64,000 nucleotides of DNA from Basidiobolus meristosporus CBS 931.73 (lineage: Eukaryota; Basidiobolomycota; Basidiobolomycetes; Basidiobolales; Basidiobolaceae): positions 79,068-143,067 of the forward strand of contig MCFE01000174.1 of NCBI GenBank assembly GCA_002104905.1, given 5' to 3'. Shown here piece after piece: positions 1-64,000 of this stretch. The notes beneath the pieces were generated by a model, which worked only from the letters and a program-made list of their open reading frames with translations, had not been told where the DNA came from and searched no databases. The number at the start of each line of letters is the position of its first letter. The first letter of the stretch is position 1. The translations under genes and the position numbers were made by a program.

Positions 1-3000
1 AGATCACAATATATACAAGTTACAATGCAAGATCATTGAACCTGAGTATGTCAACATTGCTGAAGCTGATGAAACTAACTGGGAGACATGGCATAGGAGG
101 CTAGGACACATAGGGGAACAGGAAATGAGCCAATTGGTGAAAAATCAGCTTGTTTTGGGCCTAAAATACTCAATTCTGATCAAATTGAATGTTTGAAAGG
201 GATGTTCTTATGGCAAACAAGCTAGGCAATGTTTCAAGAGCTCAGAAGGCATCAATACCACCAAAATATTGGCCATTGTACACTCTGACATATGTGGCCC
301 CATGAGAACACTGTCCTTTGGAGCCAAGAAATACTTTATGATGTTGATTGATTACAAGACAAGATGTACATGGGCGTACTTCCTCAAAACAAAGGATGAA
401 GCTTTAGAGACATTTAAGCACTTCAAGAACATGGCAGAAACACAAACTGGGTGTAAATTGAAGGTACTACAAAGTGACAATGGAGGAGAATACTGCTTAA
501 AGGAGTTTGTAAAATACTGCTTGTCTACTGGTATACTTCAACAGACCATAGTTCCTTGTATTCCACATCTAAATGGAGTAGCAGAGCGTGCAAATAGAAC
601 AATAGTAGAAATGGGAAGATCTATGCCACACGATAAGGGAATGGAATACAGGTTTTTGGCTGAATCTGCTGCTACCACTGTATATATCAAGAACAGATGC
701 CCGACAAAAGCACTATGTAACGTTACACCTTTTGAAGCATATACAGGCAAAAAACCAGATCTCCAGCACCTCAGGATCTTTGGCAGTGATGTTTTTATAA
801 CATCCCTGACAAAAAACGCTCAAACTTGGAACCAAAGAGTAAGAAAGGGATCTTTCTTGGGTATTGTGAAGACACTAAAGGGTATAGATGTTGCAATTTA
901 AGAAGTGATTTGGATGTAAGGAACTTATCAAGAAATAGTGATAATAGTTGAACTGTTGTTTATTCATAAAGAAGCTCAGTATTTATACCTCTGTAGAAGT
1001 AATACAGCTGCAACACTAAGTAGGGAGGGTTTCTCAATATTCAGGAGCATTCTGTAACAGTTTCAGGGTTAGTACATAATGTTTGGTAATAGTGCTAATT
1101 TGATCCTGACTATAGGGGAATAATCATAAGATCATATATCTGGAGAAAGTGGCAAAGTTAAGGCAGTAAATGAGTCCTACAGTGACTAAGACTAGCCTAG
1201 AATTGTTAAGTAAATTTTTAGCTGCTGAATGATACCAAATAGTCCAATATTTCAACAATAGAGTGTATGATGGCAAAATTCAGAAGCTGATCAAGAGCAG
1301 AGGCGTTGTATTTGAGGAGAATTCAGATCAGAAAGCTACAGATATCATTGGCAAGTTGCCTGATGATGCAATCAACACTAATGAAGAAGATATGTACCAA
1401 ATCCAGCCAGAGATGGAAGATACTTCTACCAGTTCCAGATCAGAACAGATTGTCCCAGTTAGGAGATCTACCAGAATAAGAAATGCCCCTGGATCCTGGT
1501 GGCAGACATCCAATGATCATGAAGAAGCTTATCTTGCCTTATGTGCCAAACCTCAGAATCTGGAACAGGCAATGTAAGGTCCAGATGCTACTAAGTGGCA
1601 ACAAGCCGTGGAGAAGAGGTACCAATCACTGATCAAGGCAAAAACGTGGGGTCTGGTAGATTTACCAAATGGGAGAAAGCCAATAGGATGTAGATGGATC
1701 TACAAGATCAAGATAACCTCAAATGGTGCCGTTGTTAAGTACAAGGCTAGATTGGTAGCTAAAGGCTATTCCCAGATCCAGGGACTAGATTTTAAGGAAA
1801 TATTTGCTCAAGTTGCCAAGTTTAACTCTATTAGGACAGTTCTAGCCCTGGCAGCTGCACACAGTCTAGATCTGCACCAAATGGACGTCAAAACAGCCTT
1901 CTTAAATGGGGATTTGCAAGAAACTATATATATGGAGCAACTAGTAGATTTTATTAATCCAAAAGGCCCCCATAAGGTGTGCAAACTTAGAAAATTGTTG
2001 TGTGGGCTTAAGCAGGCACCAAGAGCATGCTATAACAAGATTGACACCTATCTAGAGGACATTGGGTTCTCTTGTAGCACTGCAGATCACAGTATATATG
2101 TGAAACAGCTCAAAATGGGTGTGATCATCCTAATTCTTTATGTGCATAACCTAATTATAGCTACAAGTGTCCAAGAGGCACTTAAACAGACAAAATCAGA
2201 TCTCTTCAGCAAGTTTGAGATGAAGGATCTTGGAAAACTGAGCTCTTTTCTTGGAATTGGGGTCAAATTTGACGTACCTACGCAGAAAATTGTGCTGAAT
2301 CAGTCTAAGCAGATCAGGAACATTCTTAGACGCTTCAAAATGAAAAATTGCAAACCTGCAGCAACCCCTATGGACAATAACCTGAAATTGAGCAAATTTC
2401 AGCCAGTTATAGATTAAAACGGCTCAAATATGGACCAATACTTTTCCTATCAATAAATGGTTGGTAGCCAAGTGTACTTGATGGTGTCTACACGTCCAGA
2501 TATTGCCGTGGCAGTTGGAATAGTCAGTCAATTCATGCAGAATTACGGATCAGATCAAATTGCAGCATTTAAGCGGATTTTCAGATATCTACAAGGTACC
2601 ATAAATATGGTACTGGAATACTCTGGAGCAGCTAATAGGCAAAAATGTGATGGCTATAGTGATTCAGATTGGGGTAGGGATCTGATTGACAGACACTCTA
2701 CCACAGGCTATGTATTTCTTTATGCTGGTGCAGCTATTACTTGGAATTGCAAGAAACAAGCAACTGTGGCACTATCTACAACTGAAGCCAAATATATGGC
2801 TCCATGTCAAGCAACTAAGGAGGCTATATGGCTACAAAAATTGCTCAAAGACTTAGGCTTTAATTCAGGTGAACCAACTTATATTTACAAGGATAATCAA
2901 AGTTGTATTTCATTGGCTAGAAATCCTACTAATCATGTCAGAACTGAGCACATTGATATACAGCATCACTTTGTGAGGGAAGCAGTAGAAGATAACTCAG

Positions 3001-3101
3001 TGGAGTTAGTTTACTGCCCAACTGACAAAATGGTGGCAGACATATTGACAAAACCACTAGCTAGGCCACCGTTTGAGATCCTTAGACAGAAACTAGGATG
3101 A
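1..3101 (+). pseudogene. Copia A1 pol polyprotein remnant (integrase-RT-RNase H)
   Basis: Translation gives the integrase HHCC region (about 90-230) and a DDE integrase core: HSDICGP at about 284, SDNGGEY at about 475 and NGVAERANR at about 573. Then come RT (KARLVAKGYSQ at about 1743, MDVKTAFLNG at about 1882) and RNase H (DSDWGRD, ALSTTEAKYM). It ends with the family's terminal ADILTKPLAR motif before the stop at 3101. Breaks seen: TGA at 194-196; a one-base loss near 794-800 that shifts frame; an inverted solo LTR at 889-1257; TAA at 1575-1577; TAA at 2415-2417. The RT catalytic YVDD box reads YVHN, so both aspartates are lost. It is a relic with no plausible enzymatic activity. Confidence 0.92.
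889..1257 (-). repeat. Solo LTR, copia family A, with 5-bp target duplication
   Basis: This 369-bp sequence is the reverse complement of the A1 3' LTR at 3126-3493 (368 bp). On its own strand it begins TGTTG and ends CAACA. It is flanked by a perfect direct repeat ATAGA (884-888 and 1258-1262). The undisturbed site is visible in the related copy near 4,510-4,530, which reads straight through. It is therefore a solo LTR inserted in the A1 integrase/RT linker. Confidence 0.95.
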
Positions 3102-3125
3102 AGAAATTATTTAATTGAGGGGGAG

Positions 3126-3493
3126 TGTTGAAATATTGGACTATTTGGTATCATTCAGCAGCTAAAAATTTACTTAACAATTCTAGACTAGTCTTAGTCA
3201 CTGTAGGATTCATTTACTACCTTAACTTTGCCACTTTCTCCAGATATATGATCTTATGATTATTCCCCTATAGTCAGGATCAAATTAGCACTATTACCAA
3301 ACATTATGTACTAGCCCTGAACTATTACAGAATGCTCCTGAATATTGAGAAACCCTCCCTACTTAGTGTTGCAGCTGTATTACTTCTACAAATGTATAAA
3401 TACTGAGCCTCTTTGTAAATAAACAACAGTTTGACTATTTTCACTATTTCTTGATAAGTTCCTTATATACAAATTGCTTCTTAAATTGCAACA
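3126..3493 (+). repeat. 3' LTR of copia A1
   Basis: The LTR is 368 bp with TGTTG...CAACA ends, preceded by a GAGGGGGAG polypurine tract. It carries a TATA-like TATAAATA at about 3,393 and an AATAAA at about 3,417, so promoter and polyadenylation signals lie in the usual order for an LTR read on the plus strand. Confidence 0.93.
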
Positions 3494-3903
3494 GAACTCA
3501 GTCATAATGATCAAGCAGAGAAATTGAACACATAGCTGCATTCAGCTCAGAAAGGCACAAAGAAAAGAAAAGAAAGCAACAAAACCACAGAATACTTGGT
3601 TGCTGTAATCACCGTAAGAAGCCAGGACACTGTGTAAGAAAATGCAAGAAGAAATAGGCAGACAAAAACAGAAACTGGAGCTGGCAAACCATATACCTAC
3701 AGATGAACAGTTATTTGCAGCTCTACAAGAGAGAGCAAGTAACCAAAGTAATGAATGATATTTTGACTTGGGAGCATCACAGCATATTTGTAGTATAAAG
3801 GAATGGCTCAGCAACTTGAAGACTATTCCCATTAGCTAGGTTTATCTGGGAGACAACTATGCACTGGAAGATACCACCAGTGGGTCTATACTTCCAAATG
3901 TGA

Positions 3904-4161
3904 GTGATATCTCAGGGGCTTTCAGCAGCAAAACTGACTGAAGTACACTACATCCCTGGAGTAGCTAAGAACCTACTCTCAGTCAGTAAAGCAACTGCTG
4001 AGGGACTGAAACTTATTTTTACTAAGCTGAACTACTCAATATTGGGTAAAAATGGGCAAAAATTAGCTTTGGGAATCAGAGATCACAATTATTACAAGTT
4101 ACAGTGCAATATCATTGTACCTGAGTATTCCAATATTGCTAAAAATGATGAGACCAACTGA
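3904..4161 (+). pseudogene. Copia A2 protease-to-pre-integrase fragment
   Basis: This 85-codon stretch matches the copia segment between protease and integrase: EVHYIPGVAKNLLSVSKA, then GIRDHNYYKLQ. It is the longest open piece of A2 and has the same text as the start of A1 (position 1 onward). The stop at 4159-4161 falls where A1 reads on through ETWHRRLGH, so it is a degraded copy and not a gene. Confidence 0.85.
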
Positions 4162-5886
4162 GAGACATTACAAAGGAGGCTTGAACATACTCCACATCAA
4201 AATGGAGTAGCAGAACAAGCAAATTTATCAATAGTAGAGATGGGAAGAACTCTGCTTTATGACAAGGCAATGGACTAAAAGTTTTGGGCTGAATCTGTGA
4301 CTACCATGATAAACATCAAGAATAGATGCCTAACAACTACACTGTGTGATTCTACAATCTTTGAAGCATATACAGGCAAAAAACCAGACCTCCAGCCCCT
4401 GAGGATACTTGGCAGTGATGTCTTTTATTACATCCATGACAAATAACTCTCAAAGCTGAAACCAAAGAGTAGAAAAGGGATCTTGCTTGGGTATTGTGTT
4501 GATACTAGTGGGTATAGAGTGTATGATGACAAAATTGAGAAGCTGATCAAGAGCATGGATGTTGTATTTGATGAGAATTCAGATTAGAAAGCCACAGAAA
4601 TCATTGGCCAGTTGCATGATGATGAACTCAACACTAGTGAAGAAGACATGTGCCAAATTCAGCCAGAAATGGAACAAAATTCTACCAGTTCCAGATCAGA
4701 GCAGATTATTCCTAAGTCTACCAGATTAAGAAATGCCCTTGGATCCTGGTGGCAGACATCCAATGATCATGAAGAAGCTTATCTTGCCTGATGTGCCAAA
4801 TCTCAGATTCTGGAACAGGCAATGCAAAGTCCAGATGCTTCTATGTGGCAATAAGCCATGCAGGAGGAGTCCCATCACTGATCAAAGCAAAAATGTGTGC
4901 ACTGGTAGACTTATCAAATGGGAGAAAGCCAATAGGAAGTGGATGGGTCTACAAGATCAAGATAACTTCCAATGTTATTGCTGATAAGTACAAAGGTAGA
5001 TTGGTGGCTGAAGGCTTTTCCGCAATCCAGTGAATGTTGACATACATATGCAGCAAATTATGCCAAGTCAGTCTAAGTACATCAGGGACATTTTAGAAAC
5101 TTTAAATCAAAATTGCAAGCCTGCAGCTACCTCAATGGACAATTATCTAAAATTGGGCAAATCCTAAGTTTTAGGTGAAAACTGCTCAAATATGGACCAA
5201 AACTCTCCCTTTCAGTCAATGGTTGGGAGCCTGATGTACTTGATAGTGTCTGCATATCCTGATATTGCCGTGGCAGTTGGAATAGTCAGGCAATTCATGC
5301 AGAATAATGGATCAGATCAAAATACAGCAGTTTAGCAGATTTTTAGATGTCAGAGTGGTACCATAAATATGGCACTAGAATACTCTGGAGCAGATAATGG
5401 GTAGAAATTTGATGGTTATAGTGATTCAGATCAGGGTAGAGATCTGATTGCTAGATGCTCTACCATTGAGTATGTATTTCTTTATGCTGGTGCAGCTATT
5501 ACTAGGAATTGCAACAAACTGGCAACTGTGGCCCATTCAATAACTGAAGCTGAATATATGGCTGCTTGCCAAGCAACTAAGTAGGCTATAGGGCTATGGA
5601 AATTATTCAATGACTTAGGCTTTAATTCTGATGGACTAACATGTATTTACAAAGATAATCAATGATGTATTTCATTAGCTATGAATCCTACTAATCATGC
5701 CAGAACCAAGTATATAGTTATAGAACACCATCTTGTGAGGGAAGCTGCAGAAAATAACTTAGTAGAGTTGGTATACTGTTCTTATCACAAAATAGTGGCA
5801 GATATATTGACAAACCCACTAGCTAGATCACAATTTGAGAATCTTGTGGAGGAATAGGATTAAGAAATTGTTTAGTTGAGGGGGAG

Positions 5887-6254
5887 TGCTGCAGTATTGG
5901 ACTATTTGGTATCATTCAGAAGCTAAAAACTTACTTAGCAATTCTAGACTAGTCTTGTTCACTGTAGGACATATTTGCAGCCCCAGCTTTGCCAGTTTCT
6001 TCATATCTATGATCCTATGATTATTCCCCTAAAATGAAGTTCAAATTATCACTTTACCAAACCTTATATTCTAACCCTGAAACTGTTACAGAATGCTCCT
6101 GAATATTGAGAAACCCTCCCTACTTAGTGTTGCAGCTGCATTACTTCTACAAAGGTATAAATACTGAGCTTCTTTATGAATAAACAACAGTTCAACTATT
6201 ATCACTATTTCTTGAAAAGTTCCTTATATCCAAATCACTTCTTAAATTGCAACA
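5887..6254 (+). repeat. 3' LTR of copia A2
   Basis: This is a 368-bp family-A LTR beginning TGCTG (one change from TGTTG) and ending CAACA, preceded by GAGGGGGAG. The bases that follow are part of another family-A LTR, so A2 seems to have landed inside an older LTR. Confidence 0.9.
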
Positions 6255-6390
6255 CTAACTTAGTGTTAGAGCTGTAATGCTTCTACAAAGGTATAAATAC
6301 TGATCCTCTCTATTAATAAACCACGGTTCAACTGTTATCACTTTATCTTGATAAGTTCCTTATATCCAAGTCACTTCTTAAGTTGCAACA
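6255..6390 (+). repeat. 3' part of an older family-A LTR
   Basis: About 136 bp match the last third of the family-A LTR (from CTTAGTGTT to the terminal CAACA), including its TATAAATA and AATAAA. The 5' part is missing, as expected if A2 inserted into it and the left side was later deleted. Confidence 0.85.
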
Positions 6391-7805
6391 AACACATCAT
6401 TCAGGAACAGATATGAGCATTACAAGTACTTAGTCATGAATTTTAGTTTTACCAATGCCCCTGCAGCATTCATGACCGTCATGCAAACAGTCTTTGATGA
6501 GTACTTTGACAAGCTTGCAGTAATATACCTAGACAATATATTCATATACAGCAAGACAGAAGAGGGATGCTTGGTGCATATTGAAAAGGTCTTGAAGAAG
6601 CAAAGAGACAACAAGCTTTATGGCAAGCTAGTAAAGTGTGAATACCTGTAAGAGCATGTTTAACATCTGGGACACACAGTGATTAGCACAGAAGTTACCT
6701 TGGACCCAAGAAAGCTGAGGTTGTTGAGAATTTGAAGCAGCTCTATAGGATATCAGGTCCCAGATCATTCCTTTGAATGGTCTCCTATTATTGGAGATTT
6801 ATCAAGTCCTTTGCAAGTATTGCAGCCCCTTTAACTAATATTCACAAGAAAGTCAACACCTTAAGGTGGTCCATAGCCTGGGAGACTGCCTTATAGATGC
6901 TCAAGCATGAACTTGCTAAGCTGCCAGGCTTAAAAATCCCAGACTTTACAAAAGAGTTTACTCTGTGCACAATGGATATGGACATCTTGAAATTGAAGGA
7001 ATTAATAACCTTGTCAAAGTCACAGCATGGTGACCCAGAATCCAACAACATATTGAGAAGCTAGTAAAACATGCACAAGCTGCCAAATTAGACAAGGTTA
7101 TGAACTTGAAGAAGGCTCAGAACTCACCTTCTATATGACAAAAGAATTCTTATGCTAAATGAACTCAAACTCAGGAAAACTATTGTAGTTGAATATAGTA
7201 CCTGCCAAGATCATTATTAACTCAGGAGCATCGTACAAGTACATGGCAGAGCACCTTGTCCTGAAAGCTGGAATTAACTTGGAGCCTACAAAACAAATTT
7301 CAATCAAGAGCCAGAGTATGGTGGCCCTGAATGTAACAAGATATTGAGAAGTTAGTGAAAACACACCTAAATTGCCAAATTAACTAAGGCCTACTTCAGA
7401 GAATTGCTGAGCTCCTTCCCTTGGAGCTGCTGAGACCATGGAATAACTTTTTTGGATGACTGCCAACCACCAGAAAATACAGCTGTTGTATTCCAGTAGC
7501 AGTTGACCATGCCACCAATGGCCAGTGGCTAAAGCTATATATGTAGCTGGTGTGTAAGAAGTTCCAAGTTTTATCTACCAAGAGATCCTTATGAAGTGGG
7601 GATGCCCTGTGGAGATTTTATATGATGGAGGAGCAAACTGTGTGACAAAGAAATTGAAAGCTTACATGGAAATGTAGCAGGTCAGACACTTCCAAACCTT
7701 GGTATATCATCCTAGAATCAATGCAGTCACAAAGCAATTTAATGGATTAATGGGAATAATGCTGACTAAGTATGCAAATGGAGTTGTCAGCAGATGGGAA
7801 AGTAC
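6391..7805 (+). mobile_element. Ty3/gypsy fragment G1, scrambled and decayed
   Basis: The first part (6436-6651) is a gypsy reverse transcriptase core, with FTNAPAAFM, then YLDN in place of the catalytic YLDD, then IYSKTEE. It runs into a decayed RNase H joint to about 7,000. A retropepsin-like piece follows near 7,200, reading INSGAS where the active site should be DSGAS. The last part (about 7,390-7,805) is a gypsy integrase tail with a recognisable YHPRINAVTKQFNGLMG. Frameshifts and stops are frequent. The gene order (RT, protease, integrase) is not native, so deletions or rearrangements have joined the pieces. Confidence 0.82.
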
Positions 7806-8345
7806 CCGCATTTCACACCTAGCTTATGCTTCTGCCATGTTTTTGAAGTGTTTAAACATCTCTAAAGCCTTATCCATTACTTTAAGGAAGTACTCCCTTG
7901 TAAATCTTGTCTTGTGATCCACAAACTTTTTAAAGTACTTCTTAGCTCCAAATGACAGTGTTCTCATGGCCTCACATATGTCTGAGTGTACAACAGTCAA
8001 TATATTGGTGGTGTTGATGCCTTCTAAGCCCCTGAAATGTTGCCTAGCTTGTTTGCCATATGAACATTCCAAATAGACACTCAGGTTGATTGGAATTGAG
8101 TAATTTAGCCCTAAGACAAGCTGGTTCTTCACCAACTGGCTCATTTTATGTTCCTCAATGTGCCCTAGCCTCCTATGTCTTTTCTTGCAGTTGGTTTCAT
8201 CAGTTTGAGCAATGTGGGCATACCCAGGTACAATGATCTTGCACTGTAACTTGTAAATACTGTGATCTCTGATTCCCAAAGCTAATATTTATCTGTTTTC
8301 ACACAATATTGAGCAGCTCAACTTGGTAAAGCCAAATTTCCATCC
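7806..8345 (-). mobile_element. Copia family-A internal fragment, inverted
   Basis: The minus strand gives the family-A pre-integrase and N-terminal integrase text (GIRDHSIYKLQ, the HHCC region, VVHSDICEAMRTLSFGAKKYF, then HFKNMAEA), open from 8279 to 7824. The similarity extends upstream to about 8,345 (LNYSILGK-type text). It lacks LTRs and target duplications and is bracketed by gypsy sequence on both sides. The gypsy CGP-type motif is absent and the first integrase aspartate context reads SDICEAM rather than SDICGPM. It is a transposed or rearranged fragment. Confidence 0.85.
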
Positions 8346-9765
8346 CTGAGCAGGCATATATATTTGAGAACTGCAAGTTTGACCTTGTACTCGGGATAGC
8401 CTGGCTATTTTACCCTTATACATCATTCAACTGGAGAACCAATGCTACTCAGATCCAGAAGGACAAGAAGACCTATAAGCTATTACCTGCCAGACTGGAT
8501 TTTAATTAGGTCAATTCCAGTGTGTGTGAAGCAAGTGAACTTAGCAAGGTACAGTTCTGTAGAGTACTAAGAAAACACACCAGATGTTTCTCATGGCAGT
8601 AATAAAAGAGGATTCCTCTACTTCAGTACCCCAGAAGGTCCTGACTCTTTTGAAGGAAAATTCAGACGTATTTCCAGATGAGCTTGTAAGCCTACCACCA
8701 GTCAGAGATGTGAATTATGCCATTGACACAGGAGATAGCCCTCCAGTAAGTAAGACACCTTACAGAATGAGTCCACTGAAGTTGAAAGAGAAGAAGAGAC
8801 AAATAGATCAGTTACTGGAGCAAGGACATATCAGAACCAGCAAGTCACCTTGGGGAGCACCAGTACTTTTTGTGAAGAAGAAGGATTGAGCACTTAGGAT
8901 GTGCATTGACTACAGGGCCCTCAACTCAATTACTGTGAAGAGTAAGCACCCCATACCTTGGATTGCTGAGCTTTTGGACCAACTCAATGGAGCCCCTATT
9001 TTCAGCAAGATTGACCTCATATTAGGATACAACCAGATTAGGGTAAAGCCAGAAGAAATCCCTAAGACAGCATTTAGGACCAGATATGGACATTTCATGT
9101 ACTTAGTCATGAGTTTGGCCTCACCAATGCTCCTGCCACACTCATGACTCAGATGCAGACTGTCTTCCACAAGTACTTAGACAAATTTGTGATATATACC
9201 TAGATGACATATTGATATACAGCAAGACAGAAGAGGATTATATGGTGCACATTGAAAAGGTCTTAAAGAGGCTCATAGAGAACAAATTTTATAGGAAGCT
9301 AGCCAAGTGTGAATTCTTTAAGGAGCACGTTGAATATCTGGGACATATAGAGACTAGCTCAGGAGTAACCTCAGACCCTAAGAAGGTTGTCGTCATCAAG
9401 AATTTGAAGCAGCCCCATTGCATATCAGAGCTCAGATCATTCCTTGGAATGGCTTCCTATTATAGGAGATTTGTCAAGTCCTTTGCAAGTATTGCATCCC
9501 CTTTGACTGATATCCTCAAGAAAGACAATACCTACAAGTGGGACATAGCTTGTGAGACTGCCTTCCAGATGCTCAAGAATGAACTTGCTAAGTTACCAAG
9601 CTTACAAATACATGACTTCAGAAAAGAGTGTACTCTGTGTACAGATGCTTGCAATAATACACTGTTTGATGACATGGAGATGCTATATTGAAGGAGTCTA
9701 ATTCACTGTGAAGACTGATCATGCCTTGTTCAGCTATATATTAGACTTGTTCTATTGTACTGTGC
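8346..9765 (+). mobile_element. Ty3/gypsy fragment G2 (protease end, RT, RNase H)
   Basis: The plus strand reads through the post-protease motif FDLVLGIAWL (about 8,381-8,410). Then come the RT N-terminus (8584-8889, RTSKSPWGAPVLFVKKKD), the RT palm (8899-9147, [21 protein letters not shown]) and, after a frameshift, the catalytic YLDDILIYSKTEED with connection domain (9212-9691, SFLGMASYYRRF). The RNase H fragment FTVKTDHALFSYI ends near 9,760. The YLDD box is intact, but the frameshift near 9,130-9,210 and the TGA at 8887-8889 break the frame. Integrase and LTRs are missing. Confidence 0.88.
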
Positions 9766-10351
9766 CAGGGTACGTGGCGCAATCCACGGTTGTAAAGAAC
9801 AATTGGGCGCAATATTATAGCTACCAGAAGGCAGGATTGTTCTTGGACAATTTTGCACTATGCCGGACAATCTTGCACACTATGGCACAATTGGACACAA
9901 TGAGGTTGGCACGGATGATTGCGCCAACTTGTAATATTTGCATCACATGCGCAATTGGATACCACTATTATGGCAGGTAAAATCCGGTATTTGGATATGT
10001 TTCTTTGATGTAAATGGAAATAAATGTATATCACACCATAAAATACACTGATACTTACCATTTTGGTTACCCTCACTCCAATTGGACGGTATCCCAGTGG
10101 TTAATTGGTCCAAAAGTATCCTGAAGCTGGCAGCCCCCAATTGGCTCATTGACTACTAAAAAAGCTACCTGATTTGCCATCAAATATCCCATTTTGCCCA
10201 TTGAGCAAGTAAATCCCTGATCTTAGTGATTGGACAAGGTGTCATAGCTAGCACCCAAGCAATTGTGTAGGTGCAAAGCAGATCCAATAGCTGCACTGGT
10301 ATTACAGATGACATATATATATATCAGAATGCTGAGGTGAGCCTAAAGGCG
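9766..10351. other. No gene seen; degenerate repeat DNA
   Basis: No convincing coding region. The stretch contains several imperfect repeats of a TTGGaCAAT/TTGcACaaT word near 9,800-9,910 and an (AT)n run at about 10,311-10,323. It separates the gypsy remnant from the zinc-finger repeat Z1. Confidence 0.5.
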
Positions 10352-10615
10352 TCACAAACTCACCTGACTCAGTTTGCACAAGGTGACAAAGACGGCCAGG
10401 TGCCAATATAGAAGTATCAACTGGCCTGCAAGATAATGTTGGTACAGTAGTGACCAATGAATGGTCAAATATGACTTGGGTGGCAAATACTGGCCGTGAT
10501 CCTTGTAATACTTCCTATGCTGTCTATGTGCTTCATGGCTGAGAGGCTTGCCACAGTAGCCACATGGTCTTTTTTCTCTTCTCTTATGGCGTTGAGTCAA
10601 AGTAGTCTTGTTCAT
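10352..10615 (-). CDS. Repeat-family Z copy 1: CxxC-H zinc-finger-like protein
   Basis: An 87-codon reading frame opens with a basic N-terminus (MNKTTLTQRHKRREKR), then a compact Cys/His cluster CGYCGKPLSHEAHRQHRKYY that looks like a zinc finger (C-x2-C-x5-H plus further His). Two related copies exist at 14487-14765 (plus) and 23591-23719 (minus). All three align from the same methionine, which argues that this was a real coding start. The finger resembles those at the N-terminus of some fungal CACTA/KDZ-type DNA transposases, but that is an inference from memory. The frame ends before any catalytic domain, so this is at most a truncated transposon gene. Confidence 0.45.
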   Translation of the reverse strand: MNKTTLTQRHKRREKRPCGYCGKPLSHEAHRQHRKYYKDHGQYLPPKSYLTIHWSLLYQHYLAGQLILLYWHLAVFVTLCKLSQVSL

Positions 10616-10837
10616 GGGGCAAACAGTTTCACCTTCAACAATGTAACGCTATTATATCACTTTTTGGCTGATACTCACATGAACTTACAACAGTCTTGTA
10701 TTTGAAACATTGCACCTACATGAATGTAAGATTCAATGATGACCTGCCATACCAAGTGTTATAAATAAAGTTGTGGCACCACATACACACGTACATGTAA
10801 CAATATTTCCCCTTTGGTTAGACTCACTTCCATATAT

Positions 10838-12907
10838 ATGCCGCCAAAAAATAAAGCAAAGTTGTCTGGCTCTCAACCAAACCCCACCGCTGATGGCCAC
10901 AGAAGAATGGTTGCACAACAGCTTGCTTTGACATTCAGTGCAACAAGTGGGGCTACATCCAAAAAAAGGCCCTGTGGACAGTGTGCCCATTGAAGGTAAT
11001 AATGCGGACTCCTCAGGCTCTCAGTCAAGTAGGCAATTGAGAACCTCTGCAGAGCCACAAGCTGACTGTTATGCTCAGGCAGATGAGGATGTAGCAAACG
11101 CAGTACCCTCTGTTGAAGATCAGCAAGTGGCCATGGTAACATCACTGCCACCCATATTAGCAAGTATGTTGTCAGCTCATACCAAAGCATTAATGAAGCA
11201 ATTAGGTGCAGTGGCTGATAGGATAGATGCATAGGCCCAGAGAAATCAGGAAGTAGTCCAGAAACAGAATGAGCAGATAATACATGTAGAGCAATCAGTA
11301 TCCCAGGTAGAGAAAGCAGTATCTTTGCTGCAAAGAAAGAGTTCAAGTAGCTCAATGTCACAGCCAAGAATTGAGCCATTTCCTGATGTAACAGCAGAGG
11401 AACACCATACAGTCTCTGAAGCACTACAACAGTGCCTAAAGATAAAGCCCACAGAAAAACCTATCACAGCATGGGAGGGAGACAATGTGGTGTTTATACC
11501 AAAGCCTCAAAGTCAACAGACATTGAAGATCCATAAAGCTGTTGAGTGAAATAATGAAGAGTGGGCCAATATACAAGAGGCTGTCAGAAGTCTAGCACGC
11601 CATCACCTTAAGGCTGGCATACCATGGGACCATCAGGAACTCAAGGCCAAGCAGAATGCACTTGACTTGTTCCATGAGCTTTATCTGGGACTCAAATGGG
11701 CAAACTGATTTTGGGTCAGCATTGGTATGCTAAGAAAGTATCTTAAGAATAGCAGAAACTATCAAAGGCAGAAGAACAAGGGTGCCATGGCTAAAAACCA
11801 GCAGCTTTCTCAAGAGCCTGTTACAAGCAGGGCCAAAAGCTCCAGAGAAGTGTCAAAGAGACATCAGGCAGCAGGAAGAGTGCCAATTAAGGACAAGCAG
11901 GCAGACATGGATGCACCAGCGCAACATTTATCAAGGAAAAGCGTAGTACCACTCAAGAAGCACCCAGTCAAAGTAGCAGTGAAGGACCTGGCAGTGATAA
12001 AAACCAGCTGCTTTTACAGGAGCCTGTCACAACTACGGTTGAGAGCTCAAGACAAGCTAAAAAGAAACAACAGGTTGCCAGAAGAGTGCCAGCAAGGGAC
12101 AAGTAGGCCAATGCAAATGTGTCAGAGCAGATTTTATCCAGGCAAAAATGTAGTTCTTTACAAGAAGCACTCAGACAAAGTAGCAGTGAAAGACCTGGAA
12201 GTGATAAAGGAAAAGGTAAAAGGATAAATGTCTACTCAAGCCTGAGACAGGGAGGCATGCAAAAAAAGCTGCAGTTCTTGCCAATAAGCACTGGAAGCCA
12301 GGAACAGACTGAATCCCATCAAAGCCAAGAAGAATTACCGACAAGAAAATTGCTGTTTTCACAAGAGTTGGAAGCATAGCCAGTTGAGCTACACTCCAGC
12401 AAGGTAGATGAGTTTGCTGAAAAAGGCAATTCATCTACCACAGCCTCCACTGCCTCCATTGTTGACAAAGTGGAGATCCCACTGACAGACAAGGCTACAA
12501 TGTCAAGAGCTCAAAAGACTATCACAATGCCTTCAGTGGAGTTTTGGAACATTAATAGGCACACCAAGAGGTTGCAGCACTTCTTCAAGAGCAGTGCTCA
12601 AGAAAATGCACTGGAATATTGCAAGGATTTATTGCAAAGACTGGCAGATGAGGAGCTAGACCTTGCAGTGCTGGCTGAAGACCAGGATGTGTGGGAACCA
12701 GTGAATCAACAGTGGCATAAAGCCATTGGGTTCCCGCCAAAGTTACGGAACCAGAGTGTTACAGCAGAAATACTTACTGAGTGGTGGATTTTAATGGAGT
12801 TACTTGTAGAGTGTAGGGTTGGGCTTAATGTTAGTGTAGGGTATAGAGACTTGTATAGGTCAATACAATTGGCAATTGAGGTACAACTGAAGTTTCAACA
12901 GAAATAA
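10838..12907 (+). pseudogene. Unclassified repeat-element protein, frameshifted
   Basis: A chain of plus-strand frames starts at ATG 10838 (MPPKNKAKLSG...), shifts frame near 10,975 and continues as pieces at 10938-11234, 11325-11549, 11727-12227 and 12470-12907. The product would be low-complexity and Ser/Gln/Lys-rich, with a coiled-coil-like stretch near 11,235-11,340 (repeated QxNEQxxxVEQS pattern). The C-terminal 145-codon piece has helical text (FWNINRHTKRLQHFFKSS) and no family I recognise. Two internal tandem duplications are seen (11,793-12,208, and 12,347-12,810 versus 13,237-13,640). It lies head-to-head with Z1, whose product shares a KRPCGxC motif with this one near residue 45; the two may belong to one element. 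Confidence 0.4.
11793..12208. repeat. Tandem duplication of about 207 bp
   Basis: The block at about 11,793-11,998 is repeated, diverged, at about 12,001-12,208. Both begin AAACCAGC.GCTTT and both end in AAAGTAGCAGTGAA.GACCTGG followed by AGTGATAA. The unit is close to a multiple of three and keeps the same frame class, as in an expanded coding repeat. Confidence 0.75.
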
Positions 12908-13640
12908 ATCAATTTGTATGCATGAAAAGTAAGAGAAACGGTTGAGTCAGGAAGTAAGGGGTGTGAAAAAGAGGCAATAGCCAATCAATTCACACAAATG
13001 TATGAGGCAATAGAGTGTCTGGGATCAGAAAGTGAGCAAATTGGCAGGGAACCAATCAAAAGCCACTTATACATTGTTGTGATGAAAAATTTTGAAGAAG
13101 TTTTTTGTGAAATCTGAGGTACAATTATTTTTCAACAGTCTCTGGACGGTGTCCTGACATGATCAGTACCTCTCAGTCACAGGACATTAACTTTGCGATG
13201 GCCTTTTGACAGGATCATCTCAATAATTTCTCATAGGGAGCTGTTTTCTGAAGAGTTGGAAGCACAGCCAGATGAGCTACACTCTGGTGAGGTAGAAGAG
13301 TTTGCAGAGAAAATCAATTTGTCTACCACTGCCTCCACATCTTCCGTTGTAGAAAATGTGGAGATCCCACTGACAGAAAAAGCAACAATATCAAGAGCAC
13401 AAAATAATATCACAATGCATTTGGAGGAATATTAGAACATTGATAGGCACACCAGGAGGTTGCAAGCCTTCTTCAAGAGCAGTGCTTAGGAAAATTCATC
13501 CAAATTTTGCAAGTGCCAGCTGAAGACCAGGATGTATGGGAACTGGTGAATGAACAGTGGCATAAAGCTGCACAGTTCCCACCAAAGTTGTTGAAAATGG
13601 GCAATACATCAGAAATACTTATTGAATGGTGTATCTTTAA
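12347..13640. repeat. Partial direct duplication, spacing about 890 bp
   Basis: The segment 12,347-12,810 (GAGTTGGAAGCA.AGCCAG...ATACTTA.TGA.TGG) recurs at about 13,237-13,640 at visibly lower identity. The second copy has an internal deletion of roughly 60 bp after TTTTGCAAG and an in-frame TAG at about 13,432. It duplicates the C-terminal part of the unclassified protein. Confidence 0.75.
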
Positions 13641-13767
13641 TTTGTGACAGCTTTGTGAGGGGATCAACACAATTGTTTCTCATAGGGCCCTAGTACAGTT
13701 ATATCTCAGCATGAGGTCATTCTTGCCAAATTAGGTGACCCATGAAGTTTCTTTTGGAGGACCTAAC

Positions 13768-14116
13768 TGTTGGGAAAATTTGTAATTCCACCTAAATATT
13801 CACCTAACTTAGTCACTTAGATCATTATCTTCAAATCCTAGAGAACACTGACCAAATTCCTTATTGGGATTTACTTATAATATTTTCACCAAAATACCAA
13901 GTACCCAGAACATAAAAATTAAATAAGTCATCCAAACATCCCCAAACTTTGCACACATGCTCTTGGGACCTTCCTTAGCCTATGCTATGTGTTTGTTATG
14001 CCAAGACCTTGTGAAAGTATAAATACTACTTTTACATTCAATAAATCATTAAGTAAAAACCATGTAATATACTTGTTCTCATAATCACATCCAATATCTC
14101 CAAGACACTTACAACA
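13768..14116 (+). repeat. Solo LTR, copia family B
   Basis: This 349-bp sequence has TGTTG...CAACA ends and matches the LTRs of the complete family-B element at 18124-18471 and 22033-22381. The flanking pentamers are CTAAC and CTGAC, one mismatch apart, so it is probably a solo LTR with a decayed target duplication. Confidence 0.88.
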
Positions 14117-14486
14117 CTGACTAACCAACATATCCAATTGCCTTATATTGCCAAATGCTTGACAGATCTTTGACAGTCTTCTTTGAGACCTCCATTGGCA
14201 TTATAATGCAGAATAGCTGCCTACAGCTCAATCTCTAAAATACTACCACAGCAATTTATTAAATGGTACTATCTTTTCTACTATGCTTGCACCATTTGTA
14301 TACTCCACTGTGGAATCACCCCTCTTTATTTGTTTACCTACTACTACCTTAGGTATTCCAAACACAGTTTGAGTCAAAAAACTATAGCCATATCCTTGCT
14401 AAACTCTACATATGCACACACCTGCTGCAATTGGCACACTTCTATCACCTCAGCTTTACGGCTTTCAGTAACCAGCTGATTGCCCC
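14117..14486. other. No gene seen
   Basis: About 370 bp with no open reading frame of note on either strand. It lies between the family-B solo LTR and Z copy 2. Confidence 0.4.
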
Positions 14487-14765
14487 ATGGACAAGACTTC
14501 TTTGATACAACCCTTTCAGAGAATGGGAAAATGATCATGTGGATATTGTAGCAAGCCTCTCATTCATGAAGCATGCAGATGGCATAGGAAGTATTAAAAG
14601 CATGATGGCCAGTGTCTTGCTACACAAGACATCTTGAGCTTTCATTAGTCACTGCTGATCCAGCATAATCTTTCTGTCCACTTGATACTTTCATAATGGC
14701 ACCTAGCTGTACTTGTCACCTTGTGCAAACTGAGTCAGGGTAGTTTGTGACACTTTTAGGCCTAC
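14487..14765 (+). pseudogene. Repeat-family Z copy 2, broken
   Basis: Reading from ATG 14487 gives MDKTSLIQPFQRMGK, a TGA stop, then CGYCSKPLIHEACRWHRKY and another stop. The downstream text WHLAVLVTLCKLSQGS (about 14,695-14,745) matches the end of Z1 almost residue for residue. Homology therefore spans the whole Z1 frame. The stops show that it is dead. Confidence 0.7.
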
Positions 14766-15662
14766 CTTAGCCTTCTGAATACGGCCTGCAAAGTGATAAC
14801 TCTGAAGAAGAAGGATCATTGATGGATTGTAGGCCTATCTCTTCTATCAACAGAACCCTACATGAACTGGGCAAGATTGTAATGTGCAATGAGATAACAC
14901 TGAAGGAAAAAATTTCCAAAGATACTTTATGTTGCTAAGTGAGCCCAAATATGCATTTATTGGTGATGTAACTTACTATGTGATTGACACAAGTGGAAAA
15001 CTGGCATGCAGCTGGTAAAATATAACCCAGACACTGTCCTGATATCACCTTATGTTAGTATTTGCATGGAATTCACATCAGAAACTGCCATCATTGCAAG
15101 GTGTCAAGCTTCTCAGGAATCCACTACAACAGGAGAAAAATATTTTCCACACTCTGGACATATTTCAGAAATACCCAATCCAAAGCCCTAAGAGCAAGAA
15201 TTATAAAAAGGATAGTTGAATGGCATTATAAAATCAGCAGAATTCCAATTTTCTTAAATCTGACAATTATAATTATTTCATGTTCTAACAGTTGGGCAGA
15301 AAAGCAGATATATTTCTGAAGAGGAGACTATGCCAACCAGAAGTCATGCTAAATTTGGAGATCAGCAGCCAACTACTTCCATCAAAAATTGCACCTGGAT
15401 ATGTGAACAAAAAACAGCAGCTGATTACCAGCAAATACCATTGCAAAACCAGCCAAGTACCGGCAAAATACTGTTAGAATATCAGCAGAGTACCAGCTGA
15501 AATCAGATGAATTACAAGTTTGAGACTCTCATAGGGAAAGAAGTCTATGCAGTCAAACAAGTAACTAGATGCTACAAAGTACTTCACACAGTATCAATCA
15601 AGCAAAAACTTTTCCATTATATATCTGATGGCAAACATTGCAAACAGCTAAGAAGCAAGGGC
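14766..15662. other. No recognisable gene; AT-rich repeat debris
   Basis: Only short frames (longest about 85 codons at 15,062-15,319) without recognisable domains. The text is AT-rich and looks like eroded transposon DNA. Near 15,400-15,510 the word ATCAGCAG/AccAGC recurs irregularly. Confidence 0.45.
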
Positions 15663-16036
15663 TGTGAGTACTAAATGCAGTACCCACTCTTTGCCCAAGA
15701 GTTCTCCCCAGAGTCCTACCCAAAGTCCCCCAGTACCCTCCCTATGATTCCCCCACGCGTCCTCCCTCCTATCCCTGCCCTTATCTAGTTAGAACACTTA
15801 CCATAATAGGAAGGTGTTCACACCCCTATTTTATAACACATTGTCTATTTTCTAAGCCCCCAAGTGATATATATCTACCCAATTGAACCAAGCAAGGGAA
15901 TGAGGAGATTTGGGACAAAATAAACACAAGTCTTTATTACCTTACTACCTCCTATTGGAAACTATTCTGAACCAAGTGGTACTGACTTGACCTACAAGCT
16001 CTCCCACTCACCAAGTACAGTCAGTAATAACCCACA
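15663..16036 (+). repeat. Solo LTR, family D, with perfect target duplication
   Basis: This 374-bp sequence starts TGTGAGTACT and ends AATAACCCACA, with a TATATAT box near 15,868 and AATAAACAC near 15,930. It is flanked by AGGGC at 15658-15662 and 16037-16041. A second copy with its own target duplication lies at 50036-50412, which confirms the ends. Confidence 0.94.
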
Positions 16037-16769
16037 AGGGCCACTTTGAAGGTGTGCATTACCAAGCCTTGCATTAGAACTTGATAGAGTCTCACTAAAG
16101 AAGTACTCCGCCAGCTAATCCTGCTGCCTATTGGTTGTCATCAACCTGAATCTGCTGCCAATTTTACAGTGCCAGTGTAGAAATCTGATGGTAGTCTTAC
16201 CAATATCTGAGCCTCAATCTCTGTCCAGCCTGGATAGCTGCTTGTATTCATTGCTAGATGAACTTTGTATGCTATCCAGTGGGATACCAGCAAATCACTG
16301 ACATGTTAAGGTGCATATTGTCATTAATATTGGAGATACCCTAACCCTCAGCAAGACAGCCAGCTTTTCTGGGCACATTGGACAGTATTGCTGTTGGATG
16401 GGTGTAAAATAGGGGATTCACTCCATAACTCACACACATTAATATTATCCAAACATCTATTCTGAGATCATCATCTGTCCCACAGAGAGAATGTTCAGAA
16501 GCCCACATGCAGTTGCAGCAAGGCAGAAAGCTGTAAGCTACATGTCAGAATATGGAATTAATCAAGAACAGAAGATATTAAAGATAGAGGGAAATTGTGG
16601 GGGTAAAAGCTTTCCACTGAAGGTAGTGCATTTGTACTCCAATAATATCTCTATACTAAGGACCAAGTTGTACAAGGGGCATATCAAGTGAGCCCTTTAT
16701 GATACTGGAGAAATTTGATTGAATTGGCAGGAAATTAAAGAATATAGAATACCCAAAATATTTCTCACA
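16037..16769. other. No recognisable gene
   Basis: A 66-codon frame at 16,491-16,691 is open but matches nothing I know. The rest is AT-rich. The family-B element B2 becomes recognisable just downstream. Confidence 0.4.
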
Positions 16770-18123
16770 TGCCATACACACACCCTCCGAGAAGTACTCT
16801 ATGTACCCAAAATAGCAAAGAACCTACCATCAGTAGGCAAGGCCACTGTAGAAGGACTCAGTTTTTGCTTTGTCAATACTTGATGCATGATTACTGATCA
16901 AAATGGGGCCTATATTGTGTTGGGTATCAGAGATCAGAATCTATACAAGTGACTTATGTTCCATCATATCTAGAAGCCAATATAAGTCACTTAACAGAAG
17001 AAACACCAATGCTTTGGCACAGGAGATTTGGACACAACAATTTTGATTAGTTGTGCAAAATAATCAAAGATCAGCTAATTTCCAGAGTAAGAATTGATCA
17101 CCTAGCTGATTTAGAGCACTATGAAGCCTGCTTATATAAGAAAACAGCCAGAGTATTGTCCAAGATCTCTGGGCTAATTAAAGCTAAGAAATAATCAGAT
17201 CTAACTCACTGAGATATGTGTGGACTTATGCATAATTTGCCCTTAGGTGGGATGAAGTATCTATCACTTTTGTTGATGATTATACAAGATACGCATAGGT
17301 TTACATCATGGAAAGAAAGGAAAGAGCTTTGTTCAAGATCAGGGAGCTCAAAGCCATGGTGGAGAGAGAAACTGGTGAAAAAATCAAGAAAATATGCTCT
17401 GACAATGTTGGAGAATACACCTCAAAGCACTTGACCCACTTCTGCAATATTCATAGGATAAAGCAGGAGACTTTTGTACCATACTCTACACAGCAAAATG
17501 AAGTGGCACAACATGCCAACAAATCAATAATTGGTATCACAAGATTTATGATCCAAAATAAAAAGTTATCCTATGATAAAAAAAGTGTAAAATGCATAGT
17601 GTTGAGCTACTGCAATGAGAGTAAAGCATTCAGATTCTACAATACAAAAGCAAAGAAGCTGATCCAGTCCAGTGATGTGTTGTTTGATGAAGATTCAAAT
17701 TCTCACAGAAAATGACATCAGATGATGACAAAAACTTAATCTCAAGTCCACCAATAGTTGGGATTGAATTGGAACAGAACAATGAAAAAATTTTCACTCT
17801 CAAGAACTCCTCAATCATGGTTCAGGCCAAATCAGTGCTAAGGAATATCCCAGAGGTGATCATGTCAGTATCAAATACCAGGAGATCCAACTGGGCACAA
17901 AATAGCCCAAATCACTCTATCAGTGAAGGTACAAACTTAGCCTATGCATATTCAGCTCATATTGATGAGCTCCACACTGTAAAAGTGGCCCTAAATAGCC
18001 CTCAGACAAGGTTTTGGAGATCCTTAAAGACTAAGGAATATCAGTCTCTGATGGAAAATCAAACTTGGGACTTGGTCATATAACTAATCAGCCAAAACCA
18101 ATTGGATGCAGAGAGGTCTTTAA

Positions 18124-18471
18124 TGTTGTAAAAATTTGTATTTCCACCTAAATATTCACCTAACTTAGTCACTTAGATCATTACCTTCAAATCCTAGAGA
18201 ATACTGACCAAATTCCTTTTGGGATTTACTTAGAATATTTTCACCAAAATGCCAGGTACCTAGAACATGAAAATTCTCAAAGTTGTCCAAACAGCCACAA
18301 ACTTTGCACACATGTTCTTGGGACCTTCCTTAACCTATTCTACGTGTTTGCAATGCCAAGATCAGGTAAAAGTATAAATACTACTTTTACATTCAATAAA
18401 TCATTAAGTGAAAACCACATAATCTACTTGTTCTCCCAATCACTTCCAATATCTCCAAGACTCTTACAACA
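18124..18471 (+). repeat. 5' LTR of B1
   Basis: This 348-bp LTR runs TGTTG to CAACA, with a TATAAATAC at about 18,374 and an AATAAATCA at about 18,397. It is followed at once by a candidate primer-binding site. Confidence 0.94.
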
Positions 18472-18483
18472 GGTTATGAGCCC
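18472..18483 (+). promoter_or_regulatory. Candidate tRNA primer-binding site of B1
   Basis: The bases GGTTATGAGCCC immediately follow the 5' LTR, where copia elements carry the tRNA primer-binding site. The first in-frame ATG of gag (18476) lies inside this sequence. I infer the function from position. The matching tRNA is not in the window. Confidence 0.6.
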
Positions 18484-21400
18484 CAAGCTGTCACTCTCTG
18501 CAATGTCTACTACTGCTATTACTGGAATTTTTCTCTCTGCTGAAAAGTTGGATGGATCTAACTACCAAGTGTGGAAGGTGAAGATGAAGATGCTGCTACA
18601 AGAAAGAGGCCTTTGGGATATTGTCATGGGAGAAGAATGCCCTCCTAAAAGTGTGGGAGAGGAAGCCTTAAAGTACCAGAAGAAAGAACAAAGTGCCTTT
18701 AACTGCATTTGCCTTAATGTTAAGGATAAATTGCTAATTCAATGCTCAAGTGCAAAAACGGCAAAGAATGCCTGGAAAGCATTAGAAGACACCTACCAGT
18801 CATGTTCAGTTGCTAAGAAGATGTATCTGAGACAAAAACTCTTTACTACAAAGATGCTGCCAGGAGAAGAAATGAAAAATCTAATTAACAAAATTACCCT
18901 GCTGGTAGATAAGATTGAATCTGTGGGCGTACCAACTACTGATGAGGATGTGATAGTTACCATCCTGAATAGCCTGACAGACAAGTTTCAGGGCCTTGTA
19001 TCAGCCCAAGAGTCCAGAACTGAAGACTTGACCTTAAATTACATATATAGAAGGCTCCTGGATGAAGAATTAAGGAAATCAAGCGCCAATAAGAAGGAAG
19101 AAGAAAATGCTTTAATAAGCAATGATAGCCAACAAAGGAGATACCCAAGACCCTACAAAGGCAACAGCAACCTATTCTGCAACTACTGCAAAAGGAAAGG
19201 ACACACATCAGACCGGTGTCTCAAAAAGAGAGATTATCAGCAAAAGAAGCCTGAATATGGAAATGCTGCAACAACTGAAGATAGACTATTCATATCTGCA
19301 CTAAATATGACCACAAACAAGGATTCTCAGACGTGGTATATTGACTCTGGAGCTTCTCAACACTTTACACACCAAAAAGAACTTTTTACCCAATATCAAG
19401 AAATTCTAATTAAGAAGGTTTTGATGGGTGACAATAAAGCACTTGATGCAGTGGGAGAAGGAAATATCCGAGTAAACCTTAGAAGCAGTGAAGGAAGCCA
19501 TACACTGACCTTTAAAGAAGTACTCTATGTACCAGAAATAGCCAAGAACCTACTCTCTGTAAGCAAGGCCACAGCAGAAAGACTCAGTTTCAGTTTTAAC
19601 AATTCTGGATGCAGGATCACTGATCAGAATGGTGCCCATATTGCTTTGGGCATCAGAGATCATAATCTATACAAGTTGACTTATATTCCATCATATCTGG
19701 AAGCCAATATAAGTAACCTATTTACCTCAAAACTCTTCATCCACTTCTGCAAAATTCATGGGATAAAGCAAGAGACTACTGCACCATACTCCCCACAGCA
19801 AAATGTAGTAGCAGAATGAGCTAACAGACCAATAATTGATATGGCAAGATCTATGATCCATGATCAAAAATTATCCTATGATTTTTGGGCGGAATCAGTT
19901 GCCAATGCTGTATATCTTAAAAATAGGAGTTATAACAGAATACTTTGAGATTCTACTCCATTTAAAGCATGGTATGGATACAGACCAAGTACAGAACATC
20001 TAAGAATATTTGGGTGTACAGCATATGCCAAAAAACAGGCCGGAAATCAGTCAAAATTTGAGCCAAAAAGTTTAAAATGCATATTTTTGGGCTACTGCAA
20101 TGAGAGTAAGGCATACAGACTCTACAATACTAAAGCAAAGAAGCTTATCAAGTCCAGGGATGTGTTGTTGGATGAAAATTCAAAATTTTCACAAAAAAAG
20201 ACATCAGACAATTACAAAAATTTGATCTCAAGTCCACCAATTGTCAGGATTGAATCAGAGCAAAACAATGAAGATTTTCTCACTCCAGAGGACTCTACAA
20301 CTGTGGTTCAGCCAGAATTAGTGCCCAGGAATATCCCAGAAGTGATCATTCCAGTATCAAATACCCAGAGATCCAATCGGACAAGAAATAGCCAAAATTA
20401 CTACATCAATGAGGGTACAAACTTAGCCTATGCCTATTCAGTCCATATTGATGAACCCCAGACTGTAAAAGAGGCCCTAAATAGCCCTCAGACAAAGTTT
20501 TGGAGATCTGCAATGACTGAGGAATATCAGGCCCTGATGGAAAATCAAACTTGGGACTTAGTCAAATTACCAATCAACCAAAAATCAATTGGATGCAGAT
20601 TGGTCTTCAAGACAAAATACAAGGCTGATGGTACAGTTGAAAGATACAAGGCAAGACTTGTAGCCAAAGGATACTCTCAAACAAAAGGACTTGACTATAC
20701 TGAGACCTTTGCACCGGTAGCCAAGTTTAATTCCATCAGTTTAATATTGGCTAATGCAGCCAAATATAAGTTTTTTATTCATCAAATGGATGTAAAAACT
20801 GCATCTTTGAATGGAGAACTTGATGAGGACGTGTATATGGACCAGCCTGATGGTTTGTTGACCAAGATAACCCCCATTTGGTCTGCAAGCTTAAAAAGTC
20901 ACTATATGGTCTCAAACAATCACCAAGAGCCTGGAATTGCAAGATAGATTCTTATTTGGAATCTTTGAGTTTCAAGAGAAGTAATGCTGACTATAGTATA
21001 TACTATAAGCCAGATAGAGCAAATCAAGTTCTATTAGCTCTACATGTGGATGATCTTATTATAGCCGCCAATAACCTAGAAACATTGGAAGAGACTAAAT
21101 CCAGCCTATGTAAGGAGTTCAAGATGTCTGATTTAGGAGAACTTAGTTACTACTTAGGGATTAAGTTCTCCATAAACAGAAGTACCCAGACTATTACCCT
21201 AAGCCAATCCAAGTATATTCAAGATATACTAAAGAAGTACAAAATGGAAGACTCTAAACCGGTAGCTACCCCAATGGAGACAAACCTTAACTTGGTCAAA
21301 ACTCAACCAAATCAAGAGAGCTTGGTGCCATCTGAAAGCCCTGACATTCCTTATCAATCTATGGTCGGCAGTCTGATGTATATCATGCTTGAAACATGTC

Positions 21401-22060
21401 CAGATATCTCATATTCAGTGGGAGTTGTCAGCCAACATAATCAGAACTATGGATCTGATCATATTGCAGCAGTTAAGCGGATTTTTAGATACCTAAAAGG
21501 AACTGCTGATATCTGCTTAAGATACACTTATAAGGACTCAGAACAAGATCTTGTGGGACACTCTGATGCAGATTGGGGACAAAACTTAGAAGACAGAAGA
21601 TCCACCACAGGATACACCTTTCTTTACTGTAAAGGAGCAATTTCATGGAATTCAAGAAAGCAACCAGCTGTAGCACTTTCCACCACAGAGGCAGAGTATA
21701 TGGCAGCCTGTGAAGTTACAAAAGAAGCAATGTGATTAAGAAAGCTGTTTACAGATTTAGGCCTATGTCAAAAACGCCTATTACTTTATTTCAAGATAAT
21801 CAAGGATGTATCAATTAGGTAGAAATCCAACTTTTCCTGCTAGAACCAAGCACATAGATATTAGACATCATTTCATACGTGAAGCTATAGAGAATAACTT
21901 AGTTAGCTTAGCTTACTGTCCTACAGATGAAATGATTGCAGACATACTTACCAAACCATTAGCTAGAGACAAGTTTGAATATCTTAGGTCAAAATTAGGA
22001 CTAGTCAGTATGAACATTTGGCTGAGTGGGAGTGCTGTAAAAATTTGTATTTCCCCCTAA
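18476..22060 (+). pseudogene. B1 gag-pol polyprotein, inactivated
   Basis: Gag begins MSPKLSLSAMSTTA and has the copia gag signature (LDGSNYQVWKVKMKMLL), a CCHC knuckle (CNYCKRKGHTSDRC, about 19,177) and a protease with intact DSGAS (about 19,344). The frame is open to a TGA at 19817-19819. After the pre-integrase segment the text jumps to HFCKIHGIKQET, so most of the integrase core is deleted. A further TGA near 19,948, a frameshift around 20,870, a TGA at 21733-21735 and another frameshift near 21,780 break RT and RNase H. The RT catalytic box reads HVDD, so both aspartates remain. RNase H ends in the family's ADILTKPLAR. Confidence 0.92.
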
Positions 22061-22381
22061 ATATTCACCTAACTTAGTCACTTAGATCATTACCTTCAAA
22101 TCCTAGAGAATACTGACCAAATTCCTTGTCAGGATTTACTTAGAATATTTTCACCAAAATACCAGGTACCTAGAACATGAAAATTCTCAAAGTTGCCCAA
22201 ACAGCCCCAAACTCTGCACACATGTTCTTGGGACCTTCCTTAACCTATTCTACGTGTTTGCAATGCTAAGATCAGGTAAAAGTATAAATACTACTTTTAC
22301 ATTCAATAAATCATTAAGTGACAACCACATAATCTTCTTGTTCTCCCAATCACTTCCAATATCTCCAAGACTCTTACAACA
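22033..22381 (+). repeat. 3' LTR of B1
   Basis: This 349-bp LTR begins TGCTG and ends CAACA, preceded by a GAGTGGGAG polypurine tract. It pairs with 18124-18471. Confidence 0.94.
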
Positions 22382-23220
22382 TTTAAGACAAAACACAAGG
22401 CCAGTGGTACAACTGAAAGATCAAAGCAAGACCAGTGGCCAAAGGATACTCTCCAGCAAAAGGACTTGACTGTACTGAGACCTCTGCACTGGTAGCCAAG
22501 TTCGATTCCATTAGATTCATATTGGCTTTTGCAGCCCATTATATGTTTTTTATATATCAAATGGATGTAAAAGCTGCATTTGTGAGTAGAGAATGGTATG
22601 ATGATGTGTATATGGACCAGCCTGATGGGTTTGCAGTCAAAGATAACACACATTTGGTCTGCAAGCTTGAAAAGTCTCAATGTGAACTCAAACAATTGGC
22701 AGGAGCATGGGATTGCAAGATAGATTCTTATTTGGAATCACTGTATTTCCAAAGGAGTGATACTGACTATAGTGTATACTATAAGCCAGATAGAGCAAAT
22801 CCATTACTATTAGCTTTATATGTGGATGATCTTATTATAGCTGCCAAGAACCCTGAAACATTGGAAGAGACTCAGAGGTAGAGTATATGGCAGCCTGTGA
22901 GGTTACAAAAGAAGTAAGATGGCTAAGAAAGCTTATTAAAGACTTAGGTTTATGTCAAAAAATGACTATTACTTATTTCAAGATAATGAAGGATGTATAC
23001 AATTAGGCAGAAATCCAACTTTTCATGCTAGCACTAAGCACATAGATACTAGACATCATTTCATACATGAAGCAATTGAGAACAACTTGGAGAACTTAGC
23101 TTACTGTCCTACAGATGAAATGATTGCAGGTATATTTACCAAACCATTAGCTAGAGACAAGTTTGAATATCTTAGGTCAAAATTAGGACTAGTCAGTATG
23201 AACATTTAGTTGAGTGGCAG

Positions 23221-23569
23221 TGTTATAAATATTTGTAATTCCACCTAAATATTCACTTGACTAAGTTATTTGGATCAATACCTTCAAATCCTAGATAATA
23301 TTGATCAAGTTCCTTATTTGAATTTACTTGGAATGTTTTCATCTAAATATCAGGTGCCCAGAACATGAAAATTCTCAAAGCTGTCCCAACAGCCCCAAGC
23401 TCTACTCACAAGTTCTTGGGATCTTCCTAAACCTATTCTACATGTTTGCTATGCCATGACCATGTAAAAGTATAAGCACTACTTTTACATTCAATAAATC
23501 ATTAAGCAAATACCACTTAATCTACTTGTTCTTACAGTCACTTACAAGATCTCCAAGACTCTTACAACA
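23221..23569 (+). repeat. 3' LTR of B2
   Basis: This 349-bp family-B LTR follows the B2 RNase H end. It is clearly more diverged from the B1 LTRs than these are from each other, in keeping with B2 being the older host of B1. Confidence 0.9.
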
Positions 23570-23590
23570 CAAAATGACCTGTGTGGGAAA

Positions 23591-23719
23591 TCACTGGTCA
23601 TGATCTTTGCAATACTGCTTATGCTGAATACATCCCTCATGGCTGAGAGGCTTGTTACAATAGCTACCTGGCCTTCTTTCTCTTTGTTTATGGTATTTAA
23701 GCAAAGTAGTCTTCTCCAT
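23591..23719 (-). pseudogene. Repeat-family Z copy 3, truncated
   Basis: From ATG 23719 the minus strand reads MEKTTLLKYHKQRERRP, then SYCNKPLSHEGCIQHKQYCKDHDQ and a stop. It aligns with Z1 and Z2 from the same methionine. The first cysteine of the CxxC pair is lost (G instead of C). Its 3' part is missing because the B2 LTR ends 22 bp away. The DNA upstream (to about 23,930) also resembles that upstream of Z1. Confidence 0.65.
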
Positions 23720-25470
23720 AAGGCAAACAGCTTGATATTCAGCAATGTAACAGAATTATATCACCTTTTGTCAATATTGGTGTAAGTTTAAGATGGTTTG
23801 GTATAGGAAACAATGCTCCTTCATGAATGCAACATTAAATGAAGACCCACTATAGCAAGCACTATATACAAAAAAGTGATACCACCTAAACATATATGTG
23901 TGACACTTATTCCCATATCTTAAGTGCAAGTGGGGTCATTTACTTTCATTTAGCAACTCATTGTATGTAGAAGTTGTATCTGTTCTCTTTTCTTGGCAAA
24001 GCAAACATCCATCATATGCCTAAAAAGCTCACACCAGTATATGTGTAGACTTGGGCTTTTGGACTTCATTGAGAGTTTGCATGTCCTGGGTACCAAAATT
24101 TTGGTCAGCTATTCTAAGCAAGCCCCATCAAAGAATAGGGGCAAGATATTCTGATATTTACAATTTTGATCTAAGCAAATAAGTAAGTGAAATATTTAGG
24201 TATAAATATGCAATGTGCCACCAAAGAAAATCTTTATGTAAGAGGTGGAATAACTGGTACAACAAAGCATACCATATATTCTCACAATACTCTTAACAGT
24301 ATCTTCTCCCAAAAGTAGTCACAGTCAAAAGACTCATTACACAGGTAAGCAAAAGCAATAAATGCCTTACACATTGTTTCATACATCCTCCATACAAGCT
24401 CATCAATTGACCTATCATGAATAGAGACACTTTGTTAGAAATCTGAATATATGTAGTCAATGCCAGTCCATTATATGGGATTTGGAGTATATGAAGTGCA
24501 TTGTTGACAGCAGTATGCAACAGGTACTCTGCAAAATCCTAGTTGAGGTCCTAGGAGTCCTATGTGAAGAGCTCAGCAATAGATCTTAGCATTAATCACC
24601 AATGTGGGTGATTTACAATGAAAAACTTTGGATACAGAGTGGACTGGATCCAATGGGACGTGGATAGCTGAAAACTGGTTCAATCTTTACTGGACTTCTG
24701 GAGAATTCAGAAGATTTGTGGCTCCAGGTTATTTTCAAATTGATATAGCTTGAAAAAGGGACATAAGTGATTAAGGACACACCAATCACTTTTTACTGTT
24801 TTGATCATCCATTCACTATTCTCCACAAACAGTGGTTGCAACGTTCAAGGCCTTGCCAATGGGGGAATATCTTGATGGTAATACAATTCCCAAGGCCGGC
24901 ATTAGATGTCAGGAAATCAACCACAATGTCATATACATGACTGATCCACGGTAATCTTTGATTTTCACAACGTTTCTTGCTTCCGTTGCTTTGCAGTGGA
25001 TGATAGGTGTGCGAGAATGCTTAGGATGAGGGGATATGGAAACTGACAATACAAGGCTCATCATAGCCCATTTTGCCACTACCACCTTACCATTCTATGG
25101 GAACCGAGCCCTTTCCTATAATACTCTAGAACGCACCAGCTTTTACTTCCCTCCCCAAAGGGCACCTGCGGTCCCCACTTTGCGGTTTTTCATGTCACTT
25201 CTGTGAACAACGTCCACTAGGCAGTGAATGCTTTTGCTGAAAGTCACCACCCACTGATTATCATGATTGAGTGAATCATTGACGTGGTACAACGGCGCCT
25301 ACTTTATCTGGATTGTTCGTGTTTCATCCTACCATCTATCCGAGCCTTAGCTCCCTGTAATTGGACCCGATCACCGAGAACCATGTCACCTGGTGTAGAG
25401 ATCATCTCTTCCAGTCACGTGATCAGGGGTTTCCACTAAAAGATGTCATATTAGAGGATCACTCCGAACC
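23720..25470. other. No gene seen; transition from repeat DNA to gene island
   Basis: From 23,720 to about 24,850 the DNA is AT-rich with only short frames (a 75-codon one at 24,520-24,293 minus has no known match). From about 24,900 the base composition becomes balanced and CpG words appear. This marks the edge of the gene island. An E-box-like GTCACGTGATC lies at about 25,416. Confidence 0.5.
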
Positions 25471-25799
25471 ATGGAACCTGGCAAGCAACAGCAACTGTTG
25501 CTTTTTCTCAAGCTGCTAAACGAGCGATACAACCAAACCCGACGATGGAAGACGACTTTTGAGCAGAAATTCAACCACCTACTGTTCTCCCAAGAGGATC
25601 ACCTGCTTCAAACGCGACTGGTGAGCGCACTCCTCTCCCTGGAGCTGATAACCACTGAGATGGAGGAGCCGGACATTGAACATGTAGGAGTGAATCCAAC
25701 CACCTCCCTTCAGATGTACCACCCCCACTAACCCGTTGTACTTTTCAGTCTCCAGCCACCGAGCGGCAGCGAAAAGCGCCGCTTACCGGGCTCACCTAG
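25471..25799 (+). CDS. Small hypothetical protein, helical, two exons
   Basis: I predict exons 25471-25683 and 25749-25799, giving 87 residues. The 65-nt intron (25684-25748, GTAGGA...TTTTCAG) is in phase 0 and in the size range of the other introns here. Without splicing the frame would still be open for 86 codons, so the exact C-terminus is uncertain. The product is mostly Leu/Gln/Glu/Lys and looks alpha-helical (heptad-like LLFLKLLNERYNQTRRW). There is no signal peptide, membrane segment or family I recognise. It is the first gene-like object after the repeat region. Confidence 0.45.
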
Positions 25800-27018
25800 C
25801 GAAGTTCTCACCCTCCCCTCCTCATCCCTTCCCAGGACTTTAGCGCGTTGCACCGTGCCCACGTGAGCGGTGGAAATACATCCCACTCAGCATACCCACC
25901 CTCACAAGCTCGAACGAGAATTCTCCTTGGAATAAAATGGATGCACTCGAGACATAGCGCATGAGAATGAACCTGAACATGAACACGATTCCCTCATCGA
26001 CTGATAATCATGCCTAGAGATATCTATCACGACGCCGCTTGTGGACGTAGGTAGGAGGTTATGGTCGTATTTAGCAGTCTTTGGTATCGGTATCGCCCAA
26101 TGGTGGCTAGGAATCATAATCGATCTGATGCCATCTACCATTTGGATTCATCTTGTTACCAATCCAAGGGTCACACTAGATCTTCTCTGGGTTGGGGATC
26201 CATTTACTGGCCAACATGCGCAGACACAGGTGGAGAGGATCTGGATGTGTAATGGTGGTAGTGTCAGTAGACGGTGTTGGCGGTAGTAGTGTCGGTGGTA
26301 GTGGCAGAGGTGGCGTCAGTGGAATCTAGTGAGATTCGCTAATGTTAACAGCCGCGCTAAACATTCGATTGGATTGTGGTGTTGACAAGTGGCTTGCGGG
26401 CATGAGCGACAGGGGGCGAGGCTCATATGCATCTCATGTCCAAAACAGTGGACCACCCGGTGAGAGCCGATGAAACAGCCGAATAGTGGCTCCAGAATGG
26501 AGTCAGCAGAAGTAGGGAAGGCACCGGGAGTGGCTTTCTTTGACACAGATTTTATTATGGCTTCATGTACGATGGACTACTTTGGCCGCTTCCGATGTTT
26601 AGGGGACAGATCTAACAAAAGACACGAAGATCTGTTGCAATCCAACGTGTTTCGGTACAGCTGGCCAATGATCGAGGGGATGGATCTTCTGCATTAGCAT
26701 CGTCCACCTCGAGATGGATTGTTGAATATTGGTCTGGTTGCGCTGGTTCATATTACAGCAGTGGCTTTGGTGCGGGTTGGCTGCAGATGTGTTTCTTGCC
26801 GAATACCTCACTCCATCCCTCGACCAATCATACCCACCTCAAGTCAGCCCAAGATGGCCGTTTAGAAATGAGAATGCACCGCTTGCAAGCTCGCCGAGGG
26901 GAAGATGGTTTGATTTTCAAGGGAAATTCCCCTGCATCGGTTCCATCAGGAACATTTCTGACCTTCAATACCGTCAAAGGAGTCAATTAAACCAAACCAA
27001 CCGGTGTTTCGAGCGAAG
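25800..27018. other. Long intergenic region upstream of the Gly-rich gene
   Basis: No convincing gene. The open frames here are short, overlapping and of mixed sense. A degenerate GGTGGTAGTGTC microsatellite lies at about 26,250-26,325. The region probably holds the upstream control sequences of the secreted Gly-rich gene. Confidence 0.45.
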
Positions 27019-27027
27019 TTATAAAAG
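27019..27027 (+). promoter_or_regulatory. TATA box of the Gly-rich protein gene
   Basis: TTATAAAAG stands 79 bp before the start codon at 27106. The same nonamer occurs before the arrestin-like gene (minus strand, 31,791-31,800) and before the 47,512 gene, which supports a real core promoter. Confidence 0.7.
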
Positions 27028-27105
27028 CGTGACTGGCGATCCCCAGTAGAGCATCTTTCTATCCTATTTTGAAGACGATTGATTCTCAATTGAACTTTCC
27101 CAACC

Positions 27106-30100
27106 ATGAAAATCTCCGCCCCAAAGCTTTTGTTCATTCTTTCCGGAATTTCCGCCATCAGTGGTGCTGCTCTGCAACGCCGTCACAATGGTGAAATTCA
27201 CGAAGTAACAAAGCCCGCATACGATATCAATGATATCCTGGGTAACGGAGGAGGCGAAGGTCCGGGATCGAATTCTGGCAGCAACGGCGATTATGGCAAA
27301 GCAGGCAACGGTGCCGGCAAAGGTGACGAAGAAGAATGTGCAAACGGTCACGGAGAAACTGGGGGTAATGGAGGAGGTGCAGGTCCAGGTCCAGGATATG
27401 GTGCAGGACCTGGGGCCGGTGGAAACGGCGGCGGGTCAGGGCCTGGTGGTAATGGAGGTGGTGAAGGACCTGGATATGGCGCCGGCCCCGGAGCTAGCGG
27501 AAATGGCGGTGGTGCAGGTCCAGGATATGGTGCAAGCCCAGGAAATGGAGGAGGCGTAGCACCTGAAGGTGGAGCTGGTGGAAGCGGCGGGCCAACAACT
27601 TATGACACTGGAAATGGCGCTGGATCAGGCCCAGGTGGTAACGGTGGTGGAGCTGGTGGCAACGGAGGTGGCGAAGGTCCAGGATACGGTGCCGGTGGAA
27701 ATGGTGGTGGTACTGGACCAACATCATATGATACAGGAAGTGGTGCCGGATCTGGACCAGGAGGAAATGGTGGTGGTGGTGAAGGACCAGGATATGGCTC
27801 TGGCTCTGGGGCCGGTGGAAACGGAGGCGGTTCTGGTCCAGGATATGGGGCCGGACCTGGAAATGGTGGCGGCATAGCTCCTGGAGGCGGAGCTGGCTCA
27901 AGTGGTGGACCAACTTCATATGATACCGGAAGCGGTGCTGGCTCTGGACCGGGGGGTAATGGAGGCGGTGAAGGTCCAGGATATGGCTCTGGCCACGGGG
28001 ATAGTGGAAATGGTGGAGGTTCCGGACCAGGTTACGGTGCTGGCCCCGGAAATGGTGGTGGTGGTGGACCTACCTCATATGATACCGGAAGTGGTGCTGG
28101 TTCAGGACCTGGCGGCAATGGAGGCGGTGAAGGGCCAGGATATGGCGCTGGCCCCGGAACTGGCGGAAACGGCGGTGGTGAAGGGCCCGGTGGCAATGGA
28201 GGAGGTTCCGGACCAGGTTACGGTGCTGGCCCCGGAAATGGCGGTGGTGCTGCACCTGGTGGTGGAGCTGGTGGGAGTGGTGGACCTACTTCATATGATA
28301 CCGGAAGTGGTGCTGGTTCAGGACCTGGCGGTAATGGAGGCGGTGAAGGGCCAGGATATGGCGCTGGCCCCGGGACTGGTGGAAACGGTGGTGGTGAAGG
28401 GCCCGGTGGCAATGGAGGAGGTTCTGGACCAGGTTACGGTGCTGGCCCCGGAAATGGCGGTGGTGCTGCACCTGGAGGCGGAGTCGGCAGCAGCGGTGGA
28501 CCAACTTCATATGATACCGGAAGCGATTCTGGATCAGGGCCAGGTATTAGCGGCGGTGAGGGACCAGGTGCTGGTGGCAATGGAGGAGGCTCCGGACCAG
28601 GTTACGGTGCTGGCCCCGGAAATGGTGGTGGTGTAGCACCTGGTGGTGGAAGTGGTGGACCTACTTCATATGATACTGGCAATGGTGCCGGATCAGTACC
28701 AAGTGGTAATGGTGGTGGTTCTGGACCAGGATATGGCTCTGGACCCGGGAATGGTGGTGGAGAGGCACCTGGTAGTGGTGCTGGAGGAAGTGGTGGACCA
28801 ACTTCGTATGATACTGGCAATGGTGCCGGATCTGGACCGGGATATGGCGCTGGCCCTGGGGCTAGTGGAAACGGCGGAGGATCTGGACCGGGATATGGCG
28901 CTGGCCCTGGAGCTAGTGGAAACGGCGGAGGATCTGGACCGGGATATGGCGCTGGCCCTGGAGCTAGTGGAAACGGCGGAGGATCTGGCCCAGGTGGTAA
29001 TGGTGGCGGTTCTGGACCAGGATATAGCGCTGGACCCGGAAATGGCGGTGGAGCTGGCGGAAGTGGTGGACCTACTTCGTATGATACCGGTAATGGTGCC
29101 GGATCAGGACCAGGTGGTAATGGCAGTGGTGAAGGGCCAGGATATGGCGCTGGCCCTGAGGCTGGTGGAAACGGTGGAGGATCCGGACCTGCTGAGAATG
29201 GAAGTGGTGAAGGACCAGGATACGGCGCTGGCCCCGGAAATGGTGGTGGTGTCGCGCCCGGTGGAAGTGGTGGGCCAACAAGCTATGATACTGGAAGCGG
29301 AGCTGGATCAGGACCAGGTGGTAATGGCGGTGGTGAAGCTCCTGGATATGGAGCTGGCCCTGGAGTTGGTGGAAACGGCGGAGGATCCGGACCTGGAGGG
29401 AACGGAGGTGGTGAAGGACCTGGATATGGTGCTGGACCCGGAGCTGGTGGAAATGGTGAAGGTGTAGCACCTGGAGGTGGGGCTGGTGGAAGCGGTGGGC
29501 CAACAAGCTATGATACTGGAAGCGGAGCTGGATCAGGACCAGGTGGTAATGGCGGTGGTGAAGCTCCTGGATATGGAGCTGGCCCTGGAGTTGGTGGAAA
29601 CGGCGGAGGATCCGGACCTGGAGGGAACGGAGGTGGTGAAGGACCTGGATATGGCGCTGGACCCGGAGCTGGTGGAAATGGTGAAGGTGTAGCACCTGGA
29701 GGTGGGGCTGGTGGAAGCGGTGGGCCAACAAGCTATGATACTGGAAGCGGAGCTGGATCAGGACCAGGTGGTAACAGCGGTGGTGAAGGTCCTGGATATG
29801 GAGCTGGTCCTGGAGTTGGTGGGAATGGAGGTGGCGAAGGACCTGGATATGGCGCTGGACCCGGAGCTGGTGGAAATGGTGGAGGTGTAGCACCTGGAGG
29901 TTGGGCTGGTGGAAACGGTGGGCCAGCAACTTACAACACTGGAAGTGGCTCTGGGACAGGACCTAGTGGTAACGGTGGTGGTGAGGGACCAGGATACGGA
30001 GCCGGTCCTGGGGCTGGTGGAAATGGCGGAGGTGAAGGACCCGGTTATGGCGCTGGTCCAGGAGCTGGTGGAAACGGAGGCGGTGAAGCACCAGGATACG

Positions 30101-30210
30101 GGACTGGTCCAGGAGCCGGAGTTGGGGGTAACGGAGGCGGAGTAGGACCCGGAGCTGGAGCTGGAGGAGGCTTCTACGATACCTCCAACGTGTTTGATAT
30201 CGACTTCTAG
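27106..30210 (+). CDS. Secreted Gly-rich repeat protein, silk-like, 1,034 residues
   Basis: The uninterrupted frame starts with a signal peptide (MKISAPKLLFILSGISAISG, likely cut after the AA at about residues 21-22), followed by an RR pair that could be a Kex2 site. After a short acidic linker, almost the whole protein is low-complexity Gly/Pro/Asn/Ser. About 13 modules begin with (G)GPTSYDTGSGAGSGPG and contain GPGGNGGG, EGPGYGAGPG and APGGGAGGSGG blocks. Module length varies (about 45-90 residues). The C-terminus GFYDTSNVFDIDF is acidic and non-repetitive. There is no membrane anchor. GPGGX and GPGYG motifs are known from elastic silks and some wall proteins; a cell-surface or matrix role is my inference. 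The gene has a TATA box 79 bp upstream and AATAAA at 30314-30319. Confidence 0.85.
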   Translation: MKISAPKLLFILSGISAISGAALQRRHNGEIHEVTKPAYDINDILGNGGGEGPGSNSGSNGDYGKAGNGAGKGDEEECANGHGETGGNGGGAGPGPGYGAGPGAGGNGGGSGPGGNGGGEGPGYGAGPGASGNGGGAGPGYGASPGNGGGVAPEGGAGGSGGPTTYDTGNGAGSGPGGNGGGAGGNGGGEGPGYGAGGNGGGTGPTSYDTGSGAGSGPGGNGGGGEGPGYGSGSGAGGNGGGSGPGYGAGPGNGGGIAPGGGAGSSGGPTSYDTGSGAGSGPGGNGGGEGPGYGSGHGDSGNGGGSGPGYGAGPGNGGGGGPTSYDTGSGAGSGPGGNGGGEGPGYGAGPGTGGNGGGEGPGGNGGGSGPGYGAGPGNGGGAAPGGGAGGSGGPTSYDTGSGAGSGPGGNGGGEGPGYGAGPGTGGNGGGEGPGGNGGGSGPGYGAGPGNGGGAAPGGGVGSSGGPTSYDTGSDSGSGPGISGGEGPGAGGNGGGSGPGYGAGPGNGGGVAPGGGSGGPTSYDTGNGAGSVPSGNGGGSGPGYGSGPGNGGGEAPGSGAGGSGGPTSYDTGNGAGSGPGYGAGPGASGNGGGSGPGYGAGPGASGNGGGSGPGYGAGPGASGNGGGSGPGGNGGGSGPGYSAGPGNGGGAGGSGGPTSYDTGNGAGSGPGGNGSGEGPGYGAGPEAGGNGGGSGPAENGSGEGPGYGAGPGNGGGVAPGGSGGPTSYDTGSGAGSGPGGNGGGEAPGYGAGPGVGGNGGGSGPGGNGGGEGPGYGAGPGAGGNGEGVAPGGGAGGSGGPTSYDTGSGAGSGPGGNGGGEAPGYGAGPGVGGNGGGSGPGGNGGGEGPGYGAGPGAGGNGEGVAPGGGAGGSGGPTSYDTGSGAGSGPGGNSGGEGPGYGAGPGVGGNGGGEGPGYGAGPGAGGNGGGVAPGGWAGGNGGPATYNTGSGSGTGPSGNGGGEGPGYGAGPGAGGNGGGEGPGYGAGPGAGGNGGGEAPGYGTGPGAGVGGNGGGVGPGAGAGGGFYDTSNVFDIDF
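29284..29733 (+). repeat. Two near-identical 225-bp tandem units in the Gly-rich gene
   Basis: TATGATACTGGAAGCGGAGC occurs at 29284, 29509 and 29734, exactly 225 bp (75 codons) apart. The first two units are identical or nearly so along their length, which points to recent unequal exchange or slippage inside the gene. An earlier pair of 72-codon modules near 28,080-28,510 is also close. Confidence 0.9.
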
Positions 30211-30736
30211 ACTTACGTTACCCATTCCTCTCCCCCCTCCTCCTGAATTATTCAGTGCTTACCTATATTCCATACTTATCCAAATTCCAACATTTCGAGA
30301 TATCATAGATAGAAATAAATTACTTCTCAGCGTCTATCCCTGCATCAGTTTGAGCTCAGCCTATTACCCCTGTTGGTTGACTGGCCCTGCCAGGTGTGGC
30401 TCGTCCTTTCAAGAGTATTTCCGGAAACGCCAAGCTGGGTTAGGTTATGGAGGATTTTATCATGGGTTGTTTACTTTTGGGTTAGATTGTTGGGTGTGGA
30501 CAAGGTTAAAGGAATTGTGATAGGTGAGACAGTAGGAATTAAGGGCGGCCGGATGACGTCATGATTCAGGTGGGGAAGGGGGTGGATTACAACAATTAAA
30601 TTCAGTTGATATTACAATGTGACTAGTGATTCCAAAATGAAGTATGTTACAGGATTTCCAATTGATATGTACAAATTAATATGGATATTTTTGTGTATGT
30701 ACCAGGTGCATGAAGATAGTGATAGGGTTTCAAGCA
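30211..30736. other. Convergent 3' region
   Basis: This lies between the stop of the Gly-rich gene and the stop of the arrestin-like gene on the other strand. AATAAA at 30314-30319 serves the former. No gene seen. Confidence 0.6.
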
Positions 30737-31748
30737 TTAGTAGCACGGCGGTGTCTCCATGGATTGCTCGTAGCATGGCAAGGAGCGTACGGCCTCCAAC
30801 GCTTCCGCGTCAACAAACTGGAGCGATGTTCGGATTACGATCCGCTTTCGAATGGTGTCACCTTTGACGAGCAGGATGCTTATGTTCAGTTCGTGATGGA
30901 CGGACACATAATCGTTATCCCTATCGGAGAGCACCTTCTCGGTGTCTTTGTTGGCGGGCAGTACGATCGGCTGGATCCACATCTTGCCGCATGATTTGGT
31001 GTTCCACTTGCTGGAGGTTTCCCGGATCTTGGTTCTCTTCGTTTTGGGCTTCCCATTCTGGGTGGGGGATCTGGCTACTTCGTAGATGGTCGCTTTGATC
31101 TCGCTCGCTTTCAGGTCGGTCTTGAAGGAATCAACGCCGATTTGAATGGGAATCTCGTTGTCTGGACTGTATACCACAGAGGGGGAAAAGATACAGAAGG
31201 CCAATTCTGATTCGAGCTCACCAAATCTTAGAAGGGATTGGGACTCTTCAATCTCTGTGGTCGGCAGGGTTAGCCGTAGAACCTTGACCTCCCTGGTGTC
31301 TTTGAGGTTCTTGGCGAGTCCGTTCCGCTTGGCCACTGCGGAGATTTTGTATCTGACGCTTGCTAGGGAGGAGCCCGTTGTTTCGGGAAGGTCCCCAGGG
31401 AATGGAATTTCAAAGTGGTAGATGTAATGACCGGGGGAGAAATCTTTGGCCACTTCAATGGTTCGTAAAAACTCCACCTCCTTGTGGTAGAAAATATCGT
31501 GGTTCGGCTTGAGATCTAAGGTAAGGATTAGTGCGCTGGAAGCAGAGGATCAAGTGGCCATCAAGTTGCTTACGTTGGTTGGATGCTACGCCCTTGAACA
31601 CAACTGTGATTGAGGAGATCTTGGTTCGGCACTGGATATCGAGATGGACGGAGCCTCTCAGCATCTGTCCAGGCGCGGAATCGTTGGCACCGTGGAGTAC
31701 GATGCTGTCGCTTTGGAGTTGAAGACTGATTGAGTTGTTGTACCACAT
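30737..31748 (-). CDS. Arrestin-fold (alpha-arrestin-like) protein
   Basis: Exons (minus) are 31748-31574 and 31515-30737, giving 317 residues. The 58-nt intron has GTAAGC...CCTTAG and joins at a split His codon. The start at MWYNNS is preferred because a TATA box (31,791-31,800) lies 43-52 bp upstream; a longer in-frame ATG at 31820 is upstream of that box. The N-terminal half reads as an arrestin_N sheet (LRGSVHLDIQ, ITVVFKGVA, then YHFEIPFPGDLPETT). The C-terminal half has arrestin_C-like text (NEIPIQIGVDS, then ELNISILLVKGD). Alpha-arrestins usually recruit ubiquitin ligases to membrane cargo through PPxY motifs. I see no PPxY here, so that adaptor role is not supported, and the protein is short for the fungal family. 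Confidence 0.72.
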
Positions 31749-31790
31749 ACTTGACTTTGGAAATGCTGCTTGTGCAGGTCGATGGCCCAC

Positions 31791-31800
31791 TCTTTTATAA
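31791..31800 (-). promoter_or_regulatory. TATA box of the arrestin-like gene
   Basis: The minus strand reads TTATAAAAGA, the same core as at 27,019 and 47,377. It decides the choice of start codon at 31748. Confidence 0.65.
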
Positions 31801-32293
31801 CCGATGGCTCTGTCAAACACAATGTGGAGAATAGAGGAACTGGTCTCAATTTATAGGTTTAATTTGGCTTGGAACATCCCGAAATTGAAACCCTATGCTT
31901 ACAATTCAATTTCCACCCTCCAGCACTTGGCAAATCGATGCCGGCCGAACTTATTGGCAGACGACCACCCAATCCATCATAGCTTACCCGCTACCTGTGA
32001 TTCGCATAAACTATCCATCACTCCACTCACACCCGCTCCAAGCCCAACTAACATCGCATTAGGCTCAATAAGGCCCATCAACCAATCGCCGGGCTAGCTG
32101 TGCGATGAGACCTACTGCAGAAACATATGAAATAACAGGCTGGTCAATGACACAGAGAGTTGCAAATGATACCCGTCTGGATCGTCTGCATGGTTATCAT
32201 AATGGATTAGCACATATCTGGGTGTTGATCGATGAATGCCTAGAGGTTCTATATTTATTATATCATAATGGTACATCTAATGACGGCCTGCAA
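31801..32293. other. Intergenic, no gene seen
   Basis: This lies upstream of the arrestin-like gene and downstream of the HIRIP3-like gene (both minus strand). It has only short spurious frames. Confidence 0.55.
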
Positions 32294-33765
32294 TCACTCT
32301 AGGTCACTTGCTTCACTCTGTTCCTCATCGGACATCTCGCTCTCCTCCACAGCATCAGAGTCGTCCTCCGATGTCTCTGACTCTTGGTCGTCGTCAAGAA
32401 AGGAGAAGTCCATCTTTTCGGTTGTCTAGATGAGAGGTGAGAAAGGTCAGCAGACTGGTGTATTGGTGATCGCCAGCTCCACCAACCTGGCTCGCAGAGC
32501 TGCTCGGCGTCTGCGTGTTTCTGCGGCTGGCCCGTGTTCGTCGTCCGAATTTTTCCTCCTCCTCGATAATGTTCTCTTTACTTAAACCTAAAAATAGATG
32601 AACCCTGTGGCTATTGGTTCGTCGGAGTAAAATGATGAACTTACTCTCTCGCTCAGCCCGTAACTCACGTGCCGCCTGGATTTTCTTGCATTTCTCGATG
32701 GTCGGACGTCCTGGAGGAATGTTAGACCGGTACGTGTCCATGGCCAGCTGGGCCAAGAGTACGCCGATGCCTTACTTACCGGACATGCCCAGCTCCGCAA
32801 GAATCTCCTTCAGCTTCTTGATTTGTTGTTTAGGCTGGTCCTCAATACCCTTAAATTCTCTGAACCTACACCATGGCATCCCTTAGCAGTCTACTTCCCA
32901 ATGATAGTGTGAAGAAACAACCGCAAATACCACATCTTTCTGACGCCGCATTTCCCAATGTACATTTTTAGATTCTTGATCGTTTCTTGATCTTTTTCCT
33001 ACACGAAGTCAGAAAATTCGTGAGCCCCCGTTACATAGACGCTGCGTGTAGTTGCGCTGGATTCCTACCGATATGGAGGTGGTACTATTTTGTGTTGTTG
33101 CGGGCTTCTTATTGGTCTTGGATGGCTTCTTGGATGGCTTCGTGGGGGAGAAATCCTCCACTTCGCTGGTTCCAGACTCCTGTGTGTCCTCGTGCACCTC
33201 TGGGCTGTTTTGAGACTCGGTTAGTTTATCAGGAGAGGAGCTGTGAGGATCTTCCTTTTGCTCCGCCGCCGTCTCTTCAGGTTCCAGGGTAGCCACAGGG
33301 TCGTTCTCCTCGTCGCTGTCTTCGATTATAGCCCCGCGTTTCTTGACTCGCTTGGGGACCACCTCAGGTTCAGAGGGTTGTGCTTTACGTTTCGGTAGGT
33401 TGGTGTCCGGCACGGAGGAATCTGCGGTCTGGAGAACCTCTGACTACATTCATGATGTCAGAAAACAATAGAAGTGTCGAACAAAGTGAAGCAACCAAAC
33501 ACCAACTGTGATGCGTTCCGAGATCTCCCGGATGTATTTTCGCCATTCCGAAGTTTCCAGGGCATCCTCTTCTAGCTCAAGATTGACTTGCAACTTGTTA
33601 CGAATTATACGAGGAGTAAGTACGCTGAGGTTTCGAGCAGGGTCGGCTCGTTAGTGAAACACGCTATGACCAACCAAAAGAATCATCCCGTACAAACCTT
33701 AGATCTCCGCCTCGGATAATTTTCTCACACTCTATGTTCAACTTTTCTTTTAAGTCTGAATTCAT
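32294..33765 (-). CDS. HIRIP3: HIRIP3-like histone chaperone (CHZ-type)
   Basis: Eight exons on the minus strand: 33765-33698, 33624-33507, 33443-33069, 32998-32931, 32865-32780, 32710-32645, 32587-32487 and 32425-32294. They give 337 residues, and all seven introns are 57-73 nt GT-AG. Residues about 10-62 form a DEK-C-like helical domain (IIRGGDL, LTPRIIRNKLQ, EWRKYIREISERI). The middle (about 63-187) is acidic and Lys/Pro-rich. The C-terminal core KNLKMYIGKCGVRKMWFREF...LKEILAELGMSGRPTIEKC is the diagnostic HIRIP3 domain, followed by NIIEEEEKFGRRTR and a strongly acidic tail. From family knowledge, this protein binds H2A-H2B and HIRA in the nucleus. The acidic tail fits histone binding. It is divergent from CDC27 across a 613-bp gap. 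Confidence 0.85.
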
Positions 33766-34378
33766 ATTCCCGAGATGCACGAGCTGGCTCAAGTCAAAAC
33801 GTGTAGGTAGACTTGGATAACTAACGCTTTATTTTCCTGTCAATGGAATCAGGCTTGGGATCCAATCAGATCTCAGCTATTTGTGATAAATAATCAACAA
33901 CCCACCCATTTCAGAGCTGAATTCCAGTACGTACTGTGGACGGTCGGCACCCAAATGCCCAATGTTATTGGATTTGGATTGCTCTTAATTGCTGGAATGT
34001 CCCGAGTTGTCCCGTAAACAACCATCTTATCGTGACTGTCCATGGCAATTAATCCACAGCAACTATAATTATTGGCATCATATATATAGGATCATTGGAT
34101 GCGAAAATCGGGCCATCTCAGTCACTGTTGTGTGAATTGGACGGACCAATAACAGGCCGCCTATGGTGTTTATGCTTCAACTAGAGGGAGAAAACAAACA
34201 ATTGGGACTGACAGGTCGAAATCACTATTTATGTGGAGGGGGGTTCGTTGGAGGATTACATCGTTCCTCGGAGTGTCATCTTTTGAAAGCGCCACCATTT
34301 CCTTTTGGCATATCTGACTTGGCCGTAGACCACCCCGCTATCTTGGCAACCCTTTCATTGGTTTCTTCCTGCTACAGA
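33766..34378. promoter_or_regulatory. Shared divergent promoter region HIRIP3-like / CDC27
   Basis: The 613-bp region separates two start codons on opposite strands. A TATATATAG run lies at 34081-34089, on the CDC27 side. No other element can be assigned by eye. Confidence 0.5.
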
Positions 34379-37074
34379 ATGTCCACGTCCCCTGCTGCAG
34401 TTGCACAGCTCAAGTCCTTGGTTTGGTATCACTTGGACCAAGACCTGATAGAGAATGCCACCTTTTTTGCCGAGCGTCTGTACGCGTACACAGCTCTAGA
34501 CGAGGAATCACAATATCTTCTGGCCAAGTGTTTAGTTCGATGCAAGAGATACAGCAGGGCGTATCATATTTTGCGCAACCCAACCACCTATTTCGCTCGA
34601 TTTCTGCTCGCCAAATGCTGTATACATCTAGGCCAGTTGGAGGAGGCTGAGAAGCTGCTACTCTCTCTTTTGGAGGACAAGAGCATTCATTACGAGAAGA
34701 TAAATATAGGTAGGGTTGACTATGCTTGTGACACCTGTGTCGGTTGACGTTGCTTGACTGACCGGTTGGTTGCTTTTTCAGGCTGGGTTGGCCCCCACGA
34801 GCGGTTCCATCGCCCAGATAGAAGTGCAGTGCATTTTCATCTTGGTTCGGTGTACAGGTAGGCGGATCCAACGTTTCTGCGTCATGTGATGGTGCTAACG
34901 AGTCCGTACGGAAAACATTAGAAAAACAGAGCGTCTGGTAGAGGCGACGAAGCATTTCTCTACCTGCCTAGAGCTCAATCCATTCCAGTGGGCCGCTTTC
35001 GAGGCGCTTTCTTCTTCCAGCAAGGGTATGTTGAAAATTTGGTCACTGCAACTTACGGACAGCCTAATAACATGCAACCCAGGGAGTGGTATCGATATCA
35101 ACTTCATTTTCGATCCGAACAAAGCCCATCAGATTATTAAACGCTTTGCTAACACTGCACCCACCCACAACCATGACCTCAGCCTGGCCAAGTCAGTTCC
35201 TGCGATAGCCACAACCGTCCAACCTAGAGCCTCGCTCCTGACTGGCCAGGAAAATGAAGAGAAGGTATGATCTCTCCCGGCTCGTATACTGCATTGGATC
35301 CAAGTAACGTTTTGTGTCCAGACAGTTAGACTTGCCTATTGCTGCTCTCCGATGTTAGAAAAGAACCATGTAGCCAGACTAGAAATCGAGAGAATAGATT
35401 CACCATTCCTTTCGTATCCACTATCATCACCCACTAGATTGAGACAGGCCCTTAAGCTAATCAAGCACAAGAACAGCATCAGCATCACGAGAACATACAC
35501 AGTAAGCTCTTTGGTATGCGTTGTCAATCTCCAGTACTCATCTAGATGCTCCTATAGGAAAACAGCCCAACCACCGCCACACAACGAGCAAAGCGAGCTC
35601 GATTTGAGAGCACGAAGTGGTCGAATAAGGCTGAAGTAGAGAAAAGAATCAAAATCGAGATGGTATGCAATCCGAGCCACTCCTTCGTCCTATACGCTTT
35701 ATTAATGACCGCCCTTAGATCACTCCATCGCGGGATGATGGAATCACAAGAACCGAGTCCAGCAAGTCATGCCTGGAGGAGCTTGCTCAAAGAAAAGGCA
35801 CCGCCACCATCATCGAGCTATTACGCAAAATCGGGCAATCGGTCGTGTATCTACAGGCCTACAACTGCCCCAAAGCCCTGGAAACTTTTGCATTACTCCC
35901 CACCTCGCAGTTTAACACGGGGTGGGTACTCGCCCGCGTCGGAAGAGCCTATTTCGAACTGGCCAAGTACAAAGAGGTGAGCAAGCGTCCTTTAACCCCT
36001 CAGTATCCTCACCCCGACTAAGCTTGTTTCCTGTTAGGCCAAAGAAAAATTCGAGCAAATGAGACAACTTGAGCCTCATCGCTTGGATGGTCTTGAGATC
36101 TACTCGACCACTTTGTGGCATTTGAAAGAGGCGGTGGCCCTTAGCCACGTTAGTCGCGAGTTGACGGCGATGGACAAGGATTCTCCACAGGCCTGGCTGG
36201 CTTCCGGCAATTGCTATAGTCTAGAACAAGATCATAAATCGGCAATTCGAAGCTTCAAGCGGGCTATTCAACTGGATCCCAACATGGCCTATGGCCATAC
36301 ATTGTGCGGGCACGAGTACATTGCAGTAGAGGATTACGATAATGCCATGGTTCACTTCAGGAGCGCCCTTCGCTTAGATCCGAACCATTACAACGCCTGG
36401 TAAGTGATGCCCCGGAATAACCACCCTCGGTCCCGGATTCACTCATCATTGCGGTTAGGTATGGCATGGGCATCATCGCCTTGAAAACAGACAACCTTCC
36501 CACGGCCAAATACTACTTCTCCAAAGCGGTGGGCATCAACCCGACGAATCACGTTCTGCTCTGTTGCGTTGGCACGGTAGGTTCACCCACGTCACGATTC
36601 AAGTGGATGGCACTCGGATTAACCTATAACCAAACCCCTAGGTCTTGGAGAAATCTGGGAAAATGGCCGAGGCACTCCGATGGTATCAGGCTGCGCAGAA
36701 GCATAGCCCGGAAAGTCCAATCCCGAAACTGAAGACAGCGAAGGTGTTGATGACACTTGAAAGATACGAGGTAACTGAATTCCTGCTTGACATGACCACT
36801 GGGCTGGATCAGAGTCTGACCAAATTCGTAGGAAGCGCTTCCTCTGTTCCAGCATCTGAAGGAGATATATCCTCAGGAGGCGGGAATCCGTTTTCTTATG
36901 GGCCAGGCCCTCAAGAAGCTAGGTAACACCACTGACGCATTGATGGAGCTTACCAAGGCGCTCGACATGGATTGTAAGAATACCAATATCATAAGGAGCG
37001 CTATTGAAATGCTCCCGTCTAGGGAGATTGGTGTAGGCGATAGGTGCGAGGATGGAATGGTCAAGGTGTATTAG
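34379..37074 (+). CDS. CDC27: APC/C subunit 3 (CDC27), TPR protein
   Basis: Eleven exons: 34379-34709, 34782-34857, 34922-35025, 35083-35264, 35322-35501, 35558-35662, 35719-35976, 36038-36399, 36459-36576, 36642-36770 and 36832-37074. They give 695 residues, and every phase closes. The start at MSTSPAAVAQ aligns with the usual CDC27 N-terminus; an upstream in-frame ATG at 34163 would add 72 unrelated residues. The N-terminal TPRs (about 1-175) include NATFFAERLYAY and LLAKCLVRCKRYSRAYHIL. A basic, Ser/Thr-rich loop (about 190-320) is shorter than in animals. The C-terminal TPR superhelix (about 330-650) has IYSTTLWHLKEAVALS, SPQAWLASGNCYSLE and DPNMAYGHTLCGHEY. In the anaphase-promoting ubiquitin ligase this subunit binds the IR tails of CDC20/CDH1. 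A likely poly(A) signal is at 37304-37309. Confidence 0.95.
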
Positions 37075-37915
37075 CTTGTAGATTGGTGCGAGGATTTTGG
37101 TTCAAGTGTAGTGTTTTTTGGCTTCTCATCTCATTTCGGTTGGGATATGTATATAATCTTGTCATTTACTCCATTTTGGTTGCACTGGCCCTGCTTTCGT
37201 CCCCTGCGCATGTCCACTTTCCCATTCTGTGTATATTGTCTTCTGGATTCCATTCACTTGTGCCGTATGTGCCATGAATCTAAACCAGACTGTAGATTGC
37301 TATAATAAACAGCGATGACATGAGAGCGCGGACTTCCAGTGTTGACCTGGCCTTCATCACGTGACAAACAAGGTACCCCTCACGCCCGGATTTCCTCTTA
37401 TGGGCCCGCCTGATTTTCCAGCCTAGGGGAATTGGGACTTTTCCAACCTCGATCGGCGTACCGTACCGCATAATTGGATATAAATCTAGCCTTGACGAAT
37501 ATGGGAAACCTTTTTCAGCTGAGCCAACAATATTCCCCGGCAAGGTTCAATATAGCAAAGTGTCAGCTTATGACACCCCGAGGAGGTTTGTGATACGTGA
37601 CGTCGATGGCGTATCCAAATTCATCTATTGATAGCAGGAACACGAGGGAACAGGAACAAATCGTCGATTGATTCAATGGGTAGCTTTAGATACCGGGGGG
37701 ATTCAATGGCGAGCCAACGGTTGCATAGGCGCTAGTCTTCTTGAGAACTGTCTAAAAGTACAACGGAGAGTGTTCATTGATGCGCATTACCTCGGTATAG
37801 GCCCAAGGATTAACATCTACCAAGTATAATGGATGGAATAAGTGGATTTCCACCACATAACTACATCGGCGCAGCCTTTAATTGTTCCCTAGCCAGAATA
37901 GGCATCTGGAATTCA
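37075..37915. other. Intergenic; 3' region of CDC27
   Basis: It contains AATAAA at 37304-37309, 230 bp beyond the CDC27 stop. No gene seen. Confidence 0.55.
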
Positions 37916-38545
37916 TCACCAACTATGACATTCCGGTCGAGTAAATCATTTGCAGTGAATCGATCAACAGAGCTTCGTGCATTAATATAACTAACCGTAA
38001 ACTCGCTGTGATCAGCCACCGTTTCAACGGGTTATCAAGAAGGTTCTGGTCGTCATCTGCTGTGAAGGTGCAGCTATAGTGGGCTGCTACGACGTTGCAT
38101 TGTCGCCCGGGTACCTGTGGTTGGGCCCAAATCCTAAACGAGCTTAACCTGATGGTTTCGCGCCGCACAGCCTCTTGCGATAAGCTTAAGCTACATCTCC
38201 ATGGCGGAGATCATGGTTTTGCCTGGCCAATCAGGCACATTTTCCTTGACAGCAACCTCGACCACATACTCTGAAGGACTGTGAACTGTCTTTTCGGGAT
38301 GATTGATACATATTCCAATGAGGATATATGAGATGCAAGTGCTGCCATGTGAACTGCCTTGAGTCACCGAGCCCAGCATAGAGCACCATGGGTGCACGCT
38401 GCCCGGTCCCCGAGGATTGCGATACTCTATGGTGGGACCCCATAGGTTGCAAGTGTCTATGCCAAAATGAATCCTGCAACTACATAAACAACAGTACACC
38501 TATTGACCTGAATGGCAACAGCCAAACAGATACAAAGGACAACAT
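37916..38545 (-). CDS. Putative small secreted protein (tentative gene model)
   Basis: A four-exon minus-strand model (38545-38500, 38456-38195, 38148-37996, 37922-37916) yields 155 residues. It starts with a short hydrophobic leader (MLSFVSVWLLPF) and then a Cys-containing region (TCNLWGP, HPWCSMLG, STCISYILIGICI, RQCNVV, YSCTFTAD). The frames close only if introns of 43, 46 and 73 nt are removed. The first two are shorter than any intron in the recognised genes (54-88 nt), so the model is weak. The opposite strand has an overlapping frame (38388-38648) that is a rival. I recognise no family. At most one of the two is likely to be real. Confidence 0.3.
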
Positions 38546-38648
38546 TCCCGCGAATCCAAAGGATAGTGCCAATACCTCTTCCGGTATTTCTGCCTCTTTG
38601 CGGGTCTCATTAATCCCTCTACTTGGCCTACTAAACGGCCATTGGTAA
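38388..38648 (+). CDS. Rival reading: Cys-rich peptide with hydrophobic C-terminus
   Basis: An 86-codon frame has clustered cysteines (ARCPVPEDC, CKCLCQNESC), possible N-glycosylation sites (NES, NNS) and a Ser-rich then hydrophobic end (SLIPLLGLLNGHW) that resembles a GPI-attachment tail. It has no signal peptide of its own; an upstream exon would be needed, and none is obvious. It overlaps the minus-strand model at 37916-38545 in antisense. Confidence 0.3.
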   Translation: MGARCPVPEDCDTLWWDPIGCKCLCQNESCNYINNSTPIDLNGNSQTDTKDNIPANPKDSANTSSGISASLRVSLIPLLGLLNGHW

Positions 38649-38978
38649 GCCACCATTGTAGAATTTGGGACACGCTCGTATAGCCTCGATGCGTATTCCT
38701 TGACCACTACCTTCATGATTAGTACCTTATGGTCATTCAGTCAATAAATATCGAGATTCGAAAACGAGTTCAATGGGTGATTTAGTACTTTCCCAATAGT
38801 GGATCATCATTCGGCGCTGATGACTTAATTAATCAGTTTAAATTGATGAATAGTTGGGCAAAGTTATCATACACACGTGAGGGTGGACCAGCTATTGACT
38901 TGCCAAATAAATCAGACCAAGCAAGCTTCAACACCTCGAAGCATTCCACTGCAACACACACCAAAACCACTGTTCACC

Positions 38979-40799
38979 ATGTCGGAGGAAGACCTAAAAG
39001 AATGGAGGGCCTCTCGTCAGACCTTTTCAGAGAACATCCGGGAGAAAATTCGGAAGCGTAATTTAATCGGTTCGTCGCAAGCAGCCGACGAGGAGGAGAC
39101 GGAGTCGCCGTGGAAACTGGAACGGACCAGTACACATCAGAGTGGCAACCTACCTGAATACAGCATACGACCGAAATCTACCTTGAAAAATCTGAAATAC
39201 ATCACAAGCTCTATTGAATCCGGAGATCTGGTAACCCTTCGCTTACTTTGTCACCTAACCTATAGATCCATCTCTACACACACACTTTACAAGTAAGAAG
39301 TTGACCCGGGTTTCATAGGAAGACCGAATGGCCAACGTCTACAACGATTATGCACAGCATTTCATTGATACTAGCAAACGACCCCAAAACTTTGTTCGTG
39401 ACGCGGGCCTGTCGCAGCGCTTCGATGAGTCAGTTGAGTGTATGGGAAGTTCAATTGCAACATGCCGCTCAAACAACCGTCGTTTAATCTAGATACCCCA
39501 AGCTCAAAGAACTGGCCAAGCTGAAAAACCAACTGGTCGCAGAGCGGGCGACCCCGCCTATGTATCTACAGGCGGACTTGAGAACTTACGACCTACGTCT
39601 TTTGGACACGAAATTCGATGTGATCCTGATCGACCCGCCGCTCGAAGAGTAAGTCCGGATTTTTCTGCCACCGCGCCACGCCCCGCGCACGCTGACCTTT
39701 TCAAAGATATTGCCGTCGGTCCCCTATGATTGCTGGCACGAACCGAGACTTCTGGACATACGAAGAACTAATATCCTTTCTGCGAAGTTCTGCTTGTCCC
39801 GTCAATGGGCCACATTTGTTCACCGTATGCCTTAACACACATCTAAGCGAGCCTCCGCATTGAAGAGATCGCCGCCAACCCATCGTTCATCTTCATATGG
39901 TCGGGGAGTGCCGAGGGGCTTGACCTCGGTAGAAGGCTGCTCTCCAAGTGGGGCTATCGTAGATGCGAAGATATCGTTTGGACCAAAACGAACCGAACCT
40001 GGGAGGTATGTGATTAAGCTACGCAGGCCTTCGATCTGGATGGATGACTCAACTAGTCCCCAGGGAAGCCGCTTTGTCGAAGGGAAGTCCGTTTTTCAAC
40101 ACACGAAGGAGCATTGCTTAATGGGCATCAAGGGAACGGTGCGCAGAAGCACCGACGGGCATTTCATCCACTGCAATGTCGATACGGACATCATCATCTC
40201 CGAGGAGCCCTCTCATGGAAGTAAGTTGCGCTAAACAACGCTGCCTCATCTCTCCCGAGTTGATGTCCATTCAATGCTAGGTACGGCCAAACCCGAGGAG
40301 ATCTATCACATTATAGAGCATTTCTGTTTGGGCAGACGTAGACTTGAGCTCTTTGGAGAGGTAATACATCAGCATAACGTGACATCGGATCGAATCTCAC
40401 ACCGGAATGCTTCCGTAGAACCACAACATCCGACCTGGCTGGGTCACGGTGGGGCAACGCATCACTGGCTCCAACTACAACTCGACCAAGTTTAACTCCT
40501 ACTTCGCCGGCACCAACGGGCACTTGCTTGGCGGCACTCCAGGTAATCTTCACGCTGGGCATGGCATAAGCTTGTATCTCACCGGAACCTTAACCATCCC
40601 TCGTCCAGAAATCGAGTCCCTTCGGCCACGCTCACCGCCACCTCGAGATGGCTCCAACAAGTCAACCCCAAAGAAAAAGATGAATAACAACATGAATCCC
40701 CCCGGGAACCCGAAATACAACATCTCCCCATCAAACCACCCGGGCTTCAAGAACAGCCCTGGAGGGATGAATCGACCCTATGGTGGGTCCAGGTGGTAG
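38979..40799 (+). CDS. METTL14: METTL14/KAR4-like MT-A70 protein
   Basis: Nine exons: 38979-39230, 39319-39428, 39493-39648, 39707-39786, 39848-40005, 40064-40220, 40281-40360, 40419-40542 and 40609-40799. They give 435 residues. The MT-A70 region (about 85-390) carries METTL14 text: [102 protein letters not shown]14 is the RNA-binding, non-catalytic partner of METTL3 in nuclear m6A writing; the yeast relative is Kar4. At the loop where METTL14 has EPPL and METTL3 has DPPW, this protein has DPPL (about residues 168-171). The RGG tail of animal METTL14 is replaced by an Asn/Pro/Gly/Lys-rich tail. Intron 4 uses a weak donor (GTTCTG). Poly(A) signal AATAAA is at 40965-40970. Confidence 0.9.
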
Positions 40800-41197
40800 G
40801 TAGCACGCCACCGCTGCTCTACATTATGTGCACTTTCCCCTTTACCTTGTTTTTCATGGATGGTGCTGCATTGATGGTAGGTATCTCCCTCTGAAATGCC
40901 ATGGAATCGATTCAAGAAGCCCATGTATATTATCTCGAAGTGGGTTACTCTTCATTTTGATTTTAATAAACGCTAACGAAACCTCAGTCTGGCTGAGCAA
41001 TGAGAGGGGGGTCGACATGGGAGGGAAGGTTTGGCGCACTGTGATGTTTCAATGAGCATAGGAAACATTGACTGGTGATCTTATTTACAGGCAGAGCGTG
41101 AGCTAAGCTGGGTGTGTTCGCATGTGTATAAATACAAGAAGATGCACAGACAGCCCATCAACTGTGCAGTAGATTATGCTTGGCGGACAGCGTAGGC
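40800..41197. other. Convergent 3' region METTL14-like / RSPRY1-like
   Basis: This 398-bp stretch lies between two convergent genes. AATAAA at 40965-40970 fits the METTL14-like transcript. No gene seen. Confidence 0.6.
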
Positions 41198-43387
41198 CTA
41201 CGCTGTGCTAGCACTTTCTACAAGATTGCTTGGGCCCTTCATATCCGCCTCTACCAGAGCGACTCTTTCATTAATAGGGGTTCTACAAAATGGACAACTA
41301 GCAATAAGAATAGCGCATAGGGAACAGAGTCCGTCGTGTTTACAAGGGTATAGGGTGACCGTTGAGTGACCATCAAAGCATATTGAACAAGGGTTGGCAT
41401 GGTCGCTGTAGTCAGGCGTGGCGGCTTCTTGAGACGAACGGAGTTCCGAATCCAGCTTGGGATATACACTGGTGAGATAAAGACACTCCGGCAGTCTCCC
41501 ATAGTCGTTGAATGCTCGGAAAGGCTGGTCTGGTGGGTACCTTTGAGACGAGAGGACAGCGTGTTAATATTCTCGAGGTCCCCTGACGAAGCAATGAAGC
41601 ATTACCTGAAAGGATCTTTGCCAAAATTGACATTCACCTGTTGGAAGGAAGTGAGCGAAATGGCCGGATAGAAGCCACCCTCCTCCTCAAATCGCAGCAG
41701 CTGTCGGGCACTAAACTCGAAGGCGGAGCCCAGGTCCTCCCCGTTGAGGAAGAATCGGATCACGCCGTAATCCATATCCAGAAAGATGCCTAGTATGTCT
41801 CCCTCAGTCCACGAATTTGCACCACCGTACGGAATAGGATATCCTTCTGACTGATATTCATAAATGGATTAGATGGCAAATTTCCTGGGAACTTTGTGGT
41901 TGTGATCGGGATGCTTACCCATGCCAGCTTCCTTCGCCCATCGAATGCAAACGAGTGGTCGTCGTCCCCTACTCCGACCCCTTCTTCAGGTCGAAAGGCC
42001 GTATACTTGGTTGCCCACCCGATTTGCATGATTCCGGCGGTCAGCAATTGCACCTCGTAGTACCAGGTTCCCTCTTTCGCACACATCGTTCCTCTAACCG
42101 ATTCGAAGGTGGTGCTATCATTTCGAATCTAAAATCGCCCGTCCGTTTAGCCAAGCTCCGTGCAATGAGCACATGCATAGCAAGCCAGCCATCTCTTACC
42201 TCTAACCCAGTGGGAAGCCACTTCAGTCGTGGCGTCGCATCCAGCCAGTTCAACGTAACATTTACCCCGTCTAGTGCCTCTCTAGTATCCCGAAGATCTT
42301 GATCTTGGTAACGAAGTAGGATTTCGCGGTCAGCTAAGAAATCGGTTACAAACTGACCATAACACCGCTCGACTCTTCTGCAATATATTCATACACATAC
42401 CAAATGCATGGCGTAGCGACCAGGGGGCGCACAAGTCCAACTCACGGAAGCAATGATCTGTTAGGTTGTAACTGTCATGAGATGGCTTGGTCTGTCTCTT
42501 CGCCACATCGCAGACATGCTTGACAACATCTGATCTTAGAATTTTGGCTTTATTGTCACCTACAAGCCGGTTAGAGGTGGCAAATTCTCGGAGTAGTGTG
42601 TGGAGCAAGAGGTTTACCTGTCATGGAAAATTTCTCTAACGCGATCAGGGAAGCAAGCTTGACTTTCTCGTTGTCATCCAGCAATCCTTGAATCAAACTG
42701 TCCAGGACTTCTTCTGTGAATATCATGGCGCTCACTTTCCCTAGAAAACGGCTCAGCATCGCATCCTTTGAAAACATCTCCATGGAAACAACCATACCTG
42801 CAAGGCGCTCGGCCAACACGCTCCATACAATGTAGGCGTTGATTCTGTATCTTTCACGAAGATGTGGTCTAAATAGTGGGGCTGGGACGAGACTCGTTAC
42901 TTTTGATGGAGGCTTGACTATATTATTCCGTTTACTTACTGGTTCTAGTTTTTTGAAGTAGGTAGTAATTGATCCTATGAGCTGTCCTAACAGAGGGTAG
43001 AGCTGCAAGTTCTACGATAGATAGCAGGTCAGTACGTAGGATGAGTAGTAAAAAACTATGAGCTTGCGGTAATCACCAATTATGTGACATAGGAAGGCTG
43101 AGGACAAAGGGTCCTCCTCTTCTAGTACCTCTACCATGGTGAGAACAATCTCAATGAATTCGTTTTCTACAGAAGGCACCTGGTTACGGGAATTTTCAAC
43201 AGAGGCTCCAAAACGATTGTGGCTTACCATCCTGAGACAGAGCAATGAGGATGTCGGTGGCTTCGGAGAGCGCCTCTTTTTCGCTCTCGGGATTCATGCT
43301 TTTGCATGCCTCCTTAATTAAACGGACGTAACGAGTCCGCATGAACGAACCAATTAGGGATCCACTCAATAACCGACGAAGTCCCAT
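41198..43387 (-). CDS. RSPRY1: RSPRY1-like RING and SPRY domain protein
   Basis: Nine exons (minus): 43387-43228, 43166-43077, 43011-42940, 42881-42618, 42559-42401, 42333-42200, 42128-41919, 41850-41606 and 41540-41198. They give 558 residues, and all introns are 58-71 nt GT-AG. The N-terminal half is a helical repeat-like region (VLEEEDPLSSAFL, VWSVLAERLAGM, ASLIALEKFSMTG) that matches the animal RSPRY1 layout. A SPRY/B30.2 domain spans about 300-470 (EGTWYYEVQLLTAGIMQIGWAT, GVGDDDHSFAFDG, FFLNGEDLG, YPAISL). A C-terminal C3HC4 RING spans about 495-535 (CSICFDG, PCKHDGLCSLC, SCPFCRTPI). The family is a presumed E3 ubiquitin ligase, and the RING ligands here are complete. Its length is close to the animal protein (about 576). 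The N-terminal extension that carries a signal sequence in animals is absent. Confidence 0.88.
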
Positions 43388-46300
43388 CCCGGCTATATGT
43401 ATCCAAGCTGAGGGGACAAGCAGTTACAAAGCTTAGGAGTGCCAACGAGGGAACTAATAACTGGGGCTGCTTAAAGGTGGATATGGTTATCCCTGTAAGC
43501 CCAATGATACACTCAGGTCAAATAGAGGTAGTCTTCGAAAGGACCTAGAATCCGAGGATAAACTTGCGGGGCTGTGGAATCCTCAATCTTTTACTTCACA
43601 AAAAAAGGCAATAAGGGGGTCCTCGCTGGAGGGATGAGCTGATTATATAGCAGGCCTCGGAATGTATTAGGCGATGTAGATCCCAGGAATCGTCAGTAAA
43701 CCGAGTTTTAAGAGCAGACGAACTAATGGAACCAATAGAGATTAAGGCGAATGCGTCGGGAATCAAGTGAACAGAATACGTATTACGTTTGAGGTTTCAG
43801 TGATGTGACAAAATCGGGTTAGACAAGTGACGAAAGGGAATCCAGGTTGATTAGGCGGAAGCAAAATAGATGTTGCGAAAATACCCCATGAAATCTAGGC
43901 GGGTTCGCGTTACTTTTCCAAACAAATCTGCTCCCTCAAATTCGTTTTAGACACCGAGCTGCAAACTGTCTCAGACTGCAGAAGCAAGAAGAATCGGGCA
44001 CCGGGCGAGCCCTTTGGGGGAACTATATATAACGGAGCCATGTCTACATTGGCAACGCATTGGCCTGTAACAGTGGTGTCGGGCTGGCTAACCACTCCGT
44101 TCGCACTTGCAAATCACTGCGCGCGCTTCTGAATGGAAGCCCTGGCTGTCGAATCATTTGGTCCGAGTGCCCATTTTGAAACGAAATCAATCGAGATCGG
44201 CATGCAAGCGGAATGAGGATATTAAATCCAGCGAGAATTAATTAAGGGCTGGCCAATTGCATCCGACCCACTGATTTCATATATCGATCTCCACTGCTTA
44301 GCGGCTCAGCCTAATTCTTCGGTCGAATGGATAGTCGTTTCTGGCCATTCCACGAATTTGTCGCTTCAGCAGAAGATCAGGGTGTGCCAAAGATCGGTGG
44401 CCTTCGGATATCGTGGAAAAATGGTCCGTCTGGCCAGATATGCCCATCCAATGCCAGAAAGGGCGGCTTTCTTTTGTAAAACCGCCTGTATGCTCCAATG
44501 AGCACCCGGCTTCTACCATTAGCCGACGTAGGCGTTTCGCCTATGGATTTGAGTCGACTTTCTGGATTCATTTAGCGTACATTGAGCGGCTTGCAACAAC
44601 TCGTCGACGCGAGGTTTGTGGGCCTCGCCAACCGCAATGCAAATGAATCGATGGCCAGTGAAACGACTCCGTGCATTGTGTTTCCAATGGGGTTTCGAAC
44701 CCATCCAAGAGCGTGTGCATGCTCATAACCTGCGTATGGCACTCGCTGTTGAGTTCGCTGTACAGTTTCAGGAAGCAACTATGAAAGCCCACCACCCATT
44801 CATAATGTCTCTTGACATTAGGTCTCCTACATATTTACTCTGGGTGCGTGATCGGGCCGCCACAGTAGTCCAGGACAAAGCATGTCTAATCTCTTGTCTC
44901 CATGCGCCTGCAGTTGAAGAGGATCGAGGATCAATCGCTAATTAGCACCATCAATTTAACTATACCTTGCCACGATCGATGACGAAAGATAATCGAAGCA
45001 TCTAATGGAGTTACTTCGCAGCTCCCGTTGGCGCTTGCGCTAGACGTAGCCCCTATTTGCGATACGTAGACTGCATTGGAGTAAGGATCCTGAAAATAGA
45101 AAAGAGTGGGGTCTGCTGGCCAGCTCTGGGGAGACTCCATGGTTTAAAATTACTGCCCTGGCGCGATTTTGCATAAACCATCCTGGTAAATAGAGTATTT
45201 GCAGCTTTCATGTATTCATATAAACGCTATGTAAGCATCCTACCGGAAAGCCTTGCCATTTCATTTGGTCAGCGAGTGTGGTCTTCGAATCCTCTACCCA
45301 CCTCAGTCTCGAAGATCAGTAGCGCTCCTTAATTCTGTTTTGAGGTCAAGTTGACATCCCTGTGGATTCTACATGCCACACTATTGAGTTGGGGCATGCG
45401 TGAGTACCGGCTAGTAGAACTTGGATCTGACTCCAGGGTGAACCATTTCCTACCAATCGATCCCATCGTTTCATGGGGGCTCAATGCTCACATTATTCCC
45501 TGGACATCAATGCCATTCATCCGTTATCCTCCGATATCTTGTTTCATACCTTCAGACATTGCACCTGTGAACCACGAATCAAATAGGAAAATAACAGGAC
45601 ATGGCAGAGGAATGATGAGACACAATGGTAATTTCCAGCGGATTTCTGGGATTTGATAGTGATTGCGCATGGTCGAAGCTAGGGAGTTGGTAGGATCAAT
45701 CCATCCTTCAGTTACTGTATTCGAGGATCAGGGTTTGGATTATCCAATCAACCCACAGGCTTTACATCCGTACAGCATAATGAAGTAGCAGGATAGTTCA
45801 CAAATCCATGGCGTGATTCATCAGGAGGTTCGCCGTTTGATGGTATGGTCTGAGAGAGGGCGCCATTTCCGCGGCCTGGAGAGTGAGGCAATTCCATCGG
45901 AAATACGTTTTAGGATCTGCCAACTTACTAGGCGCCTGGCCTATGATCAGGTGTGTCGTGTGAAGCAAAAGACTGCTACCAATCCTGGTCCATCTCGATC
46001 CATGCCTCGAGGCGGGCGCAAAATCGATCGGGAATCTATGGCATGCAATGGGCTGTTGGCTGCTCGCTGGATCAGACCTTCAAGCTTGTGATCCACTGTA
46101 TTCTGCACCACGTAGCATCGGCTACGTCCGGATTGGCTTCCGTAGTAGCAATCGCTCCGCCTTGGGTTGGGGATCACTGGATGTCTTGGGAAGGCTCATA
46201 TCATTCGTAAGCGGAAGGGAGCAGACATCAACACTGATCATCGGCTACATGACCAAGTGCCTAGCGAGGCAAGTAAAGTAGCTGGGCTGCAGGAATGATC

Positions 46301-47376
46301 TGGCCGAGGCTGGCCTTACTATGGAAAAATCTATCGTCTCCTTGATGGGAACACACGCGATCCTTCCTTTACGCTTGCACTCCAAGGCGTCGTACTTTGT
46401 CAAGCCGAGTGCGATTTCCTTATGTAGCCTAGGTGGATTAACCACATTGTGCAATATTGGTGATGGCAACTTAAAACACCATTCAGAAGAGATCCTAGGT
46501 TGTACTCAGACTCTAATTACACAATTAACAGCCAGCCTGTTAATCGTGGCTTCGCCATCTCCTGAGCATCCAGTATGGTGCACTTGAATACCATCTTCCG
46601 CCTAAAGTTTCCATGGCTTCTATTATTACCAAGCCTGCACAGGTTCAATCTGCCGTGCGGGAGAATCCTCATCAATACTGGTTTTCCAAAGAAGCAAGGC
46701 GGTACCGCCAAGAGGTTCCTGCACCACAGAAGGCTTCAGCCAAGAAGTCACACAATTATTCACGTTCGTAGATTGCTCTTATCGACCGTGACACCACACA
46801 CTTGAATTTCCAGCAAATCACTTCATTGGCCCGCGGATGCTTCCCCAATCTAGCCTATCGTATCGTGGCAGCATTCTGTAAAATGTAGGGTGACCTGTCA
46901 TAAAATAGTCTTTAGCTTCCAATTCTGCAGGTTCGAAGTTAAGCTAATCGTATGGTTGATAAGTGCAAGTAACATGATGATTCTGATCCTCTCAGTTGGT
47001 CGCTCTAAATTGACTAATGGCTTCCCGGACAAAATCACGAATCCGAATCGAAAGCTTAAGTGATTATCGCATCCTGAAGGGTAGTCCATCTTCAAATGAG
47101 CAATGTATTGCCCGTAAGATCTGGTGTTTTTTGAACCAAGGGGGTGGGTACAATGTCACTGGGAGCTACGTAATGCAGTTTATTTAGGCAATTGGGACAC
47201 TGTCTCCTAGCTGATTCGAGTTCGTCGATCAGGTTGTCAGATCCACTCATGGAAAGTGCTCATTTCCAGATGAAAAGATAATATATGAGGTGCTATTAAA
47301 TTGAATTGCCTTGGCCATATGCGAAGAATCCGGTTTCTCCCTTCCATACTTGGTACCGGCCACTTCAGCCGCTCCC
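43388..47376. other. Four-kilobase stretch without a recognisable gene
   Basis: Base composition is balanced, unlike the AT-rich transposon regions, yet frames are short (longest about 109 codons at 44,616-44,945) and overlap on both strands. I could not build a spliced gene with the 54-88 nt introns used elsewhere. The first about 500 bp is the upstream region of the RSPRY1-like gene. The rest may be decayed genes or non-coding RNA. Confidence 0.4.
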
Positions 47377-47385
47377 TTATAAAAG
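47377..47385 (+). promoter_or_regulatory. TATA box of the 47,512 gene
   Basis: TTATAAAAG lies 127 bp before the start codon and is identical to the box of the Gly-rich gene. Confidence 0.6.
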
Positions 47386-47511
47386 TCAGCGCTCAGCCTG
47401 TTGGCAGTGAACGTGCCTCAAAGGTGTGCTTCTCTTCTCTACAGCTGGTCATTCTTGACGCAGAGTAGATCTTAATTGTGACAGTACGCAGTCCACTTCC
47501 TTTCATCCAGC

Positions 47512-47943
47512 ATGTCAGTGTCTCTTCGCCTCCACCCACTCCAACCCAGAGATAACCAGCTCATCAAAGATTGTGTTATAGAGGTGCTGAAAAGCAGTGG
47601 GAAACATGATCACTCCCTAAACTCCAACAAGAAGATCCCTCCGTTGACCATCTACGACATCGATGCGTTGTCAAAGCGCCTGGCATTCCGTGATGAAGCA
47701 GGGCGCAAACAAGGCAGTCTGATGGACGAGCTCTTTGATGCTTGTGATCTTGGGAAACCGTACCTAGAAGATTTAAAGCTCCCCGATCTTAGCTCAAACA
47801 GCGATTCGACTTCAGACTCCGATACGGATGCCGGCAGCATGTCCAGCTCCAGTACAAGTAGCATCATCCGGGACGATTTCGTCTCGTTCGCTAGATCCTT
47901 GCGTCACAGGCAACAGCCAGCCCCCACTCGCATCTCGACCTAG
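47512..47943 (+). CDS. Hypothetical acidic/Ser-rich protein, 143 residues
   Basis: This single-exon frame starts MSVSLRLHPLQ, with a TATA box 127 bp upstream. The N-terminal half (about 1-80) is mixed and basic, with predicted helices (NQLIKDCVIEVLKSSG; LTIYDIDALSKRLAFRDEAG). A Ser/Asp run follows (SSNSDSTSDSDTDAGSMSSS, about 98-117), then a basic C-terminus (RSLRHRQQPAPTRIST). There is no signal peptide or membrane segment. The Ser/Asp block resembles casein-kinase-2 target stretches of nuclear proteins, but I recognise no family. It is isolated in a gene-poor region. Confidence 0.55.
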   Translation: MSVSLRLHPLQPRDNQLIKDCVIEVLKSSGKHDHSLNSNKKIPPLTIYDIDALSKRLAFRDEAGRKQGSLMDELFDACDLGKPYLEDLKLPDLSSNSDSTSDSDTDAGSMSSSSTSSIIRDDFVSFARSLRHRQQPAPTRIST

Positions 47944-50035
47944 GCGAACTGGTGGATCGGCCACATATGTATTATTATCTCTCGGCCGACGGGTTGTTTG
48001 CGTGTTGATCGACCGCCAAAATTCTCCAATACTGCCATGCAGTAGCCTATCTCTATGATCAAATATACAGAATCCAGCCCCGGCCACCACAGCACTGTGG
48101 ATGTAGTAAATCTCAATAAATTCAATCCAGCACACATCCTAAAATGGCAATGCCTTTTTCGCTTCACTCCATGGAAATCGGCCATGCCACGGTTAAGAAA
48201 TCGTTCAAATCAGGCCATGCTCAGGAACAGATCACTTGGTTTTAGTAAATTAAATCCAAATTCCAAGCTTGCTGCTCATTCTCATTGGACTGGAGAGTGA
48301 GAATCAATCCCGACTCTAGCATACAGCAAGAAGACTTTGCTTGCCACAATCCAGTCGGTTTTAGGCGTAGGCCTGTTTAAGCGACGGCAACATTCCCGAG
48401 CCTCGTTTGCCCAGATCGATTGGCGAGTGAAAGCTCCTGTGAAGTCAACCATAGTGTATCCTGATGTGGCCCCGTATGTGAATAGGCCCGCGGAGCGTGA
48501 TCCCGATACATCCCAGGAGATCACAGCTCCATGTCAGTCTGCTGATTACGGGTTTTCGACGCCACGGCTGTGACTCTTGTGTATAGCAGCGTTGATGTGT
48601 ACCCACACACGCTCATATGGGGTGCTTCCTCAGGCCTACGCTTTCTGATTACTTCAAAAGCCCTCCTTGCCATTGGGACCAGTATGGACACTCACAAACC
48701 ATTGCTAGTGTGTTTGTTTGTTTGCAGCATTGCAGCGTAGGTAATAGTGACCTAGCCATCCACTCTGGCCAGCTGGTCGGAAGTCTGAATGTTACCTAAG
48801 GCTAATCTATCTGGATCTCGGAACGGCCCACTCAGTGGTAAGAGGACTTTTACTTTGATTAAACTACTAATCGCCAGAATCTCGGATCGGAGGTGTTGGT
48901 GCGGCCTCACTCCACCTGGTGGTTTATATAGTGAGGCGGAGCTTTGGATCCAGATAGAATGGTGCTACAATTCGCACTCTGATGTTTGTGCAATTGTGGG
49001 TAACCGTACCATGTCCTAGATTCCTTCCTCAGCAAAGCGCTCCTTGCATGATTAGAATCAAATAGAGGGATAAGCGGCAGCCAAATCGATTCAAGATAAT
49101 CATTGTGTAGATGTCAATTGCTACCTACACAATTTTCAGCACAAAGTTATTCTCGGAAACTAATTGGGGATCAATCATAGCCATGCATTATGTGTGTACG
49201 ACTGGAGTAGATGCATTGCTGGCGTTTCCATAGTCCGAATTCCTGATGTGCCGACCTTTCTCACTAAAGAGCACCATAGTTGAGTTCTCACCCACCTGTG
49301 TTACCAATATCTAATTGCATCAAGCAAAATCTTGCATGTTTCAAATAGCAATTAATGCTGGTACATTCTACAGGATTCCATGATACAGTGCCTGGAAGTT
49401 GATCTCCATTGCCAATGGGAGCTTTGTATCTGCTTGAATATCAAATAAAGCTACCTATGAGTCCCCAAGTCTTAGGGAGCGGAATGGCCTTGATGTCAGG
49501 GCCGATGAACCTTTCAGTATAATCGAACAGGTTATGTAATCGTCAATGTTTTTACTGTTTCTGATTTATCATGGATTAGGGTATCAGCCTTTGAGCACGG
49601 AGAGGTCCCACCACCTAATGCAAGGCCTTGGTTAGAAACCAAACTACATAGATAGAGGCTAGCAGGCATGTTGCAAATGAAAAGAATTGTAACTATAACA
49701 AACTTATAAATAGACTTGTTCTGCTGGATATTGCCGCAGAGTGCCAGATTTAAATGGCACTCTACAGCACTATATGGGATCAAGATTACTCGCACGTCAT
49801 AGTGCTCCAGACACATCCTATGAAAATCTCAAATTTGGAATTCATCTAATTTTTTGGTGGTGTTCTGTGGTACTCTAATGGTATTTTGCTGGCATTCAGC
49901 TAGTGTTTTTTACTCAAATTTTTAGTCACAATTTCTGTTGAAAGTAATCAATAGCTTATTACCAAGTCTGGTATGAATACTAGCGCGCCTAGTCTCCTCC
50001 TATAAACTATGTCTGCTTGACTGCTAAATAGCTAG
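47944..50035. other. No recognisable gene
   Basis: Short frames on both strands and no domain text. From about 49,500 onward the DNA turns AT-rich as it approaches the LTR cluster. Confidence 0.45.
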
Positions 50036-50412
50036 TGTGAGTACTAAATGTAGTACCCACTCTTCGCCCAAGAGTTCCCTCAGAGTCCTACCCGAAGTCC
50101 CCCCAGTATCCTCCATATGATTCCCTCACGCGTCCTTCCTCCTATTCCTGCCCTTACCTAGTTGAGACACTTACCATTACAGGAAGGTGTACACACCCCT
50201 ATTTTATAACATGCTGTCTATCACCTAAGCCCCTCCCAGTGAGATATATATATATCTGATTGAGTCAAGATTGTAAGAAGGTTTTTTTGGACATAATAAA
50301 CACAAGTCTTTATTATCTTACCACCTTCTATTGGAAGCTATTCTGAACCAAGTGGTACTGACTTGACCTACAAGCTCTCCCAACTACCAAGTACAGTCAG
50401 TAATAACCCACA
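50036..50412 (+). repeat. Solo LTR, family D, with perfect target duplication
   Basis: This 377-bp LTR (TGTGAGTACT...AATAACCCACA) is closely similar to 15663-16036. GCTAG flanks it on both sides (50031-50035 and 50413-50417). Confidence 0.94.
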
Positions 50413-51448
50413 GCTAGTATCCAAAATATTGAGAGTTGCAAGATTAGAGAAAGTTGTGACTCAGCTAATATTATGATGGTGTTTGGCTGGCTTTTTCTTG
50501 ATTTTTCTTTGTTAGGCACATCTCCCCCATAGCATGTCTTCTTATATGGAAAAATTAAGCATTAATATGGATACTTGCTATTTTGCCTATTCAGCTGCTT
50601 TCTTCTATATATGACTTTCCTCCATATTTACTCTTAAATACTAAATCTCCTGAAAAACTCAAATGTATGCTCTACTCTAACTCCCAAAGGATTAAATATC
50701 TTATTCTAAAGCTTCTGCTTTTTTGTTGTACCATTTCCTGACTTTTTATATGCTATAATACACACTGATCTTGGAATATCCTTTTATACATATGCTGAGC
50801 CTGTTGTATTTGTGTCCCCTCATTCATATCAGCAATGGCTCTTTATCCAAAGTGCCTTTTGTATCTGCCTTCAGCAAAGGGTGCATAAAACCAAATGATA
50901 CTACTGTGAGTACCTGAAAGAGCTTGAAGCATCACATAGCAATCCATATATTTGCCCAAATAAAAGTTGCTTTGGCCTCTGAGATGACTGTAAAATTTTG
51001 CTTCAAGGAGGCCAAATTATCTTTAATACAAAACCTGTTGCAAAACACTCTTGAATATAGAATCTTGATGGTGCATATGAGCCTTGTCCTCTAAGCATGC
51101 TCTAGGCCATTCATACCCTCTGTAAGGTGATGACAATGGCCATTGGCTGGCAATGAAAGCACTAGAGTTATCTGTTACCATGTGCACTGGAGTAAACCTT
51201 GTTAGCCATATATGAGTCAGCAGAATTACCGGAATCAAAATGTTAGCTAAAAAAATAGATTCACAGAGAGTGCAAGCCACTAATAAATATGAGACACTTG
51301 ATTGCTTGGTTAGCCTGAAAGAGAGGGTTCAGAGCCTTGTATTGACCTCAATGCTAAGAGCTAAGGTTATTAGTTTGAATTACATTCATTGAAGAAAAAA
51401 TAAGAAAATAGGGTCTTATCAAAAAGGAAGAGACAAATTGCTACATAG
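50413..51448. other. Degenerate repeat DNA, possible transposase relic on minus strand
   Basis: AT-rich and full of stops. The minus strand near 51,240-51,030 reads HIWLTRFTPVHMVTDNSSAF, then WPRACLEDKAHMHHQDS. A VTDNS-type motif occurs in some MULE transposases, but this is too little to classify it. Confidence 0.3.
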
Positions 51449-52849
51449 TATTATATTCAAGAGAAAAGTGTAATAAAGCTTTTGAATAAGTTAACTGAAC
51501 CTAAATGACAACTAAGTGCAGAATCTTAGAATTGTAAAGAGTGACACAAATATTAGCAGAGCGGTCCTTGTCCAATATTGGTCTTATATATAACTGAGTT
51601 GGGCTATCAAGGCAACAGAGTTGGTTTGCTACACAGGCTAGGCTGGGTGTTCTTGAGAGTGCTAGATATGCTAGGCTTGGGTAGAAACTAGAACAGAATT
51701 GTTGAATTCTTAGTTTTGCTAAGACACATTCTTGATTTTGTTGAGACACACACTAAACCAAAAGGTTCAGTGTTGTGCATCAACATTTAAAACTTGGCCA
51801 ATTTCACTCCATTAGGAAATCTAGTACCCAAACTGATTTTCCCTAACCCAAACATAACTAATCCCTGTTATGGTTTATTTTATCACTTCTCAGAATATAC
51901 TTATAGCTGTCACACCTGATCAATTTTCATGTGGTCATTACGTCCTCAACTGATCTGCTAAGCCTTTCCAAGTGATTAGTCATCTGAGATTTATCCAACC
52001 ACTTAGCAGTTGCCAAGACATCAGCTGATTAATGATGCAATTTTTCATTTATCTTATGCACCTATCAGCACCCCAACATATTTCAATTAGTCCAGTCTCT
52101 TGGCGCTTACTAATGCAACTCAATCAAAGAAGTATAAATAAAGTTTATTGAACCTTTTGGTTTAGTGTGTGTCTCAACAAAATTAAAATTGTGCCTCAGC
52201 AAAATTAGGAATTCCACAATTCCGTTCTAGTTCCACCCAAGCCTAGCACATCTAGTATTCCCAAGAACACCAAGCCTAGTCTGTATAGCAAACCAACTCT
52301 GTTGCCCTTATAGCCCAACTCAACTATATACAAAACCAATATTAGACCAGAACTTCTCTGCTAATATTTCTGTCACCCTTGACAATTCTAAGATTCTGCA
52401 CTTAGTTATCACTTAGGTGCAGTTAACTCATTCAAGAGTTTTGTTACACTTTTCTCTTGGATACAACATTCAGTAAACTTTATTTATACTGTTCTGATCA
52501 AGTTGAATCAGTAAGCACCAAGAGACTGGACTACTTGAAATTTGTTGAGGTGTTGATAGGTGCATAAGATAAATGAAAAATTGCATCATTAATCAGCTGA
52601 TGTCTTGGCAACTGCTAAGTAGTTGGATAAATCTCAGATGACTAATCACTTGGAAAGGCTTAGCAGATCAGTTGAGGACGTAATGACCACATGAAAATTG
52701 ATCAGGTGTGACAGCTTAAGTAGATTCTGAGAAGTGATAAAATAAACCATAACAGGGATTAGTTATGTCTGGGTTAGGGAAAATCAGTTTGGGTACTAGA
52801 TTTTCTAATGGAGTGAAATGGGCCAAGTTTTAAATGTTGATGCACAACA
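51449..52849 (-). repeat. Solo LTR, family C, split by a second family-C LTR
   Basis: The minus-strand LTR occupies 51449-51770 and 52474-52849. Its two halves total 698 bp, exactly the length of the inserted copy. The outer flanks are CATAG and CATAA, one mismatch apart. The interrupting LTR brings a TTCAG duplication. Confidence 0.92.
51771..52468 (+). repeat. Solo LTR, family C, nested in opposite orientation
   Basis: This 698-bp LTR begins TGTTGTGCAT and ends ATACAACA, flanked by TTCAG on both sides (51766-51770 and 52469-52473). A TATAAATAAAG lies at about 52,133. It was inserted into an older LTR of its own family, so together they form a large imperfect inverted repeat. Confidence 0.95.
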
Positions 52850-52959
52850 CATAATGATAACCTCCAAAAGAGGTACTCAAGACCCTTGATATGCAACAGC
52901 AGTAAAATTTGTAACAACTTAGATACTATGGTAAGGCTAAAGCAATTCTTGGTAGTTTA

Positions 52960-53308
52960 TGCTGTAAGAGTCTTGATGATATTAGAAGTGAATGGGAGAT
53001 CATGTAGATTGTGTGGTTTTCACTTAATGATTTACTGAATGTAAAAGTAATACTTATGCTTTTACATGGTCTTGGCATAGACAATATGTAGAATAGGTTC
53101 AGGAAGGTCCCAAGAGAATGTGTGCAAGCTCTGTGGCTGTTTAGACAACTTTGAAAATTTTCCACTTCTGTGTACCCAGAGTTTTGGTGAAAATATTTTG
53201 AGTAAATCCCAACAAGATATTTGGTCAGTATTCTCTAAGATTTGTAGGTGATGATGTCAGTGAATAAGTTAGGTTAATATTCAGGTGGAATTACAAATTT
53301 TCACAACA
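52960..53308 (-). repeat. Solo LTR, copia family B, with perfect target duplication
   Basis: This 349-bp LTR is the reverse complement of the family-B LTR, flanked by GTTTA at 52955-52959 and 53309-53313. It is more diverged from the B1 LTRs than those are from each other. Confidence 0.93.
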
Positions 53309-53685
53309 GTTTAAAGGCTCCAAAATATGTGAACTGGTTACACTACAGGTATGATGATCACGTAAAGGTTTACCTAGTTGGGTTGAAAGGCTTAGCTGGA
53401 GAATGCAGATGGCTGATGTTACCATACCCATCTTTACCCTTGATGAAAAGTAAAATATTAAATTTTCATGCTATCTGGGGTGTATGTTTTAGAGAATAAC
53501 CCTAAAGCACTGACCAGAATGTCTGTTGAGCATTTTTAAGCACATCCCTTACTACTGTTTTAAAAACTCAAAACTGAAATTTGTACAAGATGTACCTTGA
53601 CACAGTGAATGTCAACAGATTCAGCACTATAACTGTCTAATATCCCAAGTTACTGCTATGCTGCTTGATAATTTTAGTATGTAAT
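53309..53685. other. No gene seen
   Basis: AT-rich spacer between a family-B solo LTR and a diverged family-C LTR. Only short frames with stops. Confidence 0.45.
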
Positions 53686-54329
53686 TGTTATATTCAAGAA
53701 AAAGTATAAGACCCTTTCACTAATGTCTACTGAATAATGAACAACCAAATGCAGGGTATTAAAACTGTTAGGTTGTCAAGATAATATTGGCAGAGTGGAT
53801 CAGGTCTGAAATCAGTGCCAAATATAGCAGGGATATGATACTGAAATGGCAGGAGTAGATATACCAGGCAGGCTAGACTTAGTGTTCTTAAGATGGTAGT
53901 ATGACTAGGAATATAGGAGAAACTAGGAGGATTAACATCTCTGAAAAATCTTTGAGGAGTTATTGTTGTTGCAACACACTAAACCAAAGGGTTTGGTACT
54001 CTTTATTTGAAGTTATCAAAACAAAGTGAATTAGACAGTACCAAGAGGTTGGATTACTAATACAAGTCAATCTGAAATGTGATTGGCAACTAACAATAAA
54101 GTCTAATGAGTCACTTGGTCAGATGACTTCCAGCCAATTTTAAAGATAAGCTGGGGTCCCATGATAGCATCTGCTTAATTGCTGGTGGATAATAGATAAA
54201 ACATAAGTTGGATAATGATATGATCAAATCCAAGGGATCAGATATTGAATGGTTAGGGAAGACAGTGAGACTTACTCCTTGCAGTTTTTGTGATGACATC
54301 AGCATTTTCTTGGATGCTGATGCACAATA
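53686..54329 (-). repeat. Diverged family-C LTR
   Basis: About 644 bp align with the family-C LTR on the minus strand: the left edge TATTCAAGA.AAAAGT, the middle ACACTAAACCAAAGG, the right edge GATGCACAATA. Many indels are present and no target duplication is clear, so this is an old copy or a related subfamily. Confidence 0.75.
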
Positions 54330-55117
54330 TAAACTCAAGGTTGGGCCATTAACCTGAAGTTAACTCAGTACATTAGCAATTCAGTGAGGTCCTTTTAGTT
54401 ATCAAAACATCCGGCTCTTCCATTTTGTTGTCAGTACCAAAGGTATTTTCAAGAATCGGGAATTCATGAAAATGGGCTACATCGCATATTGCTCAACTGG
54501 TCCCTATGGCAGCCAATTCGTGAATTCACCTCATACGTCAACGCCTGATCCTCATGTAGTAACACACAGATGTTCCTCATAGTGCGTATGTGCTTTATTT
54601 AGTGTTTCGACTAGAAGCTTGCGCTCACCTGGAGCAGGGATATCAGGCCTATAAACAATCTGCTCTGGGTTCTCTATTTATGCAGTCAACATACCAATCC
54701 AGTGCGAGATCAAATGAGGCCACATTGAAGTTAGATAAACCTGATATCACCTCCTGACCTGACAGATCCCATGACTTGGAGCAACGCAGTGTGTCCAAAC
54801 TAGCGAGGCGAATTTATAAATCCAAGGGCCACCTCAAAAGGATGGTCTCAAGTTAAACAGTCGGTGTGGAATACTAAATTCACTCAAGCAACTGGGCTGT
54901 ACCAGGCTCTCTCGATGCGCATCAAAGCCTTCACGCTGATAACAGAGCTTGCTGCCAAAACGAGGGCGCCCACAGATAAACAGTGGTATTGCTAATCTGT
55001 TTAAGAGGGGTGCCCACCTCACAATAAATGTGGTAGCAATGTACTCCAAGTAATCAACAAGAGTATGGATTGTGTTGTATCATTCTCTGGATCCATTGAC
55101 CTGCGTGCACGTGTGAT
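54330..55117. other. No recognisable gene
   Basis: Composition returns from AT-rich to balanced. Only short frames are present. Confidence 0.4.
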
Positions 55118-55417
55118 TTGCGGATCGATGTTGCCCCAGCGAAGGATCGCAGAGACGGGGGACAATCGACAGAGCAGAATCTTGCAGGGTTATGTTCAAC
55201 AACCTCTTCGAGCTGGTTTTTTTCGGGTGCTACACTGTATATGCTATTCGATTTACTAGTTGGCTTTGTCACAATCAATGTGGAGAATGAAATGTACTTA
55301 ATAGCTGAGTGCTGTTGGTGGGCGTTACTAGGCTCAATAGCAGGTTTTCTTTATAGTAAAATAACCATCAGGCATGATGCATACTCAGCAGGATTTGATG
55401 CAGTGAAAGGGGATTGA
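55118..55417 (+). CDS. Hypothetical protein with two membrane segments
   Basis: A 99-codon frame has an N-terminal polar region and two hydrophobic stretches (FFSGATLYMLFDLLVGFVTI, about residues 33-52; YLIAECCWWALLGSIAGFLY, about 60-79). It could be a small membrane protein or a fragment of one. I recognise no family. Another frame overlaps it in antisense. There is no clear promoter. Confidence 0.3.
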   Translation: MRIDVAPAKDRRDGGQSTEQNLAGLCSTTSSSWFFSGATLYMLFDLLVGFVTINVENEMYLIAECCWWALLGSIAGFLYSKITIRHDAYSAGFDAVKGD

Positions 55418-56055
55418 AAAGGGTGCCATTGACGAGCTAATGTCAGTGTCAAATATTGAAAGAGCAACAGAGGGGCTTGTCTGCATCCAGTATTGTCATC
55501 AATGTAATATTATATCGTGAACTATAAGACAATTCCCTCATCAGCTGGCGTATTTTGTCTAGCCCAACTCAGCTCTTGTTAGGGAGAAATAGCAATAGCA
55601 TGTTTCAGCAACGATCAGGTAACACCAATAAAATACAGAGTGAGGGCTAAGTTAGGCAAAGTAATCAAATTTTCTTCCCATAAGATTGCATCACTTATCC
55701 CCAGTCTAGATAGACGACGATGGGCCGTAATGGCTGCGATCATGACCACTTGACCCGCAGACATGCTTACACCATGCAAAACCAGTATCACGCATGGACT
55801 GGTCCCCAGACGCAGCTTGTACACGGCTCAGATAAATCAGTTGCAGTGCGAAGTTGCAGCAAGAGCTCATGATTCCCAATATACATGTCCATCATCGGCA
55901 AAGAGTCCATCCGATCGCCATCGGCCATCACATGATGGTCCAGGCCCAACGCAGAGTATAGACTGATATCTCATTGTAAATCCATTAATGCTATCTATTT
56001 ATTCTTTACATGAGTATTGTCGTGTATAGGTTTAGTGTGATTGGCCTTCTATCCA
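55418..56055. other. Intergenic; downstream of the ABC transporter
   Basis: No gene seen. A minus-strand 69-codon frame at 55,824-55,615 has no known domain. Confidence 0.45.
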
Positions 56056-59000
56056 TCAATGGGTTACCTGCAAATTCTGCTGCATGCAAAGATTTGCGTA
56101 CATCCCATTGAGGGCTAACAGCTCGTGGTGTTGTCCAGACTCAATGACTTGACCATTGTTGATAACAAGAATCTTATCAGCATCCTGAATGGTACTTAAC
56201 CGATGTGCAATCACAATGGTGGTACGGCCAGCACGTGCCCGATCTAGGGCATCTTGGACGAGGTTCTCTGATTCGGAATCCAATGCCGAGGTAGCCTCAT
56301 CAAGCAACAAGATTTTTGGATTACGGATGATCGCGCGTGCAATGGCAATTCGTTGCTTTTGTCCTCCAGAGAGCTGGGAGCCCTTATCTCCAACTCGAGT
56401 GTCGTATCCATCGGGTAGAGATGTGACAAAATCGTGAATGTTAGATGCTTGTGCTGCTGCTACGACCATTTCATGATCAAAGGGTCGATCATCAGGAATC
56501 CCATATTGAATATTCTCCCCAATAGTCAAGTCAAATAGAACGGGTTCTTGGCCAACAAGTGCCATATGGCTTCGAATATTCGAAAGATGCATGTCTCTCA
56601 GGTCGTATCCATCAATAGTTACTTGACCTCTAAGAACATCGTACCATCTCTCAAGTAGAGCAATCACAGTGGATTTCCCACATCCCGATGGACCCACCAA
56701 TGCCAGGGTTTGGCCAGGATTTGCCTCCATGCCGAAGCCATGGAAGATGTCAATATCGGGTCTTGTGGGGTAATGGAAATCAACCTCATTCAGAGAAACA
56801 GAGCCCATCGGGGGCTTGTCTGACGGGAATGAGATACCATCTGCCAAAGCATCAATTGTGGTGCGTTTGTCAAGGAGATCAAAGATATGGATTGCAGACT
56901 GCTTTCCCTTGACATATGTAGGAATTTGCGCCGCCATCTGCCCTAGGTTCATAGCTAAGAATACAATGTAGAACATTGTTCTAGAAGTCCAGGTTGGGGC
57001 GTAAGTAATGAGAACATGTGAAATTTCCTAATGCTAGACTTACGTGAATATCTCACTCCATTCCATCACGCCTGCGTCTACAAATCGCAATCCTGCATAG
57101 AAACCTGCGGCATATATCCAGTAGATGATGCTCTGGGCCATGGCAAAGCCAGCCGACCCAAGATATGCCTTTCTTCTAACGTACTGATGGGGTACGCTTG
57201 TGGCAGACTCGTATTGGGCCTCAAAGTGGGACTCCTTGGCTAGGCCAACCACTGTTCGGATGTTTAGTATTGCTTCACATGCAATTTTTGCCGACTGTTC
57301 GTAAGCTTCCTGCGTTTCTTCCTCGATTGCGGTCAAAGCTCCGATTTCGATATATTCGGCAAGAGCGAGAAATGGCAATCCGACCAACGTTACCAACGTG
57401 ATTCTCCAACTAGTGGTGGCCGCGAGCGCCAAGCTAAGTGCCACCATAGCTACAGTCTGAATGATTATCCTGGCCAGCTGGGATACAAGTTCGTGCATCT
57501 GGTATGCGTCTGTTGCTAGGTGTGAGGTCAGCGACCCAATGGAGTGTTCCTCTTTATCGAAGAAGCCAGCTTCTTGACTCAGAATTGCCTCGAAACTAAG
57601 GCTACGCATTCTCAGAGCCATTCGTTCTCCGATCCAATCAAATATCACAGTTGATCCACCCATGGTCAGCCCAGCTGCAAGTGCTATAATAATTGTCATC
57701 AGGGCATTGGCATTAATGCTTGCATTCCAGCCTGGATCCTGGGGCCTGGTCATCAGATCCCATATCTGGCCGAAGTATTTAGCGAAGAGGGGAAATATCT
57801 AATAGGGAGCGTTATTTACGGTCATCCTGATTTATATTAGATATGCACCTACCACCCCAGACGCTCCACTCAGCACTACGCCTATCAATACCAGACCAGC
57901 ATCTGGTCGCATGTATTTGGCCACGCGAGATATCAGTGCCCTTTGTGTTCTACCTGCTACCTGGCCGCGACTGTCTCTCTCGATCTTTTCTATTTCAATG
58001 GTTGTCGCGTGTGGTTTGGCTGATAATTCGGATTTCGACTTTGATTTCGAACCTGGATCTGGTTTCGATTGTGATGCTATAGATATGTGGCAGTTGTCGA
58101 CCGGCATAGAGTCTTTACTATCGTCAATGGAAGCGGAATGCTTGGTTGAGGATGGGGCGGTGCAGATGGATGCGGCGAAGGCATCTTGATCAATACTTCC
58201 GGTTTTGAGCTGTTGCTTTGCTACCAGCTCAGCGTACGTGCCTTGCAGCTCCAGCAGAGACTCATGCGTTCCAGATTCCAACACGACTCCTTTATCCATA
58301 ACGTATATCAGATCAGCATTCTTGATTGTTGAGAGCCGATGTGCCACCACGAGAGTCGTGCGTCCTGCTGATGCTTTTTCAAGTGCCTCTTGGACAATTC
58401 TCTCTGATTCTGTATCCAACGCCGAAGTAGCTTCGTCCAACATCAGAATCCGAGGCTCCTTGATTAGTGCACGAGCAATCGCAATTCTCTGCTTCTGGCC
58501 ACCCGATAGAAAGATTCCTTTCTCGCCAACAACGGTGTCATACTTCATAGGTAGCTTTTCAATAAAGTTATGTGCATTGGCCAGACGACACGTATTCTCA
58601 ATCTCCTGGTCGGTGGGTGGCGCCTGCCCCTTACGAATCCCGAGAGCAATGTTTTCTCTGATGGTGATATTAAACAGCACCGGCTCCTGAGAAACGATTC
58701 CAATCATATCCCGTAGAAAGGATACATTGTAAGTTCTGAGATCAACGTTGTCAACGCTGATTGATCCAGCTGTGTGAAGTGGTTTGTTAGAATATTGCCC
58801 ACGACTAATACTTGTTGTACTTACCAGCAGGGTCATATAATCGCTGAATTAATTCAACAATAGTGGACTTTCCGCTTCCGGAGTGGCCAACCAATGCAAC
58901 TGTCTGTCCAGGTTGAATACACATACTGATGTTCTTCAGCACTTGGACTCCTGGTCTCACTGGGTAAGTAAAATCCACGTTCTGAATGGTAATCTGCCCT

Positions 59001-60299
59001 TGTACATTCTCAGGCTTGTCCCCTTCGCTGCTTGACGAATCAATATCTGGCGCTCGATCAATCGTCTTGAAGATATGGTAGGCTGCTCCTTGGGCGCTGG
59101 CGAATATCCCTACGTTTGGTGCAACCTCCCAGAGGGCGTATGCCCCTACAGTAATACCCATGAAGACAGTCATTACGTCTTCACTGGTCATTTCTCCGCT
59201 CGAAATAAGTTTGGCCCCATACCAAAACGAGAGCGAGTCTGGAGCAAAGACCAAAAACATGATGAACCCAAAGCCTAAGCCATTCAAAATAGCTTTTTTC
59301 ATCCCGCTCCTGTATGCCGACTTGAGATGCTTCACGTAGGCGTCGTATTCACGTTTCTGACCATTGAAGACAAACACAGTTCTGATGGAAGAGAAGGCCT
59401 GCTCGGCCACTCCGCCTGCTGCTGAGTATGCATCATGCTCCTCTGCTGAGGTCTCCACCATATATTTTGCAATTACAATACAACCAGCTGTCCAGAGAAA
59501 TAGGGGGTTAATATACAAACATTTCCCAAGTCTATACTGAAATGTACTTGCCGATCATGAAAGGCAACAGCGAAAGTAAAACCAATGCCAAACGCCAGCC
59601 TCTAGTAAAGCTGATGACATACCCCGAAAGGAAAGTGACCGAATTCGAGATGACAATTCCTACTTTTTCCGCCATTCCCTCGAAGATTACTTGCGTATCT
59701 GCACACAGGTGAGTCGTCAGAGAATCTGCCTGTTTCTTGCCAGGGTTCGAATCATCACCATCAGTGAGTGCACTGCCGCCATCGTGCCATGCCATATCCT
59801 GCCGTAATACCGCATGCAAATATCTTTCACGGATCAGTTTTCCTTGATTCTCGGCAGAGAGCGTCCAGAAGTACATCTGCCCGTACGCAGCCACGAAGAT
59901 TATTAACCCCAAAATGAAAAAAAAGCGAACACTGCTAAGGACTTGTGTCCCAGCATCCATGGAGGAGAGGTCTGTTGTGATGTTTCCGAAAGCAATTGCG
60001 ATAAGGGATTGCCCAACACCGGTGGTTATAGAGCAGATGATTGCCAACCTGTTGAATTAAAGCCTGCGTGTAAGTTAAAGGAAGACGTGACGGAAGATGG
60101 TCATGACGCACAAGATATACAACTGGTCCAAAGGGGTTGCAAAGCGATAAAGTGAGAGATATGATACTGAGTGTATTGTAGCTTTTGTCTCCTTTGAGCT
60201 GCCCCAACATTCAAAAAGGAACCATCGCCACGGCCTAGAGCACCTTTGTGTAGAGTCATTCGCAAGCGGTAATGGCTCAGTATTCGAAGCTGGAACCAT
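56056..60299 (-). CDS. ABCB-type full ABC exporter (P-glycoprotein family)
   Basis: Six exons (minus): 60299-60112, 60048-59552, 59487-58825, 58769-57853, 57798-57044 and 56980-56056. They give 1,314 residues with phases closing throughout. The layout is TMD1-NBD1-linker-TMD2-NBD2. TMD1 begins after [17 protein letters not shown] (about residue 55). NBD1 has Walker [10 protein letters not shown] (about 433), signature LSGGQKQR (about 535) and Walker [11 protein letters not shown] charged Lys/Ser linker follows (about 640-715). NBD2 has GPSGCGKST (about 1,100), LSGGQKQR and ILLLDEAT. All ATPase motifs are intact, so both sites should be active. Intron 2 (59551-59488) has a GC-AG pair with the consensus GCAAGT donor. 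Members pump lipophilic compounds, lipids or peptides out across a membrane; the substrate cannot be told. Start 60299 is the first ATG in frame. Being next to the telomere is common for fungal transporters. Confidence 0.93.
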
Positions 60300-61245
60300 C
60301 AATGTTAGTGTTTGAAGAGTTGATGATGTTGTAAACCGAAAGATGTACGAGCTGAAGTCTGTGTTCAAGAATCAACTCCGCCCTTTAGGAGTTAGGAGAC
60401 CACTGCAAACGTGTGAGCCCACACCAGGAGTAATTGGTTAGTGTTGTCATTGTCAATGCATATGCATCCCTATACCCTGTCGATACGAAATAAACTTCCC
60501 AAATCGTACATATACATTAAGATTAGATATATGTATGTCACTGTGGCTCATTTCTGAGAATGCCTCTGCTCATAGACTCATACATGCATGAATGCTGTCA
60601 GGGTTCGAATACTCCATAGATATGAGAAGGGATAGGGAGTTTATAAAGCTGAGTCAGTAGGAGTAACCACACCAGTTATATCATGATATCACTATGGTTG
60701 GTTGACTTCGCCATATGCCGTCAACATAACACATCAATCGCTGTTAGATCCTCTCCCCCTCCCTATCGTATGCCTATCCATAATTTCGCCCATCACTACA
60801 ATAACATCACAGATATGAACACTCAGTAAGTTCACGATAGCTTGACTACTGTATTACTTCATATAGATGCCTTGACGATGCTCTTGACTCAGTCCTTTCT
60901 TTAGATAGATCCTAAGCCATCCATTTTATGACCGTGAGATTGCTCACATGAATGGTCTAGATTTCTTCCTTAGATTCAGCAATCATTGATATCATTATAA
61001 TGTCGTAGGGGTGGGTGGAGTACAGCAATGCCTGAAAATTTAAGTACCATGCTTATATATGGAGACTTTCCCGGATTTCTGAGGTGCCATCTGCATGGCA
61101 CAAGGATCATCACCGAAGATAAGTAAATGGCGCTTTTAACAGTTTGTGGTGGTGGTGAGGGGGGGGGGGTTGGCTGCCCATGCCATTGAAGACGGAGTTT
61201 AGTGTAGAGCTTATACTATATCCCTGTAGGATCATCCTTACTTGT
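60300..61245. other. Subtelomeric spacer upstream of the ABC gene
   Basis: No gene seen. It holds the presumed ABC promoter (AT-rich TATATGTATG near 60,527) and a run of 11 or more G at about 61,160-61,170. The spacer ends where the first TTAGGG-like joint begins. Confidence 0.5.
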
Positions 61246-61265
61246 AGGGGTTAGGGTTAGGGGGA
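61246..61265. repeat. Interstitial telomere-like tract
   Basis: AGGGGTTAGGGTTAGGGGGA marks the junction between chromosomal DNA and the innermost retrotransposon fragment. Similar short tracts occur at the other copy joints: about 61,957-61,966 (TAGGGGAGGG), 62,241-62,250, 62,923-62,936 and 63,243-63,272. Confidence 0.85.
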
Positions 61266-61958
61266 GACAGTCACCAACAGGTGAAATCTTTATTTCAGTT
61301 GAAACAAAGAAGCCAGCGCTACTGCTGTAGCTTTTATACCAGAGTGTGTAGCTGAGGGGAATTTGTAGGTAAGTGAATAAGGAGAGATGATAGTTCTTCT
61401 GTACTCAAGACACTGTTTGGTGGGAAGGGGGGTAGCAAGAGGGGTAAGAATGATTTGTGAACAACATTGATAAGGGGAATGTGATACAAATTGGTAGTCA
61501 TCATAAAGAGAGTGTACTGCTTCAGATATTGATGCCAAAGGTCTGCCAAGTACTCTAGGTAGGCCAGCGTGGGCTTTTCTGACTGCAGAATATATATGAG
61601 CAAATTTCTTGACTTCAGGATCTCCAAGTATTATTCTCCAGCAGGAGCCAGGTGTGGTGTGGTGTGTTCTCTTCCAGGTTTTGATCCGTGGGTTGTTGCA
61701 GTGGTGAAGTCTGAGATATAATCTGGTTCTAAGGTAGAGAAGTCTGATCTTATAGGGCATAAACCCAAAAGCACCAAGAATAGCATGTCTTTAGGGGCAT
61801 TCAGGCAAATGAGGCACCAAGGAGGTAATGCACCATACTGCAAACTTGTCAAGCTTAGTGCAGTCTCTAGAATTAAGAGAGAGAAGTGGTAAGCCAAATT
61901 CCAGGGCAGGGAAGATAAACTGCTTGAGTAGAAGGAGGCAGCTAGTAGCTGAAGTTGT
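61266..61958 (-). mobile_element. Telomere-joined LINE fragment, copy a
   Basis: The minus strand encodes the C-terminal end of a non-LTR reverse transcriptase. Text seen in order (with a stop and frameshift): LKQFIFPALEFGLPLLSLNS, KLDKFAVWCITSLVPHLP, ILGAFGFMPYKIRLLYLR, then LWHQYLKQYT, INVVHKSFLPLLLPPFP and STEELSSLL. The first part fits the post-catalytic thumb of LINE RTs (K-L-D...I..LvP.LP...HA..GaFGf). It ends with AATAAA (61294-61289) about 24 bp before the TTAGGG-like joint at 61,246-61,265. The 5' end is cut at about 61,958, where copy b's 3' end begins. Confidence 0.8.
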
Positions 61959-62240
61959 AGGGGAGGGAAAGTCACCAAGGTAGGTGAAATCTTTATTTGA
62001 TTTCAGACAAGTCTAACTACAAATAAAGAAGCCAGCTGGGAATAGAAGACTCCCAAAGTAGAAACTAAGTTGAATATGAATCAATCTAAGCTAAAGTTAA
62101 GGCAGTATCCCATAGTACACTGGAGTTCAGGTTCATGGGGGAGTGAAGTAGATAAGCTTGAGAGATATAATAATCTCTTAAGAAGTGGGTAACAGTAGGT
62201 GAATGGGAGTTTTTGATAAGTGAAGTGAATCTTGAGAGCA
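61959..62240 (-). mobile_element. Telomere-joined LINE fragment, copy b
   Basis: About 280 bp consist of the shared 3' block (AATAAAGATTTCACC, then TTGGTGACTTTCCCTCCCC on the minus strand) plus some 200 bp upstream of it, cut off at the 5' end. It carries no useful reading frame beyond 78 codons (62,322-62,086 spans the next joint). Confidence 0.75.
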
Positions 62241-62922
62241 GTAGGGGGGGAGGGAAAGTCACCAAGTTGGTGAAATCTTTATTTGAGTCAAGAGCTAATC
62301 TAAGTACAAATAAAGAAGCCAATTAAGAGGTCTAGAACCTCTCTAATAAGTAATGCAATTTATGTTTTGTTTCATCTCTAATGTTTGTTTCAATAAAGTA
62401 AAGCTCATCAGGGGTAAATATGAAATTCAAGGGTTTTGGGGGAAGTACAAATTGTAGATGTTTCTGATCAATATAATCCAAGACTAGAGCCCAGCCTGGG
62501 ATTAGATGTAGTAGGAAAGGTGTGTGGACTTGTAAGTAGCTCCGCCATATAGATCTTAGATGGTCCTGAGCCAGTAGTCTTGGTTTCTCAGCTTTTTGAA
62601 GTTTTGAAGCAAGCTCTGTTACTACAGCAGAGCCAACCAGGGTGTGCCAGCAGGAAGATTTCAGGGAGGAGTTAGATTTAAGCCATTGTTTGATGGAGGG
62701 GTTATGTGATTTCTGAAGTTTCACTAGGAAGGAAGCACGGAGATAGACCATTTGGATTTGGTATGGGTAGAACCCAAAGGCTCCATTGGTTGCATGGATA
62801 TAGGGAGATACTGGAAGATACGGTACCAAGGATCTGATACACTGATGGAGAAATTTATCCCGGCGGTCAAGTTCTCTGGAGGTTAGGGGTATAATGTGGA
62901 GACTAAATTCAAGTACCAGCAG
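62241..62922 (-). mobile_element. Telomere-joined LINE fragment, copy c
   Basis: This is the longest readable copy. The minus strand is open through the RT C-terminus: SRELDRRDKFLHQCIRSLVP, SPYIHATNGAFGFYPYQIQM, LRSIWRSYLQVHTPFLL, LQFVLPPKPLNFIFTPDEL, with the stop at 62332. The frame runs upstream into the joint and the 3' block of copy d, which proves that the 5' end is cut. AATAAA and the conserved 3' block follow at about 62,280-62,255. Confidence 0.82.
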
Positions 62923-63242
62923 TAGGGTTAGGGGGGAGACAGTCACCAACAGATGAAATCTTTATTTCAGTTGAAACAAAGAAGCCAGTGCTATTGTTGT
63001 AGCTTTGATACAAGAGTGTGTAGCTGAGGGGAATTTGTATGTAAGTTAATAAGAAGTGATGATAGTTCTTCAGTGCTCAAGACACTGTTCAGTGGGAAGG
63101 GGGGTAGCAAGAGAGGTAAGAATGACTTGTGAACAACATTAATGAGGGGAATGTGATAAGGATTGATATTCATCATAAAGGGAGTGTGCTGCTGCAGATA
63201 TTGCTGCCAAAGGTCTGTCAAGTACTTCAGGTAGGCCAGCTT
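62923..63242 (-). mobile_element. Telomere-joined LINE fragment, copy d
   Basis: This copy belongs to the same subfamily as copy a (shared 3' end GTTGGTGACTGTCTCCCC on the minus strand). The open part (63,221-62,991) reads DLWQQYLQQHT, INVVHKSFLPLLLPPFPLN, STEELSSLL and SKLQQ before the stop. It is truncated at the 5' end at GCTGGCC (about 63,240), a point that lies inside copy a near 61,567. A TTAGGG-like tract precedes copy e. Confidence 0.8.
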
Positions 63243-63350
63243 GGGTTAGGGTTAGGGTTTAGGGCTTAGGGGGAGGAAAGTCACCAAGTAGTGAAATCTT
63301 TATTTACTTATGACAAGTATCTAAAGAAGCCAAGTTAATCTGAAGTTATT

Positions 63351-63469
63351 CCTAGAAAGCTAGGTCTGAGAGATATCTTCCTGGTAAGCCAGGTCTGAGA
63401 GTTGAGAAGCTGAGTGGTACTATAATTCCTGGTTAGCTAGGTCTGAGAGAGGTTTCCTGGAAAGCCAGG
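63351..63469. repeat. Array of four covarying 14-nt hairpins
   Basis: Four 14-mers form 5-bp stems with 4-nt loops: CCTAGAAAGCTAGG (63351), CCTGGTAAGCCAGG (63380), CCTGGTTAGCTAGG (63428) and CCTGGAAAGCCAGG (63456). Each is followed by TCTGAGAG or a close variant. The fourth base pair changes from A-T to G-C (one copy has a G-T pair), so pairing is kept while the sequence changes. Confidence 0.7.
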
Positions 63470-63719
63470 CCTGAGAAGTGAGAGTCTGAATATATCTGAG
63501 CTAAGTTATACTGGTTTGCGGTAGCTGAATTGTGGCCGGAATGGCCAGTAAACTGGGGGAACTGAAATGAATTTCTGGGCGATCACTGGCCAAATTTACT
63601 AGGCAAATCTGGCCAATTAGCATTTCAAGGATTTCAGCCAATCAGAGCCTTTACTTTGCCCGATGGTTGATCAAGCCATCTCCCAATGAGCACACAACAA
63701 TTTATTAATCAAATTTTTG

Positions 63720-63785
63720 CTGGATCCAGGATTTGAACCCACAACCATGGGTATGGAAGGGTTAGGGATAACCACAAGGCTAAGT
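63720..63785 (-). other. tRNA-like segment with RNA polymerase III A and B boxes
   Basis: The minus strand carries TAGCCTTGTGGTTA (A-box-like) and, about 40 bp on, GGGTTCAAATCC, which fits the B-box consensus. The flanks do not pair as an acceptor stem and no proper anticodon arm forms, so it is not a functional tRNA gene. It may be a tRNA-derived SINE piece or a chance match. Confidence 0.4.
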
Positions 63786-63791
63786 GTTCTT

Positions 63792-64000
63792 GGTTAGGGT
63801 TAGGGTTAGGGTTAGGGTTAGGGTTAGGGTTAGGGTTAGGGTTAGGGTTAGGGTTAGGGTTAGGGTTAGGGTTAGGGTTAGGGTTAGGGTTAGGGTTAGG
63901 GTTAGGGTTAGGGTTAGGGTTAGGGTTAGGGTTAGGGTTAGGGTTAGGGTTAGGGTTAGGGTTAGGGTTAGGGTTAGGGTTAGGGTTAGGGTTAGGTTAG
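63792..64000 (+). repeat. Telomere, (TTAGGG)n
   Basis: About 34 tandem TTAGGG units run to the window end, with one shortened unit (TTAGG) at the last positions. The G-rich strand reads toward the end, as at a right chromosome end. Confidence 0.98.

Follow-up and report, generated by a model that had tools for sequence, protein, structure and literature searches.

In Basidiobolus meristosporus CBS 931.73, near the right end of a contig measuring 143 kb, retrotransposon-like pieces are stacked in a single orientation between unique chromosomal DNA and the telomere, which raises the question of what these pieces are and how they came to be added at a chromosome end. The window, that is, the whole stretch of 64,000 nucleotides analysed, closes at the final contig base (C396:143067).

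Anatomy of the terminal stack

As the initial annotation had described, five minus-sense pieces lie head-to-tail at 61260-63793, each with a shared 3' block on its inward side, and the outermost piece meets (TTAGGG)n, which begins at 63792 and reaches the end of the contig. The features are as follows (window coordinates).

61251..61262, plus strand: innermost joint TTAGGGTTAGGG, adjoining unique chromosomal sequence
61260..61958, minus strand: copy e, family B LINE, 5'-truncated, with C-terminal ORF2 and 3' tail, 92.8% identity to B
61960..62241, minus strand: copy d, family D (ORF1-only element), 5'-truncated, 3' end, 95.7% identity to D, reference nt 923-1203
62244..62922, minus strand: copy c, family C LINE, 5'-truncated, with C-terminal ORF2 and 3' tail, 96.6% identity to C, reference nt 3904-4579
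62923..62930, plus strand: joint c/b TAGGGTTA
62931..63247, minus strand: copy b, family B LINE, 5'-truncated, last 317 nt, 98.1% identity
63248..63268, plus strand: joint b/a, TTAGGG and the variants TTTAGGG and CTTAGGG
63269..63793, minus strand: copy a, family A SINE, full-length, about 515 nt, outermost, with a recurrent 5' end
63276..63334, minus strand: copy a, shared 3' tail folding into two hairpins, AAUAAA in the 3' arm of the first, fold z -1.9
63729..63739, minus strand: SINE B box GGTTCAAATCC, 43 nt past the A box
63771..63782, minus strand: SINE A-box-like motif, 2 mismatches
63792..64000, plus strand: terminal telomere (TTAGGG)n up to the contig end

The five pieces represent four families, namely the LINEs B and C, the Gag-only family D, and the SINE family A. 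Thus, the proposed stack of LINE fragments holds for copies e and b (family B) and c (family C), whereas copy d is an ORF1-only element and copy a a SINE. Similarly, the differing 5' cuts that had been noted are found in copies e, d, c, and b (at reference nt B 3705, D 923, C 3904, and B 4093, respectively) but not in copy a, which is a complete element. The joints, taken to be TTAGGG-like, are indeed short telomeric tracts, except that e/d and d/c hold only TAGGGG without a complete TTAGGG. Over its whole length, the inner flank (59600-61262) occurs once in the assembly, its other matches measuring 120 and 57 bp; likewise, for the C318 flank, the 40 candidates scored (of 2,616) included no further full-length copy. 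In a genome search, copy c matched 40 sequences of full size, itself among them, at 96% identity or higher, sited near contig ends. The stack searched with Rfam and the window scanned with ARAGORN revealed neither a tRNA nor another RNA family.

Coding capacity of the LINE families

The C-terminal parts of a LINE reverse transcriptase (RT) recognized initially proved to be C-terminal ORF2 in copies e and c, and the RT domain RVT_1 was detected above the cut-off in both families (E 1.3e-20 for C and 1.6e-25 for B), with L1 ORF2 as the best solved relative of C (E 2.7e-11). An in-frame UGA-CUA lies between ORF1 and ORF2, a sequence context that suggests readthrough. An endonuclease domain, for which a search had been suggested, was found in the LINEs as an APE-type domain. 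Its Pfam match was weak, below the cut-off, and confined to B; the model of the C N-terminus (pLDDT 79) matched APE1 by Foldseek (E 2.6e-10, TM about 0.6), and the residues Y97, G129, D130, N132, D175, D206, and H207 are invariant across 17 sequences, B included. The Glu of the endonuclease motif is replaced by Asp in B, C, and P0002, the last being one of the sequences P0001-P0003, which hint at relatives in other Basidiobolus genomes. B and C carry an N-terminal APE-type endonuclease that is apparently intact save for the Glu to Asp change, so that cleavage of telomere repeats, and hence an endonuclease-mediated route, may be available to them. None of the three restriction-like endonuclease motifs (CCHC, RHD/N, and R/KPD or RAD) was matched in C ORF2 (949 aa) or in the B ORF2 piece (683 aa, reaching the C-terminus), and membership of B and C in the CRE type was rejected on this ground. 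The pN/pS of C ORF2 is 0.31 for 14 copies (uncorrected). The genome also has a TERT gene, whose RNA-binding domain was detected; a second TERT match contains one stop, which we assumed to be an intron edge.

SINE family A, Gag-only family D, and the shared tail

The 5' end of copy a recurs in other loci (L017, L034, L037, L054, L059, L061, L066, L069, and L074). Moreover, family A has an exact B box and an A box with two mismatches relative to the consensus of tRNA-like promoter boxes, and such pairs occurred 0 times in a 61-kb control (both strands). The recurrent 5' end and the tRNA-like boxes led us to discard the idea that copy a is a fragment of a LINE, and family A belongs to the SINEs, with a predicted tRNA-type Pol III promoter. 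Family D is a 1.2-kb element containing a 242-aa ORF without an RT. The ORF shows homology to ORF1 of both LINEs (B, 35% over 162 aa, 2e-23; C, 25% over 128 aa, 3e-12). It is intact in 4 of the 5 copies, at 240-242 aa, and has a pooled pN/pS of 0.24 (uncorrected). Common to families A-D is a 3' RNA tail composed of two hairpins, a pyrimidine run, CCCC, and then usually UAA, and the same two-hairpin fold is found in the tails of copies e, c, and d (z -3.8, -4.8, and -4.6, respectively).

Placement and orientation in the genome

The shared 3' block pattern occurs genome-wide 1,467 times in the forward and 131 times in the reverse orientation; the reversed control pattern occurs 0 times, and a chance origin of the block was thereby rejected. 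Exact family-specific 3' ends in the whole genome number 1,346 (forward/reverse: A 379/26, B 615/47, D 142/19, and C 110/8). Placement was analyzed with 400 listed 3' ends (100 per family A-D, being the first matches in contig order), which are spread over at least 212 contigs. In contigs longer than 60 kb, all 244 of the listed 3' ends were located within 25 kb of the end to which they pointed, contig sizes being known for 62 and otherwise interpolated from rank order; the remaining 156 come from contigs too short for the test to be more than weak or trivial. In contrast, a dispersed repeat of about 350 bp (18 plus/22 minus) followed the same placement in 2 of 26 cases, and the reading as an ordinary interspersed LINE was rejected by this comparison. 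Contigs C291 and C591 have copies at both ends, with the orientation flipped.

Among the first 65 of 225 RT matches (placed with 30 known contig sizes), 62 fit the same end-orientation rule and one was ambiguous (C217). The two misfits are a B+D stack that lies about 97 kb inward in C558, a contig of 218 kb, and an opposite-facing copy about 12 kb from a right end (C726), placed by its RT match; the copies in both contigs fall outside the B matches listed for the placement test. The contrary pattern named by the initial annotation, namely internal copies with poly(A) tails or copies facing both ways, was absent from the 244 listed 3' ends, and no poly(A) run was found in the joints examined. 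When telomere arrays were picked irrespective of the elements (first 30 of 111 matches), 22 of the 30 had A-D within 1.5 kb. The other eight, including one short interstitial array (L046), had none nearby, so that some ends lack the elements.

Origin of the arrays

From the position, orientation, anatomy, joint lengths, and gene content of the arrays, we propose, with a probability of roughly two-thirds (0.68), that the window stack is one of many end arrays made through end-priming by a guild of telomere-dedicated non-LTR retrotransposons. In this mechanism, LINE families B and C would supply the RT and the APE-type endonuclease, family D would contribute an ORF1/Gag-like protein only, and family A would ride as a SINE, the LINE RT presumably recognizing the 3' RNA tail common to A-D. 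CCCCUAA would let the RNA anneal to the G-rich 3' strand where a chromosome end is short, eroded, or broken, and that strand would prime reverse transcription; such priming would account for the fixed orientation (RNA 3' end inward) and the 5'-truncated copies. Telomerase would then re-cap the new end, and erosion of the cap would lead to addition of the next element. We infer that A and D borrow the LINE RT and that the guild is still active. The earlier proposal that the elements extend chromosome ends in alternation with telomerase agrees with the coexisting TERT, the end location, the orientation, the very short telomeric tracts at the joints, and the LINE machinery; as for growth of the ends by the elements, we infer it from the array anatomy.

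The joints are informative in this respect. TTA precedes the G-run in 82 of 108 distinct joints, as compared with 3 of 75 in the control, and this TTA could be RNA-templated instead of derived from a pre-existing telomere. Interstitial tracts have a median length of 4 nt (maximum, 30 nt, in the 108 joints), and terminal tracts a median of 211 nt (range, 117-297 nt; 31 contigs, each counted once). Such tiny tracts between elements suggest that the elements join eroded or broken ends, with telomerase re-capping them. No TTAGGG is present at 24 of the 108 joints, so that end-joining may account for some. The same data bear on an unlikely alternative of the SART/TRAS or MoTeR type, in which an APE-type endonuclease nicks TTAGGG inside the array, target-primed reverse transcription inserts the element, and long tracts are later lost by breakage or contraction. 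The LINEs do have the fold and residues of such an endonuclease, and, in the available passages of PMC7367193, MoTeR joints vary from half a repeat to more than 20, with tracts of more than three repeats breaking. However, insertions spread uniformly over an array of 200 bp should in many cases leave long tracts, unless these had contracted almost completely, whereas the interstitial tracts fall far short of the terminal ones and about two-ninths of the joints lack TTAGGG altogether.

Less probable still is that break-induced replication and ectopic end exchange shuffled a few old insertions, with little current retrotransposition. Break-induced array changes are documented in MoTeRs (PMC7367193, available passages), internal and opposite-facing copies exist in Basidiobolus, and three cut points (D 515, D 1165, and B 3972) are each seen twice. 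On the other hand, 75 truncated inner pieces (overlapping loci removed and complete A copies left out) have 72 distinct cut points, all 16 of the 16 inner-outer family orders are found in 85 joints, seven pieces are shorter than 50 nt, and long LINE pieces are mostly 97-99% identical to the reference copies, with pN/pS of 0.24-0.31. An assembly artefact, that is, repeats collapsed or mis-joined at contig ends, is highly improbable and was rejected as the main cause, because, although all data derive from one assembly in which telomere 24-mers number 7,428 at right and 81 at left contig ends (presumably an assembler quirk), collapse or random mis-joining would not yield stacks differing in order, cut points, and joints, together with left-end copies facing the opposite way.

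Comparison with known telomeric elements

The guild works like HeT-A/TART, SART/TRAS, or MoTeR, yet differs from each. HeT-A, TART, and TAHRE of Drosophila lie head-to-tail and 5'-truncated at chromosome ends with the RNA 3' end inward, and their tail is poly(A). They resemble the guild in having a Gag-only element alongside RT-bearing ones, D being similar to ORF1 of the local B and C; in contrast, Basidiobolus has TERT, TTAGGG caps, a SINE partner, and a tail that is built from hairpins and ends in CCCC(UAA). The Drosophila elements are placed in the Jockey clade in the part of PMC10088271 available.

SART1 and TRAS1 of Bombyx (R1 clade) similarly have ORF1 and an ORF2 with endonuclease and RT at telomeric repeats. 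Their 3' UTR is required, and its annealing to the target has been proposed; at telomeres, no copies other than full-length ones are reported in the accessible text of PMC4700185, whereas the Basidiobolus pieces are mostly 5'-truncated and adjoin tracts that are very short. MoTeR of Pyricularia and FoTeR of Fusarium share with the guild a fungal host, a telomeric location, an outward 5' end, and truncated copies, and MoTeR has a non-autonomous partner, MoTeR2 (PMC12857005 and PMC7367193, available passages). However, MoTeR, FoTeR, and Cnl1 are grouped with CRE-type elements having a C-terminal restriction-like endonuclease (PMC12857005, same passages), unlike B and C, which lack that motif set and have an N-terminal APE-type domain. 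With the guild, APE-type LINEs, not the CRE type, are found at fungal telomeres.

In stringent LINE/SINE pairs, the SINE borrows the LINE 3' tail (PMC3747384, excerpted text). Family A likewise ends in a tail and stem-loop common to its LINEs, but here the telomere-pairing CCCC(UAA) follows, and, among the matches listed, all 52 SINE copies in contigs longer than 60 kb are near an end. The literature searched gave no precedent for a telomere-dedicated SINE, which family A offers; a full-text search for Basidiobolus telomeres, retrotransposons, LINEs, or transposable elements found nothing on the subject, and "telomer" occurs 0 times in PMC11105155.

As in telomerase, a CCCUAA-bearing RNA would be copied onto the G-strand 3' end, but the templates of the guild are kilobase-long, its RT comes with an endonuclease, and a separate TERT exists. 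The compact RNA tail is therefore a candidate telomere-priming module.

It has long been asked how Drosophila came to use retrotransposons in place of telomerase. In Basidiobolus, elements of the SINE, Gag-only, and RT-bearing kinds adjoin most of the sampled telomere arrays while TERT and TTAGGG caps are retained, which may offer an intermediate state to study. More tentatively, and with a probability that we put at about one third, the co-operating guild might be a second general end-healing system, standing between telomerase-based telomeres and HeT-A/TART, with ORF1 and ORF2 fused by UGA-CUA readthrough. If the end-healing reading is true, any 3' end, eroded or broken, that pairs with CCCCUAA would be extended by the RT, and telomerase would merely re-cap it.

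Anatomy of the terminal stack

The final base of the window is also the final base of contig C396 (C396:79068-143067) in the assembly searched (89.0 Mb, 1,311 contigs). The five pieces stacked there, drawn from four families (B and C, LINEs; D, an ORF1-only element; A, a SINE), are all minus-sense with their 3' ends inward.

Features of the stack, from the inside outward
Innermost joint: TTAGGGTTAGGG, adjoining unique sequence
Copy e: minus strand, family B LINE, about 700 nt, 92.8%
Copy d: minus strand, family D, 282 nt, outward of e
Copy c: minus strand, family C LINE, about 680 nt, 96.6%
Copy b: minus strand, family B, 317 nt, between c and a
Copy a: minus strand, family A, about 520 nt, complete, outermost piece
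Terminal TTAGGG: 209 bp, from copy a to the contig end

Elsewhere in the window, an open frame of 1,034 codons (27106-30210) runs across tandem repeats (periods up to 225) coding a Gly-rich protein.

Four families with a common tail

Copies elsewhere in the genome gave a size of ~4.6 kb for family C, with a 432-codon open stretch for ORF1 (locus L044) and an ORF2 of 949 codons (L042). Family B measures ~4.5 kb, its 5' region being common to two loci, and its ORF2 shares 50% identity with that of C across 667 residues. The 5' UTR of B includes AACCCTAACCCTAA (L015:600-1530), and its ORF1 begins with what appears by eye to be a zinc-ribbon-like motif, CPNCGN...CKC (L015). Family D (~1.2 kb) carries a 101-nt tandem repeat of variable copy number at its 5' end, including CCTAACCC (L041:6900-7266, L070), and a single ORF of 242 codons, the length being 240–242 codons in four of five copies with a pN/pS of 0.24. 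Judged from its identity to ORF1 of B (35%) and C (25%), the protein of family D represents a diverged form of ORF1, and D thus looks like a separate Gag-only lineage. Family A is ~0.52 kb long, with A and B boxes 43 nt apart.

The window copies of all four families share a tail fold, consisting of a stem with AAUAAA in its 3' arm, a UCACC/GGUGA-type hairpin, a pyrimidine run, and then CCCC. Its z scores were -1.9 (A), -3.8 (B), -4.8 (C), and -4.6 (D), and shuffles as good as the real tail numbered 7 per 200 for A and 0 for each of the others. Seven ultra-short copies of 34–48 nt (D: L022, L055; B: L013, L043; A: L021, L066, L074) are barely longer than this hairpin tail and may have arisen where reverse transcription halted early, at the stem of the tail. 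The 3' blocks at L020:112 and L030:464 match none of A–D by eye; the guild may include further families.

Placement at chromosome ends

Exact family 3' ends totalled 1,346 (forward/reverse: A, 379/26; B, 615/47; D, 142/19; C, 110/8), and a looser common 3' pattern gave 1,467 forward and 131 reverse matches, with none for a reversed control pattern. Telomere 24-mers (TTAGGG) were far more numerous in the forward (7,428) than in the reverse (81) direction across the assembly, showing that left telomeres are almost all missing; the near restriction of telomeres to right contig ends is probably an assembler quirk. Distances to ends are estimates, contig numbers following the alphabetical order of size ranks (monotone for 62 known sizes). 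Among the first 100 copies listed per family (400 copies on 212 contigs), all 400 lay ≤25 kb from the end to which they point, a test that is telling only for the 244 listed copies in contigs >60 kb, where 244 of 244 did so. C291 and C591 have copies at both ends, facing in opposite directions. An ordinary ~350-bp repeat put through the same test gave 18 plus and 22 minus copies, and 2 of 26 fitted.

Among the first 65 RT matches listed, 59 were within 12.3 kb of a right end, three were at left ends, and one (C217) was ambiguous. The remaining two run contrary to the placement of copies near a contig end with the RNA 3' end inward: C726:58442 faces away from the near end, ~12 kb off, and the C558 match lies ~97 kb inside a 218-kb contig. 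At the C558 locus (L082, C558:96600-98400), families B and D are stacked with CCCTAACCCTAA as their telomeric joint; this stack could be an internalised end or telomere, a fusion, or a mis-join or mis-assembly.

When telomere-array starts were picked regardless of elements (the first 30 of 111), A–D were present within 1.5 kb at 22 and absent within that distance at 8. One of the latter (L046) is a short interstitial array; in the other seven terminal arrays (L048, L050, L053, L057, L060, L062, and L068), TTAGGG sits directly on other sequence at about position 1500, which suggests that broken ends are also healed directly. In L050 and L057 the array adjoins copia-like coding DNA; in L060 it adjoins what looks by eye like a truncated tRNA gene.

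Joints and proposed mechanism

TTA immediately precedes the G-run in 82 of 108 distinct joints versus 3 of 75 control G-runs. TTAGGG occurs once in 54 of the 108, not at all in 24, and never more than five times; the tract ahead of the G-run has a median of 4 nt and a maximum of 30, and terminal tracts measure 211 nt at the median (117–297; 31 contigs). Insertion anywhere in ~200-bp arrays should frequently leave long tracts. Their absence from all 108 joints favours addition of elements to ends with little or no telomere left. Endonuclease-mediated insertion with later loss of the tract is the main rival reading, since the endonuclease domain looks intact. The TTA may itself have been copied from element RNA, as most copies have CCCCUAA after the tail; if so, an element could have joined an end without any telomeric sequence. 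Of 85 element-to-element joints, 10 have a complete or nearly complete A on the inner side. In the other 75 that position is taken by a different piece, usually a truncated one, which gives 72 distinct cut points; all 16 family orders were found.

The best reading is that the RNA tail would pair with the 3' end of the G-strand, that reverse transcription from the paired end would yield the 5' truncation, and that telomerase would re-cap the new end, after which the cycle would repeat. Two adjacent matches to the TERT RNA-binding domain were found on C880. With no RT of their own, families A and D would have to borrow one; the common tail would explain how.

LINE proteins and known systems

ORF2 contains an RVT_1 domain. 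A model of the first 260 residues of ORF2 from family C (pLDDT 79) matched APE1 (E 2.6e-10, TM ~0.6), indicating an APE-type endonuclease. Tyr97, Gly129, Asp130, Asn132, Asp175, Asp206, and His207 are invariant in 17 of 17 aligned sequences, but B, C, and the database protein P0002 have Asp where the ET motif normally has Glu. No restriction-like endonuclease motifs were found in ORF2 of C or in the 683-residue piece of B ORF2 that runs to its C-terminus. In this respect families B and C differ from FoTeR, added to the known elements in 2025, which falls into the clade with restriction-like endonucleases alongside MoTeR1 and Cnl1 (PMC12857005). Searches of open-licence papers listed neither a telomere-dedicated tRNA-type SINE nor any account of telomere elements in Basidiobolus; the guild presents an unusually complete set of partner elements for a known kind of telomere element.

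ORF1 and ORF2 lie in one frame with UGA-CUA between them in all ten copies covering the joint (7 B, 3 C; L041:5200-5270 and L040:2260-2340, for both LINE families). The UGA-CUA context favours readthrough. Since the earliest ORF2 Met (residue 59 in C, 142 in B) falls inside or after the endonuclease motifs, the simplest reading is that ORF2 would be made by readthrough of UGA-CUA.
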